NCBI GenBank assembly: GCA_019309115.1
Contig: JAFDGW010000014.1
Coordinates: forward strand, 1 to 64,000
From: Deltaproteobacteria bacterium
GTDB taxonomy: Bacteria > Desulfobacterota > Syntrophobacteria > Syntrophobacterales > Thermodesulforhabdaceae
Reading direction: 5' to 3'
DNA length: 64,000 nucleotides
The position numbers were made by a program, and so were the translations under genes. A model generated the notes under the pieces. That model did not search any database, was not told the origin of the DNA, and saw only the letters and a program-made list of their open reading frames with translations. Below are positions 1 through 64,000 of this stretch, one piece after another. The number at the start of each line of letters is the position of its first letter. Position 1 is the first letter of the stretch.

Positions 1-154
1 CGGATAGTGGTTTATCAACTACTACTCTACTTGCATGGCTGTGTGTGGTAAGAATCTCAATACTTACTCATTTAATCAGGAATAAGGAAGCAGGTGCAGG
101 AAAAAGGTGACGGTGTAATTCAGAGATGGTTGCGCTACAGTGCTGAGGAAATAG
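1..154. other. Unassigned left edge
   Basis: No reading frame here looks like the end of a recognisable cell-wall gene. Frames 1 and 2 are stopped early. Frame 3 stays open to about position 110, but its translation matches no MraY, MurD or MurF C-terminus that I know. The segment probably holds the leader of ftsW, whose ribosome binding site GAGGA lies at 145-149. Confidence 0.4.
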
Positions 155-1309
155 ATGGGCATTCGTCAAGGTCAAAAAAATTCCGCATCAGATATACCGG
201 GTCGCCATGTAGGGCGCGAGATTTTCCTGATTTCTTCTATCCTCATCGCATTTGGCATGGTTATTCTTTTTTCCGCTAGTTTTCTTTACAGCCTGGATTT
301 GAATGGAAATCCCTTTTACTTTCTTAAAAAGCAGTTTTGTTACGGGATCGTTTTCTTCGTGGTGGTTTTTTTGACTTCTTGTTTTCCCCTCAAGTTTTAC
401 TACAGGGCTTCGAAATGGGCCGTGGTCTTTTTTATGTTGCTCCTTGGGGGATTGCTCATTCCTGGAGTTGGGACGTGTTATAACAATGCTTGTCGTTGGT
501 ATCTTCTCCCAGGTGGTGTTCACTTCCAGCCGGCTGAGTTTGCTAAAGTTTGCTGGACAGTTTACCTTGCTTCTGCGCTCGTTCGGCGACAGGAAAAGCT
601 TGCCAGTTTTACCGACGGCCTCCTTTTCTACACGATTTGGGCGAGTTTGCTTGCGGGTCTTATCCTGCTTGAACCGGATTTCGGCGGCGCATTGTTAATC
701 GGGTTTATAATGGTCGTGATGCTTGCCGGTGCGGGAGTTCCCTGGAGGCACTTTCTTGTATACCTACTAATCGGAGCACTGGTCTTTTACTTTTTCGTTT
801 ATCGAGTGGACTACCGCTGGGAACGCGTCATATCCACGTACAACCCCTGGGACAACCCTCGAGCCCAGGGCTACCAGATTATTCAGTCCTGGATCGCTAT
901 AGGTTCGGGCGGTATTTTAGGGCATGGATTGGGACAGGGTCTAGAAAAGCTCCGTTTTCTTCCGGAGCCCTTTACAGACTTCATTCTGTCAGTGGTGGGG
1001 CATGAATTAGGTTTTATAGGCATGAGCTTTACGATGTTGTTTTATTTGACCTTTTTGCTTGCGCTTTACGAAAGTTGGAAGGGATTTAGAATGCCCGAGA
1101 ACCGGTTGCTGGGATTGGGTATTTTGTCTCTCTTTGCAGTACAAATCCTTACAAACGGTGCGATTGTCGTGGGACTCTTTCCGACAAAAGGGTTGCCCTT
1201 GCCATTTTTGTCTTATGGTGGGAGTCATCTGGTGGCTGCAGGGGTAATGCTAGGGCTCTGGTTAAGAATGATTCGGGAAGAGAGAATCGGAGAATGGGAA
1301 TGGAAATAG
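155..1309 (+). CDS. ftsW: FtsW, peptidoglycan glycosyltransferase of the divisome
   Basis: SEDS-family integral membrane protein of 384 residues that polymerises lipid II at the division septum. The product is a chain of hydrophobic segments, with the family loop around LPEPFTDFILSVVGHELGF and the C-terminal SYGGSHLVAAG motif. The ATG at 155 follows GAGGA with 5-base spacing. The end overlaps murC by 16 bases, which fits translational coupling inside a dcw operon. RodA is the paralogous alternative, but the murC-murB neighbourhood favours FtsW. The murG gene that often sits between ftsW and murC is not here. Confidence 0.93.
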   Translation: MGIRQGQKNSASDIPGRHVGREIFLISSILIAFGMVILFSASFLYSLDLNGNPFYFLKKQFCYGIVFFVVVFLTSCFPLKFYYRASKWAVVFFMLLLGGLLIPGVGTCYNNACRWYLLPGGVHFQPAEFAKVCWTVYLASALVRRQEKLASFTDGLLFYTIWASLLAGLILLEPDFGGALLIGFIMVVMLAGAGVPWRHFLVYLLIGALVFYFFVYRVDYRWERVISTYNPWDNPRAQGYQIIQSWIAIGSGGILGHGLGQGLEKLRFLPEPFTDFILSVVGHELGFIGMSFTMLFYLTFLLALYESWKGFRMPENRLLGLGILSLFAVQILTNGAIVVGLFPTKGLPLPFLSYGGSHLVAAGVMLGLWLRMIREERIGEWEWK

Positions 1310-2706
1310 TGTACCCGTCTTTTCGAAAGGTTCATTTTATTGGCATTGGTGGCATAGGCATGAGTGGAATTGCCGAGGTCCTTCTTAATATGGGCTACGA
1401 GGTGTCAGGTTCTGACGTTAGGGAAAGTGAAACCACGCGAAGGCTGAGAGAACTGGGAGCTCGGATAACAATAGGGCACAGCCCGGACAATATTTGGGAA
1501 GTCGATGTTGTGGTGTATTCATCTGCGATCCGAAATGACAACGTTGAGTTACAGGCGGCAAAACGCATAGGTACAGTACCCGTTATTCCCCGAGCTGAAA
1601 TGTTGGCCGAATTGATGCGTATGAAACATTCCATACTGGTGGCCGGCGCACACGGCAAAACTACTACCACTTCTATGATAGGTGCTGTCCTTCACGAAGC
1701 CGGCATGGATCCAACTGTAGTAATTGGTGGGAGGCTGAATGCCTGGGGTACCAATGCGAGGATGGGAAATGGAAACTTTTTCGTAGCGGAAGCGGACGAA
1801 AGCGATGGCACTTTTCTTTTGCTATCTCCTTCCATTGCCGTCGTCACCAACATAGATCGTGAGCATATGGATTATTATCGAGATTTGGATCACATTATTG
1901 ATGCCTTTGTGCAGTTTGTTAATCGAGTGCCCTTTTACGGGCTCGCTGTCGTATGTTATGATGATAAAAACATACGAACGGGGATTTTACCTCGCCTAAA
2001 GCGTCGCTACCTGAGTTACGGATTTCACGAAGGTGCTGAGTTAAGAGCAGTCGGGTTTCGCCCGAGTGGTTATGGTTCGGAGTTCGATGTAGTTTTTCGA
2101 GGTGAAAAGGTTTGTTCCGTTCGAGCTGGTGTCCCGGGCAGACATAATGTCCTGAATGCTCTAGCGGTAATTGGGGTTGGTTGGGAGCTCGGACTGGACT
2201 GGAGTGTCATCTGCCGGGGGCTTGCTGGGTTTTCAGGCGTTCAGAGGCGTCTGCAGATAAAAGGAGAAACCCATGGCATAGTGGTTATGGACGATTACGG
2301 TCACCACCCTACGGAAATAAAAGCCGTGCTGGAAACCCTTAGGTTGTATTATCCCGAAAGACGCATTGTGGTGGTATTTCAACCTCATCGATATTCAAGG
2401 ACTCACGCACTTGAGGAAGAATTTATGGACGCTTTTGATGAATGTGATCTTTTGATCACGACCGAAATTTATCCGGCGGGCGAAGAAGCTATACCAGGTG
2501 TTACCGGTGAGAGGCTGACTCGGAGAATTGTTGAATCGCTGGGGCGCAGGGGTGTTCAGTTAGATGTTGAATTTTGCCCGTCAGAAGAGGATGTGCTTTT
2601 TGCTCTTCAGAAGGTAACAAAAGAAGGGGATCTGGTAATTACCCTTGGGGCCGGGAACGTATGGCAGATTGGCGAGAAATTTTTGAAAATACTTCAAGGC
2701 TCTTGA
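1294..2706 (+). CDS. murC: MurC, UDP-N-acetylmuramate--L-alanine ligase
   Basis: Cytoplasmic ATP-dependent ligase that adds the first L-alanine of the peptidoglycan stem peptide. The 470-residue length is normal. Visible features are the N-terminal nucleotide-binding motif GIGGIGMSGIAEVL (about residues 17-30), the Mur ligase P-loop GAHGKTTTT (118-126), the AEADESDGTF segment, the DDYGHHPTEI stretch and the C-terminal LGAGNVWQIG. It overlaps ftsW upstream and the proposed start of murB downstream, consistent with one cell-wall transcript. Confidence 0.97.
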   Translation: MGMEIVYPSFRKVHFIGIGGIGMSGIAEVLLNMGYEVSGSDVRESETTRRLRELGARITIGHSPDNIWEVDVVVYSSAIRNDNVELQAAKRIGTVPVIPRAEMLAELMRMKHSILVAGAHGKTTTTSMIGAVLHEAGMDPTVVIGGRLNAWGTNARMGNGNFFVAEADESDGTFLLLSPSIAVVTNIDREHMDYYRDLDHIIDAFVQFVNRVPFYGLAVVCYDDKNIRTGILPRLKRRYLSYGFHEGAELRAVGFRPSGYGSEFDVVFRGEKVCSVRAGVPGRHNVLNALAVIGVGWELGLDWSVICRGLAGFSGVQRRLQIKGETHGIVVMDDYGHHPTEIKAVLETLRLYYPERRIVVVFQPHRYSRTHALEEEFMDAFDECDLLITTEIYPAGEEAIPGVTGERLTRRIVESLGRRGVQLDVEFCPSEEDVLFALQKVTKEGDLVITLGAGNVWQIGEKFLKILQGS

Positions 2707-3662
2707 ACAAAGAAATCCTGAAATTTCTTACTGGAGGTATGGTAAGGGCAACTCGCAGATCGACCGAACTGGTAAGATTTTCAGTAACTGTAGGAGCCTC
2801 ACTGGCACAGATGACGACCTTTCGAATAGGTGGCGTAGCCGGGCTTTTCGTGGAACCTTTGGATCAAAAATCCCTTGAATCGTTCATTCAATTCCTCAGG
2901 GAGATTGGAAGTCCTTGGCGTTTGCTCGGCGGTGGCAGTAATCTGCTCGTTGCTAACCGATTTTTCCCCGAACCGATAATTTCGCTGAGGAGATGTGCTT
3001 CTTTCATTGAGGTTATGAGTGAAACTGATGATGTTGTGGTTATCAGGGTGGGAGGCGGAGTCAAAACACGGACTCTGCTGAATTATTGTGTCCGTAGAGG
3101 ACTGTCGGGTTGCGAATTTCTGGCGGGCATACCGGCGACGCTGGGAGGTGCAGTTTTCATGAATGCCGGCACTTCAGACGGCACAATGCAGGATATAGTG
3201 GACTCTGTAACGGTTATCGATAGAGACAAAGGGATGCTCAAGTTACGTCAGGGTCAGGGTGCTGATTTTCACCCTCTTTATCGGTCGTCGGGAATTGCAA
3301 ATGGATCTGTTGTCTACGATGCTAGGTTAAAGCTGCGAAAGAATTCACCTGAAAAAATCCGTGGAAAGATTTGCTCAATAATGAAACGTCGTCTGGCAAC
3401 TCAGCCTATAGGGATGCCTTCGGCCGGTTGTGTCTTCAAGAACCCATCATCAGACCTTCCTGCTGGCCTTTTAATTGACCACTGTGGTTTGAAGGGCTTC
3501 CGAATTGGAGGAGCCGAAATCAGTCGAAAGCACGCAAACTGGATTATTAACACAGGCGGTGCAAGCTACAATGACGTGGTGACTTTAATGGCGTTGATAA
3601 AGGATAGAGTGTATGAACAATTTACTGTAAAACTTGAGGAGGAAGTTCAATGTTGGGATTAG
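2661..3662 (+). CDS. murB: MurB, UDP-N-acetylenolpyruvoylglucosamine reductase
   Basis: FAD-dependent reductase that makes UDP-N-acetylmuramate. Motifs seen are TTFRIGG, the FAD-binding LLGGGSNLL, GCEFLAGIPATLGGAVFMNAG and the C-terminal ISRKHANWIINTG. At the catalytic position of PSAGCVFKNP a cysteine stands where E. coli MurB has serine. Two starts are possible. The ATG at 2661 overlaps murC by 46 bases and is chosen here. The ATG at 2739 has GGAGG only one base upstream, too close for a normal site, but would give a protein of usual N-terminal length. The end overlaps the next gene by 13 bases. Confidence 0.93.
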   Translation: MADWREIFENTSRLLNKEILKFLTGGMVRATRRSTELVRFSVTVGASLAQMTTFRIGGVAGLFVEPLDQKSLESFIQFLREIGSPWRLLGGGSNLLVANRFFPEPIISLRRCASFIEVMSETDDVVVIRVGGGVKTRTLLNYCVRRGLSGCEFLAGIPATLGGAVFMNAGTSDGTMQDIVDSVTVIDRDKGMLKLRQGQGADFHPLYRSSGIANGSVVYDARLKLRKNSPEKIRGKICSIMKRRLATQPIGMPSAGCVFKNPSSDLPAGLLIDHCGLKGFRIGGAEISRKHANWIINTGGASYNDVVTLMALIKDRVYEQFTVKLEEEVQCWD

Positions 3663-5053
3663 CCATGTTAAAAAGACTGGCTTGTTCTTTGGTCGGCTTT
3701 AAGGTTCGTTACAATGGGCAAGATCACGCGGGCGCGTGCTTCAAATGGCTCTTTATCGTCATTGGATTTGCTTTCTGTGTAGGCATTTGCTCAAATGTCG
3801 GAGCTGCTTCAGACAATGGCAAATCTATACCCCAGTGCGTAAAGTGTCACACTAAGGTGACCCCGGGAATAGTTGCCGATTGGAAGGCCAGCGCTCATGC
3901 CGAAAATGGGGTTGTTTGTTCCGACTGTCACGGTAGTGAACATACGAGCAAAAAAACAGTCAACTTGGTTAAGTTTCCGGACGAAAACGCCTGTGGCGAA
4001 TGTCATACCCAGCAGTTGGAGCAATTTCTACGAGGAAAGCACAGCAAGGGGTGGCTGGCGTTGAACGCCCTGCCGGTTACCGACTTAGAACCTGACGAGC
4101 TTATTGAAGGCGCACGAGGATGTGGCGGATGCCATAATATGGGCATCAAACCTCCGAAGGAAAGAGAACGGTTGCGTAAAATGGGGTATCATTATTCTGT
4201 AAATTCTTGTGATGAGTGCCACACACGCCATCTTTTTTCCGTGAAAGAAGCCAGAGATCCTCATGTCTGCCAGCAGTGCCACATGGGGTTTGACCATCCG
4301 CAATGGGAAATGTGGAGTTCCTCAAAACACGGTGAACGATGGTTTGCAAAACAGCGTGGCGAACTTCCAGAATCTGCTCAGGCTCCAACGTGCCAGTTTT
4401 GCCATTTACCAGATGGCACCCACGAAAACCACACAGCATGGGGTTTTCTTGGGGTTAGATTACCCATGCCCAATGATAAACAATGGGCGCAGGACAGGGT
4501 AACGATACTGAAGGCACTGGGGGTCCTTGATCCCTTCACGGGAAAGCCGACGGGAAGGCTGGAAGCTGTGAAACAGTTGGATCTTGCGCGCCTTACTGAA
4601 GAGGCTTGGCAGCGGGAACGTAAGAACATGCTCGGCCGCTGTCAACACTGTCATTCGGCGTCCTTCGCCAAAAAGCAACTGGAAATGGGGGATGCCATGA
4701 TTCAGAAAGCCGACCGACTTATGGCTGAAGCAATCAACACTGTTGCGGAATTATACAGCGATGGAATTATAAAAAAACCCAAGGCTTATACCTTTGCCTA
4801 TCCTGATTTTCTTTACTTTATGCGAACCGGAGGTGGTGACCTATCTAAGGCGTCTCATATCGATCAGGTGTTGTTGACCATGTTCCTCAAACATAGAATG
4901 CGCACCTATCAGGCATTTTTCCACATGAGCCCGGATTACGCTTACTGGTATGGATGGGCAATGATGTCAAAAGACCTTGCCAAAATTAAAGAAATGGCTG
5001 AAGTTCTTCGATCTACAAGGAAACCAGCCGATAGAGACGGAACAGATAAATGA
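3650..5053 (+). CDS. Octaheme c-type cytochrome of the hydroxylamine oxidoreductase (HAO) family
   Basis: Predicted periplasmic or membrane-anchored multiheme protein of 467 residues. Eight CXXCH heme sites start at residues 63, 90, 115, 158, 187, 207, 248 and 331, as in HAO-type octaheme proteins. A hydrophobic export segment spans about 33-50. Family signature stretches are CDECHTRHLFS, CHMGFDHPQWEMW and the C-terminal helical MSPDYAYWYGWAMM. HAO relatives either oxidise hydroxylamine or hydrazine, or act as reductases of nitrite or hydroxylamine; the tyrosine that crosslinks heme 4 decides this and cannot be judged by eye. A Shine-Dalgarno AGGAGG precedes the start, which lies inside the end of murB. 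No quinol-oxidising partner gene is adjacent. Confidence 0.85.
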   Translation: MLGLAMLKRLACSLVGFKVRYNGQDHAGACFKWLFIVIGFAFCVGICSNVGAASDNGKSIPQCVKCHTKVTPGIVADWKASAHAENGVVCSDCHGSEHTSKKTVNLVKFPDENACGECHTQQLEQFLRGKHSKGWLALNALPVTDLEPDELIEGARGCGGCHNMGIKPPKERERLRKMGYHYSVNSCDECHTRHLFSVKEARDPHVCQQCHMGFDHPQWEMWSSSKHGERWFAKQRGELPESAQAPTCQFCHLPDGTHENHTAWGFLGVRLPMPNDKQWAQDRVTILKALGVLDPFTGKPTGRLEAVKQLDLARLTEEAWQRERKNMLGRCQHCHSASFAKKQLEMGDAMIQKADRLMAEAINTVAELYSDGIIKKPKAYTFAYPDFLYFMRTGGGDLSKASHIDQVLLTMFLKHRMRTYQAFFHMSPDYAYWYGWAMMSKDLAKIKEMAEVLRSTRKPADRDGTDK

Positions 5054-5523
5054 GGGTCCGAAAAGCGAAAGTGGCCGATGTTCCGGTCATAAAGCAGGTT
5101 ATTCAACCTTTTGTGGCTGCCGGTCGTATGTTGCCAAGGTCTCTGAGCGAGCTATATTCCAAGCTTAGGGACTTCTATGTTTGTGAAGACAGCGGTGGTA
5201 GAATAGTTGGATGTTGTGGTTTGCATATAGTCTGGGCGGATCTTGCTGAGATAGTCTCTCTGGCTGTTATTGAGCAGGAACAAAGGAAAGGAATAGGGCA
5301 GCGCCTTGTGAATGCCTGTTTGGAAGAAGCCAAGGATCTTGGCATTTCACGAGTTTTCGTGCTCACTTACGAGCAGGCATTTTTTGAAAAACTGGGATTC
5401 AAGGTGGTAGATAAGTCTATTTTCCCTCACAAAATATGGGAAGATTGTCTGAAATGTCCCAAATTTCCGGAATGTGACGAGATAGCAATGCTTTTGGTTT
5501 TGAACAGAGGTTATGCCAATTAG
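5050..5523 (+). CDS. GNAT N-acetyltransferase, short ArgA-type N-acetylglutamate synthase
   Basis: Small cytoplasmic acetyltransferase (157 residues) resembling the short N-acetylglutamate synthases that start arginine biosynthesis in several deltaproteobacteria. The acetyl-CoA loop appears as QRKGIGQRLV near residue 80, and the typical C-terminal stretch KIWEDCLKCPKFPECDE is present with its cysteines. The start codon overlaps the stop of the cytochrome gene (ATGA), so the two are translationally coupled although no functional link is obvious. The substrate assignment rests on overall resemblance; a generic GNAT enzyme remains possible. Confidence 0.8.
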   Translation: MRVRKAKVADVPVIKQVIQPFVAAGRMLPRSLSELYSKLRDFYVCEDSGGRIVGCCGLHIVWADLAEIVSLAVIEQEQRKGIGQRLVNACLEEAKDLGISRVFVLTYEQAFFEKLGFKVVDKSIFPHKIWEDCLKCPKFPECDEIAMLLVLNRGYAN

Positions 5524-5538
5524 GCTGATAACTCAAAT

Positions 5539-5565
5539 GAGGCACCTTCAACACGGAGGTGCCTC
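5539..5565. terminator. Hairpin between convergent genes
   Basis: A perfect 9-bp stem, GAGGCACCT paired with AGGTGCCTC, with a 9-base loop sits between the end of the acetyltransferase gene (+) and the end of the crotonase gene (-). No strong T-run follows on either strand, so it may act as a bidirectional pause or RNA-end stabiliser rather than a classic intrinsic terminator. Confidence 0.6.
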
Positions 5566-5594
5566 GAAATGCTGTCATTAGTGTTAAAGAAGGT

Positions 5595-6374
5595 TCACTT
5601 TTCTTTCCATTCTGGTTTCCTTTTTTCGAGAAAAGCCTTCACTCCTTCTTTAGCGTCTTCTGTGCAACATAACCTAGTGAAGACTTCGTTCATGTATTCG
5701 AATGCCCGATAGTAATCCATATCTTCGGCAGTATAAAATCCGGTTTTTGCAAGCTGGAGGGCTATTGGGCTCTTTTCTGCAAGTTTTGCTGCCCAGGCTT
5801 GAGCTTCATCTTCCAGTTTGTCGGCGGAGACCACGCGATTTATGAGCCCCATATCAAAAGCCTGCTGGGCGTTTACCAGATCTCCAAAGAAGAGTAATTC
5901 CAGAGCTCGTTTTCTTCCGATGGATCTTCTCACGGCCACCACCGGTCCGACACAGTTCAAGCCTACATTTATGGCTGTAAGCCCCATCCGGGCATTGTCT
6001 GCAGCTATTGCCAGGTCGCAAGCTGCTACCAGTCCCATTCCGTTTGCCACGGCAACACCGTGTACCTGGGCAATTACTGGTTTTTTGAGCTTGCTAATAG
6101 AAACTAGAGGACGCTCCATACATTCAACCCACTCCCGGTATTCCATGGCGTTTTTGTCGAAGAAATCCGCTACATCTATACCGGCGCAAAATGCCTTTCC
6201 TGCTCCTTTTATCACTATGACACGCACATCTCTGTCCGAGTCAAGTGCCCACAGAGCTTGATTCAATTCGTTGGCAAGTGTGAGGTTAAAAGTATTTAGC
6301 TTATCCGGCCGGTTGAGGGTTATCGTAGCGACCTTGTTTTCTTTTTTTTCAACCAGTAAGGTTTCATAGCTCAT
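5595..6374 (-). CDS. Enoyl-CoA hydratase/isomerase (crotonase) family protein with atypical active site
   Basis: Crotonase-fold protein of 259 residues, acting on a CoA thioester. The oxyanion-hole motifs FCAGID and GVAVANGMGLVAACD are present. At the two positions where classical enoyl-CoA hydratases carry their catalytic glutamates, this protein reads GMGLVAACD and MGLTAINVGL, with no glutamate at either. It is therefore unlikely to be an ordinary hydratase; an isomerase, dehalogenase, thioesterase-like or other crotonase chemistry is possible. The ATG has a strong AGGAGG upstream. It lies 12 bases after the DUF2333 gene on the same strand. Confidence 0.82.
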   Translation of the reverse strand: MSYETLLVEKKENKVATITLNRPDKLNTFNLTLANELNQALWALDSDRDVRVIVIKGAGKAFCAGIDVADFFDKNAMEYREWVECMERPLVSISKLKKPVIAQVHGVAVANGMGLVAACDLAIAADNARMGLTAINVGLNCVGPVVAVRRSIGRKRALELLFFGDLVNAQQAFDMGLINRVVSADKLEDEAQAWAAKLAEKSPIALQLAKTGFYTAEDMDYYRAFEYMNEVFTRLCCTEDAKEGVKAFLEKRKPEWKEK

Positions 6375-6386
6375 GGTTACCTCCTT

Positions 6387-7622
6387 TTAGAAACGGCTCA
6401 TTATTGACATTAAATGCGCTGCTTCGCTTAGCGGTGCATTTAAATTGGCCCTGTGGTTGGCAAAAAGTCCATCTAGATCACCATCAAGGATAATCCATGG
6501 ATCCATTTTTTCTGCACGGTGGAGTTCGTGAAGGATTTCGTCCATGATTTCAACAGCATCGATTGTAACAAGCTGTTCCTTAAAGCCGACGCGAACCACT
6601 TTTAGGATTTCATACATCACATGGGCAACGCCCTTGGCATAATAAAAAGCATCATCCGTTTCAAACCAGCTTACTGGTCGACCATCCGGGTGCTTATCCA
6701 TTATCAGGGTTCTGTTCACGTTACCAAGGAGGTCGCTATAGGAGACTATGAGAGCAAGCAAATTGTCTGTCCTATAGTAAAAACGCCTTTCGCCAGTTTT
6801 CAGCTTTTGCAGGAATTTTTTGAGATGCCCCACAGCCTCTTTATATTGACTTTCGGCAGATGGAAACCAGAATTGTGTAGCTTTGTTCATAAAGAGGTTT
6901 AAGGCGTCTTCCAGGTCTCGGTCGTAGGCGTCGGCTTCACCAAGCCTCGTAAGACTGTCTTTCAACCTTAGCGTGGTAAACCTCATGGCTTCGAGTACAC
7001 CGAGCTGAAAATTATTTACGTTGTCGGTGAATCGGCCAATGATCAGGTCGTTAGGGCGCCATCCAAGGAATCGGCCATTTAATTCATAATCCATCAATCG
7101 TATCATGGTTTCGACAAAAGTAACCCCTGGAATTGGTGATATCTCAGGCAGGACAACATGGTCCTCTTCTTCATGTGCTTCGTGAACACCCACCGGGGCT
7201 TCGTGGGGAGAAATCGGTTTTTCTCCGTGAGGCTTTTCTGCCTCGTGCGCTGGTGGTGCTACGGGGGATTTCTTGTGTGTAGTTGGAGGCGTAGGCGCAA
7301 AAGTTTTAAGGCGTTCCTCTGTCAGCTTTTCCCTTTTGGTGCCCAGCATTGGAATTTCCGCTTCGTGCCTCATAGCCGGACGATATCTTTCTTTCACCGT
7401 TTCAGACCTTTCGTGGGTTGCTCCATGAGCTGCCCTTGCTGCCCTTTCGTGAGCTATTCCCTCTGTTGCCCTTTTTATTGGCTCCATGCGGTGAAGGATA
7501 TTATGTTCAGCACCTTCCGGCAACAAGGTATGTCGTTGCAACGCCTTTACTATAGTTACAAATCCTAGCAAAGAGACTACAATTACTGCGATGATCGTAG
7601 AAATAATAACCTTACGATGCAT
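6387..7622 (-). CDS. DUF2333-like membrane-anchored protein
   Basis: Protein of about 411 residues with an N-terminal transmembrane segment at about residues 4-25, then a low-complexity linker rich in His, Glu and Pro (roughly 75-165), then a folded domain containing NDLIIGRFTDNVNNFQLG, which resembles DUF2333 proteins. The biochemical role of that family is unknown to me. The start at 7622 is chosen because AAGGAG sits at correct spacing; a longer reading frame upstream lies inside queD and is not expected to be translated. It overlaps the end of queD by 11 bases. Confidence 0.75.
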   Translation of the reverse strand: MHRKVIISTIIAVIVVSLLGFVTIVKALQRHTLLPEGAEHNILHRMEPIKRATEGIAHERAARAAHGATHERSETVKERYRPAMRHEAEIPMLGTKREKLTEERLKTFAPTPPTTHKKSPVAPPAHEAEKPHGEKPISPHEAPVGVHEAHEEEDHVVLPEISPIPGVTFVETMIRLMDYELNGRFLGWRPNDLIIGRFTDNVNNFQLGVLEAMRFTTLRLKDSLTRLGEADAYDRDLEDALNLFMNKATQFWFPSAESQYKEAVGHLKKFLQKLKTGERRFYYRTDNLLALIVSYSDLLGNVNRTLIMDKHPDGRPVSWFETDDAFYYAKGVAHVMYEILKVVRVGFKEQLVTIDAVEIMDEILHELHRAEKMDPWIILDGDLDGLFANHRANLNAPLSEAAHLMSIMSRF

Positions 7623-8010
7623 TTTCAGCTCCTTTGCCGAAATAGGTTGCACATGCCTTTTCTGATTCCCATGCTGACACGCTGTAAACTTGAACTTTCT
7701 CGCTGTTAAAGCGCTTGCTGAGTTTCTCAAAGATATATTTGGCGATATTTTCCGACGAAGGGTTAATCTCTTTGAAATAAGGCAAGTCATTCAAGTACTT
7801 ATGATCCAGCTTGCTGAGAACCTCACGGGTTGCCTCTTTGAGCTCCCCGAAATCGATCAGAACACCGCTCTCATCCAGCCTCGTTCCCCTGACAACAACC
7901 TCCACCTTCCAGTTGTGCCCATGTAATTCTTCACATTTGCCCTTGAAATTTCTAAGCCGATGCGCTCCAGCAAAGTCCGATATGATCTTGACTTCATAAA
8001 ATTCTTGCAT
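7612..8010 (-). CDS. queD: QueD, 6-carboxy-5,6,7,8-tetrahydropterin synthase
   Basis: Zinc enzyme of the queuosine/7-deazapurine pathway that converts dihydroneopterin triphosphate to carboxytetrahydropterin. The product is 132 residues, normal for QueD. The family motif CEELHGHNW gives the catalytic cysteine and two zinc-binding histidines; an earlier histidine is in GAHRL, and the C-terminal AWESEKACATYF matches the substrate-binding glutamate region. The ATG follows GAGGG. No queC, queE or queF lies beside it. A sigma-70-like promoter lies about 50 bases upstream. Confidence 0.93.
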   Translation of the reverse strand: MQEFYEVKIISDFAGAHRLRNFKGKCEELHGHNWKVEVVVRGTRLDESGVLIDFGELKEATREVLSKLDHKYLNDLPYFKEINPSSENIAKYIFEKLSKRFNSEKVQVYSVSAWESEKACATYFGKGAENAS

Positions 8011-8056
8011 ATTACCCTCATTTGTTTTACGGGGTGAGTGTTAGTAAATCAGAATC

Positions 8057-8085
8057 CATTTAATCAAAACAATATGTTCTGTCAA
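8057..8085 (-). promoter_or_regulatory. Sigma-70-type promoter of queD
   Basis: On the minus strand TTGACA (8085-8080) is followed after exactly 17 bases by TAAATG (8062-8057). The -35 is perfect; the -10 matches the consensus only in part. The expected start near 8050 leaves a leader of about 40 bases before queD. Confidence 0.55.
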
Positions 8086-8160
8086 ACTACAGAAAAACCT
8101 GCGGCTGAAATTGATTTTTGAATTTTGCAGGACAGATGGTTGGTAGATTGCCGTTATTGT

Positions 8161-8259
8161 TGGCGGAAGTGCATGGGAATCGAACCCACCGGGGACAGCC
8201 TTCACTGCCCCCCACCGGATTTGAAGTCCGGGAGCCCCACCAGCGGGCTAGGCACTTCC
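8161..8259 (-). tRNA. selC: tRNA-Sec (selenocysteine), anticodon TCA
   Basis: The minus strand folds as a selenocysteine tRNA of 99 bases including an encoded CCA end. The acceptor strands GGAAGTGC and GCACTTCC pair, the anticodon loop CTTCAAA gives anticodon TCA (8224-8222), and there is a long extra arm and a T-loop GTTCGATTC. The long acceptor stem and variable arm set it apart from tRNA-Ser. Its presence implies UGA recoding in this genome; no selenoprotein gene or selA/selB is visible in the window. Confidence 0.95.
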
Positions 8260-8269
8260 AAGAAGATCT

Positions 8270-8298
8270 TATATACAGATATGTTAAAAAGTTGACAA
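8270..8298 (-). promoter_or_regulatory. Sigma-70-type promoter of tRNA-Sec
   Basis: On the minus strand TTGTCA (8298-8293), 17 bases of spacer, then TATATA (8275-8270). The expected start at about 8263 lies just ahead of the first tRNA base at 8259, as usual for tRNA genes. Confidence 0.6.
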
Positions 8299-8368
8299 GT
8301 GGCAAACGAACTGGGAACTATCCCGGTAAGTTAAAGAGAAGAACATCAAAAACGTTAAGGAGTACAGT

Positions 8369-8641
8369 ATGTTGTTTATGGCTATTTTTCAATACGATCC
8401 GGCTGATAGGGATGAGGTAATTGAACAGCGTTTTAAGAATGTCCCAGAATCGTCGGGTGTAAAAATCCTTGGTGAATGGCTCGATCTTTCAGGACACCGG
8501 GCTTTTTGCCTTTTCGATGCAGAGGATGAAACACATCTCGTTACTGCCATTTTTCCCTGGTCCCGTCTCGGGGTTGTGGAAATTGTGCCGGTGATGGAAC
8601 TAGGAAAGGCTTTGAAGTTATACAGAAAACTTTCGAGATAG
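8369..8641 (+). CDS. DUF3303-like small protein
   Basis: A 90-residue protein with the look of a dimeric alpha-beta barrel (DUF3303 type): an initial strand MLFMAIFQYDP, a helix with VIEQRF, then GVKILGEW and a C-terminal VEIVPVMEL segment. Function is unknown. AAGGAG precedes the ATG at good spacing. It lies 26 bases upstream of cobT and may share its transcript. No catalytic residues are evident. Confidence 0.7.
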   Translation: MLFMAIFQYDPADRDEVIEQRFKNVPESSGVKILGEWLDLSGHRAFCLFDAEDETHLVTAIFPWSRLGVVEIVPVMELGKALKLYRKLSR

Positions 8642-8667
8642 GATGGTTCGCATTCGGGAGGTTCTAG

Positions 8668-9729
8668 ATGCAGCGACTGGATGAAATTCTGAAGATGATT
8701 CGTCCGTCCAGTGAGGAATGGAAGGAGAAGGCATGGAAACGGTTGCGTTCTCAGATTCGGCCTAGAGGTTCTTTGGGCAGGCTCGAAGAAATGGCCGCTC
8801 GCCTTGCTGCCATGAGAGAATCCCTTGATGTCCCGCTTCGAAAAAAGGTCATATTCACCATGGCTGGCGATCACGGTGTGGCAGAAGAAGGAGTCAGTGC
8901 TTACCCTCAAGAAGTTACGGCTCAAATGGTTTTCAGCTTTGTGCAGGGTTGGGCATCTATCAATGTGCTTGCAGATCACGCGGGTATAGATGTTCGGGTT
9001 GTGGACATGGGTATAGCTTCGGATCTGCCGGAGGATTGGAATGTAATTCGACGAAAGGTTCGAAAGGGCACTGCTAACTTTACCAAAGGCCCGGCCATGA
9101 CTCGGGAAGAAGCTGAACAGGGACTTGTTGCGGGCGCTGAATTGGTGTTGGACGCGGTGCAAAAAGAGGGCTATCAGCTTATAGGTACCGGGGATATGGG
9201 CATAGCAAACACAACCCCATCCACAGCTATACTTGCAGTGTTTGGAGGTTACGACGTTGAAGGAATAACAGGACGGGGAACAGGCATTGATGACGAAGGT
9301 ATGCAACGTAAAATAGCTGTGATAAAAAGAGGCATTGAGGTTAACAGGCCTGATCCCTCCGATCCTGTTGATGTCCTGGCAAAGGTGGGGGGCTGTGAAA
9401 TTGCCGGTCTTGCCGGTGCGGTTTTGGGTGCGGCGGCTGCCAGAGTTCCTATTGTTTGCGATGGTTTCATAGCTACCGCTGGAGCCCTCGTGGCAGTGCA
9501 TCTTGTGCCGGCCGCCAAAGATTATCTTTTTATATCTCACCGTAGCCAAGAAAAAGGACATGCTTTGATGGCGGATTTGATAGGACTTAAACCCGTTCTT
9601 GACCTGGACATGCGTCTTGGAGAAGGTACAGGATCTGCTTTGGCCATGCCCATCGTTGAAGCATCAGCTCGCGTTCTCATGGATATAAAAACCTTTGAAG
9701 AAGCTGGAGTCACTGATACGGGACATTAA
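8668..9729 (+). CDS. cobT: CobT, nicotinate-nucleotide--dimethylbenzimidazole phosphoribosyltransferase
   Basis: Enzyme of the lower-ligand branch of cobamide synthesis; it makes alpha-ribazole phosphate from a benzimidazole base and nicotinate mononucleotide. At 353 residues the length is normal. Clear motifs are RPRGSLGRLE near the start, MAGDHGVAEEGVSAYP, GTGDMGIANTTPS, and the C-terminal RLGEGTGSALAMP with the catalytic glutamate. A GGGAGG site precedes the ATG. No other cobalamin genes are next to it. A hairpin terminator follows. Confidence 0.97.
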   Translation: MQRLDEILKMIRPSSEEWKEKAWKRLRSQIRPRGSLGRLEEMAARLAAMRESLDVPLRKKVIFTMAGDHGVAEEGVSAYPQEVTAQMVFSFVQGWASINVLADHAGIDVRVVDMGIASDLPEDWNVIRRKVRKGTANFTKGPAMTREEAEQGLVAGAELVLDAVQKEGYQLIGTGDMGIANTTPSTAILAVFGGYDVEGITGRGTGIDDEGMQRKIAVIKRGIEVNRPDPSDPVDVLAKVGGCEIAGLAGAVLGAAAARVPIVCDGFIATAGALVAVHLVPAAKDYLFISHRSQEKGHALMADLIGLKPVLDLDMRLGEGTGSALAMPIVEASARVLMDIKTFEEAGVTDTGH

Positions 9730-9744
9730 TTATGAATTGAAGAT

Positions 9745-9774
9745 GCGGGTCGTTGATTCATAACAGCGACCCGC
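9745..9774 (+). terminator. Terminator after cobT
   Basis: An 8-bp perfect stem GCGGGTCG/CGACCCGC with a 14-base loop, 16 bases after the cobT stop, followed by TTGCATTTTGTT. Confidence 0.7.
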
Positions 9775-9788
9775 TTGCATTTTGTTAA

Positions 9789-9809
9789 AAAAGCGTGTTG
9801 AAAGCTTTT
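9789..9809 (-). terminator. Terminator after the UPF0173 gene
   Basis: Reading the minus strand, AAAAGC, a 9-base loop, then GCTTTT continuing into further T residues; it lies 13 bases past the hydrolase stop codon. Confidence 0.5.
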
Positions 9810-9821
9810 GCAGACCAAGCA

Positions 9822-10520
9822 TTAAAGTGTGATCTCTTCACCTGGTTTTAGAACAATAACTTCCACATCTGGGGTTTTGTTTTTAACCAGCTCTTTGAAT
9901 CGATCTGCACTTTGTTCAAGGATTGGAAAACTTCCAAAATGCATAGGAATAACTTTCTTCGGTTTCATGATCTCCACAGCTTTTGCAGCCTGAATCGGAT
10001 CCATGGTAAATACACCTCCAATAGGAAGAAGAGCACACTCGATGGGATAAATTTCCGCAAGTAGCCTCATGGACTCGAATATTCCTGTATCTCCCGCATG
10101 ATAAATGTTTTTCCCATCCTCCGTGGTAATGATGTATCCAGCAGGGGATGCCGTGGCTGAAGAGTGAAAAGCTTGGGTCATCGTTAACTTTATGCCATCT
10201 ATTTCCGCCGTTCCGCCAATATTCATACCAAAACCACCAAATATAATCTGGCTTTCCGGAACACCTTGTTCTTTAAGGGATTGAGCTGTTTCAACGGGAG
10301 CAACTACTGTGGCACCTGTTTGTTTAGAAAGCTCAACCGTCTGACCTACGTGATCAAAATGATCGTGGGTTACGAGAATTACATCGGCTCTATCGAAATC
10401 AGAAAGCTTCATGGAGCAGGATGGATTTTCGGTAATCCAGGGGTCTATGTAGATTATCTTGCCATTCTGACTTGTAATCTGGAAAAATGCATGCCCTAAC
10501 CATTTTACTTTTACTGCCAT
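9822..10520 (-). CDS. UPF0173-type metal-dependent hydrolase (metallo-beta-lactamase fold)
   Basis: A 232-residue cytoplasmic MBL-fold hydrolase. The dinuclear metal motif appears as THDHFDHVG near residue 52, with the later histidines in AFHSS, HAGDTG and MHFGSFP. The compact size and start MAVKVKWLGHAFFQI fit the UPF0173 family, whose substrate is not established. AGGAGG lies upstream of the ATG. It follows the radical SAM gene on the same strand with a 56-base gap, so they may be co-transcribed. Confidence 0.85.
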   Translation of the reverse strand: MAVKVKWLGHAFFQITSQNGKIIYIDPWITENPSCSMKLSDFDRADVILVTHDHFDHVGQTVELSKQTGATVVAPVETAQSLKEQGVPESQIIFGGFGMNIGGTAEIDGIKLTMTQAFHSSATASPAGYIITTEDGKNIYHAGDTGIFESMRLLAEIYPIECALLPIGGVFTMDPIQAAKAVEIMKPKKVIPMHFGSFPILEQSADRFKELVKNKTPDVEVIVLKPGEEITL

Positions 10521-10576
10521 AGATTCACCTCCTGTTTCATCCGCTCATAGTTAATTATTGACCATCTTGAACTTGT

Positions 10577-11701
10577 CTATGAGACTCCAAGAATATCTGA
10601 ATACGCATGTTTTACAACCCATTGCAGGGAATATATAAATGATTTTGAGTAATGATACGCCTGAAAATTACAAGTGCTAAGGCAATGGGTATTACAGGTG
10701 GATTTTAGTTTTTTTAACCTCTCTGGGTCGAATTTTGGACCTTCGTCAAGGCTTCCCCAATTTTCCGAACTCCCGTACATCTCAAAGCAGGGAGCAAAAG
10801 TGCCGTCAAGTCTTATTACCATTGTAAGTTCACCTGCCCTACAGTTCCAGGGCTTAAGTTTGCCACGGATAAAATCCTTAATAGCCATGAGATGCTCAAT
10901 TGAATTAACCATCGGGTAACCTAACCTGTTTTTCTCTATTAACCAGTCGACAAGCTCGTCAACTTTTTCGTATTCGTCAGGCGTTATCCACCATCCGTCA
11001 TCGTGATGTTTGAAATCTTCGTAGCGTATAGGTGGTGGCTCGTTTATGTGATAGTCAGTAGCGATACCGCGCTTGTATGCTATTTCCGTAAGTATTTTCA
11101 CATCTTCAAGGTTCTTTCTGGTAATATTAATGTTCAAGAAAAGTATGTAACCGTATTCTTTTTCCTTAGCAATGAGATATTCAAACTGGTCACGTATAGA
11201 ATTGAGAGCTTTTGGAAGTCCTGGTTTCGGCTCAACAACGTCAACAGCCAGATTGATTGTAGCCACTCCGGCTTTTCCAATTGCATCCACGAATGCTTCA
11301 TCTACAAGGAACCCGTTTGTCGGAAGATAAACAAAAAACCCTTTTTGGGCGGCGTACCGCGTGAGCTCAATTATGAAGTCCTTGCGTACTAAGGGCTCGC
11401 CGCCCATGTAAGCTAAAACGCGACATCCAATACTTTCAAGCCAATTCACAGCCTTAATGGCCGTTTCCATACTCATGCCGGGAATATGCCTTCCCTGGCT
11501 GTAGCAGTACCTGCAATTTAGATTGCAGTCGAGGTCTGTGTAGAGGTAAGCTAGGACCGGCTTAAAACTTCCGGACTTAGCCTTACCTTTGATATAAGGA
11601 ACAAACCATGACCTGTAAGCTCTGCAGAAGTTGTTGAAATAGTAGAGCTTTGTCTTTCTCGCTATGCCCGTTGAAAGTAGGTCACCAGATAAACTTGTCA
11701 T
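10577..11701 (-). CDS. Radical SAM protein with extra C-terminal cysteines
   Basis: Protein of about 374 residues. The radical SAM cluster motif is CNLNCRYC (CxxxCxxC), followed by MGGEP for SAM binding. Toward the C-terminus lie CRAG, APCFE and CNTHCLSTC, a cysteine pattern suggesting an auxiliary iron-sulfur site as in SPASM or related proteins. The substrate is unknown; an HpnH-like hopanoid or peptide-modifying role cannot be told apart. The start at 11701 is chosen over the one at 11743 because GGAGG is spaced correctly. Confidence 0.8.
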   Translation of the reverse strand: MTSLSGDLLSTGIARKTKLYYFNNFCRAYRSWFVPYIKGKAKSGSFKPVLAYLYTDLDCNLNCRYCYSQGRHIPGMSMETAIKAVNWLESIGCRVLAYMGGEPLVRKDFIIELTRYAAQKGFFVYLPTNGFLVDEAFVDAIGKAGVATINLAVDVVEPKPGLPKALNSIRDQFEYLIAKEKEYGYILFLNINITRKNLEDVKILTEIAYKRGIATDYHINEPPPIRYEDFKHHDDGWWITPDEYEKVDELVDWLIEKNRLGYPMVNSIEHLMAIKDFIRGKLKPWNCRAGELTMVIRLDGTFAPCFEMYGSSENWGSLDEGPKFDPERLKKLKSTCNTHCLSTCNFQAYHYSKSFIYSLQWVVKHAYSDILGVS

Positions 11702-12076
11702 AATTGCTACCTCCATTTGACTCCGAAAGCGACAAACGTTCACTTGATTATAGATATATTAAACCCGCCAACTTACATAGGAAAGCTTTGCGTGATGCTT
11801 TTCTTGAGCGATATCCTACATTCTTCGTGATTTAAGAGCTTTTGGGGCAAGAAGTAAGAGAAGGACAGGGGCAAAATTTACATCTGTGAGCCAGATGAAA
11901 GACATGAATAAGGCTTTACACCCTTGGCGCCCACTCGGCGCAGCTACTCAGTGAGATCCTTTTTTCTAACCAGTCTGTTCCGCACCCTTATTTTCCCGAT
12001 AGAGAAGCAACGAACGCGGCAGATATGCCACGTTCATTGCCTATTCTACCATTTTCAAATTTTCCCTTACATTCCC
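11702..12076. other. Intergenic region between radical SAM and USP genes
   Basis: About 375 bases without a convincing gene. It holds a perfect minus-strand -10 box TATAAT (11752-11747) about 45 bases upstream of the radical SAM gene, without a good -35 at normal spacing, and a strong hairpin at 12007-12040. A 29-codon minus-strand frame around 11811-11900 has no ribosome binding site and is probably chance or a remnant. Confidence 0.5.
12007..12040 (-). terminator. Strong hairpin ending the USP-AOR-aminotransferase operon
   Basis: Fifteen-base arms (12007-12021 and 12026-12040) pair across a 4-base loop with one G-U pair and one mismatch or wobble; on the minus strand TTCTCT follows. It lies 37 bases after the USP stop codon. 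Confidence 0.6.
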
Positions 12077-12490
12077 TCATTTCACAAGGACTACCGGACA
12101 GGATGCATGCACAACCACATACTGTGCAGTGGAGCCGAAAAAAAGCTTCTCCACTTTGGAAGTTTTTCTGACTCCGACGATGATTTCGTCAGCATTGCAA
12201 TCCTGGGCAAATTGAATCAGATCCTTTCCCGGCGACTGTCCTCGGACAAGTAGGTGCGTCTCACAGGGTATATGGTTTTCCTTCAGGATTTCTTCGGCAT
12301 GCCCAAGAAAACCTCGCGCGGCATCTATTTCTTCAATACGCCCTTCATGTCCTTCCGCGACTGAGTACACGACATGGACAAACCCATCGAAATGACGGGC
12401 ATGAAAAATTGCCAATCTTAGGGCTTCCGAAGCTGTCCGTGTACCATCATACCCCAGGACAATAGTAAATTGGCCCACGTTTTCCTCCAT
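12077..12490 (-). CDS. Universal stress protein (UspA family)
   Basis: A 137-residue single USP domain. The N-terminal strand IVLGYDGT and the C-terminal nucleotide-loop region IIVGVRKTSKVEKLFFGSTA match the family; the usual second glycine of the G-2x-G-9x-GS motif is replaced by lysine, so ATP binding may be altered. It starts 3 bases past the AOR stop codon with no clear Shine-Dalgarno, which suggests translational coupling to AOR. It is the last gene of the operon, before a hairpin. Confidence 0.85.
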   Translation of the reverse strand: MEENVGQFTIVLGYDGTRTASEALRLAIFHARHFDGFVHVVYSVAEGHEGRIEEIDAARGFLGHAEEILKENHIPCETHLLVRGQSPGKDLIQFAQDCNADEIIVGVRKTSKVEKLFFGSTAQYVVVHASCPVVLVK

Positions 12491-12493
12491 GAT

Positions 12494-14254
12494 TTACGGG
12501 CTCAGAACGGCCGGTACACCCCTTTCATCCCAGCCGCGAAGACGATAATATTCTTTTATCATCCGTGAAAGCTCGTCAGATGTTATTGTCTTACCATCTT
12601 CAAGGCTATCTTTGAAAAAGCGCTCCGGAAGGGTATCGTCCTCGGGTGTTAGGCCTTCACGCAGGTTGAACCAGCGACACTGATCTGTAACATTAGAAGC
12701 AATAGTTTGGAGTTCGGACTTTTCAAGGGCCTGACCAGTGGTCAATTCAACGATTGTCGTGAGTTCTTCCCACGGATAAAGATCTCTAAAGAAACGACAC
12801 AAAATCAGGCAGTCAAAAAGGGTGCACCGATCTTCAAAATCAACGAACAGCTCAGCTTTTCCTTCGATTTGTTCTGGATCAATCATTCCAGATAGTTCAG
12901 CTTTGTAGAAAGTAGATCGCAGATGACATGCCCCTCGGTCACTTACCGCGTAGGCCAAGCCCATTCCCTTCAGAGCTCGTGGATCGTATCCTGCTGGTTC
13001 GAGACCCTTCACGTGCACTGCCAAAGATTCAAGACCCCATTCAGATGCGGCAACCTTAATTCCTTTTGCTAGAATGTCACCGATCTTTCTTCGGTAAGCT
13101 ATATCTTCAAGGAGACGGGCTACACCGTCGACGTCTCCGTAGTCGAATTTTTCTTTTATTTTTCCTCGTCGGGAAGCCTCAATAGTAAAGGCCGCAAGGT
13201 TGCCCGCCGTGATTGTGTCAAGGCCTAAGCGATCACAGATGTCATTAAGATAGGCGATCTCTTCAATGCTGTCTATCATGCACAGACCACCGAAGGAATA
13301 TATGGTTTCGTACTCAGGACCCTCAATTACCAACCCTTTGTGGCGGCCCTCTGTGACCTCGAGATATTTACCGCACGCCATAAAACAGGTTCTGCAAGCC
13401 CTGGGGCGTACTTTGCAACGGTCTACCATGACCTCGGCACTTATATTACGCCACTTTTCATAACGCCCGCTTGCCCAGTAACGGGTGGGAAAGCCACCGG
13501 CGTTGTTGAGCAGGGCAACCATCATGGGCGTGCCATAGTCGTGGTAAGCCTTAACGGCAGGGTGTTCTTTATATGCTTTGAGCGTCTTGCTGGCGTAAGC
13601 ACGAATTCCCTTGGAGTCTGCTACGGGCCGTTTTTTGCTTCCGTAGAATGCAATGGCTTTTACCTTCTTAGATCCCAGCACTGCTCCCATGCCGCACCGG
13701 CCTGCGGACCGCCAATAATCATTCTCCACAACAGCGAAATGGACCAGGTTTTCTCCGGCAGGGCCAATAACCACGATCCCCACATCTGAGGCATCAAGGC
13801 GCTTTTTTACTTCGTCTTGTGTCCTGTATGTATCAAGGCCCCAGAGATCAGAGGCATCGTGGAATTTTACTCCATTATCGGATATTTCTAGCCACACGGG
13901 CTTATCAGCAACTCCATGTATCACAAAAGCGTCAAAGCCGGTTTTGGACATGCACACAGCAGCACGCCCTCCTGCATAGGATTCCCCGAAAAAGCCCGTA
14001 AGAGGTGATCTCGTGTATATGCCATAACGGCTGTTCCCCCAAATGAGAGTATCCGTTGCCGGACCCAAGGCGAAGATCAAATGATTGTCGGGAGAAAGGG
14101 GATCAACGCCGGCCGGATTTTTCTGAAGAAGAAGCCGGCTGGCCAGCCCTTTCCCTCCAAGAGTCTTTGCTAAATCCCTGTCGTCAATTGACTCTATATC
14201 CCAGGTTCTATCACCTACATTGATTACCAAGCATTGTTTAAAGAAGCCTTTCAT
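12494..14254 (-). CDS. aor: Tungsten-containing aldehyde:ferredoxin oxidoreductase (AOR family)
   Basis: Cytoplasmic tungstopterin enzyme of about 586 residues that oxidises aldehydes to acids with ferredoxin as acceptor. Cluster ligands are seen as CRTCFMAC around the middle with a distant cysteine in DCLILC. Pterin-binding stretches include GPATDT near the N-terminus, GRAAVCMSKTGFDA and RCGMGAVLGSKKVKA. The ATG at 14254 has GAGGG at good spacing; the upstream ATG at 14275 has none. Lying between an aminotransferase and a USP gene, it probably oxidises aldehydes from amino-acid breakdown, which is inference. Confidence 0.93.
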   Translation of the reverse strand: MKGFFKQCLVINVGDRTWDIESIDDRDLAKTLGGKGLASRLLLQKNPAGVDPLSPDNHLIFALGPATDTLIWGNSRYGIYTRSPLTGFFGESYAGGRAAVCMSKTGFDAFVIHGVADKPVWLEISDNGVKFHDASDLWGLDTYRTQDEVKKRLDASDVGIVVIGPAGENLVHFAVVENDYWRSAGRCGMGAVLGSKKVKAIAFYGSKKRPVADSKGIRAYASKTLKAYKEHPAVKAYHDYGTPMMVALLNNAGGFPTRYWASGRYEKWRNISAEVMVDRCKVRPRACRTCFMACGKYLEVTEGRHKGLVIEGPEYETIYSFGGLCMIDSIEEIAYLNDICDRLGLDTITAGNLAAFTIEASRRGKIKEKFDYGDVDGVARLLEDIAYRRKIGDILAKGIKVAASEWGLESLAVHVKGLEPAGYDPRALKGMGLAYAVSDRGACHLRSTFYKAELSGMIDPEQIEGKAELFVDFEDRCTLFDCLILCRFFRDLYPWEELTTIVELTTGQALEKSELQTIASNVTDQCRWFNLREGLTPEDDTLPERFFKDSLEDGKTITSDELSRMIKEYYRLRGWDERGVPAVLSP

Positions 14255-14275
14255 GAGATTAACCCTCGCATACAT

Positions 14276-15586
14276 TTATGTTGTTAATTTTTTTAAAGCG
14301 TCATCGAGAATGGAAAAGCCTTGTTCGAGTTGCTCATCCGTTATGACAAGGGGCATAAGGGTGCGAATAACATTTCCGAAGGCTCCACAGGACAGAATGA
14401 GCAAGCCCTTTTCAAAACAGATTTGAACAAGCTTCTTGGCTTCTTCTGTAGCCGGTTCTTTTGTAGCGCGGTCACGCACCAATTCCATAGCCAGCATGGG
14501 ACCTTTACCCCTCACGTCGCCTATTATTTCATGATTTTTCTGCAACTCTTGCATTCCTTCCAAAATCTTCTGACCTAGAACTTCTGCCCTTTGTAATAAT
14601 CTATCTTCTAACAGAATTTCCAGTACGGCAAGAGCAGCTCTGCAGGCTACTGGGTTTCCACCGTAGGTTCCTCCGAGTCCACCCACATGAGGCTTGCTCA
14701 TTATGTCCGCTCGCCCTGTAACAGCACTCAAGGGCATGCCGGCAGCAAGACTTTTTGCCATGGTTATGATGTCGGGTACCACATTCCAGTGTTCTATGGC
14801 AAAAAACTTTCCGGTTCTGCCCATGCCCGATTGAACTTCGTCTATAATTAGTAATATTCCATACTTATCGCAGATAGCCTTTATTTTCTGGAAATATTCG
14901 GGTGGTGGTGTGATAAAACCACCTTCGCCCTGAATGGGCTCGGCGATGATCGCAGCGGTGCACTCAGGAGCTACCTGCGATATGAAAAATTCTTCTAGGT
15001 AATCGGCACAAGCAATGTTGCAGCTTGGATACTTTAGCCCAAAGTGACATCTGTAACAATAAGCAAAAGGCATTCTGTAGATCTCTGGAGCAAAAGGTCC
15101 AAAGCCAAATTTGTATGGTTTTACCTTACTGGTAAGACTCATGGCGAGAAGTGTACGTCCGTGAAAAGCGTTGTCAAAGCAGATAATTGCCGAACGACCT
15201 GTGGCGTATCTGGCTATTTTTACGGCATTCTCAACAGCTTCTGCGCCGCTGTTGGCAAACATGGTCATTTTAGGAAAATCACCAGGCGTAAGAGAATTGA
15301 GACGTTCAGCAAGTTCAACATACGGTTCGTACATCATTACATGAAAGCACGGATGGACATATTTTTCTGCTTGATCCTTGATTGCATCAATCACCTTTGG
15401 ATGTGAGTGGCCTACGTTCATGACGCCTATGCCACCGGCAAAGTCTATAATTTCTCTTCCGTCCACATCGATAATAACTGCTCCGCGAGCTTCCCTGACA
15501 AACCCTGTGGTAACATTAAACGGTCCCGGGGGTACGTTTGCATTCCTTTTTTCCATAAGAGATTTTACCAATTCAGATAAGGCCAT
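14276..15586 (-). CDS. Class III PLP aminotransferase, 4-aminobutyrate aminotransferase-like
   Basis: About 436 residues, fold-type I class III transaminase. The PLP lysine lies in MAKSLAAGMPLSAV, the preceding IIDEVQSGMGRTG holds the cofactor aspartate, and NSGAEAVENAVKIAR and the tail NVIRTLMPLVI match GabT-like enzymes. An unusual cysteine-rich insert, CYRCHFGLKYPSCNIAC, lies near residue 190. AAGGAG supports the start at 15586. It is the first gene of the operon with AOR, so its product may be an aldehyde (for example a semialdehyde) passed to AOR. The exact amino donor is not known. Confidence 0.88.
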   Translation of the reverse strand: MALSELVKSLMEKRNANVPPGPFNVTTGFVREARGAVIIDVDGREIIDFAGGIGVMNVGHSHPKVIDAIKDQAEKYVHPCFHVMMYEPYVELAERLNSLTPGDFPKMTMFANSGAEAVENAVKIARYATGRSAIICFDNAFHGRTLLAMSLTSKVKPYKFGFGPFAPEIYRMPFAYCYRCHFGLKYPSCNIACADYLEEFFISQVAPECTAAIIAEPIQGEGGFITPPPEYFQKIKAICDKYGILLIIDEVQSGMGRTGKFFAIEHWNVVPDIITMAKSLAAGMPLSAVTGRADIMSKPHVGGLGGTYGGNPVACRAALAVLEILLEDRLLQRAEVLGQKILEGMQELQKNHEIIGDVRGKGPMLAMELVRDRATKEPATEEAKKLVQICFEKGLLILSCGAFGNVIRTLMPLVITDEQLEQGFSILDDALKKLTT

Positions 15587-15659
15587 CTTAAACTCCTTTC
15601 GTGATGTTAGCCAGTCTAATATGCCGGTAAACATGTTTTTCATCACCTTCTTTTTTATT

Positions 15660-15675
15660 TACAAGGAGCGTACCA
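15660..15675 (-). promoter_or_regulatory. Candidate sigma-54 promoter of the aminotransferase-AOR operon
   Basis: The minus strand reads TGGTACGCTCCTTGTA against TGGCACG-N4-TTGCW. The -24 GG is in place; the -12 reads GT instead of GC, which weakens it. It lies 74 bases upstream of the aminotransferase start, on the other side of the shared palindromes from the livK promoter. Confidence 0.45.
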
Positions 15676-15776
15676 CTGTCATGTGAGGGGGCCTAATTAC
15701 CAGTTCTAGCCAGTTTAGCCAGCAGAAGAGCGAGAAGCTAAGACGTTGCGCTAGATGGGGAAGTTAAACCGGCTTT

Positions 15777-15809
15777 ATGCATAGACGCATAAATTATGCA
15801 TGTTGTCAT
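15777..15809. promoter_or_regulatory. Tandem ATGC-N6-GCAT activator sites between divergent operons
   Basis: A perfect ATGC-N6-GCAT palindrome at 15777-15790 is followed by ATGC-N6-TCAT at 15796-15809, centres 19 bases apart. The same motif occurs twice, 20 bases apart, at the regulator/gdhA intergenic region. They lie about 110-135 bases upstream of the predicted livK start site, a typical distance for enhancer-binding proteins. Confidence 0.65.
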
Positions 15810-15886
15810 CAATTGTGGCATATCATGGTTACGTTCAAGGGTGATTTTTGGTGTGAGTCTTAAATATATTACGGTGAGTTAATTGA

Positions 15887-15902
15887 TGGTATGAGTTGTG
15901 CA
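15887..15902 (+). promoter_or_regulatory. Sigma-54 promoter of the livKHMGF operon
   Basis: TGGTATGAGTTGTGCA aligns with TGGCACG-N4-TTGCW with GG and GC at the exact 10-base spacing and three mismatches. The predicted transcript start near 15913 gives a leader of about 60 bases. Confidence 0.65.
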
Positions 15903-15973
15903 TGCAAACCAAACCCAGTCATGTATCTTTGCCAAAAACAAAAATGACATGAAAAAAGCAGGGAGGGATGAGT

Positions 15974-17224
15974 ATGAAGCGTGTATTTACGGTAGGTTTA
16001 TGTATTTTTGGCATGTTGTTAGGGCCATTATTTGGTTTGGCTTACGGTGATGAAGGTAGAAACTATTTTAAAGTGGGAGTTATTACGTCTCTTTCGGGAG
16101 ATCTGGCAACAGGTGGTAACGTGACGAAGAGGGGATATGATCTCTGGGCTCAGGAAGTAAATCGACTTGGCGGCATTGAAATTGATGGGAAAAAATATCC
16201 AGTAAAGCTTGTATATGCAGATGCGCAATCAGAACCTTCTGCAGGGGCATCGGCTGCTGAGAGGCTTGCAACTCAGGAAAAGGTAGATTTCATTCTAGGA
16301 CCTTATTCTTCTGGCGTAACTCTGGCCTGTGCACCGGTTCTCGAGAAGTACAAGATACCCATGATCACCGGTTCGGCAGAGTCACCTATTATCTGGAAAC
16401 AGAAGTTTAGGTACACTTTTGGAACCATTCCACCGGTCAATTATACGGGCTCAACACCAATGAAAACCTTGGCGTCTCTTACCCCTCCTCCAAAAACAGC
16501 CATTATTTTGGGTTCCAATGATGCCTTTTCGAAAGCCACTGCGGAAGCCTTCAAAGCATCTGCCGAAGCTCTGGGAATTAAAATTTTAAAATACGATATC
16601 GTACCTCAGGGGCAAGATCTTACGCCTTATATGGCTGTAGCCAAGGCAACCAGGCCCGACATCATAGCTTTTGGAGGTCATGACGAAGAACTTATCAATT
16701 TGGTGAAAGCTTTGCGCCAGATTAATTACACACCCAAGGCCCTTTTAATGCACTATGGTGTAACTGAACCTGCCTTTGTGGAAGCACTTGGAAAGGATGC
16801 TGAAGGGGTATTTGGCGCCACGGTCTGGACCTCAACTATTCCAACGCACGGGGAAGTTCTGTGGCCTGATGCAAAAAGCTATGCTGAAGCTGCACTCAAA
16901 GCGTTCAATGTTCCCGCTGACTATACTCAGGCGGGTTCATCTGCTGCGGGGATTGCATTCCAAGTTGCTCTTGCTCAAATCAAGGCCACACCCCCACTTT
17001 CTCCCGAGGAAAGAGAGGCCCTCGTTGAAGCATTGGAAAAAATTAATATTCGTACCTTCTACGGCACTGTTAATTTTGCAACCGAAGGTCAGTATTACCA
17101 TGCCAATGTGGGCCTAACGCCATTGACGGTACAGATCCAGAACGGACATACAGCCATCGTTGGACCTCCGGAGTATGCAGAAAGCCCAGCCATTTATCCG
17201 ATGAAACCCTGGAATCAGCGTTAA
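15974..17224 (+). CDS. livK: Branched-chain-type amino acid ABC transporter, substrate-binding protein
   Basis: Periplasmic type-I solute-binding protein of about 416 residues. A signal peptide covers about residues 1-25, with probable cleavage after AYG. The body starts VGVITSLSGDLATGG, typical of Liv/amide-urea binding proteins, with later AERLATQEKVDFILGPYSSG. GGAGGG (15962-15967) is 6 bases from the ATG at 15974, so this is preferred over the ATG at 15968, which directly abuts it. First gene of a five-gene transporter operon. Ligand is not predictable beyond an amino acid or amide. Confidence 0.93.
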   Translation: MKRVFTVGLCIFGMLLGPLFGLAYGDEGRNYFKVGVITSLSGDLATGGNVTKRGYDLWAQEVNRLGGIEIDGKKYPVKLVYADAQSEPSAGASAAERLATQEKVDFILGPYSSGVTLACAPVLEKYKIPMITGSAESPIIWKQKFRYTFGTIPPVNYTGSTPMKTLASLTPPPKTAIILGSNDAFSKATAEAFKASAEALGIKILKYDIVPQGQDLTPYMAVAKATRPDIIAFGGHDEELINLVKALRQINYTPKALLMHYGVTEPAFVEALGKDAEGVFGATVWTSTIPTHGEVLWPDAKSYAEAALKAFNVPADYTQAGSSAAGIAFQVALAQIKATPPLSPEEREALVEALEKINIRTFYGTVNFATEGQYYHANVGLTPLTVQIQNGHTAIVGPPEYAESPAIYPMKPWNQR

Positions 17225-17242
17225 ATGCAAGCTTAGTGAATG

Positions 17243-17274
17243 ATGCCTGGAAGCTATTTGATGCTTCCAGGCAT
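17243..17274 (+). other. Intercistronic hairpin between livK and livH
   Basis: Twelve-base perfect arms, ATGCCTGGAAGC and GCTTCCAGGCAT, with an 8-base loop, 19 bases after livK. No T-run follows, so it more likely stabilises or partly terminates the livK message, raising binding protein over membrane subunits. Confidence 0.6.
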
Positions 17275-17311
17275 AAAATTATAAAGTCTAGAAACAAACG
17301 AGGTAAACGAC

Positions 17312-18199
17312 ATGCTCCAGTTACTGCCTCAGGCTATTGTTGATGGAATCCTTATTGGCGGAATTTATATCACTGTTGCTATAGGTTTTTCTCTAGCATA
17401 CGGGGTCATGCACGTTATTGATTTTGCCGTTGGCGAATGGATCATGCTGGGGGCCTTTATGGGATTTTACCTCAACCGCTGGTTAGGACTGGAACCCATC
17501 TTACTTTTCCCCGTTATTTTTCTGAGCTTCTTTGTAGTGGGATTGTGGATTCAGCCACTTATTCACCGTGTGTTGAGTGGAAGACGCGGAAATCCTGTCC
17601 TCATGGGGTTGGTATTTACATTTGGTTTGGCTTTAATGATAAGAGGAATTGCTCTTACTGTCTTTGGTTTCTATTCTCATTCCATTCCGTCAAGCCTCGC
17701 GCAGGGTTCTTTGTTCTTCCAAGTAGGGCCCATTTTTGTGACTATACCGCTAATTCGTCTGACTGGTCTGGGCTACGCTGTTCTGGTTACGATGGGGCTC
17801 TACTATATTCTTCACAGGACGGATTTTGGCCTTGCCGTGCGCGCGCTGGCTCAGCATAAGGAAGCGGCAGGCCTCATGGGGGTAAACGCTCGTCGTACTG
17901 GGGGACATGTTTACGGGCTATACACGGGAATCAGCGCAACCACTGGTGCGCTTATCGGTTGTATCTTCTCGATCAGCGCTCAAATGGGACCGGATTACAC
18001 GATCTTTGCATTTTTTGTGGTGGTACTTGCCGGCATGGGGTATCTTCCTGGGGTTCCATGGGCTGCTTTTTTACTCGGGTTTGTTCAATCGTTCTTTCTT
18101 ATATATCTCAGCCCATCATACACCATGCTTGCCGTCTTTGCCGCCCTCTACCTGATTCTTTTGATTTCACCAAAAGGGATCTTCGGAAAGGGAGTTTAA
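17312..18199 (+). CDS. livH: Branched-chain-type amino acid ABC transporter, permease LivH
   Basis: Integral membrane subunit of 295 residues with about eight hydrophobic segments. It begins with the LivH-type sequence IVDGILIGGIYITVAIGFSLAYGVMHVIDFA and contains the EAA-like cytoplasmic loop LAVRALAQHKEAAGLMGVNARR contacting the ATPases. Forms the translocation channel with LivM. It sits between livK and livM, three bases before livM. Confidence 0.93.
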   Translation: MLQLLPQAIVDGILIGGIYITVAIGFSLAYGVMHVIDFAVGEWIMLGAFMGFYLNRWLGLEPILLFPVIFLSFFVVGLWIQPLIHRVLSGRRGNPVLMGLVFTFGLALMIRGIALTVFGFYSHSIPSSLAQGSLFFQVGPIFVTIPLIRLTGLGYAVLVTMGLYYILHRTDFGLAVRALAQHKEAAGLMGVNARRTGGHVYGLYTGISATTGALIGCIFSISAQMGPDYTIFAFFVVVLAGMGYLPGVPWAAFLLGFVQSFFLIYLSPSYTMLAVFAALYLILLISPKGIFGKGV

Positions 18200-18202
18200 G
18201 GT

Positions 18203-19153
18203 ATGGGTCGAAAATTCTATGCGTCCATCTCAGTGGTAGTACTGCTATTTCTTGTCGTTCCTCTGGTAGTACATGATACTTTCTATCTGAGAGTCATTAC
18301 TGAAGCAATTATGTGGATTGGTCTTGCGGTAACGTGGGATGTGCTCGCCGGATACACGGGCTATCTCAACTTCGGACACGGTGCTTTTTTTGGTATAGGA
18401 GCGTACACCACGGCCATACTCATGGTGCATAAGGGGTGGCCGTTTTTTGCAGCCAGCATTGCTGGAGGTGCTATGGCTGGGCTGGGAGCGCTCATTGCTG
18501 GCATACCTACTCTGAGACTTAGAGGAGCCTATTTTGCGATAGCTACGTGGGCTTTGGCGCGGGCTATTCAGCAGCTTGCTCTGATACTGGACATAACAGG
18601 TGGACCTGATGGCATGCGGTTGCCTCCTTTTTTGCAACCTGGGTTCTTTTTCTACGTGATGGGCGGTACGGTGCTGATAATTTTCATCGTCTTTTGGTAC
18701 CTTTTTGAAGTCCATCCTTTCGGTTTAAAGGTCAAAGCCATTAGAGAAAATGAAGACGGCGCTATGGCAATGGGGCTCAATCCGGCAAGGATAAAGATAA
18801 AAGTTTTTATTATTTCGGCTGTGCCGACAGGCATAATCGGTGGGATATACGCTTACTGGATTACATATATCGACCCATCGTCAACTCTTGGAGACCTTGT
18901 GACGGATCAGGCAGTGGTTATGGCGGTTTTCGGCGGCCTTGGAACCCTTATTGGCCCGGCTATTGGCGCGCTGATAATTTCCACATTCAAAACCTATTTC
19001 TGGGCTTATCTTTCCGACTATCAGGTTCTTTATCTGATTATACTCGGCGGGCTTATCGCTCTTAGTGTCGTATTCATGCCTGATGGTTTGTGGGGCACGG
19101 TGTATGGGAAAATCCAGAATGCTCGATTAGCCGGTAGTAAGGAAAAACGCTAG
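18203..19153 (+). CDS. livM: Branched-chain-type amino acid ABC transporter, permease LivM
   Basis: Integral membrane subunit of 316 residues. Typical LivM features are the segment LAGYTGYLNFGHGAFFGIGAY and the cytoplasmic coupling loop KVKAIRENEDGAMAMGLNPARIK. GVLDG-like C-terminal motif appears as FMPDGLWGTV. It starts 3 bases after livH and is followed by livG after 29 bases, in the same operon. Confidence 0.93.
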   Translation: MGRKFYASISVVVLLFLVVPLVVHDTFYLRVITEAIMWIGLAVTWDVLAGYTGYLNFGHGAFFGIGAYTTAILMVHKGWPFFAASIAGGAMAGLGALIAGIPTLRLRGAYFAIATWALARAIQQLALILDITGGPDGMRLPPFLQPGFFFYVMGGTVLIIFIVFWYLFEVHPFGLKVKAIRENEDGAMAMGLNPARIKIKVFIISAVPTGIIGGIYAYWITYIDPSSTLGDLVTDQAVVMAVFGGLGTLIGPAIGALIISTFKTYFWAYLSDYQVLYLIILGGLIALSVVFMPDGLWGTVYGKIQNARLAGSKEKR

Positions 19154-19182
19154 AAATAATATGACCAGAGGAGATAGTGGTC

Positions 19183-19911
19183 ATGGGTCATCCTGTTCTT
19201 AATGTACAATCAGTTACTATGGCTTTCGGTGGTTTACGCGCTGTTGATGATGTTAGTTTTGATGTTAAGCCGGGCGAAATTGTAGGTTTGATCGGGCCCA
19301 ATGGTGCCGGTAAAACAACGCTTTTCAATGTTATAAGTGGGTACCTTAAACCAACACAGGGAAGAATCTTCTTCCATGGAGACGACATTACAGGAAAACC
19401 TCCCTATGATCTTGCGAAAATAGGCATCGGAAGAACATTTCAGATTGTTAAACCATTTGCAGGGCTTAGTGTTCTTGAAAACGTTATGGTTGCAGTTCTT
19501 CTGAAGCACCCGTCTAAAAAAAATGCAGAGGCGAACGCTCATGCTGTGCTCGAGTTTACAGGGTTGCTTGATAAAGCTCACATGCCTGCGTCAAGCTTAA
19601 CATTGCCGGGAAGAAAACGCCTCGAAATTGCTAAGGCTCTTGCCCTTGAACCGTCCTTGCTTCTTCTTGACGAAGTTATGGCAGGGCTTAACCCAACGGA
19701 GGTAAAGGAAACCACGGGGCTTATCCAACAGGTGCGGGATAGGGGAGTAACGGTCCTCCTTATTGAGCACAACATGCGGGTTATCATGAGTTTGAGCCAC
19801 AGAGTGATAGTTCTTAACTACGGTGAGAAAATAGCAGAAGGAAGCCCAAAGGAAGTAGCAGAAAACCCACTTGTGATTAAAGCTTACCTCGGTGAGGAGA
19901 TGGCGGTATGA
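19183..19911 (+). CDS. livG: Branched-chain-type amino acid ABC transporter, ATPase LivG
   Basis: Cytoplasmic ATPase of about 242 residues. Walker A is GPNGAGKTT, Walker B LLLLDEVMAG, and the switch histidine lies in LIEHNM. The ABC signature is not LSGGQ but LTLPGRKRLEIAKAL, a divergence seen in a LivG subgroup. GAGGAGA fits the ATG at 19183 better than the upstream GTG at 19177. The end overlaps livF by 4 bases. Confidence 0.92.
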   Translation: MGHPVLNVQSVTMAFGGLRAVDDVSFDVKPGEIVGLIGPNGAGKTTLFNVISGYLKPTQGRIFFHGDDITGKPPYDLAKIGIGRTFQIVKPFAGLSVLENVMVAVLLKHPSKKNAEANAHAVLEFTGLLDKAHMPASSLTLPGRKRLEIAKALALEPSLLLLDEVMAGLNPTEVKETTGLIQQVRDRGVTVLLIEHNMRVIMSLSHRVIVLNYGEKIAEGSPKEVAENPLVIKAYLGEEMAV

Positions 19912-20618
19912 GTTTGCTCAAGGTGGAAGACATTAGCGTTTACTACGGTGATATACGTGCCCTCTGGGGGGTGTCTTTTTCAGTCGAGCAGGGTAATACT
20001 GTTGCTTTAATAGGTGCAAACGGAGCAGGGAAAACGACAACGTTGAAAGCGATTTGCGGATTGCTTCCGCTATCTGATGGACGAATTATTTACAAGAACC
20101 AAAATATTGCAAATATGCCGGTCCATCAAGTAGTGGAGCAGGGAATTACCCTTATACCCGAAGGGAGGCAGATATTTCCGAAAATGACCGTTGAAGAAAA
20201 TCTTCTTGTAGGTTCTTATCTCAGGAGGGCGAAGGCTAAACGTTCGAAGAACCTTGCTCGTGTTTACGAACTGTTCCCGAGGTTGGCCGAAAGAAGAAAA
20301 CAGGTTGCTGAAACTCTTTCGGGAGGGGAACAGCAAATGCTAGCCGTCGGAAGGGGACTCATGCAGGATCCGGACCTTATTATGCTAGATGAGCCGAGTC
20401 TTGGACTGGCGCCTGTTATTGTCCACGAGGTTTTCTCGGTGATAAAAGAGCTTGCAAGGACAGGTCTTACTGTGCTTCTCGTTGAACAAAACGTTCACCA
20501 GACACTAAAAATCGCAGATTATTGCTATGTAATAGAAAGGGGAAAAGTCGTAAAAGGAGGTCACAGCAAGGATTTAGAGGAAGATTCGGCGGTCCGGGAA
20601 GCCTATCTAGGGTTTTAG
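19908..20618 (+). CDS. livF: Branched-chain-type amino acid ABC transporter, ATPase LivF
   Basis: Second ATPase of the transporter, 236 residues. Walker A GANGAGKTT, a standard signature LSGGEQQMLAVGRGLM, Walker B LIMLDEPSLGLAP and the LVEQN switch are all present, together with the LivF-typical LIPEGRQIFP. It pairs with LivG to power LivHM. It is the last gene of the operon and converges with the acyl-CoA synthetase gene 30 bases on. Confidence 0.94.
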   Translation: MSLLKVEDISVYYGDIRALWGVSFSVEQGNTVALIGANGAGKTTTLKAICGLLPLSDGRIIYKNQNIANMPVHQVVEQGITLIPEGRQIFPKMTVEENLLVGSYLRRAKAKRSKNLARVYELFPRLAERRKQVAETLSGGEQQMLAVGRGLMQDPDLIMLDEPSLGLAPVIVHEVFSVIKELARTGLTVLLVEQNVHQTLKIADYCYVIERGKVVKGGHSKDLEEDSAVREAYLGF

Positions 20619-20648
20619 GCATCCCGGAGCCGTCGGTAAAACTGGTGG

Positions 20649-22775
20649 CTACGGCCGATCAAAGATCATCAGTGCGTCAACGGCTTTAACTCCCGCACCT
20701 TCAGGAAGAACAATCAGGGGGTTGATGTCAAGTTCAACGAGGTTTGGAAGAGACTCAGCAAGATGAGATACCCGGACGATGGTTTCTGCGAGGGCTTGAA
20801 TGTCGGATTTTGCCGATCCTCGCGCGCCTTCCAGAAGACGGTATCCCTGAACTTCCTGGATCATCTTCAGAGCTTCTCTGTGATCCACTGGAGCGATTCT
20901 GATCGTAACGTCTTTCATTATTTCCACGAAGATTCCACCGAGTCCAAACATGACGGCATGTCCAAACTGAGGGTCCCGTTTTACGCCAATGATGACCTCA
21001 ACGCCACCGGTGACCATTTCCTGAATTAGTACGCCATTGATTTGCGCATCTGGGTATTTCGATTTTACAGCGGTCATCATTTCATTAAAAGCTGAGATAA
21101 CTTCGGCGTCATTTCGAATATTTAGCCGCACAAGGCCAGCTTCCGTTTTGTGAGGAATATCCGGTGAATCTATCTTCACGACCACAGGATACCCGATACG
21201 ATTCGCAATAGATTTGGCCTCTTCGGCCGAGGTGGCGCATTCCTCTCGGGTTGTGGAAATCTGGAAGCATTCGAGAATCTTTTTCGATTGATGTTCGCTC
21301 AGTACGCCTCGCAGATTCTCTCTATTCAAGTCAGGTAAAATATTTTCCATAGGGCTGATGACTGGTGGATCATTGCTCGTTTCCGTCCGGTGTAGTCCGT
21401 AATTGATAAGGTAGGCCAGAGCTTTCAGAGCCCGACGAGGCGATGAGTAACACGGCACTCGGGCTTCCTCCAGTATTTTCAATTGCTCGCTTATTAAATG
21501 TTCTCCAGCCGTCCATACGACCACAATAGGCTTTTGTGTTTCCCTTCTGGCACGAGCCAGATCGAGAGCCATACGGGTGCCGGAGGTTCCGACAATCATA
21601 GTAATGACAACAACGATTGCATCAACGCTGGGATCTTCTGCTACAGCCGTAAGAACCTTGCGGAAATCGTCAGCCGTGTTGATTACCTGTGCGGTCATGT
21701 CAACGGGATTCTGAGGTGAACCAAAGGATGGTATGGATTGCCTGATCTTTTCTACTGTGGACGTTTCGAATTCTGGCACTTCCACGCCGAAATCGTCGGC
21801 AATGTCGGCGCAAAGAACTCCTCCGCCTCCGGAAGTGCTTATAATTCCCAGGCGTGGGCCTCCAATGGTCGGAGGAAAGACGGTCATAAGCTTGGCAAGG
21901 TCAATAAATTCTTCCGTATCTTCTATGCGAATGATTCCTTTCTGCCGACACAAAGCACTAAAGACGGCGTCGGACCCTGTCAGGGCTGCGGTATGCGACG
22001 ATGCCGCGCGGCTTCCAACGTCGGATTTGCCTGTCTTGAGAACAACCAGGGGTTTACCCACGATTCGGGCTTTCTCGGCAACTTTTTTGAACGCCTCCCC
22101 ATTGCGTATCCCTTCAAGATATGCAAACACCATGGATGTGTTGTCGTCGTCCAGCATGAAGTTCATAAAGTCGATACACGTTAAATCCATTTCATTTCCC
22201 GTGCTGACGAGATACGAGAAGCCAATTCCATGTGACTGGGCCAGATTGAATATAGAAAAGCCCATGGCCCCGCTTTGGGTTACGAAGCCCACCGAACCTT
22301 TAAGCAGAGGAAATACGTCAAGAGCCGCAGAAAAGGCGGCGGCAATGTTCCGGTGAAAATCAACTGCTCCCTGGCAGTTAGGGCCACATACCCGTATGCC
22401 CCCTTCCCGGGCAATACGTGCTACTTCTTCCTGTATCTGTTTGCCTTCATCCCCTGCTTCAGCAAATCCGGAGCTGAAAATAGTAGCGAACTTTACTCCT
22501 TTTTCAACGCATTCCATGAGCACCTGTGGAACCATCCGGAAATTGACAGCAATAAGGGCAAGATCAATATCATCTGGGACATCTTTTATGGAGGGATAGC
22601 ATGGGATACCATCTATAGAAGTATACCGGGGATTTACAGGATATATTCTCCCTTGATAGCTATGCTTACGAAGATAATATAAGGGTTTTCCAGTAATTTT
22701 TGTGAAATCCTGTGATGCGCCGATGATAGCAATAGACGCTGGGGAAAAGAATCGATCAAGATCGGCTCTGTTCAT
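20649..22775 (-). CDS. ADP-forming acyl-CoA synthetase (acetate--CoA ligase, fused alpha-beta)
   Basis: About 708 residues, single-chain ADP-forming acyl-CoA synthetase: CoA-binding domain at the N-terminus (SIAIIGASQDF), succinyl-CoA-ligase-like domains with GPNCQGAVDF and VTQSGAMG, the phospho-histidine region ASSHTAALTGSD, and a C-terminal ATP-grasp domain (YPVVVKIDSPDIPHKTEAGLVRL). These enzymes make ATP from acyl-CoA in amino-acid fermenters, or run in reverse to activate acids. The start at 22775 has GGAGG at proper spacing. It lies 47 bases downstream of the glutamate dehydrogenase gene, probably in the same transcript. Confidence 0.9.
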   Translation of the reverse strand: MNRADLDRFFSPASIAIIGASQDFTKITGKPLYYLRKHSYQGRIYPVNPRYTSIDGIPCYPSIKDVPDDIDLALIAVNFRMVPQVLMECVEKGVKFATIFSSGFAEAGDEGKQIQEEVARIAREGGIRVCGPNCQGAVDFHRNIAAAFSAALDVFPLLKGSVGFVTQSGAMGFSIFNLAQSHGIGFSYLVSTGNEMDLTCIDFMNFMLDDDNTSMVFAYLEGIRNGEAFKKVAEKARIVGKPLVVLKTGKSDVGSRAASSHTAALTGSDAVFSALCRQKGIIRIEDTEEFIDLAKLMTVFPPTIGGPRLGIISTSGGGGVLCADIADDFGVEVPEFETSTVEKIRQSIPSFGSPQNPVDMTAQVINTADDFRKVLTAVAEDPSVDAIVVVITMIVGTSGTRMALDLARARRETQKPIVVVWTAGEHLISEQLKILEEARVPCYSSPRRALKALAYLINYGLHRTETSNDPPVISPMENILPDLNRENLRGVLSEHQSKKILECFQISTTREECATSAEEAKSIANRIGYPVVVKIDSPDIPHKTEAGLVRLNIRNDAEVISAFNEMMTAVKSKYPDAQINGVLIQEMVTGGVEVIIGVKRDPQFGHAVMFGLGGIFVEIMKDVTIRIAPVDHREALKMIQEVQGYRLLEGARGSAKSDIQALAETIVRVSHLAESLPNLVELDINPLIVLPEGAGVKAVDALMIFDRP

Positions 22776-22822
22776 TTGGTTCCTCCATTTGCCATTTGTG
22801 AACGTATGTAGGATAAAAGCCA

Positions 22823-24091
22823 TTAAGGGAATATCCCTCTTAATATCTTGGCCTCTGCTACCCGTTCAATTGCCAGCATGTATGCGGCGGTTCTCATGCT
22901 TACCTTCTCTCTAGAAGCGAGGTCGTAAACATCGTAAAAGGCCTTTGTCATGACCATTCGGAGCTTTGCTTTTACGTCACTTTCCGTCCAGAAAAGCTTC
23001 TGGATGTTCTGAACCCACTCGAAATATGAGACTGTTACACCTCCAGCGTTGGCCAGAATGTCAGGAATTACTAGGATTCCATTTCCCTCCAGGATTTCGT
23101 CGGCAAAAGGTGTTGTTGGTCCGTTTGCCCCCTCGAGAATAATTCTAGCCTGTACCTTTTCGGCGTTTTTCTTAGTAATCTGGTTTTCAAGAGCGGCGGG
23201 GACGAGTATATCGCAGGGGAGAACCAGCAGTTCTTCGTTAGTAATTGTGTCGGCATCAGGATAATTTATAACCGAGCCGGTTCGGTTAACCCAATCTTTA
23301 ACTGCCCTGATGGATAGGCCACGGGGATTGTAAATACCCCCGTGAACGTCCGACACTGCTATGACCTTCACACCCAAATCGTTTTCCAAGATATATGCTG
23401 CATTAGACCCGACATTTCCAAAGCCCTGGATGGCTGCTGTGGCATCAGAGAGGCTGATCTTTCTTATTTTTGCCGCTTCCTCCAGAACATATGCGAGTCC
23501 CTGTGCTGTTGCAGTAAGTCTTCCCAGAGTTCCTCCCAGTTCCAGAGGTTTTCCAGTAACGACACTGTTGCATGTATGACCTCTGAAAACGCTGTATGTA
23601 TCCACAATCCAGGCCATAACCTGGGGATTTGTGTTAACATCTGGAGCTGGTATGTCCTGATCTGGTCCTATGAAAGGCGATATTTCCCAGATGTAACGTC
23701 GTGTCAGCCGCTCCACTTCCTGGGGGCTCATGGAAGTTGGATCACACTGAACCCCACCTTTTGCTCCACCGAACGGGATATTTGCAACCGCACACTTCCA
23801 GGTCATCAACGCAGCTAAAGCGCGCACTTCGTCTAGATCAACCTGGGGATGGTATCTTATTCCACCTTTAGCTGGCCCTCTCAGGGTGTTGTGCTGAACC
23901 CGATATCCCGTAAGTAGCTCAACGCGTCCGTCATCATAACGCATGGGGAATCTGACCACAAATTCTCGCCGTGGATGCTTGATTTTTTCAAGAATCCATG
24001 GTTGTATATTCAACCGTTCGGCTGCTATATCAAATTGGAGGTTGTGCATATCTAGTGGTTTTAGCTCATCGTAGGTGTGGATGGTGCTCAT
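22823..24091 (-). CDS. gdhA: Glutamate dehydrogenase (Glu/Leu/Phe/Val family)
   Basis: Cytoplasmic NAD(P)-dependent enzyme of 422 residues that interconverts glutamate and 2-oxoglutarate plus ammonia. The active-site lysine region reads GPAKGGIRYHPQVDLDEV followed by MTWKCAVANIPFGGAKGG, and the dinucleotide-binding GFGNVGSNAA is present. Length fits the hexameric 420-residue class. In this island it would regenerate 2-oxoglutarate for transamination. It is the first gene of an operon with the acyl-CoA synthetase, behind a sigma-54 promoter. Confidence 0.94.
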   Translation of the reverse strand: MSTIHTYDELKPLDMHNLQFDIAAERLNIQPWILEKIKHPRREFVVRFPMRYDDGRVELLTGYRVQHNTLRGPAKGGIRYHPQVDLDEVRALAALMTWKCAVANIPFGGAKGGVQCDPTSMSPQEVERLTRRYIWEISPFIGPDQDIPAPDVNTNPQVMAWIVDTYSVFRGHTCNSVVTGKPLELGGTLGRLTATAQGLAYVLEEAAKIRKISLSDATAAIQGFGNVGSNAAYILENDLGVKVIAVSDVHGGIYNPRGLSIRAVKDWVNRTGSVINYPDADTITNEELLVLPCDILVPAALENQITKKNAEKVQARIILEGANGPTTPFADEILEGNGILVIPDILANAGGVTVSYFEWVQNIQKLFWTESDVKAKLRMVMTKAFYDVYDLASREKVSMRTAAYMLAIERVAEAKILRGIFP

Positions 24092-24153
24092 TTATTTCGG
24101 CCTCCCTGTAAAAGTTTGTAAATATAACCTTACGCCTGTATACATTTGAAAAA

Positions 24154-24169
24154 AGCAAGAAGCGGACCA
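24154..24169 (-). promoter_or_regulatory. Sigma-54 promoter of the gdhA operon
   Basis: The minus strand reads TGGTCCGCTTCTTGCT against TGGCACG-N4-TTGCW: GG and GC exactly spaced, TTGCT perfect, with mismatches only at positions 4 and 5. The predicted start at about 24143 is about 50 bases before gdhA. Confidence 0.7.
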
Positions 24170-24224
24170 TAGATGGAATGTTTAATAATGGCTTGGTTGT
24201 AAGAAGAAAGGGCTTAAGCTTAAC

Positions 24225-24258
24225 ATGCTAATTTGCATAATTTGATGCTGAAATGCAT
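24225..24258. promoter_or_regulatory. Two ATGC-N6-GCAT palindromes at the regulator start
   Basis: Perfect ATGC-N6-GCAT at 24225-24238 and again at 24245-24258, centres 20 bases apart. The second overlaps the predicted ATG of the regulator gene at 24253, so binding could both activate gdhA (start site about 85-110 bases away) and repress the regulator. The same motif occurs upstream of livK. Confidence 0.65.
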
Positions 24259-26037
24259 GATATTTTTCAGAAATTAATCAATACCACAGCATCAATAGCA
24301 GAAAATCGCACCGTTTGCCTTTCGGAACTTATTGACGAAGCATGGTTTGCTGTGTGCGTTGACGGCAGAATTCTTTCGTCGAACAGAACAGCAGAAGAAC
24401 AATTTGGTTTTCGCAGGAATTTGGTTTTGTCATCGTTGCACCCGGAGTTATGGCAGCGCATCTGGCCTGTTGCATCTGGAGAACAGAAACATCTGTTATG
24501 TTGTGTTCAAATAGACTCTAATGAATATATTTTGAGAGCACGCCGTTTCGACAGTGTGACGTTTCCTGCCGGAGCTGTATGCAGCCTTGAAGACAAGAAT
24601 AACTTCGAATTGATCATTCAGGAAGTTTTCCAATTTTCTCATCTTGCTGCAGAACTTGAGACAATTATAAACTCGTCTCATGATGGGCTGTGGATCTGTG
24701 ATGAAAATGCGACAGTGGTGAGGATTAATCCGGCTTCTGAGCGAATAAATGGAATAAGGGCGGAAGATGTGACAGGGAAATCCATGCATGAGCTGGTTGA
24801 ACGGGGGTTTGTAGATCGGTCGGCGACTCTGGAGGCCATCCGTACCAGAAGAGTAGTTCACATGCTCCAGCGGACGAAAACCGGGCGAAAGCTTCTGGTT
24901 ACGGGCACGCCGGTTTTCGACAAAAGTGGCCGTATTGTTAGAGTCGTTACTACAGAGCGAGACATTACAGAAATTGAGGACCTTCACGAAAAGCTTCTTG
25001 AAAAGGAAGCCCTGACTAATGAGTATCGCGAGCAGATTCTGCAGATGCAACTTGAGAAAATGATGTCCAGACAAATCGTTGCCCGTAGCCCAGCCATGAT
25101 AAAGGTGCTCGATCAGGCGATCAAAGCTGCTCGAGTTGACTCAACCGTTATCTTGCTGGGCGAATCAGGAGTTGGAAAAGGCCTCATAGCGGAGATGATC
25201 CACAAATACAGTGATAGATCTCATGCTCCGTTCGTTAAGATCAACTGTGCTGCTTTGCCTGATTCTCTTATAGAGTCTGAACTTTTTGGCTATGAACCAG
25301 GTGCTTTCACGGGAGCTAAAAAGTCTGGCAAGCCCGGCCTGTTGGAGCTGGCTGACGGAGGAACGGTATTAATGGATGAAGTGGGAGAATTGTCACCTGC
25401 AGCCCAGGCAAAACTACTCCATTTTCTCGAAGACGGTTGTTTTACACGAGTGGGTGGAACAAAGCAGCGTGTGATTAATGTGCGCATTATTGCAGCGACT
25501 AACCGAAATCTTGATGATTTGGCAAAAAGTGGGGAATTTCGTCAGGATCTTTATTACAGACTACACGTTATACCCATACACATTCCGCCTCTTCGGGAAC
25601 GTCCTGAAGACATATTTCCGCTTCTAGAACATTATATTCACCATTTTTCATCATCCATGGGATGCGTGAAACGCTTAAGTTCCAGAGCGCTAAAAGTTCT
25701 TCTGAATTATAATTACCCTGGCAATGTTCGGGAATTAATAAACCTATGTGAAAGGCTTGTTGCCATGTCATCTGGCGAGGTTATCGATCGAAAAGATATT
25801 CCGGACGAGATACGCAAGAAAAGAAAAAGCCAACTTCAGGAACAGGAAGTCGTGGCCAATGAAAGGAGCTTTCGCGAGATGATTGAAGACTTTGAGCGCA
25901 AAATTCTGAGAGATATGTTGTCCCGGTACAAGACCCAGCAGAAAATTGCCGAAGCGCTGAAAGTTAATCAATCAACCATAGCCAGAAAATTAAAAAAATA
26001 TGGCTTTAATTGTGGAAAATGGTTGGAAAATGAATGA
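24253..26037 (+). CDS. PAS-domain sigma-54-dependent transcriptional activator
   Basis: A 594-residue enhancer-binding protein. An N-terminal sensory region (about 20-120) and a PAS domain (about 133-240, LETIINSSHDGLWICDENATVVRINPA) precede the AAA+ domain (about 270-500) with Walker A GESGVGKG, the sigma-54 contact loop GAFTGA and the Walker B region VLMDEVGE. The C-terminal HTH contains QKIAEALKVNQSTIARKLKKYG, a TyrR-like style. There is no receiver domain, so it probably senses a ligand. No clear ribosome binding site lies before the ATG at 24253. Its position suggests control of the flanking amino-acid genes. Confidence 0.9.
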   Translation: MHDIFQKLINTTASIAENRTVCLSELIDEAWFAVCVDGRILSSNRTAEEQFGFRRNLVLSSLHPELWQRIWPVASGEQKHLLCCVQIDSNEYILRARRFDSVTFPAGAVCSLEDKNNFELIIQEVFQFSHLAAELETIINSSHDGLWICDENATVVRINPASERINGIRAEDVTGKSMHELVERGFVDRSATLEAIRTRRVVHMLQRTKTGRKLLVTGTPVFDKSGRIVRVVTTERDITEIEDLHEKLLEKEALTNEYREQILQMQLEKMMSRQIVARSPAMIKVLDQAIKAARVDSTVILLGESGVGKGLIAEMIHKYSDRSHAPFVKINCAALPDSLIESELFGYEPGAFTGAKKSGKPGLLELADGGTVLMDEVGELSPAAQAKLLHFLEDGCFTRVGGTKQRVINVRIIAATNRNLDDLAKSGEFRQDLYYRLHVIPIHIPPLRERPEDIFPLLEHYIHHFSSSMGCVKRLSSRALKVLLNYNYPGNVRELINLCERLVAMSSGEVIDRKDIPDEIRKKRKSQLQEQEVVANERSFREMIEDFERKILRDMLSRYKTQQKIAEALKVNQSTIARKLKKYGFNCGKWLENE

Positions 26038-26202
26038 AATTCCAAATTAGCTTTGTTATCGGAATAATATTATCGTTTTTCCTTTTAATTCAACGGCTTA
26101 CAGAAATTTGCGAGAGAAATTGACAAACTTGATTTAACGTAGAAGTCTGCTTTAAGGCTCGTCTTTTCTGTTCTGGCTGGAGCATTAAAAAGATGGTGTA
26201 GA

Positions 26203-26361
26203 GTGGGATTCACCGTAGTGGAATTGAATTATCTTGACAAGCTGAGAAGAGAACTGGACATTGAGAAATGCCTCGATGATGTTCGGCCATCCTTTTTACA
26301 GGAAGAAAAGGACTTGACCGAGATTTCGCTCAGATCCCTGCAACCTGGACGCAGAATTTAA
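26203..26361 (+). CDS. Possible small ORF or gene remnant
   Basis: A GTG-started frame of 52 codons in the roughly 320-base gap after the regulator; the same frame is open upstream to about 26144. The translation looks protein-like (VVELNYLDKLRRELDIEKC, then DVRPSFL and a C-terminal PGRRI) but I recognise no family. There is no Shine-Dalgarno, and the end overlaps the convergent HD-GYP gene by 4 bases. It may be the tail of a decayed gene. Nothing else is evident in 26038-26357. Confidence 0.25.
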   Translation: MGFTVVELNYLDKLRRELDIEKCLDDVRPSFLQEEKDLTEISLRSLQPGRRI

Positions 26362-27389
26362 TACCCTAAAAACATTATAAAATTTTCCAAAAGCTTGAGG
26401 TTAAATGAGCTTTTCATTTCGTTGCACATTGTTTTGAGGGCTTCAAACGGGGAAAGAGCAGAGCGGTAAACTCGATTCATAGTGAGGGCGTCATAACAAT
26501 CTACAATATGGATTATTTGTGCCAAGGGATGAGTATCCTCGAGTGTTTTCTTTCCTGGATAACCGTTTCCGTCAGCAGACTCGTGATGTTCCAACGTTAT
26601 AATAATTGATTCTTTGGGCAATAGGCTGGTTTGCTTATCCAGTATTTCTTTGCCATAAATAGGGTGAGATTTCATGAGCTCAAATTCTTCTTTTGTTAAT
26701 GGACCAGGTTTATTTAGGATTTCTTCAGATATTTTTAGCTTTCCAATGTCGTGAAGAAGCCCACCCAACCCAAGTTGAAATATTTCTTCCTGCGTTTTGC
26801 CGAGGATCTTTGCAAAGCTTATGGCCAAGATGGCCACCTGTACGGAGTGGGCAAATAAATTGTAATCTTTCGCAAAAATTTGGATCAACAATGATGGATG
26901 AATGTCTTCGCTCATTGATATAAAATTGCTATAGATCTCAACTATAGATATTGCATGCTTGAAATTTTCACCAACTTTAGGATCGCTGAAAATACTTTTT
27001 ATGATGTAGGTGGCGTTTCTATAAAGTATTTCGTTTTTTTTGCTGGCTTTCAAATACGGATTCGTTACAAGTTCTTTCAAACGAATGGCAGAGCGTTTCA
27101 GGAATAGATTAAATTCTTCCTTATGAATAAAGACCTTAGTTACGTCTCTCTGTTGGAGGAATTTTTTGAATTCACCCGTAAGCTGACTGCCCGCTTTTAT
27201 GAGTGGTTGAAATTCAGCTGTGCCCGTTTCACGATCGCTCATGATAGGATAGTAAACAGTGAAAGATAAAGGCGTTTGAGTTGGTATGTCATTAAGGTCC
27301 ACAGCCACGTAATTATGAGCATCTTTAGAGGATTCAACGATTTTTTTATCGACTCGGAGGGTTTTGCTCTTAACTAGGAGTTGATCCAT
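26358..27389 (-). CDS. HD-GYP domain protein, probable cyclic-di-GMP phosphodiesterase
   Basis: About 343 residues. A divergent N-terminal region of about 130 residues is followed by an HD-GYP domain with GLLHDIGKLKI, KSHPIYGKEIL, LEHHESADGNGYP and HIVDCYDALT. The key metal and GYP residues are intact, suggesting c-di-GMP hydrolysis. The start at 27389 is chosen because GGGAGGG is spaced correctly; the frame extends further upstream but without support. It is separated by 175 bases from the permease gene upstream. Confidence 0.85.
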   Translation of the reverse strand: MDQLLVKSKTLRVDKKIVESSKDAHNYVAVDLNDIPTQTPLSFTVYYPIMSDRETGTAEFQPLIKAGSQLTGEFKKFLQQRDVTKVFIHKEEFNLFLKRSAIRLKELVTNPYLKASKKNEILYRNATYIIKSIFSDPKVGENFKHAISIVEIYSNFISMSEDIHPSLLIQIFAKDYNLFAHSVQVAILAISFAKILGKTQEEIFQLGLGGLLHDIGKLKISEEILNKPGPLTKEEFELMKSHPIYGKEILDKQTSLLPKESIIITLEHHESADGNGYPGKKTLEDTHPLAQIIHIVDCYDALTMNRVYRSALSPFEALKTMCNEMKSSFNLKLLENFIMFLGY

Positions 27390-27564
27390 GGAGCCCTCCC
27401 GCACTTTTGAACCAAAGCCAGATACAGGGAGAAGTGTTAATATTTCTAACATTATGTTTATACGTGAGCAAATTGATTTTATGGGAGGGCTGGATAATTG
27501 TGAGGTGGGGCATATTATACCCATGCCCCACTTTTGAAGATTCAATCCGAATTGAAGAGCAGAA

Positions 27565-29376
27565 TCAGGCGCCGTAGAAAAAGTATATCACTGAGAGTTC
27601 AACCACCAGGAATAGAATAGTCATAATTCCACCGGCTTTTGCATAATCAACGGTACGATAACCACCTGGTCTCATTATCAGAGCATTAACCTGGTGGGTT
27701 GGAAGCACAAAAGTGTTGGACGCTGAAAGTCCGACCACCAAGGCTGCCATGCGTGGATCCGCTCCTGCCATGACAGCCATATTCATGCACAATGGTACAA
27801 GAAGTACTGTTGCTCCAACATTAGATATTACCAGGGTAAAAAAGGATGTCATTACAGCAACGACCGTTAGTAGCCCGATTGGGGAAACTTGGCCAACCAA
27901 TTCCAGAACCTTCTTTGCAATGTACGCAGCAGTTCCGGTCTGCTCAAAGGCTATTCCTAGAGGGATTAAACCACCGAGCAGGAACACGGTCATCCAGTCG
28001 ACTGATTGATAAGCTTCATCAACAGAGAGCACTCCGGTGAGAATCATCCCCAGAGCCCCGGACATTAGAGCAACAGAAAGACGAATTTTTACGAATATGA
28101 CCAGAGTCAGGGCAAAAGCAAGCCAGAAAACGGCATATTTAGCCTTTTCTGGTCTAAGAATTTCACCTTCAAGGGGAGTTGCGAAGGTTAAAATTCTGGG
28201 CTGAGGCATGTTTTTTATCCGGTGAAAACGATCCCATGGGCCTTCAAGAAGGATAACGTCACCCATTCTGAGTTTCACATGGTTAATTCCAGAAATGTAG
28301 ATTCTGTCTCCTGTGTTTATTGCCAAAGGATTTACGCGGAAGCTGTTTTGAAAGTCGGCTTCTTCAAGAGTTTTACCGATTAATTCCGACCTTGGAGATA
28401 CGACGGTTTCCACAACACCGGCATTGGTTCGGGCAAAATCGTCTGCAAAAAGATCGAGGCTATCTTTCAAAGTCCACCCTTTATCTTCTACCAGTTTCTG
28501 GACGCGCTCAATTTTACCCATAACCACTATCGTATCCCCAGGGGATATGGTGTCCGTTTTACGAATCACCCTTCGTTTTTTGCCAGTTTTGGCATTGCCT
28601 ATGGCTACGACCGTTACCAGATAGTCGCGCCTTATACTCAACTCTTGAAGGGTTTTTGGACCATCAAAATCCTCGGGAATGTCCACTTCGTAAGGCTGCT
28701 CAAAAACCTTGTAAACTTCCAGAAGCCTGGTCGTGATACCTACGTCGCTTTCTCCCGATCCGGCGGGGAGAACAAATTTGCCGAAAATAAGAAAGTAAAG
28801 AATCGCACTCGCTAAAAGACAAACGCCTATCGGGGTTTGGGTAAATAAACCAAAAGGTTCCAATTTCTTGCCTTCTAGGACAAGAAGGTCATTCAAAAGA
28901 ATAGTAGGACTTGCACCGACTAGTGTAAGGGTTCCACCAATGATGGCACAAAATCCCATTGGCATGAGAAGCCTTGAAATAGGTATGCCGAGCCTTTTTG
29001 AAATCCTCTGGGTTGCTGGAAGGAACAATGCTGCGGCGCCAATGTTTTGCATCATGCTAGATATAACTCCTACAGTGCCTGCAACTAGGCACATGATACG
29101 TCGTTCACTCCGGCCGCCCAATTTGATAATCGGAGTCGCAACCTTGTTCATGACACCTGTTTTATCGAGGCCCGCTCCTATGATAATGACTGCAATAATC
29201 GAAACAACGGCGTTACTACTTAACCCCGAAAATGCCTGCTGGGGTGTTACGAGTTTCATAAGTGGGAGAAGCACCATCATGATAATGCCAACAACATCTA
29301 CCCTGACCCATTCGAAAACAAAGAGAATGATCGCCAGTGTAAGAACACACAGGGTAAGAATCATATCCGGTGTCAC
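27565..29376 (-). CDS. SLC13/DASS-type anion permease with TrkA-C (RCK_C) domains
   Basis: A 603-residue membrane transporter. Two sets of hydrophobic segments flank a cytoplasmic middle region (about 200-400) that contains two RCK_C-like domains (SIRRDYLVTVVAIGN and SPRSELIGKTLEEADF). The C-terminal signature ASNTFVLPTHQVNALI and LVISNVGATV fit the divalent anion:Na+ symporter superfamily; sulfate or dicarboxylates are plausible substrates. AGGAGGG sits 6 bases before a GTG start at 29376. A 31-codon ORF precedes it in the same transcript. Confidence 0.87.
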   Translation of the reverse strand: MTPDMILTLCVLTLAIILFVFEWVRVDVVGIIMMVLLPLMKLVTPQQAFSGLSSNAVVSIIAVIIIGAGLDKTGVMNKVATPIIKLGGRSERRIMCLVAGTVGVISSMMQNIGAAALFLPATQRISKRLGIPISRLLMPMGFCAIIGGTLTLVGASPTILLNDLLVLEGKKLEPFGLFTQTPIGVCLLASAILYFLIFGKFVLPAGSGESDVGITTRLLEVYKVFEQPYEVDIPEDFDGPKTLQELSIRRDYLVTVVAIGNAKTGKKRRVIRKTDTISPGDTIVVMGKIERVQKLVEDKGWTLKDSLDLFADDFARTNAGVVETVVSPRSELIGKTLEEADFQNSFRVNPLAINTGDRIYISGINHVKLRMGDVILLEGPWDRFHRIKNMPQPRILTFATPLEGEILRPEKAKYAVFWLAFALTLVIFVKIRLSVALMSGALGMILTGVLSVDEAYQSVDWMTVFLLGGLIPLGIAFEQTGTAAYIAKKVLELVGQVSPIGLLTVVAVMTSFFTLVISNVGATVLLVPLCMNMAVMAGADPRMAALVVGLSASNTFVLPTHQVNALIMRPGGYRTVDYAKAGGIMTILFLVVELSVIYFFYGA

Positions 29377-29397
29377 AGCGCTCCCTCCTGATTTTCG

Positions 29398-29493
29398 TTA
29401 TTGCTTTTTCTTCTTTCCTTCATGCCTGAAGGCAAAACAAATCAGGAATGTTATGAGAACAAAACTCAACCTGAGCCAAAAATCAAATCCCAT
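29398..29493 (-). CDS. 31-residue single-span membrane protein upstream of the permease
   Basis: ATG at 29493 with a perfect AAGGAGG site, stop at 29398. The product has one hydrophobic helix (about residues 6-22, with LSFVLITFLICFAF) and a basic tail ending GKKKKQ. It ends 21 bases before the GTG of the permease. Small single-span partners are known for several transporters, so a stabilising or regulatory subunit is a reasonable guess, but no family is recognised. Confidence 0.6.
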   Translation of the reverse strand: MGFDFWLRLSFVLITFLICFAFRHEGKKKKQ

Positions 29494-29530
29494 CCAATCC
29501 CTCCTTGTGATATATTTTACAAGCAAAGTC

Positions 29531-29575
29531 AAAAAAAATTTCTTTCCCGGTGGAACAGTGTTCCACCGGGAAAGA
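29531..29575 (-). terminator. Intrinsic terminator after the stress-type protein gene
   Basis: On the minus strand a perfect 15-bp stem (arms at 29575-29561 and 29555-29541) with a 5-base loop is followed by AAATTTTTTTT. It lies between the stress-type gene and the 31-residue ORF, so the permease operon needs readthrough or its own promoter. Confidence 0.9.
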
Positions 29576-29582
29576 CGTTATC

Positions 29583-30161
29583 TTATGCCACCGACGACAC
29601 CGCATACACGGGTATAACATATTCGTCGTCTTTTGCAACTTCCGGCAGGGCTTCAGGTTCGCTGATGACGAATTCCACTCTTTTGAGTTCTCTAACTGCT
29701 TCCTTTATACACTGATCCAGATCGCCCACTTTGACAATATGTTCGAAGGGAATGTTCTTGAGTTGGGCTTCTCTATAAAAATCCTTCACACTTTCCTGCG
29801 AAGCCGATTTGAATCGCTCTTCAATGATGGAACAATAAGGAGCAACAGGTTCCGTTCCTTGGTGGGGCATATCCAGAACGTTCATGGCCACTATTTCATA
29901 GCCCATCCTATCGGCAAAGCCCAGAGCGTAGTCCATAACCTTCTTGGAAAAGCCTTCGTTGGGGCTCACAACTAGAATTTTCTTAGAAACTGCTTGTGCT
30001 TCATCGCTAATTTTCTTGGCTTCTTCATGCAATCCCGCTTCGGCAAAAGCTATGGCTTCCGTCGTGGATTCAATAGACTCCCTCAGCGTGCTTTTTTTCT
30101 TGACATCTACTCCCTCTGCTTCGGAAGTTTTCCTAAATTTTGCTTTGATTTTTTTCAACAT
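29583..30161 (-). CDS. Universal-stress-like protein with N-terminal helical extension
   Basis: A 192-residue protein. Residues 1-58 are charged and helical, including ESTTEAIAFAEAGLHEEAKK; from about residue 60 (KKILVVSPNEGFSKKV) it resembles a USP fold, ending with a strand YVIPVYAVSS. The usual G-2x-G-9x-GS nucleotide loop is not visible, so ATP binding is doubtful. Its helical extension resembles the 56-residue protein encoded just upstream. Position next to the SLC13 permease suggests a link to it, which is inference. Confidence 0.7.
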   Translation of the reverse strand: MLKKIKAKFRKTSEAEGVDVKKKSTLRESIESTTEAIAFAEAGLHEEAKKISDEAQAVSKKILVVSPNEGFSKKVMDYALGFADRMGYEIVAMNVLDMPHQGTEPVAPYCSIIEERFKSASQESVKDFYREAQLKNIPFEHIVKVGDLDQCIKEAVRELKRVEFVISEPEALPEVAKDDEYVIPVYAVSSVA

Positions 30162-30187
30162 ATCTATATCCCCCCTTTCATTATTTT

Positions 30188-30358
30188 TCAGGTTTTGTAT
30201 ACCCTTGGACGTGGACGCTGAGTCGTTCGTTTTACGTCCTTCTTTCGATCAACTCTTTCTTCTTTCCTCAGCATCCGTTCCGCTTCGTTGAACTCCCCGG
30301 CTTCGGCGAAAGCCACCGCCGCCGCCAGTGCTTCCAGTTTTTCTTTTATTCGCTTCAT
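30188..30358 (-). CDS. 56-residue helical, highly charged small protein
   Basis: ATG at 30358 with GGGAGGG upstream, stop at 30188. The N-terminal half (LEALAAAVAFAEAGEFNEAE) resembles the helical extension of the next gene's product, sharing the pattern AFAEAG then EA; the C-terminal half is very basic (RKKDVKRTTQRPRPRVYK). It is 26 bases upstream of that gene, so they are probably co-transcribed. Function unknown; nucleic-acid or acidic-partner binding is possible. Confidence 0.55.
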   Translation of the reverse strand: MKRIKEKLEALAAAVAFAEAGEFNEAERMLRKEERVDRKKDVKRTTQRPRPRVYKT

Positions 30359-30501
30359 TTTTTTGCCCTCCCTGCTTTTTAGGTTTTGCTTTCACTTGCT
30401 TTTTAAATCAAAGGGTGTACCAACAGCGGAAATGAGCTATAACTGCTTGATGTGACAAAGAAAAATGATATAACTATCTCCAACGCCAATTATGGATATA
30501 A

Positions 30502-30516
30502 GTTGCACAGTGCAAC
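30502..30516. promoter_or_regulatory. TTGCA-N3-TGCAA palindrome upstream of the Lon-receiver operon
   Basis: A perfect 15-base palindrome, GTTGCACAGTGCAAC, about 100 bases before the gene. Partial copies of the TTGCA arm follow at 30532-30536 and 30569-30573, and a second complete TTGCA-N3-TGCAA lies at 30589-30601. The position suits an enhancer site for a sigma-54 activator, possibly the regulator encoded by the third gene. Confidence 0.55.
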
Positions 30517-30577
30517 ACTGAGAGAATTTGATTGCAAAATATTAGAAAACTCAACAAGATAGGGAATGTTGCACTGT

Positions 30578-30601
30578 TGGAAGATGTGTTGCAAAATGCA
30601 A
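30578..30601 (+). promoter_or_regulatory. Candidate sigma-54 promoter overlapped by a second palindrome
   Basis: TGGAAGATGTGTTGCA (30578-30593) has GG and GC at exact sigma-54 spacing with a perfect TTGCA -12 element. The palindrome TTGCA-AAA-TGCAA (30589-30601) covers the -12 box. The predicted start near 30604 is only about 14 bases before the ATG, leaving just room for the CGGAGG site. Confidence 0.5.
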
Positions 30602-30617
30602 TATCTCGGAGGAAAAA

Positions 30618-32636
30618 ATGATTTTTTTCAAAAAAGCAGACCGTCCGCTGGAGGAGCCGGAAGAAGGCATATCTACAGATCTGGAACAACTGGAAAAGCG
30701 CTTGGAAAATGCCCAGTTACCAGAAGCAGTTTACAGGGTTGCACTTAAAGAGTTAGAAAAACTAAAATCTATCGACTCGTCAATGGCTGAGTACGGGATT
30801 GGCATTAATTACCTTGATTTTTTGCTGTCTCTTCCTTGGGACAAGTATACTGAAGATAATCTTGATCTCCAGAGGGCAGAGGAAATCCTCAGCGCCGAAC
30901 ATTATGGGCTTGGTCACGTAAAAGAAAGGATTCTTGAATACCTTGCCAGCAGAACGCTATGTTTATTGCAAACCTTTCGTGTTCTTGTGGTTGATGATGA
31001 GGTAATTGCTCGGACGAATCTTCAGTATGTTTTGAAAAAAGAAGGGTATGAGGTCGATACGGCGGAAAACGGTCTGAAAGCCTGCGAAAGGCTAAAGGAG
31101 AAGGACTATGACCTGGTTCTTGCCGATTTGAAAATGGACAAAATGGACGGGCTTCAACTTCTGGACGCAGTAAAAAGATTATCGTCTTCCACCGATGTGG
31201 TCATAATTACAGGGTACGCGACTGTCGGCACGGCCGTAACGGCCCTACGAAAGGGCGCAGTCAATTACCTGTCCAAGCCAATTGACCTGAATCAACTCAG
31301 GCAGGTGGTGGCTGAAATAAAGGAAAGGAGAAAGCACCTTCACATGTCACGAGGTCCCGTTCTGTGTTTTTTGGGCCCGCCCGGTACAGGGAAAACATCC
31401 ATAGGACGATCTATCGCTCATGCGCTGGGGCGTAAATTTGTCCGTATGTCTCTTGCAGGTTTGAGGGATGAATCTGAACTTAGGGGGCACAGGCGAACCT
31501 ATGCTGGAGCTATGCCGGGAAGGATTATTCAAGAAATCAGGCGCCTAGGTGTTAAAAATCCGGTCTTTATGCTTGATGAACTTGACAAGGTGGGACAGGA
31601 TTTTCGTGGCGATCCGTCGGCAGTGCTTCTGGAAGTGCTTGATCCGGAACAAAATGCCCATTTCGTGGATTATTACCTAGATGTGCCCTTCGATCTTTCC
31701 AGGGTGATGTTCATAGCCACTGCAAACGAGATAGAACACTTGCCTGCACCGGTGCGGGATAGATTGGAAGTAGTAGAATTTTGCGGCTATACCGAAAAGG
31801 AGAAACTAACGATAGCCAAACACTTTATTCTTCCTAAACAGCTCTGGGAGCACGGCCTTCGGGAAAAAGAGATAAAAGTGGATGATAAGGCTTTGCTTAT
31901 TATAATTCAAAACTATACCAGGGAAGCTGGAGTCAGGCAACTAGAACGCGAGATAGCAGGACTTTGTCGTAAGCTTGCTCGACTTCATCTTGCCAGCAAA
32001 CAGGCCCTGCCTATTGGCTCAATAGACGAGGACGTGGTGCACGATTTGCTAGGGCCACCCAAGTATCTCCATGAAGTGGCAATGGCTAAACACCGGGTAG
32101 GGGTTACGACAGGGGTTGTGTGGAATGCTTTTGGTGGAGAAATAATCTTTGTTGAAGCGGCGAAGATGAAGGGTGATCGTCAGCTCATACTCACGGGTTC
32201 ACTGGGCAGTGTTTTAAAAGAGTCGGCTCAAACGGCCCTAAGTTATGTGCGTAGCCGGGCCGAACACTACGGCATAGATCCGGACTTTTTTAAGGACATG
32301 GACATTCATATTCACATTCCCGCAGGGGCAGTGCCAAAGGACGGACCATCTGCTGGAGTGACCGTAGTTCTGGCGCTGATTTCTCTACTTACCGGACGCC
32401 CCGCAAGGAGAGACATTGCCACTACAGGCGAGCTTACTCTGAGTGGCCGTATCCTGCCCGTTGGGGGCGTTCGTGAGAAGATTTTAGCAGCCCAGAGGGC
32501 CGGTGTCCGAACCCTGGTATTTCCGAAAAAGAATGAAGTGGATGTTCGAGCACTTGAGCCTGAAATTACTGAGGAAGTAGAGATAGTTTTAGCAAACGAG
32601 TTGGATGAAATAGTAGATCTCGTTTTATTGCCATAA
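30618..32636 (+). CDS. Lon-type AAA+ protease with inserted response-regulator receiver domain
   Basis: A 672-residue fusion. Residues 30-113 match the Lon helical region (INYLDFLLSLPWDKYTEDN and HYGLGHVKERILEYLASR). A complete receiver domain follows (about 119-235) with acidic pair D126-D127, phospho-acceptor D170, T198 and K220. The AAA+ module resumes with Walker A GPPGTGKT (253-260), Walker B FMLDELD (317-323) and Lon-specific RDESELRGHRRTY. The protease domain has catalytic S578 in KDGPSAG and K621. The N-terminal LAN substrate domain is missing. It lies in an operon with a histidine kinase and an NtrC-type regulator, so phosphorylation control of proteolysis is the likely role (inference). 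Confidence 0.93.
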   Translation: MIFFKKADRPLEEPEEGISTDLEQLEKRLENAQLPEAVYRVALKELEKLKSIDSSMAEYGIGINYLDFLLSLPWDKYTEDNLDLQRAEEILSAEHYGLGHVKERILEYLASRTLCLLQTFRVLVVDDEVIARTNLQYVLKKEGYEVDTAENGLKACERLKEKDYDLVLADLKMDKMDGLQLLDAVKRLSSSTDVVIITGYATVGTAVTALRKGAVNYLSKPIDLNQLRQVVAEIKERRKHLHMSRGPVLCFLGPPGTGKTSIGRSIAHALGRKFVRMSLAGLRDESELRGHRRTYAGAMPGRIIQEIRRLGVKNPVFMLDELDKVGQDFRGDPSAVLLEVLDPEQNAHFVDYYLDVPFDLSRVMFIATANEIEHLPAPVRDRLEVVEFCGYTEKEKLTIAKHFILPKQLWEHGLREKEIKVDDKALLIIIQNYTREAGVRQLEREIAGLCRKLARLHLASKQALPIGSIDEDVVHDLLGPPKYLHEVAMAKHRVGVTTGVVWNAFGGEIIFVEAAKMKGDRQLILTGSLGSVLKESAQTALSYVRSRAEHYGIDPDFFKDMDIHIHIPAGAVPKDGPSAGVTVVLALISLLTGRPARRDIATTGELTLSGRILPVGGVREKILAAQRAGVRTLVFPKKNEVDVRALEPEITEEVEIVLANELDEIVDLVLLP

Positions 32637-32662
32637 TAAATGCTGATTGGGGGAAGATTGCA

Positions 32663-34126
32663 ATGAAATGGCCCTTTGCAAAGCTAAACATAAGACAGAA
32701 GATTGTAATTAGCTTGATCTTCATTGCACTTATAATGTCGCTTATTGCTGGTTTTTCTTATTATTTGCTCACGGAAATGGAACGAAAAGTTGAGTTTATT
32801 CAGAGATCTGATGACCTGAGAAATGCAATCTTGGAGATTCGCCGTTTTGAAAAGAATTTTTTTCTTTATGGTTCACCTTCGACCTTAGAGAAAATAGAAG
32901 ATTATATCGAACAGAGCCTTAAACTTATTGATAGAATATCCTTTAAAACTAAAGGATTGAGGGGTAGTAGTTACCTTGGAAGGATCAAGAATGGGTTGAT
33001 GGAATATCGTGAGCTCGTGCGGCAGCTAAAAAAGCGCTATCCTAAAAAAGGTAGTAATGACTTTAACAAGTTTCAAAGTAAGCTTAGAAAAACCGGGAGG
33101 GAAGTTACGGAAATTGCAGAGGAACTGGTTCTTTATGAGCGTAAGAGAGTTATCGACATAATCAACCATCTAAGAACTCAACTAGTGGGGTCACTTATTG
33201 TGGTTCTCATTGGTGGGATTTTTCTTATTCCGTTTGTTGCAAAGAGAATTGTTCGTCCCCTCAAGGTCATAGAAAAATCGATGCTTAGGATTGCCGGAGG
33301 AGATTTCAGACCTCTTCCCGTCCTGGCCACTTACGACGAAACCCAAAGGGTTGTTGAAGCTTTTAACAAAATGGTTGCAGAACTGGAACGTCGCCAGGAA
33401 CAGCTCATACAGGCCAGGAAGATGTCTTCTCTCGGAATACTCACATCTGGCGTTGCCCATCAGTTAAACAACCCCTTAAATAACATTTCAACGTCATGCC
33501 AGATTTTGATGGAAGATATGGACTCTCTCGACCCCGATTTTGTGAAAACCATGTTGCACAACATTGCCCAAGAAGTGAATCGTGCAAGGGAAATAGTACG
33601 AGGTCTGCTGGAGTTTTCAAGGGTCAGGGAGTTTTCGCTCACGCCGGTTTCTCTTAAGGATGTGGTAGATAAAACGGTTCGTCTTGTATCAAGTCAGGTC
33701 CCGGCCAATGTTGAAATAAGGGTAAAGGTACCTGATCAGCTGATTGTTGAAATAGACAGTGCCCGCATGCAACAGGTTTTCTTGAACCTTATCATGAATG
33801 CTATTGACGCTATAGGCGAAAAAGACGGTTTTGTTGAAATAGAAGCCTGGAAAGATGAAAATGCCCGAAAAGTGTTTATTGAAGTGCGGGATACCGGGTC
33901 TGGAATTCCTGAAGACGTGCTTGAGAAGGTGTTTGACCCGTTTTTTACAACTAAAGAGGTTGGATCGGGAACAGGACTGGGGCTTTCCATTGCTTACGGC
34001 ATCGTGGAGAAACACGGAGGTAGAATATCGGTAAGGAGCAAAGTGGGAGAGGGAACCGTTTTTACCATTGAACTTCCAATCGATAAAGAGTGTCAAGAGC
34101 CTGGCGGTAAAGGAGTGGTTTCGTAA
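32663..34126 (+). CDS. Membrane-bound sensor histidine kinase
   Basis: A 487-residue NtrB-type kinase. Two transmembrane helices (about 13-36 and 172-194) bound a helical periplasmic domain, followed by HAMP (RIVRPLKVIEKSM). The phospho-accepting histidine is H266 in SGVAHQLNNPLNN, and the ATPase domain shows the N-box NLIMNAIDAI, DTGSGIPE and GTGLGLSIAYGIV. It stops directly against the start of the regulator gene. Two receivers in the same operon (in the Lon fusion and in the regulator) are its likely phosphorylation targets. Confidence 0.92.
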   Translation: MKWPFAKLNIRQKIVISLIFIALIMSLIAGFSYYLLTEMERKVEFIQRSDDLRNAILEIRRFEKNFFLYGSPSTLEKIEDYIEQSLKLIDRISFKTKGLRGSSYLGRIKNGLMEYRELVRQLKKRYPKKGSNDFNKFQSKLRKTGREVTEIAEELVLYERKRVIDIINHLRTQLVGSLIVVLIGGIFLIPFVAKRIVRPLKVIEKSMLRIAGGDFRPLPVLATYDETQRVVEAFNKMVAELERRQEQLIQARKMSSLGILTSGVAHQLNNPLNNISTSCQILMEDMDSLDPDFVKTMLHNIAQEVNRAREIVRGLLEFSRVREFSLTPVSLKDVVDKTVRLVSSQVPANVEIRVKVPDQLIVEIDSARMQQVFLNLIMNAIDAIGEKDGFVEIEAWKDENARKVFIEVRDTGSGIPEDVLEKVFDPFFTTKEVGSGTGLGLSIAYGIVEKHGGRISVRSKVGEGTVFTIELPIDKECQEPGGKGVVS

Positions 34127-35479
34127 ATGGTGCCTAAAATTCTAGTAGTTGAAGATGAAAAAACAGCCAGGGATAATCTGACCTACATTCTGAAGAAAGA
34201 GGGTTACAAGGTGGTTGCTGTGGAATCTGGTGAAAAGGCTGTGCAAAGGCTTGAACATGAGGGTTTTGATTTGGTGGTTACAGACCTCAGAATGCGGAAA
34301 GTTGACGGTATGGAAGTGCTGGAGCGAGTAAAGGAATTGCACCCTGAGGCTGAAGTTATTGTTATTACTGCCTATGCCACGGTGGAATCGGCAGTGGAAG
34401 CAATGAAAAAGGGGGCCTATCATTATGTGGCAAAACCGTACAGTATTGATGAAGTACGGGTAATAGTGCAGAAGGCTTTGGAGAAGGTGGAACTAAAAAA
34501 GGAGGTTAAGGAACTTCGCGAAAAGGTTGAAAGAGCTACCGATGAAGAGCCAGTTATCATAGGCAAAAGCGGAAAAATGGTCCAGCTTTTGAACCTTGTT
34601 AATCATGTTGCTGCTACAGACTGTAATGTATTGATAATGGGAGAGACCGGCACAGGTAAAGAGCTGATAGCTCGAGCTCTTCATGCTAGAAGCCCCAGAA
34701 GAGATAAACCATTTGTTGCCATCAATTGCGGAGCCTTTACGGACGAACTTTTGGCAAATGAGCTTTTCGGGCACGAAAAAGAGGCCTTTACGGGGGCTAC
34801 GTCCACCAAAATAGGGCTTTTGGAGGCGGCAAATGGTGGAACCGTCCTGCTGGACGAAATAGGCGAGATGTCGCAGGCTATGCAAGTGAAGCTTCTCAGG
34901 GTTATTCAAGAACGAAAGCTTTTCAGAGTCGGCGGCACCAAGGAAATACCCTTAGATATTCGCGTAGTCGGTGCTACCAATCGCAACTTGGCTAAAGAAG
35001 TCAAAGAGGGAAACTTCAGGCAGGATCTCTATTACCGTCTTAATGTTGTGACTTTGTATGTTCCGCCTCTAGCCGAGCGCAAAGACGACATACCGCTACT
35101 TTGCCAATTCTTTCTGGAAAAGTTTTCCCGCATCCAGAAAAAGAACATAACTGAAATAAGTGAAGATGTTATGGATGTGCTTTTGAATTATGAATTTCCT
35201 GGAAATGTGCGAGAGCTTGAAAATATCATGGAGCGAGCGGTTACACTTTGTCAGGGCTCTAGGATAGAGTTGATTCACCTTCCACCGGACCTGCAGCAGC
35301 TTACCCTGAGGGTTCCAAGAACAAAGCCCAGGGAGTTTCTGACCCTGGAAGAGCATGAAAGGGATTATATCCTTTGGGTACTCAAGAAAGTTAAATGGAA
35401 CAAAAAGAAGGCCGCCGAGATACTCGGAATTGACCGAGTATCCTTGTGGCGGCGCCTAAAAAAATGGGGATTTTCGTAA
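34127..35479 (+). CDS. NtrC-family sigma-54 response regulator
   Basis: A 450-residue regulator: receiver domain (about 4-118) with acceptor D53, AAA+ domain with Walker A GETGTGKE and Walker B VLLDEIGE, and a C-terminal Fis-type HTH (KKKAAEILGIDRVSLWRRLKKWG). The sigma-54 contact loop reads EAFTGA, not GAFTGA, a variant that may still function. The receiver is strongly alike to the one inside the Lon fusion, suggesting duplication and a shared kinase. ATG immediately follows the kinase stop codon. Confidence 0.92.
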   Translation: MVPKILVVEDEKTARDNLTYILKKEGYKVVAVESGEKAVQRLEHEGFDLVVTDLRMRKVDGMEVLERVKELHPEAEVIVITAYATVESAVEAMKKGAYHYVAKPYSIDEVRVIVQKALEKVELKKEVKELREKVERATDEEPVIIGKSGKMVQLLNLVNHVAATDCNVLIMGETGTGKELIARALHARSPRRDKPFVAINCGAFTDELLANELFGHEKEAFTGATSTKIGLLEAANGGTVLLDEIGEMSQAMQVKLLRVIQERKLFRVGGTKEIPLDIRVVGATNRNLAKEVKEGNFRQDLYYRLNVVTLYVPPLAERKDDIPLLCQFFLEKFSRIQKKNITEISEDVMDVLLNYEFPGNVRELENIMERAVTLCQGSRIELIHLPPDLQQLTLRVPRTKPREFLTLEEHERDYILWVLKKVKWNKKKAAEILGIDRVSLWRRLKKWGFS

Positions 35480-35482
35480 TAA

Positions 35483-35519
35483 GGGAAGCCCGAACTGAAC
35501 GAAAACTCCCCGGGCTCCC
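35483..35519. terminator. Hairpin between the regulator and groEL
   Basis: GGGAAGCCCG and CGGGCTCCC pair with one bulge around an 18-base loop, between convergent genes. No clear T-run; a bidirectional terminator is likely but not certain. Confidence 0.45.
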
Positions 35520-35534
35520 ATCAGCTATTTGCCA

Positions 35535-37477
<1,943 letters not shown>

Positions 37478-37531
37478 AACTCTTTCCCCTCCTTGGTTTA
37501 AATATTCCCTTATCGACAATTACCACCTTTG

Positions 37532-37558
37532 CTAGCACTCTATTACGAAGAGTGCTAA
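37532..37558 (-). promoter_or_regulatory. CIRCE element (HrcA operator) of groESL
   Basis: Inverted repeat with arms CTAGCACTC (37532-37540) and GAGTGCTAA (37550-37558) and the canonical 9-base spacer, one mismatch from the ideal. It lies about 55 bases upstream of groES. A minus-strand TTGATT about 17 bases before TATCAA, just upstream, could be the vegetative promoter. HrcA repression is therefore expected; hrcA is not in the window. Confidence 0.92.
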
Positions 37559-37640
37559 TAATTGATAAAAATCTTTCGGTAAAAAATCAAGACCCTTGAG
37601 GGCAATTTCAAAAAATAACTTTGAAACATGGAGGTACAGG

Positions 37641-37757
37641 GTGTTGTGCTCAAGACCGCAAAATATTATCCGGGAGCTCTATCGCGGCTTTTCAAGCCCC
37701 CGGATCTTTAAGTGGCAAGATTCACTTGAAAAGATAGATTTCACTAAATGGCAATAA
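37641..37757 (+). CDS. Possible 38-residue small ORF upstream of groES
   Basis: GTG start with GGAGG 6 bases upstream, 38 codons, divergent from groES. The product contains RELYRGFSSPRIFKWQDS and matches nothing I know. Composition is plausible for a protein, but length and GTG start make chance possible. The remainder of 37559-37776 shows only A/T-rich promoter-like sequence. Confidence 0.3.
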   Translation: MLCSRPQNIIRELYRGFSSPRIFKWQDSLEKIDFTKWQ

Positions 37758-37776
37758 CAACGACATGCTAGTGTTT

Positions 37777-38211
37777 TCAATGACCTCCGGTGCCCAAGAT
37801 GCCTGTAGCGGCGAGCAACAGCACCAATATTTCCACCACAACTATCACCATAAAAGCCCAGTCTTTCTTTTTTGCGTAAGCGGGAATCAAGGTGAGGAAT
37901 CCAACTATCGTAAGTAATGCCAGAAAAGCAATGCCGATGAAGTTGAGGAAATCGCCTTTGTTTAAAAACTTAACCCATCCCCAGCCTGTAGGCACGTTGG
38001 CTTCCTCGACGTAGTGGTGGACATTGTGAGACCAGTACCAGGTTAGTTGTTCCATTGGTACATATGGAGGAACGATACGAGTAAGGTATAATATGTAAGT
38101 TATAAGCAAAACAAAGATTCCGAACCAACAGCCGTAAAACAGAATGTCGGCGTAGGCAATCTGTTCTGGAGGAGCTTCAGCAATCTTCTTGTCCTGTTTA
38201 TGTTCCTGCAT
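37777..38211 (-). CDS. Small membrane protein encoded with TauE-type exporter
   Basis: A 144-residue protein with three predicted transmembrane helices (about 20-44, 87-108 and 118-138) separated by a loop with HNVHHYVEEANVPTGWGWV. It may belong to the DUF1634-like proteins found beside sulfite exporters, but I cannot confirm this by eye. It follows the exporter gene after 18 bases, so a joint role in moving a sulfur oxyanion or similar is suggested by context only. Confidence 0.65.
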   Translation of the reverse strand: MQEHKQDKKIAEAPPEQIAYADILFYGCWFGIFVLLITYILYLTRIVPPYVPMEQLTWYWSHNVHHYVEEANVPTGWGWVKFLNKGDFLNFIGIAFLALLTIVGFLTLIPAYAKKKDWAFMVIVVVEILVLLLAATGILGTGGH

Positions 38212-38229
38212 TTTTCACTCCTTTCTGAC

Positions 38230-39204
38230 TTAACCTATACCCAAACCTTTCAAAAAAGCTTTAATGCCTGCGAAGAATAAAACGGTTATTACTATATAAC
38301 GGATTACTTTGGGCTTTGCTATGGCGAGAACTCTTACGCCCACGAAAGAGCCGAGCATTAGCCCCACTATGGATGGTACCGCCATAAGAGGTATCACGCA
38401 GCCTTTATTGAGGTATACCCATGCGGCAGATGTGTCCGTAATAGAGAGCAGGAACTTGCTTGTACCCACCGCGACCTTGAGAGGTACACCCATGAGTAGG
38501 TTCAGCACCGGCACATTTGCCCAGCCAGCCCCCAAGCCGAACATACCTGCCATGAGTCCTATTATAATGAACAACAAAAGCCCTAACCATGTTCTGTGTG
38601 TTTTCCAGTGAACGACCTCTTTTGTTGATTCTTCCCAGTATGCACCGGACATTCCCAGGGCCAGCCCTATAGCATCCTGTTTGGTTACCTTTGGACGTTC
38701 CACATTTTTTGAAACGGAAAGCAGAATGGCTATGCCTATTATTGTGGCTCCGAGAAGTGTCTGTACGATGTTTCTCGGCAAAGCTAGTCCTAAAAATGCT
38801 CCTGCAATGGCACAACTTGAAGCGATCAAAGCAACGGGTATGGCTAACTTGAGATTTGCCAGATTACGTCTTAAAAGACCCGGACCTGCAGCCAGCGCTC
38901 CGGCCAGAGCAACCAATAAACCAGCACCTCTCACGAAATCCAGATGAAAAGGGAAAAAACCACTTACCAGTGGTACATACAACACCCCACCGCCAACGCC
39001 AGCAAGAACCGCAATTATACCAAGTATGAAGCAAAAGAAAAAAAGCACGATAACCCAAAACCACCAGGGTTTACCTCCGCGCACGATGTGATCGGAAACT
39101 GTTTCCGATGCCATGGCCAGCAATGGGTGGGATAAGAGGTAAAAAAACCATCCCAGTATCCAGATACACTTTTGCTTGTATCTCATCATTACATGAGCAA
39201 ACAT
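38230..39204 (-). CDS. TauE/SafE-family anion exporter
   Basis: About 324 residues. After a signal-like helix (about 13-30) comes a multi-span TauE/SafE domain with GVGGGVLYVPLV in the first half and the matching GLGAGWANVPVLNLLMGVPLKVAVGTSK in the second. Such proteins are proposed to export sulfite, sulfoacetate or related anions. The start at 39204 is preferred since GGGGGG precedes it and longer frames lack a site. First gene of a two-gene unit with the small membrane protein. Confidence 0.85.
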   Translation of the reverse strand: MFAHVMMRYKQKCIWILGWFFYLLSHPLLAMASETVSDHIVRGGKPWWFWVIVLFFFCFILGIIAVLAGVGGGVLYVPLVSGFFPFHLDFVRGAGLLVALAGALAAGPGLLRRNLANLKLAIPVALIASSCAIAGAFLGLALPRNIVQTLLGATIIGIAILLSVSKNVERPKVTKQDAIGLALGMSGAYWEESTKEVVHWKTHRTWLGLLLFIIIGLMAGMFGLGAGWANVPVLNLLMGVPLKVAVGTSKFLLSITDTSAAWVYLNKGCVIPLMAVPSIVGLMLGSFVGVRVLAIAKPKVIRYIVITVLFFAGIKAFLKGLGIG

Positions 39205-39353
39205 CACAGTTCCCCCCTTCTCGTGTAATAACGATAAGAAATGCAACACCATATTACCAATTTCACAAACAGGGGTCAAAGAATTTGCGCAAAGAGGGAA
39301 AGAATATTTCCTAGGGTTTGTTATGTGTAGTATGCCCAAGGGCAGGAAATTTT

Positions 39354-40307
39354 TTACACGTAGCGCAGGAGGGTTAGGTCTGACACCGATGCTGTGGTCT
39401 GATAAATGGCTTGCAAGGTTGTGACAGCCATTTGGTAATCCGTTGCCAATTTAGCAACATCGCTTTTTTCCAGTGTTGCAACTCGATCTTTGTAATCTAC
39501 GGATATGGCCTGTATTATATTTTTCCTGGCCTCCAGGCGATTCAGATGAGCTCCAACTTGAGTGAGGGCAGTGAGTATTCTATCTTGAGCTTTCTCTATT
39601 TTTCCCATTGCTGTTTCGACAGCTCCGGTTCCACCAGAAAGCATGTTTGCAATAGCGTTTCTCAGCTCCTTTATGTTCTGTAAAATATTATCCCCGTTTT
39701 CGTCATAGAGCAGAGCCTTTGCGTCGATATTAATCCTCATAAGACCTGTGACTTCATCTGGCCCAATACGAATTTTCAGTGGTTTATTGAAAGCCAGATC
39801 CACATCGGTTGAGTCAACTACTCCACTGTTATCCATATCAACCTTAAAAGCACCTGTAGAATTGTCGAAGAGAGTGGTTTCATTCATCACTGATGGAGCG
39901 AGTACAAAACGGTTTTCGTATTTACTATTAGCTGTTCCCAGGAACTCGTCAAATATTTCATCTAGCTCTTTAACATAACTTTGTATAGTTTCCGGCGAAT
40001 TAAGCTTTATTGCCTTTATAGCAATTTCACGGGCTTTAGTTATGAGTTCGTTCATGTGATTCAGCACACCTTCGGTGTATCTGTTCCAGCCTTCACCGTA
40101 TTCTATGTTTTTCAACCAGCGCTCATTTTGTCCAATTTTCCAGTTGAATTCCATGATTTTCGGCCATGCTTCGGGATCATCGGCCTGATGTGTCACCATT
40201 TTGCCTTGCGCCAGAGCCTCCCTTAGCTTGCTAACGTTCTGTTGGTTTTCGAACATTCTAGTTATCAAGCTTTGGTAATTGGCAACAAGGCTGATTCTTG
40301 TGGCCAT
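39354..40307 (-). CDS. flgL: FlgL, hook-filament junction protein (HAP3)
   Basis: About 317 residues, exported junction protein linking FlgK to the flagellin filament. The N-terminus has ISLVANYQSLITRMFENQQNV-like flagellin/HAP coiled-coil sequence and the C-terminus LATDYQMAVTTLQAIYQTTA, both typical of FlgL. The start at 40307 has GAGGAG upstream. It follows flgK after 22 bases and appears to be the last flagellar gene of the operon. Confidence 0.9.
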   Translation of the reverse strand: MATRISLVANYQSLITRMFENQQNVSKLREALAQGKMVTHQADDPEAWPKIMEFNWKIGQNERWLKNIEYGEGWNRYTEGVLNHMNELITKAREIAIKAIKLNSPETIQSYVKELDEIFDEFLGTANSKYENRFVLAPSVMNETTLFDNSTGAFKVDMDNSGVVDSTDVDLAFNKPLKIRIGPDEVTGLMRINIDAKALLYDENGDNILQNIKELRNAIANMLSGGTGAVETAMGKIEKAQDRILTALTQVGAHLNRLEARKNIIQAISVDYKDRVATLEKSDVAKLATDYQMAVTTLQAIYQTTASVSDLTLLRYV

Positions 40308-40329
40308 GGACAAGCTCCTCCTCTGCAAA

Positions 40330-41667
40330 TCAGACCATGTTTACCGTGACATTCAGTAAGTCAGCTACAGTCCTTATTATCTTTGCGGCAGCTTGGAAGA
40401 TTTGCTGATACTGAATTATATTCACGAGTTCTTCATCGATAGAAACTCCAGAGACCGACTGTTGCTGTTTCAATAGCTCGTCGTGTAGTGATCGGTAAAA
40501 GGAACCAGCATCTTCTGCATCCTTTTGCCAGGATCCAATAGTAGTATATTGAAACTTTGCCAGTTCGGAAGGCGAGTAAGGAGCTTTGTCATTATCTTGA
40601 AGTTTTGCCATATCCGTAGCAAGTGATGGATCAGGGGCAAAGCTCGCATCAACTTCAAAGTCCAGATTGCTCGGGTCTGATGCAGGTGGCGTATAGTCAA
40701 AAACGGGGCTTGAAGTATGAGTGCCATTTGAATCGGCCGTAAGGGTTTGAGCTATGTTTTGCATAGCATTTAGAATGTCCGTCGCATTGGAGTAAATGTC
40801 CTTCAAGCCGTAAAAACGACCAGCTTCCAAATCACCACAGTCATATGAGACATCCCCGGTATCAGTGTATTCAAAAGATTTACTGTTTGCATCATAATCT
40901 AGAGAACCGAAATCAATGCCATCAACCAGAGTGATCGTATCAGATCCGACTTTTACAGAAATCCTTACCATTCCGTTGTCGAGATCTTCTACATTTATGG
41001 GAAGTTGTTCTGCCAGCTCTTTGATTGCCGAATAACGTGCATCTCTCAGATCATTTGCCGTATGTCGTAGATCGGGATGTCCACTATCTAGGGGCGTTTC
41101 TGCCTTGGCAATTTCCTGATTGTAGGTTGCTATTTTTTCTAGCAAGTCATTAACTTTATCTATAGATTGTTCAATATCTTCTCTGATGTCGTCGTGAAGA
41201 CTTTTTATCATTGCGTAGGTTTCCTTCATGGTAGAAACCAATCGATTAGCTGCGTTTTTCACGTTTTGTTTCTGAGCATCTGTCGGGCTTTCGTTTAGTT
41301 CGTCCCAAGAATCCCAAAAGTTTCTGAGAGCCGCGGATATGCCTGAATTGCCATCATCGAAATTATAAGTTGCAAGAATTTTTGCATATTCTGCCTTGGC
41401 CTCGTAGTAATTTTGTTTGGATGTGGCATACAGTAGCTTGTTTTCCAGAAGAGGATCTATGGTCTGTCGGATCATATAAACGTATGCTCCCGTTCCAATG
41501 TACATCATTCTGTGGCGAACGGGAGGGAGCGTTTTCAGGTCCACCACCTGTCTATGGTAGTCCGGCTCCTCCGCATTGGCGACATTATGATTTGCTGTTT
41601 GTACCTGAATCTGGGTGTTAATAAGCGTTAGCTTGGCTGTTTCCAGGGATTGTATGAGGCCAGCCAT
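40330..41667 (-). CDS. flgK: FlgK, hook-filament junction protein (HAP1)
   Basis: A 445-residue exported junction protein. The N-terminal LIQSLETAKLTLINTQIQVQTANHNVANAEEPDYHRQ is the FlgK version of the rod/hook motif, and the C-terminal VSGVSIDEELVNIIQYQQIFQAAAKIIRTVADLL is diagnostic. AGGAGG precedes the ATG. It sits between the flgN-like chaperone gene and flgL. Confidence 0.94.
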   Translation of the reverse strand: MAGLIQSLETAKLTLINTQIQVQTANHNVANAEEPDYHRQVVDLKTLPPVRHRMMYIGTGAYVYMIRQTIDPLLENKLLYATSKQNYYEAKAEYAKILATYNFDDGNSGISAALRNFWDSWDELNESPTDAQKQNVKNAANRLVSTMKETYAMIKSLHDDIREDIEQSIDKVNDLLEKIATYNQEIAKAETPLDSGHPDLRHTANDLRDARYSAIKELAEQLPINVEDLDNGMVRISVKVGSDTITLVDGIDFGSLDYDANSKSFEYTDTGDVSYDCGDLEAGRFYGLKDIYSNATDILNAMQNIAQTLTADSNGTHTSSPVFDYTPPASDPSNLDFEVDASFAPDPSLATDMAKLQDNDKAPYSPSELAKFQYTTIGSWQKDAEDAGSFYRSLHDELLKQQQSVSGVSIDEELVNIIQYQQIFQAAAKIIRTVADLLNVTVNMV

Positions 41668-41672
41668 AATCT

Positions 41673-42041
41673 TTAAGCCTCCTGATTAAGCTTAATGCCT
41701 GGCATAAGACATGGCTTTTTCAACCCTTCCGGAGTATAGTTAGATGGCAAGATGACAGAGAGCAGGCCTGTATACACCTTGAGGGCCTCTTCAACGAAAA
41801 AACGATTTCGTTCATTCTGCGTACGTATATCTTCTATTACTTTTTTGAATTCCTCTTTTCTTAAGCCGTTTTCATCGACCACAGAGTGGGTTTGATCAAT
41901 TATATTGAGTAAAGATGTTTTGCGAGGAAGAAGCTCCTGAAGAGCCTTCATGTCAAGACGTTTCAATATCTCGTTTTCTTCGACAAGCAATTCTTTCAGT
42001 TCCACAAGTGCGGCGTAAAGATCATTGCTTTTTCTTTCCAT
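41673..42041 (-). CDS. flgN: FlgN-like flagellar export chaperone
   Basis: About 122 residues, mostly helical: LYAALVELKELLVEENEILKR at the start is the FlgN signature, and a central LRKEEFKKVIEDIRTQNERN helix follows. FlgN chaperones FlgK and FlgL, whose genes follow directly. Two in-frame ATGs (42047, 42041) share one AAGGAGAGG; spacing favours 42041. The start overlaps the end of the flgJ-like gene. Confidence 0.78.
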   Translation of the reverse strand: MERKSNDLYAALVELKELLVEENEILKRLDMKALQELLPRKTSLLNIIDQTHSVVDENGLRKEEFKKVIEDIRTQNERNRFFVEEALKVYTGLLSVILPSNYTPEGLKKPCLMPGIKLNQEA

Positions 42042-42342
42042 TGCCATCCTCTCCTTTTGCTTCTTCCTCCAGAAGAGGTAACAGTTGTTCATACAAAAGA
42101 TCGCCCAACCCGAAGCTTCCGCTTTGTCCCACGACGTCCGCCACCGCTTCGTCGAACATCGCTTCGTACATGTAACTTTGATAAGATGGATCTTCAGATC
42201 TCATCATTCCGGCTTTCATATTCTTCAAAAGATATGCCACAAACAGGCTTTCAAATTGTCGACAAGTTCTGCGAAGCTGATCTTTTTTGATTTCCAGTTC
42301 TTTGTGTCTATCTGACATTAGTTTTAATTCCTGCATTTTCAT
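42022..42342 (-). CDS. flgJ: FlgJ N-terminal-type rod-binding protein
   Basis: A 106-residue protein matching only the rod-binding half of FlgJ: CRQFESLFVAYLLKNMKAGM, then YQSYMYEAMFDEAVADVV and GSFGLGDLLYEQL. The peptidoglycan-hydrolase domain found in gammaproteobacterial FlgJ is absent, as in many other phyla. GAGGAGG lies upstream. It overlaps the flgN-like gene. Confidence 0.85.
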   Translation of the reverse strand: MKMQELKLMSDRHKELEIKKDQLRRTCRQFESLFVAYLLKNMKAGMMRSEDPSYQSYMYEAMFDEAVADVVGQSGSFGLGDLLYEQLLPLLEEEAKGEDGNGKKKQ

Positions 42343-42443
42343 GACCGTAGATCCTCCTCTTACAGGAAAATTTTTCCGCTAGCCCACCTGTTGAAGGACA
42401 GCAAAGTTTATTTGGTTTCCTAGCTTTTAGTATATCGTCTTTA

Positions 42444-43193
42444 TCATTTTACGGGTTTAAAGATGATTTCCACTCGTCTGTTTAACGCTCTGCCATGAGG
42501 TGTAGAGTTATCTGCTATGGGCAGCAGGTCACCATAGCCGCCTACGGCCAATTTTGATGAGGGCACATGGCATTTATCGACCAGGTAGTTCAGTACGGCC
42601 ATAGCCCTTGCCAGAGACAGGGTTTCGTTATCTGGATAAAGGGATTGAGGGCCGGGTTTAATGTTATCCGTATGTCCGTCAATGAAGGCCCTATAGTTTG
42701 AAGTCTTTAAGAAATCCGCAACTTTATCGAGCAGCGGATAAACTGATGGCTTTAGAGTGGCACTTCCACTATCAAAGAGTATTTCGCTTCCAAATATGAG
42801 GGAAAAAGACCGATAAATCTGTTCTTTACGATACCACACAAGGTTTCCTGTGGATACAAGAAGATTGTACTCCTTTTCGGAAATTTTTGCCGGTGGGTTT
42901 TCTGTGATGTCTCTTATGTCCACAACGTAAACGCTTTCAAGAGATTTCACGAATTCCGCTATCGCTTCATTCTTAGGACTCTGAATCGCTTCAAGATTTT
43001 TGAAAAACATGATGCCACTCATTCTGTCAAAGTTGTGGAAAGCCGTTTTAATTGCCTGTTCGTTTAGGGATGACATTGATATGAGTAGTACGAAAAAAGT
43101 AAGGAGTAGGGTTGAAAGATCTGAAAATGTTATCATCCATGAACTGCTACCCCCACCGCCTTCATTAGATTTTTTTTTGCGTTTTTTGGGCAT
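42444..43193 (-). CDS. MotB-like stator protein, second copy (OmpA domain)
   Basis: About 249 residues: cytoplasmic basic N-terminus (MPKKRKKKSNEGGGG), one transmembrane helix SDLSTLLLTFFVLLISMSS with the proton-binding aspartate, and a C-terminal OmpA peptidoglycan-binding domain (FIDGHTDNIKPG, then RAMAVLNYLVD and GYGDLLPI). The start at 43193 lies within the preceding motB-like gene and has GGAGGA upstream. Together the two could form a hetero-oligomeric stator; no motA is nearby. Confidence 0.85.
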   Translation of the reverse strand: MPKKRKKKSNEGGGGSSSWMITFSDLSTLLLTFFVLLISMSSLNEQAIKTAFHNFDRMSGIMFFKNLEAIQSPKNEAIAEFVKSLESVYVVDIRDITENPPAKISEKEYNLLVSTGNLVWYRKEQIYRSFSLIFGSEILFDSGSATLKPSVYPLLDKVADFLKTSNYRAFIDGHTDNIKPGPQSLYPDNETLSLARAMAVLNYLVDKCHVPSSKLAVGGYGDLLPIADNSTPHGRALNRRVEIIFKPVK

Positions 43194-44004
43194 TTCTATC
43201 TTTTCCTCCGAAAGAAGGAAAGAGTCTAAAAAAGAAGTTTTTATAGTTGACATATCCGTGGGGAGATTTTTCCTGGGTATAAATACTTGCCGGTATCGTC
43301 GGGTTTCGACCGATGATAATTTCAACTCGGCGGTTTTTATATCTCAGGTGAGGCATTTCCAGACTGTTCACGACAGGCCAGTAATAGCTCATTCCGTGAG
43401 CGCTTATGCGATTGGGCTGTATTCCGATGTCAAGAAGAAATTTATAAACCGCCAGAGCCCGCCTTGCGGATAGTTCCCATGCCAGCTTGGGCCACTTTGG
43501 ATTTCCTGGCATTTCGTACGGATCGGCATGCCCGCGAACTTCAATTCCTTCTGGACTTTTTTTCAGATACATGCCAAGGGCAGCCAGAAATTTTTCACCC
43601 TTCGGGGACAGCTGGTAGGAATTCTTTTTGAAAAGTATTCTGTCGTTTATACGGATTATGATTCTTTCTTTTTCTTTTATTATATCCACGTCTAGGTTCA
43701 GGTTATTTTTTAGTGTCATCTCGCGAAGCATTTCAAAGGATATAGGAGAACTCGGTTGAATCGGAGCAATTACTTCCCTGATATCCGTTCCAACGGGGTT
43801 GCCAATTATGGCACGACCTCCCGTTAAAAAACCAAACGCCCCGACCAACGAGCTGAGAGCTTCTTTTTTCTTTTCAGGGTCTATTATTGACATGCTGAGC
43901 AGTAACACAAAAAAGGTAAGAAGCAGGGTGCAAAGATCAGTGTAGGTAGTGAGCCAGCCCCCACCTTCTCCTCCGCCCCCATTTTCTTTATCTTCTTTTG
44001 CCAT
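43165..44004 (-). CDS. motB: MotB-like stator protein, first copy (OmpA domain)
   Basis: A 279-residue inner-membrane protein. A glycine-rich N-terminus is followed by the helix TDLCTLLLTFFVLLLSMSI with the essential aspartate, a plug-like region, and an OmpA domain (VRGHADPYEMP, RRALAVYKFLLDIGI, NRRVEIIIGRN). It lies between flgI and the second motB-like gene, which it overlaps by 29 bases. MotB normally pairs with MotA, which must be encoded elsewhere. Confidence 0.87.
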   Translation of the reverse strand: MAKEDKENGGGGEGGGWLTTYTDLCTLLLTFFVLLLSMSIIDPEKKKEALSSLVGAFGFLTGGRAIIGNPVGTDIREVIAPIQPSSPISFEMLREMTLKNNLNLDVDIIKEKERIIIRINDRILFKKNSYQLSPKGEKFLAALGMYLKKSPEGIEVRGHADPYEMPGNPKWPKLAWELSARRALAVYKFLLDIGIQPNRISAHGMSYYWPVVNSLEMPHLRYKNRRVEIIIGRNPTIPASIYTQEKSPHGYVNYKNFFFRLFPSFGGKDRNAQKTQKKI

Positions 44005-44033
44005 GTTCTTATCTCTCCCACTCTCCCACGATT

Positions 44034-45158
44034 TTACATAATCTCAAGATCCGCGTGTAACGCTCCCGCCGCCTTGATGGCCTGCAAGATGTTTATGAGG
44101 TCTCTCGGTGTTGCACCAATAGCGTTAAGTCCTTCTACGACCTGCCCAATGGTCACGCCACCTCCAACTATTGCCAGATGTGCTTTTTCTTCTTCCACTT
44201 GAACCTGAGTTCTAGGAACAACCGTTGTCTGCCCCTGACTGAAAGGAAGAGGCTGGGACACGTAGGGTTGTTCCGTGATGCTGACCGTTAAATTTCCATG
44301 GGCAACGGCGACGGGCGAAATTCTAACATTTTCTCCCATGACTATTGTACCGGTACGCTCGTTGATGACAACGCGAGCCGTAGTATCCGGAACGACCTCC
44401 AGATTTTCAACTTCAGCAATAAACCCGACGATGTCTTGCTTTTTTTCCGTCGGTGTGTGGATCCTGATCGTGGAAGCATCCCGGGGAAAAGCTATCTTGC
44501 TACCAAAGTGGGCATTTATCGCTTCTGCCACATGATTGGCAGTTGTAAAATCCGGCGATCTCAAGACAAAGTCTAATACACTATACTGAGACATATCTAT
44601 CGGAATTTCCCTTTCCACAACAGCTCCGTTGGGAATGTAACCAACGGTTGGGTGGTTTTGCTGGACTCCTCCACCCGCCGCTCCTCCAAAGGCAAAACCG
44701 CCCACAGAAATAGGGCCTTGTGCCACGGCATATACTTTTCCGTCAGGGCCCTGAAGCGGAGTCATCAACAAGGTGCCCCCTACAATGCTCTTAGCATCAC
44801 CAATTGATGACACTTGTGCGTCCAGTTTCGTTCCTACTCTAGCAAAAGGCGGCAACTTCGCGGTTACCATAACAGCCGCTACATTTTTAACTTTAACGTC
44901 ATCTGGATTAACGTGAATGCCCAGGTTATCGAGCAAGTTTGCCAGGGTGTTTACTGTAAACTCCGTTTTTTCCTTATCCCCTGTACCGTTCAATCCAACC
45001 ACCAGTCCGTATCCGAACAGCATATTTGGACGGCTGCCCATGAAGAAACCAATATCTTTTATCCGAGCGCCAATACAGTCACTTTTTAAAGCCAGAGTCG
45101 TCAACAAGGATAATGCAACAACCACGCTCAAGTATAACCGGGTCTTGACGGTTGTCAT
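44034..45158 (-). CDS. flgI: FlgI, flagellar P-ring protein
   Basis: About 374 residues, exported by a signal peptide (about 1-25) to form the periplasmic P ring. Family stretches include RIKDIGFFMGSRPNMLFGYGLVVGLNGTGD and the C-terminal VEGLNAIGATPRDLINILQAIKAAGALHADLEIM. GGAGAGG supports the start at 45158. It follows flgH after 27 bases. Confidence 0.96.
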   Translation of the reverse strand: MTTVKTRLYLSVVVALSLLTTLALKSDCIGARIKDIGFFMGSRPNMLFGYGLVVGLNGTGDKEKTEFTVNTLANLLDNLGIHVNPDDVKVKNVAAVMVTAKLPPFARVGTKLDAQVSSIGDAKSIVGGTLLMTPLQGPDGKVYAVAQGPISVGGFAFGGAAGGGVQQNHPTVGYIPNGAVVEREIPIDMSQYSVLDFVLRSPDFTTANHVAEAINAHFGSKIAFPRDASTIRIHTPTEKKQDIVGFIAEVENLEVVPDTTARVVINERTGTIVMGENVRISPVAVAHGNLTVSITEQPYVSQPLPFSQGQTTVVPRTQVQVEEEKAHLAIVGGGVTIGQVVEGLNAIGATPRDLINILQAIKAAGALHADLEIM

Positions 45159-45185
45159 CGTGCTTACCTCTCCTTTAAACATTAA

Positions 45186-45908
45186 CTAAAGTGGGAATAA
45201 CAAATCAATGATTTGTCCGAGCCAACCCGGTTTCTGGTGCCTGGATAGTGGGCCTTTACCTACAACAAATATTTTAGCGTCGGCAATTTTCTGAGACAAA
45301 ATGGTGTTGTTACGGGTAATATCCACAGGACGTACGACACCTTCCAGTATTATCTGGTGGAGTTCATCATTTACCTTGATCCATCTTGATCCCCTTATGA
45401 CTAGGTTTCCGTTGGGTAACACGTCAATGACCGTTGCTGTCATGTAGGCAGTGACGGTGTTGGTGCGAGTAGTCTTGCCCGAACCTTTCAAGGTTCTGTC
45501 GAATTCTGCCCCGTAATCGAAAGAAGTACTTCCGCCAAGCAAGTTTTTACCGGCAGCCGTGAAATTCGAAGCCGACAGTTTTCCAGTCCAGTCGTGCTTT
45601 CTGCTGGTTTCGGTAGTCGCTTCACCTGAAGCGTCGGCGCTTTCGCTTATTGTTATTGTGATAATGTCGCCCACCCGGTGGGCTTTGATGTCCCTGTACA
45701 ATGATCCATACCCTTCCTGCCACAAAGAGCCGGTAGAAGATAAAACAGACGAATTGTTGTCAGCACCGGAGGTCTTTCCATGAATTTGAGCAGAGTAAAG
45801 CAAACCGGCAGGCACCGATGGTAACTCTCGCGTTACCCTCTGTCTTTCTCCAGTGGTAACACATCCACACAACCATAACAATGTGCACAGTAATACGATA
45901 AGCCTCAT
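45186..45908 (-). CDS. flgH: FlgH, flagellar L-ring lipoprotein
   Basis: Outer-membrane L-ring protein of 240 residues. The N-terminal lipobox LWLCGC (lipidated cysteine about residue 16), the segment SLWQEGYGSLYRDIKAHRVGDIITITI and the C-terminal ILEGVVRPVDITRNNTILSQKIADAKI are characteristic. It indicates a Gram-negative envelope. Located between flgA and flgI. Confidence 0.95.
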   Translation of the reverse strand: MRLIVLLCTLLWLCGCVTTGERQRVTRELPSVPAGLLYSAQIHGKTSGADNNSSVLSSTGSLWQEGYGSLYRDIKAHRVGDIITITISESADASGEATTETSRKHDWTGKLSASNFTAAGKNLLGGSTSFDYGAEFDRTLKGSGKTTRTNTVTAYMTATVIDVLPNGNLVIRGSRWIKVNDELHQIILEGVVRPVDITRNNTILSQKIADAKIFVVGKGPLSRHQKPGWLGQIIDLLFPL

Positions 45909-45924
45909 GGCCAGCTGCTCTCGA

Positions 45925-46920
45925 TCAGTCTATTACCTGAACTAAGTCCTTGCTACGAACCCGGCAAAAAATGACTTTTTTAGAACTCAGGTTTATTACC
46001 TTTACGGTGTCTCCAATATGACCATCTTCTTTAGCCTTGCCTCTAGCAGTTACGGTAAGCCCTGGTTTCTGAAGCAAAATTTTAACTATGTCCCCCTTTT
46101 GGACAACTATCGGGTTATCCAGCCTGGAAAGCCTCAAGGGTTCGCCCGGGAAAATGTCCGTAAGTGCTCGCTTGCCCACTACTATGTCAAAGTTGTCCGT
46201 GAAATCTTCCGGTGCATCCGTAACCCTTGCCCGCTTTATTTCCAAGTCTTCTGCGGTGACCACCTTGCCTTTGGATATGATAGCCTTTGCGTGCAAGACC
46301 GGTCTGTACAGATCCACAATGCCCGCTACGCGAAGGGATCTGCTTCGCTTGCCGTCAACGTAAATGTTCATTGTAACAGCAACATTTCCAATGAAGTGTT
46401 CATTCTGCGACGCTATTATTTCGTAACGTCTCTTGCCGGCTGGTACAACAGGAAGGCCTGCATACCGGATGTTGGATATCTTGATTTCGCTAGGTTTCCA
46501 TGGTGCGTTTTTTAATACAAATTCACGAAAGTGCTTTTCTATTTCGTCCCGAGGAAGTGTAACGGTTTTTCGGACAATCATAACTTGGTCAGGAAAAAGG
46601 AAAATTACCCTGTCGGGGTCTTGGCCATTGCTGGCTATTATTTTTTTGAGATATTCTTTAAGCAGCTCAAGCTGAACATACTTGATGGTACCCGGGCCGG
46701 GTGCTTCGCCGATGAAAAGGGAATCAAAACGGATGCGCCAGTCTTCTGGTAATCCTTCTTTTTGAATCAAGTCGCCAAGATAAACATTGTTTCTTGCCAC
46801 TTCAACTCGAGGTAGCAGCTCCAGGCGTTTGAGTTCAGAGAGGCAGTAGCCCTGGGACGAAACAATAATCATTGTGATCATTATGATTACCGACGTTGTC
46901 AACACTATTTTCGCCCTCAT
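45925..46920 (-). CDS. flgA: FlgA, P-ring assembly chaperone
   Basis: About 331 residues with an N-terminal signal (about 4-28). The C-terminal SAF domain shows AIISKGKVVTAEDLEIKRA and GEPLRLSRLDNPIVVQKGDIV. FlgA helps FlgI polymerise around the rod. The start at 46920 has GGGGAGG at correct spacing; the upstream frame extension lies in flgG. The protein is longer than E. coli FlgA, with an extra N-terminal domain. Confidence 0.9.
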   Translation of the reverse strand: MRAKIVLTTSVIIMITMIIVSSQGYCLSELKRLELLPRVEVARNNVYLGDLIQKEGLPEDWRIRFDSLFIGEAPGPGTIKYVQLELLKEYLKKIIASNGQDPDRVIFLFPDQVMIVRKTVTLPRDEIEKHFREFVLKNAPWKPSEIKISNIRYAGLPVVPAGKRRYEIIASQNEHFIGNVAVTMNIYVDGKRSRSLRVAGIVDLYRPVLHAKAIISKGKVVTAEDLEIKRARVTDAPEDFTDNFDIVVGKRALTDIFPGEPLRLSRLDNPIVVQKGDIVKILLQKPGLTVTARGKAKEDGHIGDTVKVINLSSKKVIFCRVRSKDLVQVID

Positions 46921-46936
46921 GACTACCTCCCCGACT

Positions 46937-47719
46937 TTATGCCTGCAGGTTATTTGCCATCCTGAGCATTTCGTCAGATGTCCGTATAACTTTTGAATTT
47001 GCTTCATAAGCACGTTGGCCGGCTATCATGTTCACCATTTCTTCAACGACGTTTACGTTAGAATTTTCCAGAAAACCTTGCAGTATTGTGCCGAACCCCT
47101 CAGTGCCGGGTTCGCCTTCAACAGCTTCTCCTGAAGCCTCTGATGGAATAAAGTAATTTCTGCCTATGCTGATTAATCCGCTTGGGTTTGGGAAGTCATA
47201 GATAGTGATTGTTGTTGAAACCAGCACATCGCCGTTTTGATCCATTGCCGTGAGCTTTCCTCCTGCATCAACGGTGATGGTCACAGCATCCCTGGGTATG
47301 GCAATCTCTGGCTGGAGTCTATTACCCTCAGGGTCACAAATGTAACCATCAGAATCCAGCTTGAAAGAACCCGCACGCGTGTAAACCTCTTCAGTTCCTC
47401 TCAGGACCTTGAAAAAGCCTTTTCCTTCAATGGCTAAGTCGAGTGGATTATCCGTCTGGATGAAATTGCCCTGGCTGAAAAGTTTTTGCACCGACACACT
47501 TTTGACACCCATACCGATCTGAATACCTGTCGGTATAGTGGAGTCATTGGCAGTGGGAGTTCCCGGCGGTATTATGGTTTGATACATTAAGTCCTGGAAA
47601 TTTGCCCGGCTTTTCTTGAACCCCGTCGTCTGGGCGTTGGCGAGGTTGTTCGCTATGACATCAAGGTTCAATTGCTGAGCTGACATTCCTGTTGCCGCAG
47701 TCCACAGACTCCGAATCAT
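46937..47719 (-). CDS. flgG: FlgG, distal rod protein
   Basis: A 260-residue exported axial protein. MIRSLWTAATGMSAQQLNLDVIANNLANAQTTGFKKSRANFQDLMYQ at the N-terminus and the C-terminal VNVVEEMVNMIAGQRAYEANSKVIRTSDEML are canonical for FlgG. It lies 13 bases after the flgF gene in the flagellar operon. Confidence 0.96.
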   Translation of the reverse strand: MIRSLWTAATGMSAQQLNLDVIANNLANAQTTGFKKSRANFQDLMYQTIIPPGTPTANDSTIPTGIQIGMGVKSVSVQKLFSQGNFIQTDNPLDLAIEGKGFFKVLRGTEEVYTRAGSFKLDSDGYICDPEGNRLQPEIAIPRDAVTITVDAGGKLTAMDQNGDVLVSTTITIYDFPNPSGLISIGRNYFIPSEASGEAVEGEPGTEGFGTILQGFLENSNVNVVEEMVNMIAGQRAYEANSKVIRTSDEMLRMANNLQA

Positions 47720-47732
47720 GGTTATCCTCCTT

Positions 47733-48413
47733 TTATCGTCCAGAAGCTTTTCTGATTAATTGCCTATCTTCGTCGTGAAAGGTTTTCATGACCTTCTGAT
47801 GCGCCTCAAAAGTTCTCAGGGTATCTATAAGTTTGGTCATCTCTTCAACGACATTGAGATTAGGTTCTTCGAGAGCTCCCTGTTGGATTTTGTACTCTGT
47901 TGCTTCTTTTGGCGATAAGTTTGGTGAAAGCGGTTTGAAGTAGTTTTTGCCAATCTTTTGAAGCTTGTCCAGACTGTCAAATGTTGCGACATCTAGGGTG
48001 TCAACGATGGTTCCATCTTCTTCCAGGATTTCTCCTTTCTCGTTAATTATTACGTCCGGGGAACGGAGAGTTATTTCCCCGTTTTTACCTAACACTGGCC
48101 ATCCTTCTGGAGTTATCAGGCGGCCTTCGGAATCCAGCATTAAATTGCCGGCCCTGGTGTAGAGTATTCCTTTGTCAGTCTTAACTTTGAAAAATCCCTT
48201 GCCTATTATCGCAAGATCGAGTGGTGAACTGGTTGTTCGGATTGTACCTTGATCAAAGATGGTATGGGTTTCTTCGAAAAGAAAATCCGTAAAACGCGCG
48301 TTTTCTTTTTTGAAGCCCGGGGTATTTGCATTAGCTATGTTGTTAGCTATTACGTCTAACCGCTTTTCTTCGAGTATTGCTCCTAACGCCGGGGCATAAT
48401 ATCCTAATTTCAT
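47733..48413 (-). CDS. flgF: FlgF-type proximal rod protein
   Basis: A 226-residue flagellar rod protein. It shares the flgE/F/G N-terminal motif (RLDVIANNIANANTPGFKKENARF) and C-terminal NVVEEMTKLIDTLRTFEAHQKVMKTFHDEDRQL. Being first of the pair with FlgG and shorter, it is best called FlgF, though naming among rod paralogues is loose. GGGAGG lies upstream of the ATG. Confidence 0.87.
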   Translation of the reverse strand: MKLGYYAPALGAILEEKRLDVIANNIANANTPGFKKENARFTDFLFEETHTIFDQGTIRTTSSPLDLAIIGKGFFKVKTDKGILYTRAGNLMLDSEGRLITPEGWPVLGKNGEITLRSPDVIINEKGEILEEDGTIVDTLDVATFDSLDKLQKIGKNYFKPLSPNLSPKEATEYKIQQGALEEPNLNVVEEMTKLIDTLRTFEAHQKVMKTFHDEDRQLIRKASGR

Positions 48414-48479
48414 GGCTTTTCCTCCCTCGCAGGGAGAAAAAGCAATATCAATGCCACAACAGCTCTGCTGAAAATCAGC

Positions 48480-48764
48480 TTAACGCTGAAATGGCCTTTG
48501 AGATTCTTCTTCGCTGGCTTTTTTGTCGAGCGGGATTGTTAACTCGATGAAAAGATTCTGGAGCATGTCCCACGAACGCTGTTCTTTATAAACCTCATAG
48601 TCCCTCTCTGCTTGAATCTCTTCGTCGGTAGGGCCACTTCTATATATCCTAGAATTCCTGGTTTCTTGAAACGGCAACTCGTTTGCGCACAAAAAACATG
48701 GAAGGAAAACTGTCATGACACCAATAGTAAGAACTTTTCTTACAGATAATCTCCTCTTCTCCAT
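48480..48764 (-). CDS. Exported small protein of unknown function in the flagellar operon
   Basis: A 94-residue protein with a probable signal peptide (about 8-28, VLTIGVMTVFLPCFLCANE) and a short, charged mature part containing YRSGPTDEEIQAERDYEVYKEQRSW. I recognise no family. It overlaps the upstream unknown gene by 25 bases and precedes flgF, so it is likely made with the rod and ring proteins. Confidence 0.6.
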   Translation of the reverse strand: MEKRRLSVRKVLTIGVMTVFLPCFLCANELPFQETRNSRIYRSGPTDEEIQAERDYEVYKEQRSWDMLQNLFIELTIPLDKKASEEESQRPFQR

Positions 48765-49183
48765 TTTACATATTCCGTATAGGTAACAACCTTGAGTTCT
48801 TCTAAGAAGTCTTTGACCTCTTTTCTCGTATTTTCAGGCAGCTTATCAAGGATTTCATCAATAGCATGTAGGCTATCTTCTATTTTCGAAGTCTCATTCG
48901 CTGGGTCCTTCAGAGAATCCAGAACTGCTTCAATAGATTTGCCTATGCTCGTTGAGGGCTCAGTTCCAGAATTTGTGCCCATCGACCACAAATTCACTTC
49001 ATCAGAAGGATCCATGGTAATTCCGGATATGCTATTTCCAGAAAAGCTTTCTTCTTTTACGATCACTTCCCTTTTGGCTTCCTCCAGAAAAGCTGCAAAA
49101 TTATTATTTTTATCGGGTACTTTGTTTTGTTTCTTTTCCTGCAGACTCTCAACTTTATCAGGCTGAATTTTTATGATTTTCAT
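48740..49183 (-). CDS. Unknown cytoplasmic protein, first gene of the flagellar operon
   Basis: A 147-residue acidic, mostly disordered or helical protein without a signal peptide: a polar N-terminus with FAAFLEEAKREV, a serine/threonine-rich centre, and a C-terminal helix pair DEILDKLPENTRKEVKDFLEEL. Its place directly behind the sigma-54 promoter and ahead of the rod genes suggests a regulatory or export role, but I recognise no family. Confidence 0.6.
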   Translation of the reverse strand: MKIIKIQPDKVESLQEKKQNKVPDKNNNFAAFLEEAKREVIVKEESFSGNSISGITMDPSDEVNLWSMGTNSGTEPSTSIGKSIEAVLDSLKDPANETSKIEDSLHAIDEILDKLPENTRKEVKDFLEELKVVTYTEYVKWRRGDYL

Positions 49184-49241
49184 CGTAAAACTCCCTCTTT
49201 CTGCTATGACACTTTTCGTTTACTTTCGCTTGAATTATTCG

Positions 49242-49257
49242 AGCAATCTTCCTGCCA
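49242..49257 (-). promoter_or_regulatory. Sigma-54 promoter of the flg operon
   Basis: The minus strand reads TGGCAGGAAGATTGCT, matching TGGCACG-N4-TTGCW at every conserved position but one. Predicted start about 49231, some 48 bases before the first gene. An inverted TGGCA-N14-TGCCA at 49295-49318 lies 40-60 bases upstream and might be an activator site. Confidence 0.8.
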
Positions 49258-49422
49258 GCTTTAATTTTGCCTGAAAAGAATTTGCGATTTTCGATGGCAC
49301 AATATGTTACTGTTGCCAGAGTTATCAAATTGTTGAAGTATCCAGGTGATGGCATTCTGACGGTTCTTTGTGATTGACAAAAAGCCTCACTCACGGGAAA
49401 TTTTTTCGCATGGAGCTGGAAA

Positions 49423-50211
49423 TTATTTCTCAGAACGTGGGAGATAAATAGTAGATATTGTTGTGTCCTGATTTCGAGAGATGGCCACGGATCCATTGTA
49501 AGCTTCCATGATCTTTTTCGTCCAGTACAACCCTAGCCCGAGATGAGATTGTTCTTCTTCTGGTAAAAGTTCTAGCGGCCAATTTGAGATCCATGGTTCA
49601 AAAAGTTGAGCAGCGTTGGAAATGTCGAACCCGCAGCCGTTATCAATTATGTGTATTTCGGTTTCGGTGATGTGGATGGTCAATTTGTCAGCTTTTATTG
49701 TCTTAAGAGCCGTCAAGGCGTTGTCCAAAAGTTGGCACACGACGGGAATTAAAGTGCCACTGTTTGGAAGTAGTAACGAAGCTTTCGAGGCTACATCGAG
49801 ATTCACTTTTACATGATGTTTGCAATAAAGATCGTAAAGTAATAGCTCTCTTACCGTTTCAGACAGTTCGAGGGCGGTTAAGGGACGGTCTTCATACATC
49901 AATCGCTCAAAAAGCTCTATCGGTCTAAGCACTTCCGTTAATTTTACCAACTGTTTCTTTAAAGTGCTGAATCTAGCAGTGCAATATTCTAATAGTTTGT
50001 CTGAGGTCTTAATAGTTTTAAGGTCTTGATGTGCAAACTCTATTAAAAAAGAGATATTTTGAATTGGTGAGTTAACATTGTGAATCAACCCTTTTAACAG
50101 CTTGCCTTTGAAAGATGAAAAGTAATAGTTAAGCAGAATCCAAGGCTCAGGTATTTGACTCATTGGATGAATCCATCGTGGTTTTTTACCGTTTTTGTTT
50201 TCTTTCGGCAT
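49423..50211 (-). CDS. Cytoplasmic sensor histidine kinase
   Basis: About 262 residues without transmembrane segments. The H-box is KGLIHNVNSPIQNISFLIEF, the N-box LLDNALTALK, and the ATPase lobe has IIDNGCGFDIS and HLGLGLYWTKKIMEAYNG. No separate sensor domain exists, so input must come from a partner. It follows the PilZ gene with an overlap, in the same unit as an HD-GYP response regulator. No Shine-Dalgarno is clear; ATG 50211 is used, with ATG 50163 as an alternative. Confidence 0.82.
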   Translation of the reverse strand: MPKENKNGKKPRWIHPMSQIPEPWILLNYYFSSFKGKLLKGLIHNVNSPIQNISFLIEFAHQDLKTIKTSDKLLEYCTARFSTLKKQLVKLTEVLRPIELFERLMYEDRPLTALELSETVRELLLYDLYCKHHVKVNLDVASKASLLLPNSGTLIPVVCQLLDNALTALKTIKADKLTIHITETEIHIIDNGCGFDISNAAQLFEPWISNWPLELLPEEEQSHLGLGLYWTKKIMEAYNGSVAISRNQDTTISTIYLPRSEK

Positions 50212-50716
50212 CAAAGATCATTCGCATAATAATTTGCCGATCGTCTTCCAGTATATCTTCAAAACAAATTCCCACCGTCCATGGGCGATCTGCGTTTTCG
50301 GGATTTTTCTCCACCCAGCAGACTCTACCGATGGCAAATATAGGCACCATTTCACCAACCTCAGAGGAAATACACAGTTCTATAAAGGTTCCTTCTTCGA
50401 TTTTCCTACTCGTTCTGAATGATAATCCACCACCGCCAATATTGATCACTTCCGCTTTTTCATCAAAAGGTTTGTCCTCACGAGCTTTTCCCAGCCATTT
50501 AAGCAAATAATCGACCTTTGTTTCAAGATTTTCCAATTTTTCAAGCAAGACTCTATAAATAGGTTCGAGATTAGCTTCTTCATCTGCCGTCAGCTTTCCT
50601 GTCTTATGGCGTTTTGGAAGAACAGGGGTTACATCTTCTGGCAATATGTTGTAATGGACGTGCAGATAGGGAATGTGAATTCGAAGGTAGTCTCTCCTAT
50701 CTGTCGTCATTGTCAT
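50186..50716 (-). CDS. PilZ domain protein, probable cyclic-di-GMP receptor
   Basis: A 176-residue protein. DRRDYLRIHI at the start and INIGGGGLSFRTSRKIEEGTFIEL further on look like the RxxxR and (D/N)xSxxG motifs of PilZ, the second with glycine where serine is usual. A helical linker with YRVLLEKLENLETKVDYLLKWL lies between. It overlaps both neighbours (HD-GYP regulator and kinase), suggesting a c-di-GMP module acting on motility. Confidence 0.8.
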   Translation of the reverse strand: MTMTTDRRDYLRIHIPYLHVHYNILPEDVTPVLPKRHKTGKLTADEEANLEPIYRVLLEKLENLETKVDYLLKWLGKAREDKPFDEKAEVINIGGGGLSFRTSRKIEEGTFIELCISSEVGEMVPIFAIGRVCWVEKNPENADRPWTVGICFEDILEDDRQIIMRMIFDAERKQKR

Positions 50717-52265
50717 TTCTGTCCCCTTTTTGCGTTTTCTCTAAATTTAACATTTCCAGAAAGGCTTCAACAATTTGGGGATCAAATTGTGTGCCACTGT
50801 TTCTGATTAACTCTTCTTTGACCCTGTCCAGCTTCATGGCTTTTCTGTAAGGGCGGTCTGTGTACATTGCGTCGTAAGCATCTGCCACCGTGATAATTCT
50901 GGTGGTTAGAGGAATATCGGTTCCGCCAATGCCATCCGGGTATCCCTTGCCGTCCCAGCGCTCGTGGTGATGTCTGATTATCGATCTGTCTATTTCGCTT
51001 AGGCCGAGGTCTTTTACTATAGATTCACCTATGATTGGATGTTGTTTAATAAGTTCAAATTCTTCAGGTGTGAGGCGTCCTGGTTTGTTTAGTACCGTGT
51101 CAGGGATACCTATTTTGCCTATATCATGGAGATAGCCCATTGTTTTAATGGACTCTATCTCTGAGTGAGAACAACCCATAAACCTGGCCAGTTTTAGAGC
51201 GACGGTTGTTACCCGTTCTGAATGCTTTCCCGTGTATGTGTCTTTTGCTTCCAAGGCATTCACCAGAGAGCGAAGAATACCGTAAAAGTTGGCGATCAGG
51301 CTCTCGTAAAGGGCAAGATTTTCCAGGGTAAGCCCCGCTTTTTTCAAAAGGAAATCAAGAATTCTCTGGTTAGCTTTCGGTATATCCGGCAAATCTTGTT
51401 CGTAAACTGATATTAGGAATCCAAAAGGCTCACCCCTTATGTCCATGTTCCAGCATCTACAATGACAACCTTGAGGACAGACATGTTCAATCATTGTTTG
51501 CATCAATGTATCCACATCGATTTGGGAGGGAAGTGTTAAAATGTTTCGATTCATTTGCACCTGAAAGATGGTGTCTGGTGGTTTTTCAAAAACCCTGTTT
51601 GTAATCATTTGCGGAAAGGTATGAGCTGTATTGGATTTGTTTTTACTTTCAGCTACCAACACCATCTCGTGGCCCGGTGGGATAATTACGTAAAAACCAG
51701 CGCGTTTTGCTCCGCTTAGCTTTAAACCCCATCTGATAATTGTTTCATAAAGGCTGTCACTGGTGGATACCTGATCAAGTTCGTTTGAGACACTAAAAAG
51801 AAGCTTTTGTTCTTCAAGGGTGGCTTCAAGTTGTTTGTTCAGTTTTTCCAGTTCTATCCTTGCCTGTTTCTCCAGTCTTAGAGATACGTTCTCGAGAAGT
51901 ATTTCTCTTTCCCTGAGTGCTCTTTCCAGCGCGAATACCAGGTCTTGAAAAGCAAAAGGTTTTGTTAAGAAATCCGAAGCGCCACGGCGCATAGCTTCAA
52001 TGGAGCGTTCAATCGTTGGATAACCGCTCATTATTATAACAGGTAAAGATGGATCGTGCGTTTTCAGGGTGTGCAAGATTTCAAGACCGCCAATGTCGGG
52101 CAATTGAAGATCAACGAAAGCGCAATCAAAAGAATGATCACTCAATTCTTGCAAGGCCTGATGACCGTTTAATGCGTGTACAACCCGTTCATGACCAAGG
52201 CGTTCCAGGTAATCCTTCAACAATTGCCCTAACTCATGATCATCCTCTACTATGAGTATCCGCAT
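50697..52265 (-). CDS. Response regulator with HD-GYP output domain
   Basis: About 522 residues: receiver domain (1-120, EDD acidic triad, acceptor aspartate in CAFVDLQLPD), a coiled coil, a GAF-like central region with HVCPQGCHCRCWNMDIRG, and a C-terminal HD-GYP domain (MGYLHDIGKIGIPD, HHERWDGKGYPDGIGG). It should hydrolyse c-di-GMP when phosphorylated, probably by the kinase two genes on. The ATG at 52265 follows GGGAG; the TTG 12 bases upstream is less likely. The PilZ gene overlaps its 3' end. Confidence 0.88.
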   Translation of the reverse strand: MRILIVEDDHELGQLLKDYLERLGHERVVHALNGHQALQELSDHSFDCAFVDLQLPDIGGLEILHTLKTHDPSLPVIIMSGYPTIERSIEAMRRGASDFLTKPFAFQDLVFALERALREREILLENVSLRLEKQARIELEKLNKQLEATLEEQKLLFSVSNELDQVSTSDSLYETIIRWGLKLSGAKRAGFYVIIPPGHEMVLVAESKNKSNTAHTFPQMITNRVFEKPPDTIFQVQMNRNILTLPSQIDVDTLMQTMIEHVCPQGCHCRCWNMDIRGEPFGFLISVYEQDLPDIPKANQRILDFLLKKAGLTLENLALYESLIANFYGILRSLVNALEAKDTYTGKHSERVTTVALKLARFMGCSHSEIESIKTMGYLHDIGKIGIPDTVLNKPGRLTPEEFELIKQHPIIGESIVKDLGLSEIDRSIIRHHHERWDGKGYPDGIGGTDIPLTTRIITVADAYDAMYTDRPYRKAMKLDRVKEELIRNSGTQFDPQIVEAFLEMLNLEKTQKGDRNDNDDR

Positions 52266-52391
52266 TTCCACTCCCAATAGTTTAGTAAAATCCTACAGTC
52301 TATAACATGAGATGAATGGAAGACAAAGAGCTTACTCACACATACGTTGTAAAAATCAGAAAGTTAAGGCAGGACAGAAAGAGGGTGGTTA

Positions 52392-52787
52392 TTAAATTTT
52401 TCCGTTGAACAGGACTCCCACCAGCTCTTCGAGCTTCTGTCTCAATTTCAAAAGTTCTTGAGGTGGAATTTGGCGAATGAGCTCCCCTGTTTCTTTGTTA
52501 ATTATTTTTACCACTATGTCGTGCGTTTTTTCATCAATATCAAAAGCCAGGCGCACATTCACTTCCTTGAGGTATTGTTCGATCTGCTCGGCAAGTTTCT
52601 TTGTTTCTTCCAGAGTAAGGTCTAGGAGCTTCGTTTGCACCTGCTCCTTGCCCTCGCCGACTTTTTTGAGTTCTGTACCCGTTGCCTCTTCTACTGGTTT
52701 TATTACCTCTTCGCGCCTGATCTGTTTATCAAACTGTGTCCAATTTTCTGTCACTACGGGTTGGATTTCCGGCACTTTGGTTTCCAT
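52392..52787 (-). CDS. flaG: FlaG family flagellar protein
   Basis: A 131-residue cytoplasmic protein with the FlaG C-terminus (VRLAFDIDEKTHDIVVKIINKETGELIRQIPPQELLKLRQKLEEL) and a variable charged N-terminal half. FlaG influences filament length in several bacteria. AAGGAG lies upstream. It follows the lipoprotein gene after 39 bases. Confidence 0.9.
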   Translation of the reverse strand: METKVPEIQPVVTENWTQFDKQIRREEVIKPVEEATGTELKKVGEGKEQVQTKLLDLTLEETKKLAEQIEQYLKEVNVRLAFDIDEKTHDIVVKIINKETGELIRQIPPQELLKLRQKLEELVGVLFNGKI

Positions 52788-52826
52788 GATACGCTCCTTA
52801 GGCCTATAGAGCTTTTCTCTTCTATT

Positions 52827-53495
52827 TTATTCGTTAGTTCCAACGACCGACTTTAAAGAATCTTTTTCGAGTTTTTCCCGGCTTTTGGCTATTCTCTTTG
52901 ACTCTTTGCGCAGGATGTCCGCAAACTGTTCAGCCAGCCGGTGAACTATTGAAGCAAGTGGGGCAGCAGGCTTACCCACCGAAGATGACCAGAACCAGTC
53001 TCTGCTACCACCTGGCCTGGAGAAACCACTCTGTTTCAGATGCATAATAGAGACGTTTTCCGGAATTTTCCATATCCACGTCTCCAGCATAATGCCCTGG
53101 GTTTGCCCTCCACCTGTGGGTGAGATTTTAGCAACTTTCCCATATAGCAATACCGAACAGCCTATTTTTTTAGCTTCCTGCAGGAAAATGTGAAGGTCAT
53201 TTCGGTAAAATTCAATATGACGGGAGAAACCGACAATATTTCGCTTAATAACGGCGTTTTCGTACTCCCTGGATATTTTATTTAACCATTCTTGCGACAT
53301 GTTGTGCCCACTAAAGGGGGCAATGCAGAGGGTATCTTTTTTACTGATAGCATCCGTCAGAGGGACAATTACGTCCGGTTTTGCTAAGCTAACCGGCCTA
53401 GCTTGTTCCCACTCCATAGTGGTAGCACAACCGAAGCAGCTAAAAATCCATACTACAAGAGGAATTACAATTTTCCCCATTTTTGAGTTCTGCAT
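52827..53495 (-). CDS. Lipoprotein of unknown function
   Basis: A 222-residue protein with lipobox SCFGC (lipidated cysteine about residue 23). The mature region (IAPFSGHNMSQEWLNKI, then VLLYGKVAKISPTGGGQTQG and ETWIWKIPEN) recalls lipoproteins with a CsgG/TolB-N-like anticodon-binding fold, but I cannot name a family. Its C-terminus is lysine-rich. Its location upstream of flaG and beside flagellin suggests an envelope role linked to motility. Confidence 0.65.
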   Translation of the reverse strand: MQNSKMGKIVIPLVVWIFSCFGCATTMEWEQARPVSLAKPDVIVPLTDAISKKDTLCIAPFSGHNMSQEWLNKISREYENAVIKRNIVGFSRHIEFYRNDLHIFLQEAKKIGCSVLLYGKVAKISPTGGGQTQGIMLETWIWKIPENVSIMHLKQSGFSRPGGSRDWFWSSSVGKPAAPLASIVHRLAEQFADILRKESKRIAKSREKLEKDSLKSVVGTNE

Positions 53496-53727
53496 TAGCT
53501 TGGACGGTTTTAATTTTTACAAAATACTTAGTTCGTTCCAATGATAAATGATATGATATTTTAGAAAAAAAGTCTAACTCGTTGGAAAAGGAAATCGATA
53601 CCGCAATTTTTTTTCGAACAACCTTGACCCATTGTAGGAGAAAAATTTTCCCCTTTGGATGCAGCGGGCGTGGGGTTTTGGTTAATTTTGTTCGGATTCT
53701 TTTGGTGTCCAAATTTTCTATGACTAT

Positions 53728-53743
53728 TGGCATTGTTGTTGCA
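53728..53743 (+). promoter_or_regulatory. Sigma-54 promoter of the first flagellin gene
   Basis: TGGCATTGTTGTTGCA matches TGGCACG-N4-TTGCW with perfect GG/GC spacing and a perfect -12 element. Predicted start near 53754, 55 bases before the flagellin ATG. The rest of the 53496-53808 gap is A/T-rich with no gene seen. Confidence 0.75.
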
Positions 53744-53765
53744 AAACACCATGGGCAACCTATTG

Positions 53766-53804
53766 GAGACCAGGGAAGGTTTTAAAAGAAAGGGAAAGGG
53801 AGGA
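53766..53804 (+). promoter_or_regulatory. Putative CsrA-binding hairpin and SD site in the first flagellin leader
   Basis: GAGACC (53766-53771), loop AGGGAA, GGTTTT (53778-53783) form a stem with two G-U pairs and an ANGGA-type loop. A second GGA lies in AGGGAGGA (53797-53804), which is also the Shine-Dalgarno. The second flagellin leader has the same loop and the same site. Confidence 0.55.
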
Positions 53805-53808
53805 GCCA

Positions 53809-54602
53809 ATGAGGATCAACACTAATGTGCCAGCATTGAATGTTCACAGACACTTGACAATGACCAGTAGAAGACTAGCGGAGTCTTTAAAGAAGTTATC
53901 CTCGGGCTACAGGATTAATTCGGCAAAGGATGATGCATCTGGGCTTGCTGTAGCCAACAAATTCAGAGCGGATATTCATGCCTTGAGGGTAGCCAAGCAG
54001 AACGCCATGGAAGCTCAATCAATGCTTCAGATTGCCGATGGTGCTTATTCTAAGATTTACGACATACTTGTACGGATGAAGGAGCTTGCCACGCCCGAAA
54101 TAGACAGGATTGCTGCATCCACTTTTTACAATAAGACGGCTCTAATCGCCACTGGTTCGGTTGGAGATTATGATCTTAGTAACGTAAGTAGCGCTGTCGG
54201 GGGCTTAACCTTCCAGATCGGTCAGCTAAACGATAAGCAATTTCAGCTGGAATTGTCCCTCAGTGCGGCTGATGCCACATCGCTGGGAGTAGCTGCTGCG
54301 TCCGTTGGCATAGATAATGTTGCTTCTGCTCAAGCTGCCATGGATGCCATAGATACTGCCATTGACAGCATTAACCAATACATGGCCAAGGTTGGTGCTT
54401 ATCAGAACAGGTTGCAGTACACGATTGAGAACCTTGAGGCATCGAAAACTTCTCGGCTTCTGAGTCCACCATCAGGGATGTGGATATGGCTTGGGAAGTG
54501 GTGAACTTTACGAAGAACCAGATCCTGCAACAGTCCGGTATCGCAATGCTGGCTCAAGCAAATATGGCACCTCAGCAGATTCTTCAACTCTTGCAGGGTT
54601 AA
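53809..54602 (+). pseudogene. fliC: Flagellin gene, frameshifted and internally shortened (first copy)
   Basis: Encodes a flagellin starting RINTNVPALNVHRHLTMTSRRLAESL with all N-terminal D0/D1 features up to MKELAT. There the usual segment of roughly 25 residues before EIDRIAAST is absent, in frame. A frameshift near 54445-54452 ends the reading frame at 54504 after 231 residues. The shifted frame continues with [21 protein letters not shown] and the flagellin C-terminus to a stop at 54602. A 4-base deletion relative to the common ASKTNFSASES sequence would explain it. A true lesion or an assembly error in a repeated gene are both possible. Confidence 0.8.
53981..54094 (+). repeat. 114-base block identical in both flagellin genes, copy 1
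   Basis: Identical base for base to 60038-60151, from CCTTGAGGG to GCCACGC, while the 5' parts of the two genes differ at many positions. The identity ends exactly at the internal deletion junction in each gene. This suggests recent gene conversion or a collapsed repeat in assembly. Confidence 0.85.
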
Positions 54603-54652
54603 TAAACCTCATGTATGGTGGAATGTACCTGTCGATGATGTTTGTGGAATGG

Positions 54653-54673
54653 GGGTGGCCTGGCGGGTCGCCC
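54653..54673 (+). terminator. Weak hairpin after the first flagellin
   Basis: GGGTGGC can pair with GTCGCCC using two G-U pairs and a 7-base loop, followed by TAACTGTTTGTTTT. It is the only terminator-like structure between this flagellin and the glycosyltransferase genes. Confidence 0.35.
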
Positions 54674-54786
54674 TAACTGTTTGTTTTACTTTAATTTGCA
54701 GCAAGTACCGCTTTTTTAAATGTTACATGGTAGAATGAGATTTCGAGAGAAGCCTTGACTATCGCGGATTATAAACACGTTAAGGC

Positions 54787-56532
54787 ATGGATGCCGAGAT
54801 TACATCTTTGAATTTTTCTAAAATACCGTCTCAGCACCTTTTCATCAAAAACTATCATGCTCTTTCCGCTGTTGTGGAAAATTCACTACTTGAACTTCTT
54901 AATATCAGGCAATCCAGATTACCTGTAGATCTAAAACCAAGCGCATCCGGTTTGCCGACAGCAGTAATTGAAGGCTGGAATAGCCCACCGGTTCACGATC
55001 TAAACTCACCTGTCGAATCAGCCATACAAGAAATCCGAACAGCCATAAATTCTGATATTGAATCCTTGATTATGGTGGGATTAGGACTGGGTTATCACCT
55101 GGGAGCTCTTTGTGATCTTTTCCCCTCCCTTCAAAAAATCCTCGTTTACGAGCGCTTTCCTGAATTTGTTAAGATAGCCTTATCTATAAAGGATTATTCT
55201 AGAGATCTCTTGAGTGGACGCATTTCACTTTGCACCTGGCAAGATTATCCGCATTTTCGACAAATGGCCATGAAGTTTCTAAGCGAGAACTCCGGTATCT
55301 TTGTGCATCCCGTGCTTGGCGAGATTTATCGCGAAGAGTTGGACGGAATACTTTCGTGCAATCAATATAGGAAATGTAAATGCGCCGTGCTTCTTACAGG
55401 CCTTCTCAGCAGAGATGTAGTAAACGTTCTTGAAAACCTTGGAGTTGAAACCTTTCCCATAGATGTACTTCGGGTTAGCGAACAGAGTCTCGCCAGCGCT
55501 TTAAATACCCATACTCCGGATTTTGTCTTTTCCATTAACTACATAAAAGGCGTGGCCGATATATGTTATGATTTAAAAATTCCTCTGGTAATATGGGAAA
55601 TTGATCCATCAATTGAAGTCCTTCAATACTCAAAGGTTCATACTGGAGATATTTTATTCTACACCTACAGAAAATCCAGAGTAAACGCCTTAAAAGATGC
55701 AGGATTTCGGAGAGTTGAATACCTTCCTCTTGCATCCAATCACCATCGCTTCAAGCCCATGGATCTTTGCAGTTCAGACATTGAAGTATATGGAGCAGAT
55801 ATCGGCTATGTTGGAGCTTCCATGACCTTAGAGGCAGAAAGGTTGTTTGCGCTTTTTTCGGAGATTTTACCCTTATCTTCCGATGCCATACCAGTGGACC
55901 TTGATGCTCTTAAAGAAGAGCTACGTGAGAAACAACAAAGGAATCTGAACGATTTCGTGGTACCTCGAATCTTTCACCGTCATTCGCTTCCTCGGTTTCT
56001 TCGAGATGCCAACGGAAGACTGGTTGATTGTTTTCTGTGTCTCGGTGAAGGATGTGCATCTGAACGGAGAGCTGGCATAATTAATCAGCTAGCAAGCCGC
56101 TTACCCGACTTTCGCATTGCCGTCTGGGGTGACGATGGATGGGCACGAAAATTGGCTGATGGCGTGGAATATCGTGGCACAGCCGGCCACTTCCACGAGC
56201 TCATCAAAATATACAATGCGCTCAAAATAAACCTGGATATAAACAGAATTTACCAGCGTGATATCGTGCCCCTGAGAGTCTTCGATATTTTAGCGTCAAA
56301 AGGGTTTTTGCTGGCAGATAGAAGCGATGAACTTCACGAGTTATTCGGAAACGCCGTCATAAGCTACGGTTCTGTGGATGAACTTGAAAAGCTTGTGCGG
56401 TATTATTTGGACCATCCGGACGAGCGAGATAGCATAGCAGAAGCGGGTTATACAGCTGTTCTCTCGGCGCACACGCTTGAACATCGCCTGAAAGCGATTC
56501 TGGCAGATCTAGAGGCCTTCGGGTTCGTTTAG
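54787..56532 (+). CDS. CgeB/Maf-like glycosyltransferase, probable flagellin modification
   Basis: A 581-residue cytoplasmic protein. The N-terminal half contains IMVGLGLGYHLGALCDLFPSLQKILVYERFP, reminiscent of motility-accessory (Maf) proteins; the C-terminal half has DIGYVGASMTLEAERLF, then YNALKINLDINRI and VPLRVFDILASKGFLLAD, typical of CgeB-like glycosyltransferases. Lying between two flagellin genes with two further glycosyltransferases, it probably glycosylates flagellin. Sugar and acceptor are unknown. Confidence 0.75.
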   Translation: MDAEITSLNFSKIPSQHLFIKNYHALSAVVENSLLELLNIRQSRLPVDLKPSASGLPTAVIEGWNSPPVHDLNSPVESAIQEIRTAINSDIESLIMVGLGLGYHLGALCDLFPSLQKILVYERFPEFVKIALSIKDYSRDLLSGRISLCTWQDYPHFRQMAMKFLSENSGIFVHPVLGEIYREELDGILSCNQYRKCKCAVLLTGLLSRDVVNVLENLGVETFPIDVLRVSEQSLASALNTHTPDFVFSINYIKGVADICYDLKIPLVIWEIDPSIEVLQYSKVHTGDILFYTYRKSRVNALKDAGFRRVEYLPLASNHHRFKPMDLCSSDIEVYGADIGYVGASMTLEAERLFALFSEILPLSSDAIPVDLDALKEELREKQQRNLNDFVVPRIFHRHSLPRFLRDANGRLVDCFLCLGEGCASERRAGIINQLASRLPDFRIAVWGDDGWARKLADGVEYRGTAGHFHELIKIYNALKINLDINRIYQRDIVPLRVFDILASKGFLLADRSDELHELFGNAVISYGSVDELEKLVRYYLDHPDERDSIAEAGYTAVLSAHTLEHRLKAILADLEAFGFV

Positions 56533-56574
56533 TCGATAAAGTCAACGTGAGTATAATTAGGATCTTGAAAGAAA

Positions 56575-58203
56575 ATGGCTAAAAATAGGGCAAGGCTTCA
56601 CAGAAAGGTGCTGATTATTCAGCTCACCCGCATGGGGGATCTCATACAGACGATTCCTCTGTTGAAGGGTCTTTTTGAGCAGTCCAACCCGTCCCATATC
56701 ACCTTGGTTTGCGTCAGGGAATTTTCAAGAATACTGGATAGTGCCAGGTTCGTTCACAGGTTCTTACGCATTCCTGCTTCTGATGTTTATAAGTTGTGCA
56801 AGGCTGAAGATATGAATTACCTGACTGAGCTTGCTACCCATCCCTATTTTGCGGAAGATTATGATCTTGTCATAAATTTGACACACGACTATATGACGGG
56901 ATTGCTTGCAAATCGCGTGAAGGCTGCTGAAAAAGCTGGGGTAGTTCACCGGTCTAGAACGGATGGATACATCCCTGACAGATGGGGACGATATCTCTTT
57001 GCCGTTGTTCGAAATCGAAGAGTTAACACATTCAATCTGGTAGACATTCATATGGGAATAGGAAAAGTGAAGCACAAACCAATGGTGCCTTTTTTGACGC
57101 CACCGTCCAGAGCGCGAAGGAAAATTGACGTTTTACTGTCTCGGGAGGGCATTCACAGGGATTGTCCTATTATTTGTATTCATCCAGGGGCTAACCTTAT
57201 TCATCGGACTTGGCCTATTGAATATTTTGCCTCTCTTGCCGAAATTCTCGTACGAAATACTGGAGTAACCGTTGTTATCACCGGTTTTGGTAGAACCGAA
57301 GAGCAGCTTGGTGGTGAGCTGATAGAATTTTGCCGCAAAAAAGGGCTACCCAAAAGCAGAATAGTGAACATGGTCGGAAAAACAGGGCAGAATGAACTGG
57401 TTGCGTTAATGGAACGGGCTATCTTGCTGGTGACCAACGATACGGGACCGATCCACATTGCAGCTGCAGTTGGAACGCCAACCGTTGGGATTTACCTTTC
57501 AACAGCCTTCCCGGGGGAAACTGCTCCCTATGGTAGCGGACATGTAACAATTTCTCCAGCGTTGGATTGTTACCCATGTCTTAGGCCTGAAGAAAGAAGT
57601 GGCTGTGGTCTGAAGTGCCGATGGAGTATCAAACCCGAAATCATATTTGACGTGGCTTCAGCCATTATTGATGGTCGTGTTGATGATAGCCTGGTTCGAA
57701 GAAGACTATCTTTTGACGGTGTTGCAATTATGCAGTCTAGATTTATGTCCAATGGAACGTTGATTTACCTTCCCTGTAATGAACAGGATGGCAAGGCTTT
57801 TGCCCATTTGGTTGCCGAGCGATACGCGTGGGAAGGGGTCCTTGGGCTTAATAGCACTTTTGAGCTGGTTGAGTTTGCAGATAAAGAAAGCCTTCTTCAA
57901 GAAGTTGCATTGCGAAGATTCTTTTTTGAGAAGCTTGGGACCATAGCTGAAAAAGCCTGCCAGAATGAGAGCAGGCGACTTGATAAGAACGGTCTCCACG
58001 GATCTTTCGCGAGGCTCGTTAATTCCTTCAGAATATCTACACCGAGCCTTTTTCCTGATTACTTTGTTTCTCCTTTGTGGCCTTCTAAGATGGAAGAAGG
58101 AGCGAGCTTATGGAGGTTGAAGTGCATAGATATTAATATAGCTTTGGAGCGGCTTGGAGAATTAGAGCAATGGATAAAGAGCCAAAACTTTCAGTTTGCA
58201 TGA
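56575..58203 (+). CDS. Glycosyltransferase family 9 (heptosyltransferase-like)
   Basis: A 542-residue protein. The first 370 residues match ADP-heptose:LPS transferases: KVLIIQLTRMGDLIQTIPLLKGL at the start, ICIHPGANLIHRTWPIEYFASLAEIL and LLVTNDTGPIHIAAAVGTPTVGIYL later. An extra C-terminal domain of about 170 residues is not recognised. Although GT9 enzymes usually act on LPS core, this setting between flagellins points to filament glycosylation. It overlaps the next gene by 34 bases. Confidence 0.85.
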   Translation: MAKNRARLHRKVLIIQLTRMGDLIQTIPLLKGLFEQSNPSHITLVCVREFSRILDSARFVHRFLRIPASDVYKLCKAEDMNYLTELATHPYFAEDYDLVINLTHDYMTGLLANRVKAAEKAGVVHRSRTDGYIPDRWGRYLFAVVRNRRVNTFNLVDIHMGIGKVKHKPMVPFLTPPSRARRKIDVLLSREGIHRDCPIICIHPGANLIHRTWPIEYFASLAEILVRNTGVTVVITGFGRTEEQLGGELIEFCRKKGLPKSRIVNMVGKTGQNELVALMERAILLVTNDTGPIHIAAAVGTPTVGIYLSTAFPGETAPYGSGHVTISPALDCYPCLRPEERSGCGLKCRWSIKPEIIFDVASAIIDGRVDDSLVRRRLSFDGVAIMQSRFMSNGTLIYLPCNEQDGKAFAHLVAERYAWEGVLGLNSTFELVEFADKESLLQEVALRRFFFEKLGTIAEKACQNESRRLDKNGLHGSFARLVNSFRISTPSLFPDYFVSPLWPSKMEEGASLWRLKCIDINIALERLGELEQWIKSQNFQFA

Positions 58204-59789
58204 TTGTTAAAAACGAAGCTTCTAATCTTGAAGAGCTTCTTCCACAGGTAACTCAGTTTGCCGATGAAATTGTAATCGTGGACACGGGCTCAAATGATGA
58301 AACGCCTGAAGTAGCTCGGAGGTTTACTTCAAAAGTGTATTCATTTGCCTGGAACGATAACTTTTCTGATGCAAGAAATTATGGATTGGAAAAAGCCACG
58401 GGGGATTATTTTCTGTGGCTGGATGCTGATGATCGCGTACCTGATCGGAGCATAACCGCTATAAGGGAATTAAAAAGTCATTTTGACGGCAAAAAGTTCT
58501 TTTACTTCCTGCTGAAGGATATAAGGCCATCGGATTCGGGTTCTGGCATGAAGGTTTTCTCATGTTTTTATCAGATCAGATGTGCTCCCCTGAAACCGGA
58601 TGTGCGCTTTTACGGAGCCGTTCACGAACTGTTGAATAATGCGCTTTCAAAACCAGCATATCAGCCCGTCCAGACAGATGTAGAGATAGAACACTACGGT
58701 TATAAAAACGAAACGGTAATAAGGGAAAAACTAAAACGTAACCTTAAGCTACTGCTTGCCGAGAAAGATTCCAGAAAGGATGATCTAAACCATCAAGTGT
58801 ACCTTTCTTCTACGCTTGCCGACTTGGGCAGGGTTGATGAAGCGAAACAAATTCTGGTTGATTATCTTAATCGTTGTTTCTTTGAGTTATGCGAGAAAGG
58901 AAAGAAGTTTGAACTTTTTTATATTTACACACACCTGGTCAGGTATGAACTAGAGAAGAAGCAATTCGACGATGCAAAAAGATGGCTGGTAAAAGCTGAA
59001 GCTTATTCTGAAGACGACGTATTTTCACTTTGCCGCCTGGCAGTTTTCTGGGAAAAACTTGGGTGTCATCAAAAGGCCATCGAGTTTTTATACCGCATGT
59101 TCAGGGCTCCATTTTATTTCCGGACCGTTCCTACCCCAGAACCGCCGAAACTCGAAGATATTCATCTTTGCCTGTGTTTTAACTTTCTATGTCTTGGAGA
59201 AGAGAAAAACTTTGAGTTTCACTTCAATAAAGCCCTGGAATGTGGGGGAAAATCCAGGTCTGAATGTTACGAATGGCTGGCGTCCCGTGCTATTTTGAGC
59301 AATAGGTTTGACGTAATGAAAAGGGTTATTGACATAGCACTGGATGAGGGGTGTGAAAGTCCTGTATTGCACCGATATTTAGGCGTTTTTTACAAAGCAA
59401 CGGGGTTCAGGAAAGAGGCTGAGAATCAATTCTTGAGAAGCCTCGAACTTGATCCATCGTCAGTGCCCGGTCGGATTTATCTTGCATGGATATTTTTAGA
59501 AAAAGGGCAAGTTCGTGAATCATGGGCTCTGTGGAATCAGCTCTTTTCTGAGGGTGAGCGATGCCTGGATGTGTTACTCGGATGTATGGTGTGTGGCTTG
59601 TTGTTGAGATATGACATCGAATCTTATGAAAAACTTCTTATGGATACCTTTGATGAAGATGGCGGGGATGGGAATATCTTTGACAAGATACATGCAAGAT
59701 TGATACGGGACGGGCGCAAAGAGCTTCTGGTGTATTTTTCGTTCTTGAAAAGAAATCTTCTTAAGATGCGCCGAAGTCGTGCCGATTAA
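58170..59789 (+). CDS. Family 2 glycosyltransferase with TPR-like C-terminal half
   Basis: A 539-residue protein. A GT-A domain (LSVCMIVKNEASNLEELLPQV, DEIVIVDTGSNDETPE, FLWLDADDRVPD) is followed from about residue 200 by helical tetratricopeptide-like repeats (HQVYLSSTLADLGRVDEAKQIL; VLHRYLGVFYKATGFRKEAENQFLRSLELDP). Such GT2-TPR proteins are frequent in flagellin glycosylation islands. It is the last gene before the second flagellin. Confidence 0.85.
   Translation: MDKEPKLSVCMIVKNEASNLEELLPQVTQFADEIVIVDTGSNDETPEVARRFTSKVYSFAWNDNFSDARNYGLEKATGDYFLWLDADDRVPDRSITAIRELKSHFDGKKFFYFLLKDIRPSDSGSGMKVFSCFYQIRCAPLKPDVRFYGAVHELLNNALSKPAYQPVQTDVEIEHYGYKNETVIREKLKRNLKLLLAEKDSRKDDLNHQVYLSSTLADLGRVDEAKQILVDYLNRCFFELCEKGKKFELFYIYTHLVRYELEKKQFDDAKRWLVKAEAYSEDDVFSLCRLAVFWEKLGCHQKAIEFLYRMFRAPFYFRTVPTPEPPKLEDIHLCLCFNFLCLGEEKNFEFHFNKALECGGKSRSECYEWLASRAILSNRFDVMKRVIDIALDEGCESPVLHRYLGVFYKATGFRKEAENQFLRSLELDPSSVPGRIYLAWIFLEKGQVRESWALWNQLFSEGERCLDVLLGCMVCGLLLRYDIESYEKLLMDTFDEDGGDGNIFDKIHARLIRDGRKELLVYFSFLKRNLLKMRRSRAD
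59762..59788 (+). promoter_or_regulatory. Candidate sigma-28 promoter of the second flagellin
   Basis: TAAGATGC, 11 bases, then GCCGATTA, against TAAAGTTT-N11-GCCGATAA. It lies at the end of the glycosyltransferase gene, so part of the match is coding. Predicted start about 59795, 65 bases before the flagellin. No sigma-54 match is found here. Confidence 0.4.
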
Positions 59790-59816
59790 ATAGATGAAAG
59801 AAGACGGAAGGAAACA

Positions 59817-59853
59817 GGAGACAGGGAAGTCTCTGAGAAAAAAACAGGGAGGA
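59817..59853 (+). promoter_or_regulatory. Putative CsrA-binding hairpin and SD site in the second flagellin leader
   Basis: GAGAC (59818-59822), loop AGGGAA, GTCTC (59829-59833) form a perfect stem, closed by a G-U pair. ACAGGGAGGA (59844-59853) overlaps the Shine-Dalgarno, 6 bases before the ATG. Loop and SD site match those of the first flagellin leader although the stem bases differ. Confidence 0.6.
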
Positions 59854-59859
59854 TAAGTT

Positions 59860-60566
59860 ATGTCGCTGAGAATTAATACCAATGTGGAAGCAATTAACGT
59901 TCATCGTCATCTTAGCATGACGAACAGAAGGTTGGCAGAGTCTCTGAAGAGGTTATCATCTGGTTATCGTATAAACTCTGCTAAAGACGATGCCTCCGGT
60001 CTTGCCGTTGCAAACAAGTTCAGGGCGGACATTCGGTCCTTGAGGGTAGCCAAGCAGAACGCCATGGAAGCTCAATCAATGCTTCAGATTGCCGATGGTG
60101 CTTATTCTAAGATTTACGACATACTTGTACGGATGAAGGAGCTTGCCACGCTCTCCAGTCCGAAATAGACAGGATTGCTGCATCCACATTTTACAATAAG
60201 ACAGCTCTAATTGCCAGTGGTTCGTTTGGAGATTATGATCTTAGTAACGTAAGTAGCGCTGTTGGGGGTTTGACCTTCCAGATCGGTCAGCTAAACGATG
60301 ACCAATTTCAGCTGGAATTGTCCCTCAGTGCGGCTAATGCTGAGTCACTGGGAGTAGCTGCTGCGTCCGTTGGCATAGATAGTGTTGCCTCTGCTCAAGC
60401 TGCCATGGATGCCATAGATACTGCCATTGACAGCATTAACCAATACATGGCCAAGGTTGGTGCTTATCAGAACAGGTTGCAGTACACGATTGAGAACCTT
60501 GAGGGTATTGCAATGCTGGCTCAGGCAAATATGGCACCTCAGCAGATTCTTCAGCTTCTTGGTTAA
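59860..60566 (+). pseudogene. fliC: Flagellin gene, disrupted and internally shortened (second copy)
   Basis: Starts SLRINTNVEAINVHRHLSMTNRRLAESLKRL and reads as flagellin to MKELAT, then stops at 60168 after LSSPK. The reading frame for EIDRIAASTFYNKT begins at 60162 in a different frame and runs to 60566. The same segment before EIDRIAAST is missing as in the first copy. In addition the C-terminus joins NLE directly to [20 protein letters not shown], an in-frame loss of about 34 residues that remain in the first copy. No intact product is predicted from this sequence. Confidence 0.8.
60038..60151 (+). repeat. 114-base block identical in both flagellin genes, copy 2
   Basis: Identical to 53981-54094; the flanking upstream sequence diverges. 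The 3' edge coincides with the disruption site of this gene. Confidence 0.85.
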
Positions 60567-60599
60567 TCCAGTTCTTTCAATCTGGCATGAGTAAAGCGA

Positions 60600-60636
60600 A
60601 AAGATGGGGAGGTTACCTCCCTGTCTTTTCTTTTTT
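60600..60636 (+). terminator. Intrinsic terminator after the second flagellin
   Basis: GGGAGG and CCTCCC around a 3-base loop, extended by AAAGAT/GTCTTT pairing, then CTTTTTT. It separates the flagellin from fliD. Confidence 0.9.
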
Positions 60637-60670
60637 AAGTGAATGCTGGTATAGCCTTTGCAATTTCCCC

Positions 60671-60731
60671 TAAAGGGTCATCTCAATATTGTCGAATTTT
60701 ATAGAGAGAATGTGCCCTAAATATTAGGGCA
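60671..60731 (+). promoter_or_regulatory. fliD leader: weak sigma-28-like match and a palindrome
   Basis: TAAA (60671-60674) and GTCGAATT (60691-60698) resemble sigma-28 elements with one base too many between them. Downstream a perfect palindrome TGCCCTAA-ATA-TTAGGGCA (60713-60731) may be an operator or RNA hairpin. Neither is strong alone, but fliD needs a promoter after the upstream terminator. Confidence 0.3.
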
Positions 60732-60782
60732 GATTTTCAAAGTGTAGCCGTTTAAACAACGGTTGGGTAGGGAGGTGTAGCC

Positions 60783-62087
60783 ATGGGCATAAGCCTGGTT
60801 GGACTGGGAAGCGGAATTGACTGGCAGTCAATCTTGGATCAGATGAGGGAGGCTGAATCGAAACGTATCGAACTTCTTGAAAGTCAGAAACAAACCCTGC
60901 AGGATCGCCTTACGGCATGGAGGGATCTTGGTACCAAGCTTACGGATTTAAAAAATGCCGCAGATGATTTGCGAGATTCCTGGGACTTAAACCTGTTTTC
61001 AACCCACGTTACATCATCTGATCCTAGCGTAGATGCAGATTCGGTGTTTTCGATTACCGTAGGTTCCAATGCTAGTGCCGGTATACACGAAGTTCAAATA
61101 AATCAGATTGCGAAGCCTCAGAGGGAAATCAGTGAATCATTCACCACAGCAGATTCGGATGCCGGCAAGACCGGATACATCACCATTAACGGAACGGATA
61201 TAACCCTCGACGGTAAGTCGTTAAACGAAATCAAAGACGAAATCAACGGCTTGGATTTGGGAGTGACTGCCAGTGTAATTCAGGCAAGTGAGACTGACTT
61301 TCGGCTGGTCATCACGGCAAACGACACAGGAGCAGCCGGTTTTTCCTTTGACGCATCCAATTCTGATATGACCTTTACTGAACAGGCCGGCCAGGATGCC
61401 GAGCTGGTTGTGGATGGTATAACGGTAACAAGAAGCAGCAATACCATTGGGGACGTTCTCACAGGGGTAACAATCGATCTGTACAATGCCTCCCCTTCCA
61501 TAACATTTACTGTTAGAATAGATCACGATCCATCAGCAATACAGGAAAAGGTTCAGAATCTAGTCGATGCTTATAATGCCGTTCTAGACGAAATAGGGAA
61601 ACACATTACCAGTAACACCAACCCCGATGCAGAAGTTGGGCCTCTTGGAACAGATTTTACCCTTCAACGTATTAAAACCAATCTCCATTCCGTGTATCTG
61701 GAAAATCAACTATTTGACATAGGAATAACCATAAATGACAATAACCGTCTGGAATTTGACACATCAGAGTTTCAAGAAGCTGTCTCTAATGATTTTTCAT
61801 CTGTTGCTGATAAAATTAACTCCTTTGCCTCGGACCTTTACTGGCAACTGTACGACCTCATGGACCCGATTGATGGAACAATAACCTTGAAGGAAGATAG
61901 CTTAGAAGATAGTATTGACAAAATAGATAGTAGAATAAGCGATGAACAGGCAAGGATCGACAGGCAGATTGAATCGTTACGCTCGCAATTTATCAAGATG
62001 GAAGAGGCTCTCTTTGAAATGCAGTCGCAATCGGATTGGCTGATGGCTCAGCTTGGAGGGCTTGCTGGTTCATCTAATCAGCAGTAA
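60783..62087 (+). CDS. fliD: FliD, flagellar filament cap (HAP2)
   Basis: A 434-residue exported cap protein that guides flagellin assembly. The N-terminal SLVGLGSGIDWQSILDQMREAE and the C-terminal coiled coil RISDEQARIDRQIESLRSQFIKMEEALFEMQSQSDWLMAQLGGL are diagnostic. GGGAGG lies before the ATG. It begins a fliD-fliT-fliS type operon. Confidence 0.95.
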   Translation: MGISLVGLGSGIDWQSILDQMREAESKRIELLESQKQTLQDRLTAWRDLGTKLTDLKNAADDLRDSWDLNLFSTHVTSSDPSVDADSVFSITVGSNASAGIHEVQINQIAKPQREISESFTTADSDAGKTGYITINGTDITLDGKSLNEIKDEINGLDLGVTASVIQASETDFRLVITANDTGAAGFSFDASNSDMTFTEQAGQDAELVVDGITVTRSSNTIGDVLTGVTIDLYNASPSITFTVRIDHDPSAIQEKVQNLVDAYNAVLDEIGKHITSNTNPDAEVGPLGTDFTLQRIKTNLHSVYLENQLFDIGITINDNNRLEFDTSEFQEAVSNDFSSVADKINSFASDLYWQLYDLMDPIDGTITLKEDSLEDSIDKIDSRISDEQARIDRQIESLRSQFIKMEEALFEMQSQSDWLMAQLGGLAGSSNQQ

Positions 62088-62103
62088 GGGTGTTTAGTAA
62101 TCC

Positions 62104-62520
62104 ATGGAGCGTGAGGATTTGAAGCGCAAGTTGAAGGAATCTCTTGGCAGGGTGAATGTATTGCTTTCAGAGCTGGAGGAGGAAACTCGGAAGCTTCAGG
62201 TGGTGTCTGATATGACCGATTCTGAAGTTGATGCAGCAAAACGGCGATGTCGTGATCTCAGGAGACAGTTAGAAACCGATATTAACCTCATAAAGACCCT
62301 TGTGCTCCAAGCAACTGGCTACTTTGATCGAGATGAGGAAATTGTAAGAATTTATAATGACCTTCATGAAAGACTTCGGCAGGCTCAAGATATAACCATG
62401 CAAACCATTAAGAGCCTTCAAAGTGGTATGACGAAGATAGAAGAAGAGATGGAGCTTCTTAGAAAGAAAGAGTTTGCGATTAAAAAATATAAACTGCATC
62501 AAGCTTGGAGTCAAAAATAG
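62104..62520 (+). CDS. Helical protein in the fliT position
   Basis: A 138-residue, wholly helical protein (LKESLGRVNVLLSELEEETRKLQ, then ETDINLIKTLVLQATGYFD). It sits 16 bases after fliD and 9 bases before fliS, where FliT-type export chaperones are found, but similarity to FliT is not clear by eye. No strong ribosome binding site; coupling to fliD is likely. Confidence 0.6.
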   Translation: MEREDLKRKLKESLGRVNVLLSELEEETRKLQVVSDMTDSEVDAAKRRCRDLRRQLETDINLIKTLVLQATGYFDRDEEIVRIYNDLHERLRQAQDITMQTIKSLQSGMTKIEEEMELLRKKEFAIKKYKLHQAWSQK

Positions 62521-62529
62521 GAGGTAAAC

Positions 62530-62940
62530 ATGCCAAATCCTGTAGATACCTACAGAAAAACCGGAGTTGAAACCGCTGATCCTCTGAAGCTGGTTATAAT
62601 GTGCTACGATGCGGTCATAGATGATCTCCGAAAAGCGAAAGAATATCATCAAGAGAAAAACCTAGAAGCTACCTACGACAGGGTAAGGCATGCTCAGGAC
62701 GTGATAACCGAGTTGCTTGTTGCACTGGACTACGAAAAAGGTGGCGATATTGCGGTAAACCTCGGCAGACTGTATAATTTTGTTCTAAGGCAGTTAATTG
62801 TGGTTAATTCCCGAACAGATCCCCAGCATTACGAAACACTAATAAAGCTTCTGGAAGAATTGAAAGGAGCCTGGGAACAGATTGCTACTCAGCAGGGAGC
62901 TTCACTGGGTACGCGGAATGGTGGCACTATTGTCGGATAG
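62530..62940 (+). CDS. fliS: FliS, flagellin export chaperone
   Basis: A 136-residue four-helix chaperone that binds the flagellin C-terminus. The N-terminal DTYRKTGVETADPLKLVIMCYDAVIDDL and central RVRHAQDVITELLVALDYEKGGDIAVNLGRLYNFVLRQL match the family. GGAGG overlaps the end of the preceding gene. In Gram-positives FliS also influences FliW-CsrA signalling by releasing FliW from flagellin; fliW is encoded just beyond. Confidence 0.95.
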   Translation: MPNPVDTYRKTGVETADPLKLVIMCYDAVIDDLRKAKEYHQEKNLEATYDRVRHAQDVITELLVALDYEKGGDIAVNLGRLYNFVLRQLIVVNSRTDPQHYETLIKLLEELKGAWEQIATQQGASLGTRNGGTIVG

Positions 62941-62949
62941 AACAGTTCA

Positions 62950-62989
62950 GGCGTGCACGTTATCGCGTTATAAATTGCGCGTGCACGCC
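62950..62989. terminator. Strong hairpin between fliS and fliW
   Basis: Perfect 10-bp stem GGCGTGCACG/CGTGCACGCC with a 20-base loop, between convergent genes; CATCTTTAG follows. Likely bidirectional. Confidence 0.7.
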
Positions 62990-63001
62990 GGCATCTTTAG
63001 A

Positions 63002-63439
63002 CTATTTTGCTTCTTGCCACTCCATGCCCTGAGGTAAAATTATACAATTCTTTACTTCGTCCCTATCCATTGTCCACTGATAGGCTTTGCGCGTTTCCAC
63101 ATTGAACAGTAAAGGACTCCTGAGGTGAAAGCGGATTATTTCCTTTTCTCGATCAAAAGAGATTAGATTAAGGATTATTACTTCGTTGGGATTGGTCGTT
63201 TCTAAGGGCTCCAATTTTTCCCGAGGAATTTTGTATTGCACCCCTATTGCTTCCGGCGGGCAAACGACAAAAGCTAGAGACGGCTCATCCACAGCTTGTA
63301 GCCACTGGAACGGTCCATCTTTATATTCCAGCAATACGTACCGTTTGATTGATTCAAAACCAGGAATTCCCCAGGGGAATTCCAGAAGCTTGTCATCATT
63401 TACTTCTATGGTGCCAAACCTGGTAGTTTCCACCTTCAC
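63002..63439 (-). CDS. fliW: FliW, flagellar assembly factor and CsrA antagonist
   Basis: A 145-residue protein. VNDDKLLEFPWGIPGFESIKRYVLLEY and the later PNEVIILNLISFDRE with LRSPLLFNVETRKAYQ are typical FliW. It binds flagellin and CsrA in turn, freeing CsrA to repress flagellin translation when flagellin is in excess. It starts with GTG behind AGGGGG, 16 bases after csrA. Confidence 0.94.
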   Translation of the reverse strand: MKVETTRFGTIEVNDDKLLEFPWGIPGFESIKRYVLLEYKDGPFQWLQAVDEPSLAFVVCPPEAIGVQYKIPREKLEPLETTNPNEVIILNLISFDREKEIIRFHLRSPLLFNVETRKAYQWTMDRDEVKNCIILPQGMEWQEAK

Positions 63440-63455
63440 GCTTTCAGTCCCCCTT

Positions 63456-63716
63456 TCATTTTTCCATGTTTTTAAGAATTTCCCATTTTCTTAAAAAATG
63501 CCCAGCTTCGTCTAAGACCACATTAGTTATTTGTGCCGCCTTTCTGTTTTCTTCTTGAATTTTCTGATACAGTTCTTCCCGGTAAACAGGAATGGAGCGA
63601 GGACTTTTTATACCTAATTTTACCCTGTTAGGGCCTATTTCCGTCACAACTATCTGGATACTGTCCCCAATTCTTATCGACTCACCTTCTTTGCGACTCA
63701 AGACCAGAAAACCCAT
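63456..63716 (-). CDS. csrA: CsrA, translational regulator with long C-terminus
   Basis: RNA-binding homodimer. LVLSRKEGESIRIGDSIQIVVTEIGPNRVKLGIKSPRSIPVYREELYQKIQ is canonical. At 86 residues it is longer than E. coli CsrA (61), with a C-terminal helical extension VVLDEAGHFLRKWEILKN, as expected for versions bound by FliW. The start at 63716 is set by homology; an upstream TTG at 63746 with AAGGAG in frame would add 10 residues. Confidence 0.94.
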   Translation of the reverse strand: MGFLVLSRKEGESIRIGDSIQIVVTEIGPNRVKLGIKSPRSIPVYREELYQKIQEENRKAAQITNVVLDEAGHFLRKWEILKNMEK

Positions 63717-63735
63717 CTGTGGAGTCTTTCCTTCG

Positions 63736-64000
63736 CTATTTACCAAGGAACTCCTTCAAGTCGTGGAACCTAGCGCCGAATTCCGCCAGCAGTTTTTCGG
63801 AAAGCTTCGGTGATATCTTCAATTCTGTCAGTGTGGTTTCGGCAAACGGCTGTGTAAGGCCATCCACTCCACAACCTATACCCATGCTGGTAACCAGAGC
63901 GTTTGCAACGTGAACCAGTTTGGTTATTTGTCGAAACTTTGGAACCACCTTTTCAGGCTGATGATGAAAACGCACTACTGCAACAATCACATCGGGAAGG
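63736..64000 (-). CDS. C-terminal part of an HDOD-type protein (runs off the window)
   Basis: The frame is open to the right edge, reading LPDVIVAVVRFHHQPEK, HVANALVTSMGIGCGVD and a C-terminal helix LSEKLLAEFGARFHDLKEFLGK. This resembles the end of an HDOD domain, an HD-like signalling module common in motility regions. The N-terminal part lies outside. Its stop codon is 20 bases before the csrA ATG, so the genes are probably co-transcribed. Confidence 0.7.
   Translation of the reverse strand, partial: LPDVIVAVVRFHHQPEKVVPKFRQITKLVHVANALVTSMGIGCGVDGLTQPFAETTLTELKISPKLSEKLLAEFGARFHDLKEFLGK

Follow-up and report, generated by a model that had tools for sequence, protein, structure and literature searches.

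The window, i.e., the whole stretch of 64,000 nucleotides analyzed here, carries a gene for a Lon protease with a built-in phosphoreceiver domain (RecLon), followed on the same strand by genes for a membrane histidine kinase and an NtrC-type response regulator, in agreement with the operon described in an earlier note on this DNA. The RecLon reading frame begins with ATG behind a GGAGG ribosome-binding site and reads through to its stop codon. The kinase gene starts 26 nt past this stop (at 32663), and the NtrC-type gene (at 34127) begins directly at the end of the kinase stop. The features of the locus are:

27565-29376, minus strand: divergent CitT/TrkA_C anion transporter (Pfam), likely counterpart of DVU3299 as described in PMC10102598
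29583-30161, minus strand: divergent Usp-like stress protein, just under the Pfam cut-off and assigned with the help of its neighborhood
30503-30515, unstranded: upstream candidate operator palindrome TTGCACAGTGCAA (pattern search)
30578-30593, plus strand: possible sigma-54 -24/-12 element TGGAAGATGTGTTGCA, weak and not conserved in relatives (pattern search)
30589-30601, unstranded: downstream candidate operator palindrome TTGCAAAATGCAA, 86 bp from the upstream one (pattern search)
30618-32636, plus strand: RecLon, receiver-containing Lon protease of 672 aa (ORF, Pfam, NCBIfam, structure-sequence alignment)
30660-30959, plus strand: Lon N-terminal helical segment, residues 15-114, no LAN domain (aligned with 3m6a residues 3-102)
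30981-31310, plus strand: receiver domain, residues 122-231, phospho-acceptor D170 (Pfam, alignment)
31362-32003, plus strand: Lon AAA+ module and lid, residues 249-462 (Pfam)
32022-32627, plus strand: Lon Ser-Lys protease domain with S578 and K621 (Pfam, alignment)
32663-34126, plus strand: membrane histidine kinase with periplasmic four-helix bundle, HAMP, HisKA and HATPase domains (Pfam, fold model) and two transmembrane helices predicted from sequence
34127-35479, plus strand: NtrC-type response regulator with receiver, sigma-54 AAA+ and Fis-type HTH domains (Pfam) and an EAFTGA motif read from the sequence

Convergent to the RecLon operon lie groEL and groES (35535-37519), so that a chaperone unit adjoins the protease unit; only a few relatives have groE genes close to RecLon. 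ARAGORN places a selenocysteine tRNA gene (anticodon tca) at window positions 8161-8259. The same genome also encodes a second, ordinary Lon of 823 aa, and RpoN.

RecLon was assigned to the Lon family with a score of 713.6 bits by the NCBIfam 'lon' equivalog model (cut-off 608), and Pfam detects Response_reg at residues 122-231 (105 bits), AAA at 249-389, Lon_lid at 411-462, and Lon_C at 469-670 (263 bits). There is no Pfam match to the LAN substrate-binding domain in RecLon, which begins at the helical segment. Using phmmer, RecLon residues 15-114 match 3-102 of Bacillus Lon (3m6a), and the alignment resumes at residues 244-670, which match 3m6a residues 106-530. Since the two flanks match consecutive parts of 3m6a, the receiver occupies precisely the junction of helical segment and motor. 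The catalytic residues of a LonA protease (Walker K259/T260 and D320/E321; Ser-Lys dyad S578 and K621) are present, as are those of a receiver (acidic pair D126-D127, phospho-Asp D170, T198, K220). Thus, the domain order, the lack of LAN, the placement of the receiver in the linker, and the position of each active-site residue named in the earlier note all hold. The AlphaFold model of RecLon is of moderate confidence (pLDDT 75.6, pTM 0.60) and matches Lon structures across nearly its full length; in this model, receiver helix 5 (residues 224-241) stops just short of the first AAA+ strand at 249.

A search for the same architecture returned 82 distinct homologous loci from independent assemblies, all with the same domain order. 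A false join in the assembly was thereby ruled out, and a chance receiver match is excluded by the 105-bit score together with the invariant active site. A scan of named genomes revealed RecLon across Desulfobacterota and in Nitrospirota, and a full-length protein with 55-73% identity is encoded in about half of 60 relatives. No plasmid-borne relative covering 80% of the query was detected. The earlier note had named loss of the receiver acidic residues in all relatives as a refutation of its proposal; instead, D127, D170, T198, and K220 are kept in 88 of 88 aligned sequences and D126 in 86, with E in the other two. The Walker residues are essentially invariant in the same alignment, and S578 and K621 are each found in 84 of the 88 sequences, the remainder being gaps, an X, and one Q. 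In the tree, the Lon part of RecLon forms one group (support 99). In Desulfothermus okinawensis (L147:8842-10853), the RecLon, transporter, and regulator genes are each spread over several frames, suggestive of sequencing error or decay along this whole stretch of the contig.

To count neighbors, we used those 45 distinct loci whose flanks extend for 5.5 kb or more in both directions from RecLon and scored a regulator as full-length at 50% identity or more; 20 loci of canonical Lon, drawn from the same relatives, served as control. A full-length NtrC-type regulator lies near RecLon at 38 of the 45 loci, a kinase at 37, both together at 36, and a Usp-like gene at 37, whereas none of the three occurs near canonical Lon at any of the 20 control loci. 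No regulator was seen nearby at the other 7 of the 45 loci. The window and most Nitrospirota loci have the genes in a single operon, and in many Desulfobacterota the arrangement is convergent. Residues 1-200 of the kinase are confidently folded (pLDDT 85.5) into a long four-helix bundle such as periplasmic sensors have; among structural matches, Adeh_2942 ranks first but is weak (E 9e-4), with NarQ further down the list.

The kinase-regulator module, often accompanied by Usp, CitT, and TauE genes, can exist without the protease, since of 16 genomes selected because their close regulator has no RecLon beside it, 13 show none elsewhere either, with genome incompleteness as a caveat on this count. 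Five such loci combine the kinase-NtrC module with an anion-transporter gene, mostly also with Usp and TauE, and no RecLon was found at these loci or elsewhere in the respective genomes.

The same set of protein types has been described in Desulfovibrio vulgaris, where DVU3303-3305 was termed a 'three-component system' and the reported targets of DVU3305 are the operon that encodes it and neighboring genes (Rajeev et al., 2011; PMC3333781). In a 2023 mutant library, the three genes showed pairwise cofitness above 0.9 (PMC10102598). This shared mutant phenotype could partly be due to polarity, because the protease gene is the first in the operon.

To trace the origin of the Lon receiver, we calculated a tree from 105 receivers, among them those found in the genome under study; it is based on a short alignment, and its bootstrap values are not fully settled. 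RecLon receivers form one clade (98/89), and their sister group consists of the neighboring NtrC receivers (joined at 92/88), bearing out the close relationship proposed in the earlier note. As both the RecLon receivers and the Lon part of the protein each form one group, the simplest reading is that an NtrC receiver was duplicated once into a Lon gene and probably kept its kinase. The next branch outside this group holds two receivers from contig C19 of the same genome (L206:5068-5469 and L206:606-2021), whose cluster also contains two apparent Usp-like genes and a sensor kinase. In the kinase-facing helix alpha-1, 10 of 15 positions are identical between RecLon and the neighboring NtrC receiver, compared with at most 6 of 15 for any other compared receiver of the genome, and the pattern IAR-x-NL-x-(H/Y)-(I/V)-L is common to both receivers across loci. 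Co-variation of alpha-1 adds little beyond this shared signature, since partners at the same locus (0.66) barely exceed pairs between loci (0.63).

The sister relationship, the alpha-1 signature, and the conserved linkage support the proposal that one kinase serves both receivers, although this idea is not new and was already published in 2011. On these sequence grounds, the kinase of the operon may well phosphorylate both. A shared kinase would also suit a Lon receiver that is merely a phosphate sink tuning the flux from kinase to NtrC, with proteolysis itself unregulated; sink receivers occur in other systems. A sink needs no covalently attached active protease, however, and the protease and motor residues of RecLon are as conserved as those of the receiver. 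Moreover, loss of a sink should oppose loss of the regulator, contrary to the D. vulgaris fitness data (PMC10102598), which leaves the sink as the least probable of the explanations considered here.

Somewhat more credible, but still unlikely, is that the receiver acts as a docking or substrate-recruiting domain in place of LAN, pairing with the NtrC receiver or the kinase and delivering this partner to the protease as negative feedback. The lack of LAN in RecLon would be explained, and hetero-pairing between sister receivers is conceivable. Nevertheless, the three D. vulgaris genes agree in the sign of their effect and are closely similar in fitness (PMC10102598), whereas degradation of the regulator would be expected to reverse the sign for the protease gene, except with polar insertions.

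The Usp-like gene and RecLon are separated by 456 bp containing two TTGCA-N3-TGCAA palindromes, 86 bp apart, so that the Usp and anion-transporter neighbors share this regulatory region and its operator pair with RecLon. The whole genome contains eight such sites, two of them in this gap. Allowing for up to one mismatch, a copy lies upstream of 50 of 79 distinct RecLon genes (3.0 expected from dinucleotide shuffles) and was not found in the other 29 upstream regions. The pair recurs at a distance of 84-92 bp at 34 of the 79 loci, against 0.2 expected and at most 2 in the shuffles, and its spacings cluster at 86-88 bp. The site has the form reported for most regulators, palindromes with gaps of 3-8 bp (PMC3333781), and we consider the conserved palindromes candidate binding sites of the NtrC-type regulator. 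No regulon could be read from the eight sites in the genome, since the majority of the six sites elsewhere lie within open reading frames. A conserved sigma-54 promoter was not detected: the weak candidate in the window is not repeated upstream in relatives. The sigma-54 contact loop of the regulator reads EAFTGA instead of GAFTGA, and [E/D]AFTGA is found in 22 of 24 neighboring regulators with a readable loop; that of DVU3305 is listed as GAFSGA. An acidic residue at the first loop position may indicate altered activation or repression.

We regard a DVU3303-3305-type system with one kinase, two receivers, and activation of Lon by phosphorylation at D170 as somewhat favored overall. In this model, the membrane kinase would sense a signal through its periplasmic four-helix bundle and phosphorylate the NtrC-type receiver as well as the sister receiver of RecLon. 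The regulator would bind the paired sites between the Usp and RecLon genes and control its own operon together with the divergent Usp and anion-transporter genes. Proteolysis by RecLon would be phosphorylation-gated, with phosphorylation of D170 most likely turning the protease on. The receiver, which a short linker connects to the AAA+ ring on its N-side, would take the place of the missing LAN domain, and its phosphorylation may alter receiver packing or dimerization and in this way control how the ring assembles or how substrates enter. The architecture, the intact active sites, the gene linkage, the sister receivers, and the conserved palindrome pair are seen directly, whereas we infer that the palindromes bind the regulator, that phosphate passes to the Lon receiver, that this activates the protease, and that the structural route is as drawn. 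The narrower statement, that aspartyl phosphorylation of the receiver, itself a copy from the regulator of the operon, directly switches Lon and that one kinase thus sets both expression and proteolysis, has in our view an even chance of being correct.

The sign of the switch cannot be read from sequence, and phosphorylation might conversely turn the protease off, the unphosphorylated form being active. In relatives of NtrC, where the receiver likewise precedes the AAA+ motor, both signs occur, and some receivers act negatively on the motor. We nevertheless judge an off-switch quite improbable because the D. vulgaris operon is reported as stress-induced and its three genes act together, which activation explains more simply (PMC3333781; PMC10102598). 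One observation does not fit a simple activator: DVU3303-3305 are detrimental in chlorate, i.e., loss of the system helps, whereas the target DVU3299 is needed in chlorate and its loss hurts (PMC10102598). The favored model is further weakened by the 7 loci with no regulator nearby, the 29 upstream regions without the palindrome, and the moderate confidence of the AlphaFold model.

The architecture and the suggestion that phosphorylation activates the protease have been known since 2011 (PMC3333781), so the mechanism drawn in the earlier note is plausible and was published before as a hypothesis. As far as can be told, the origin of the receiver, the conserved operator pair, the wider distribution, and the kinase-regulator modules without Lon are new. 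If the model is true, two-component output would occur directly through regulated proteolysis within the response regulator itself, with no separate adaptor. Our literature search found no report of phosphotransfer to the Lon receiver or of an effect on proteolysis, and given the 2011 proposal, the value of the system lies more in a clean experiment than in the discovery of an architecture. Because the operator pair is conserved and the receivers are sisters, the shared-kinase model can be tested with few proteins.

Compared with canonical LonA of B. subtilis and E. coli, RecLon aligns throughout the helical segment, AAA+ module, lid, and Ser-Lys protease, but lacks LAN, carries a receiver between helical segment and motor, and branches as a separate group. 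With the NtrC family it shares a receiver that is sister to those of the neighboring NtrC proteins and likewise stands ahead of an AAA+ motor; this motor is Lon and not a sigma-54 activator, and no DNA-binding domain was found. The closest counterpart is DVU3303-3305, in which a Lon-protease response regulator, a histidine kinase, and a sigma-54-type response regulator are also encoded in one operon, beside UspA-type and membrane/anion-transporter genes. D. vulgaris belongs to a different order of bacteria, and many RecLon relatives have the kinase-regulator pair convergent to RecLon and not in its operon. With three Desulfovibrionaceae loci, the nearest named relatives (56-59% identity to RecLon), standing in for DVU3303, we classify the window by architecture, gene content, and neighbors as a DVU3303-3305-type system.
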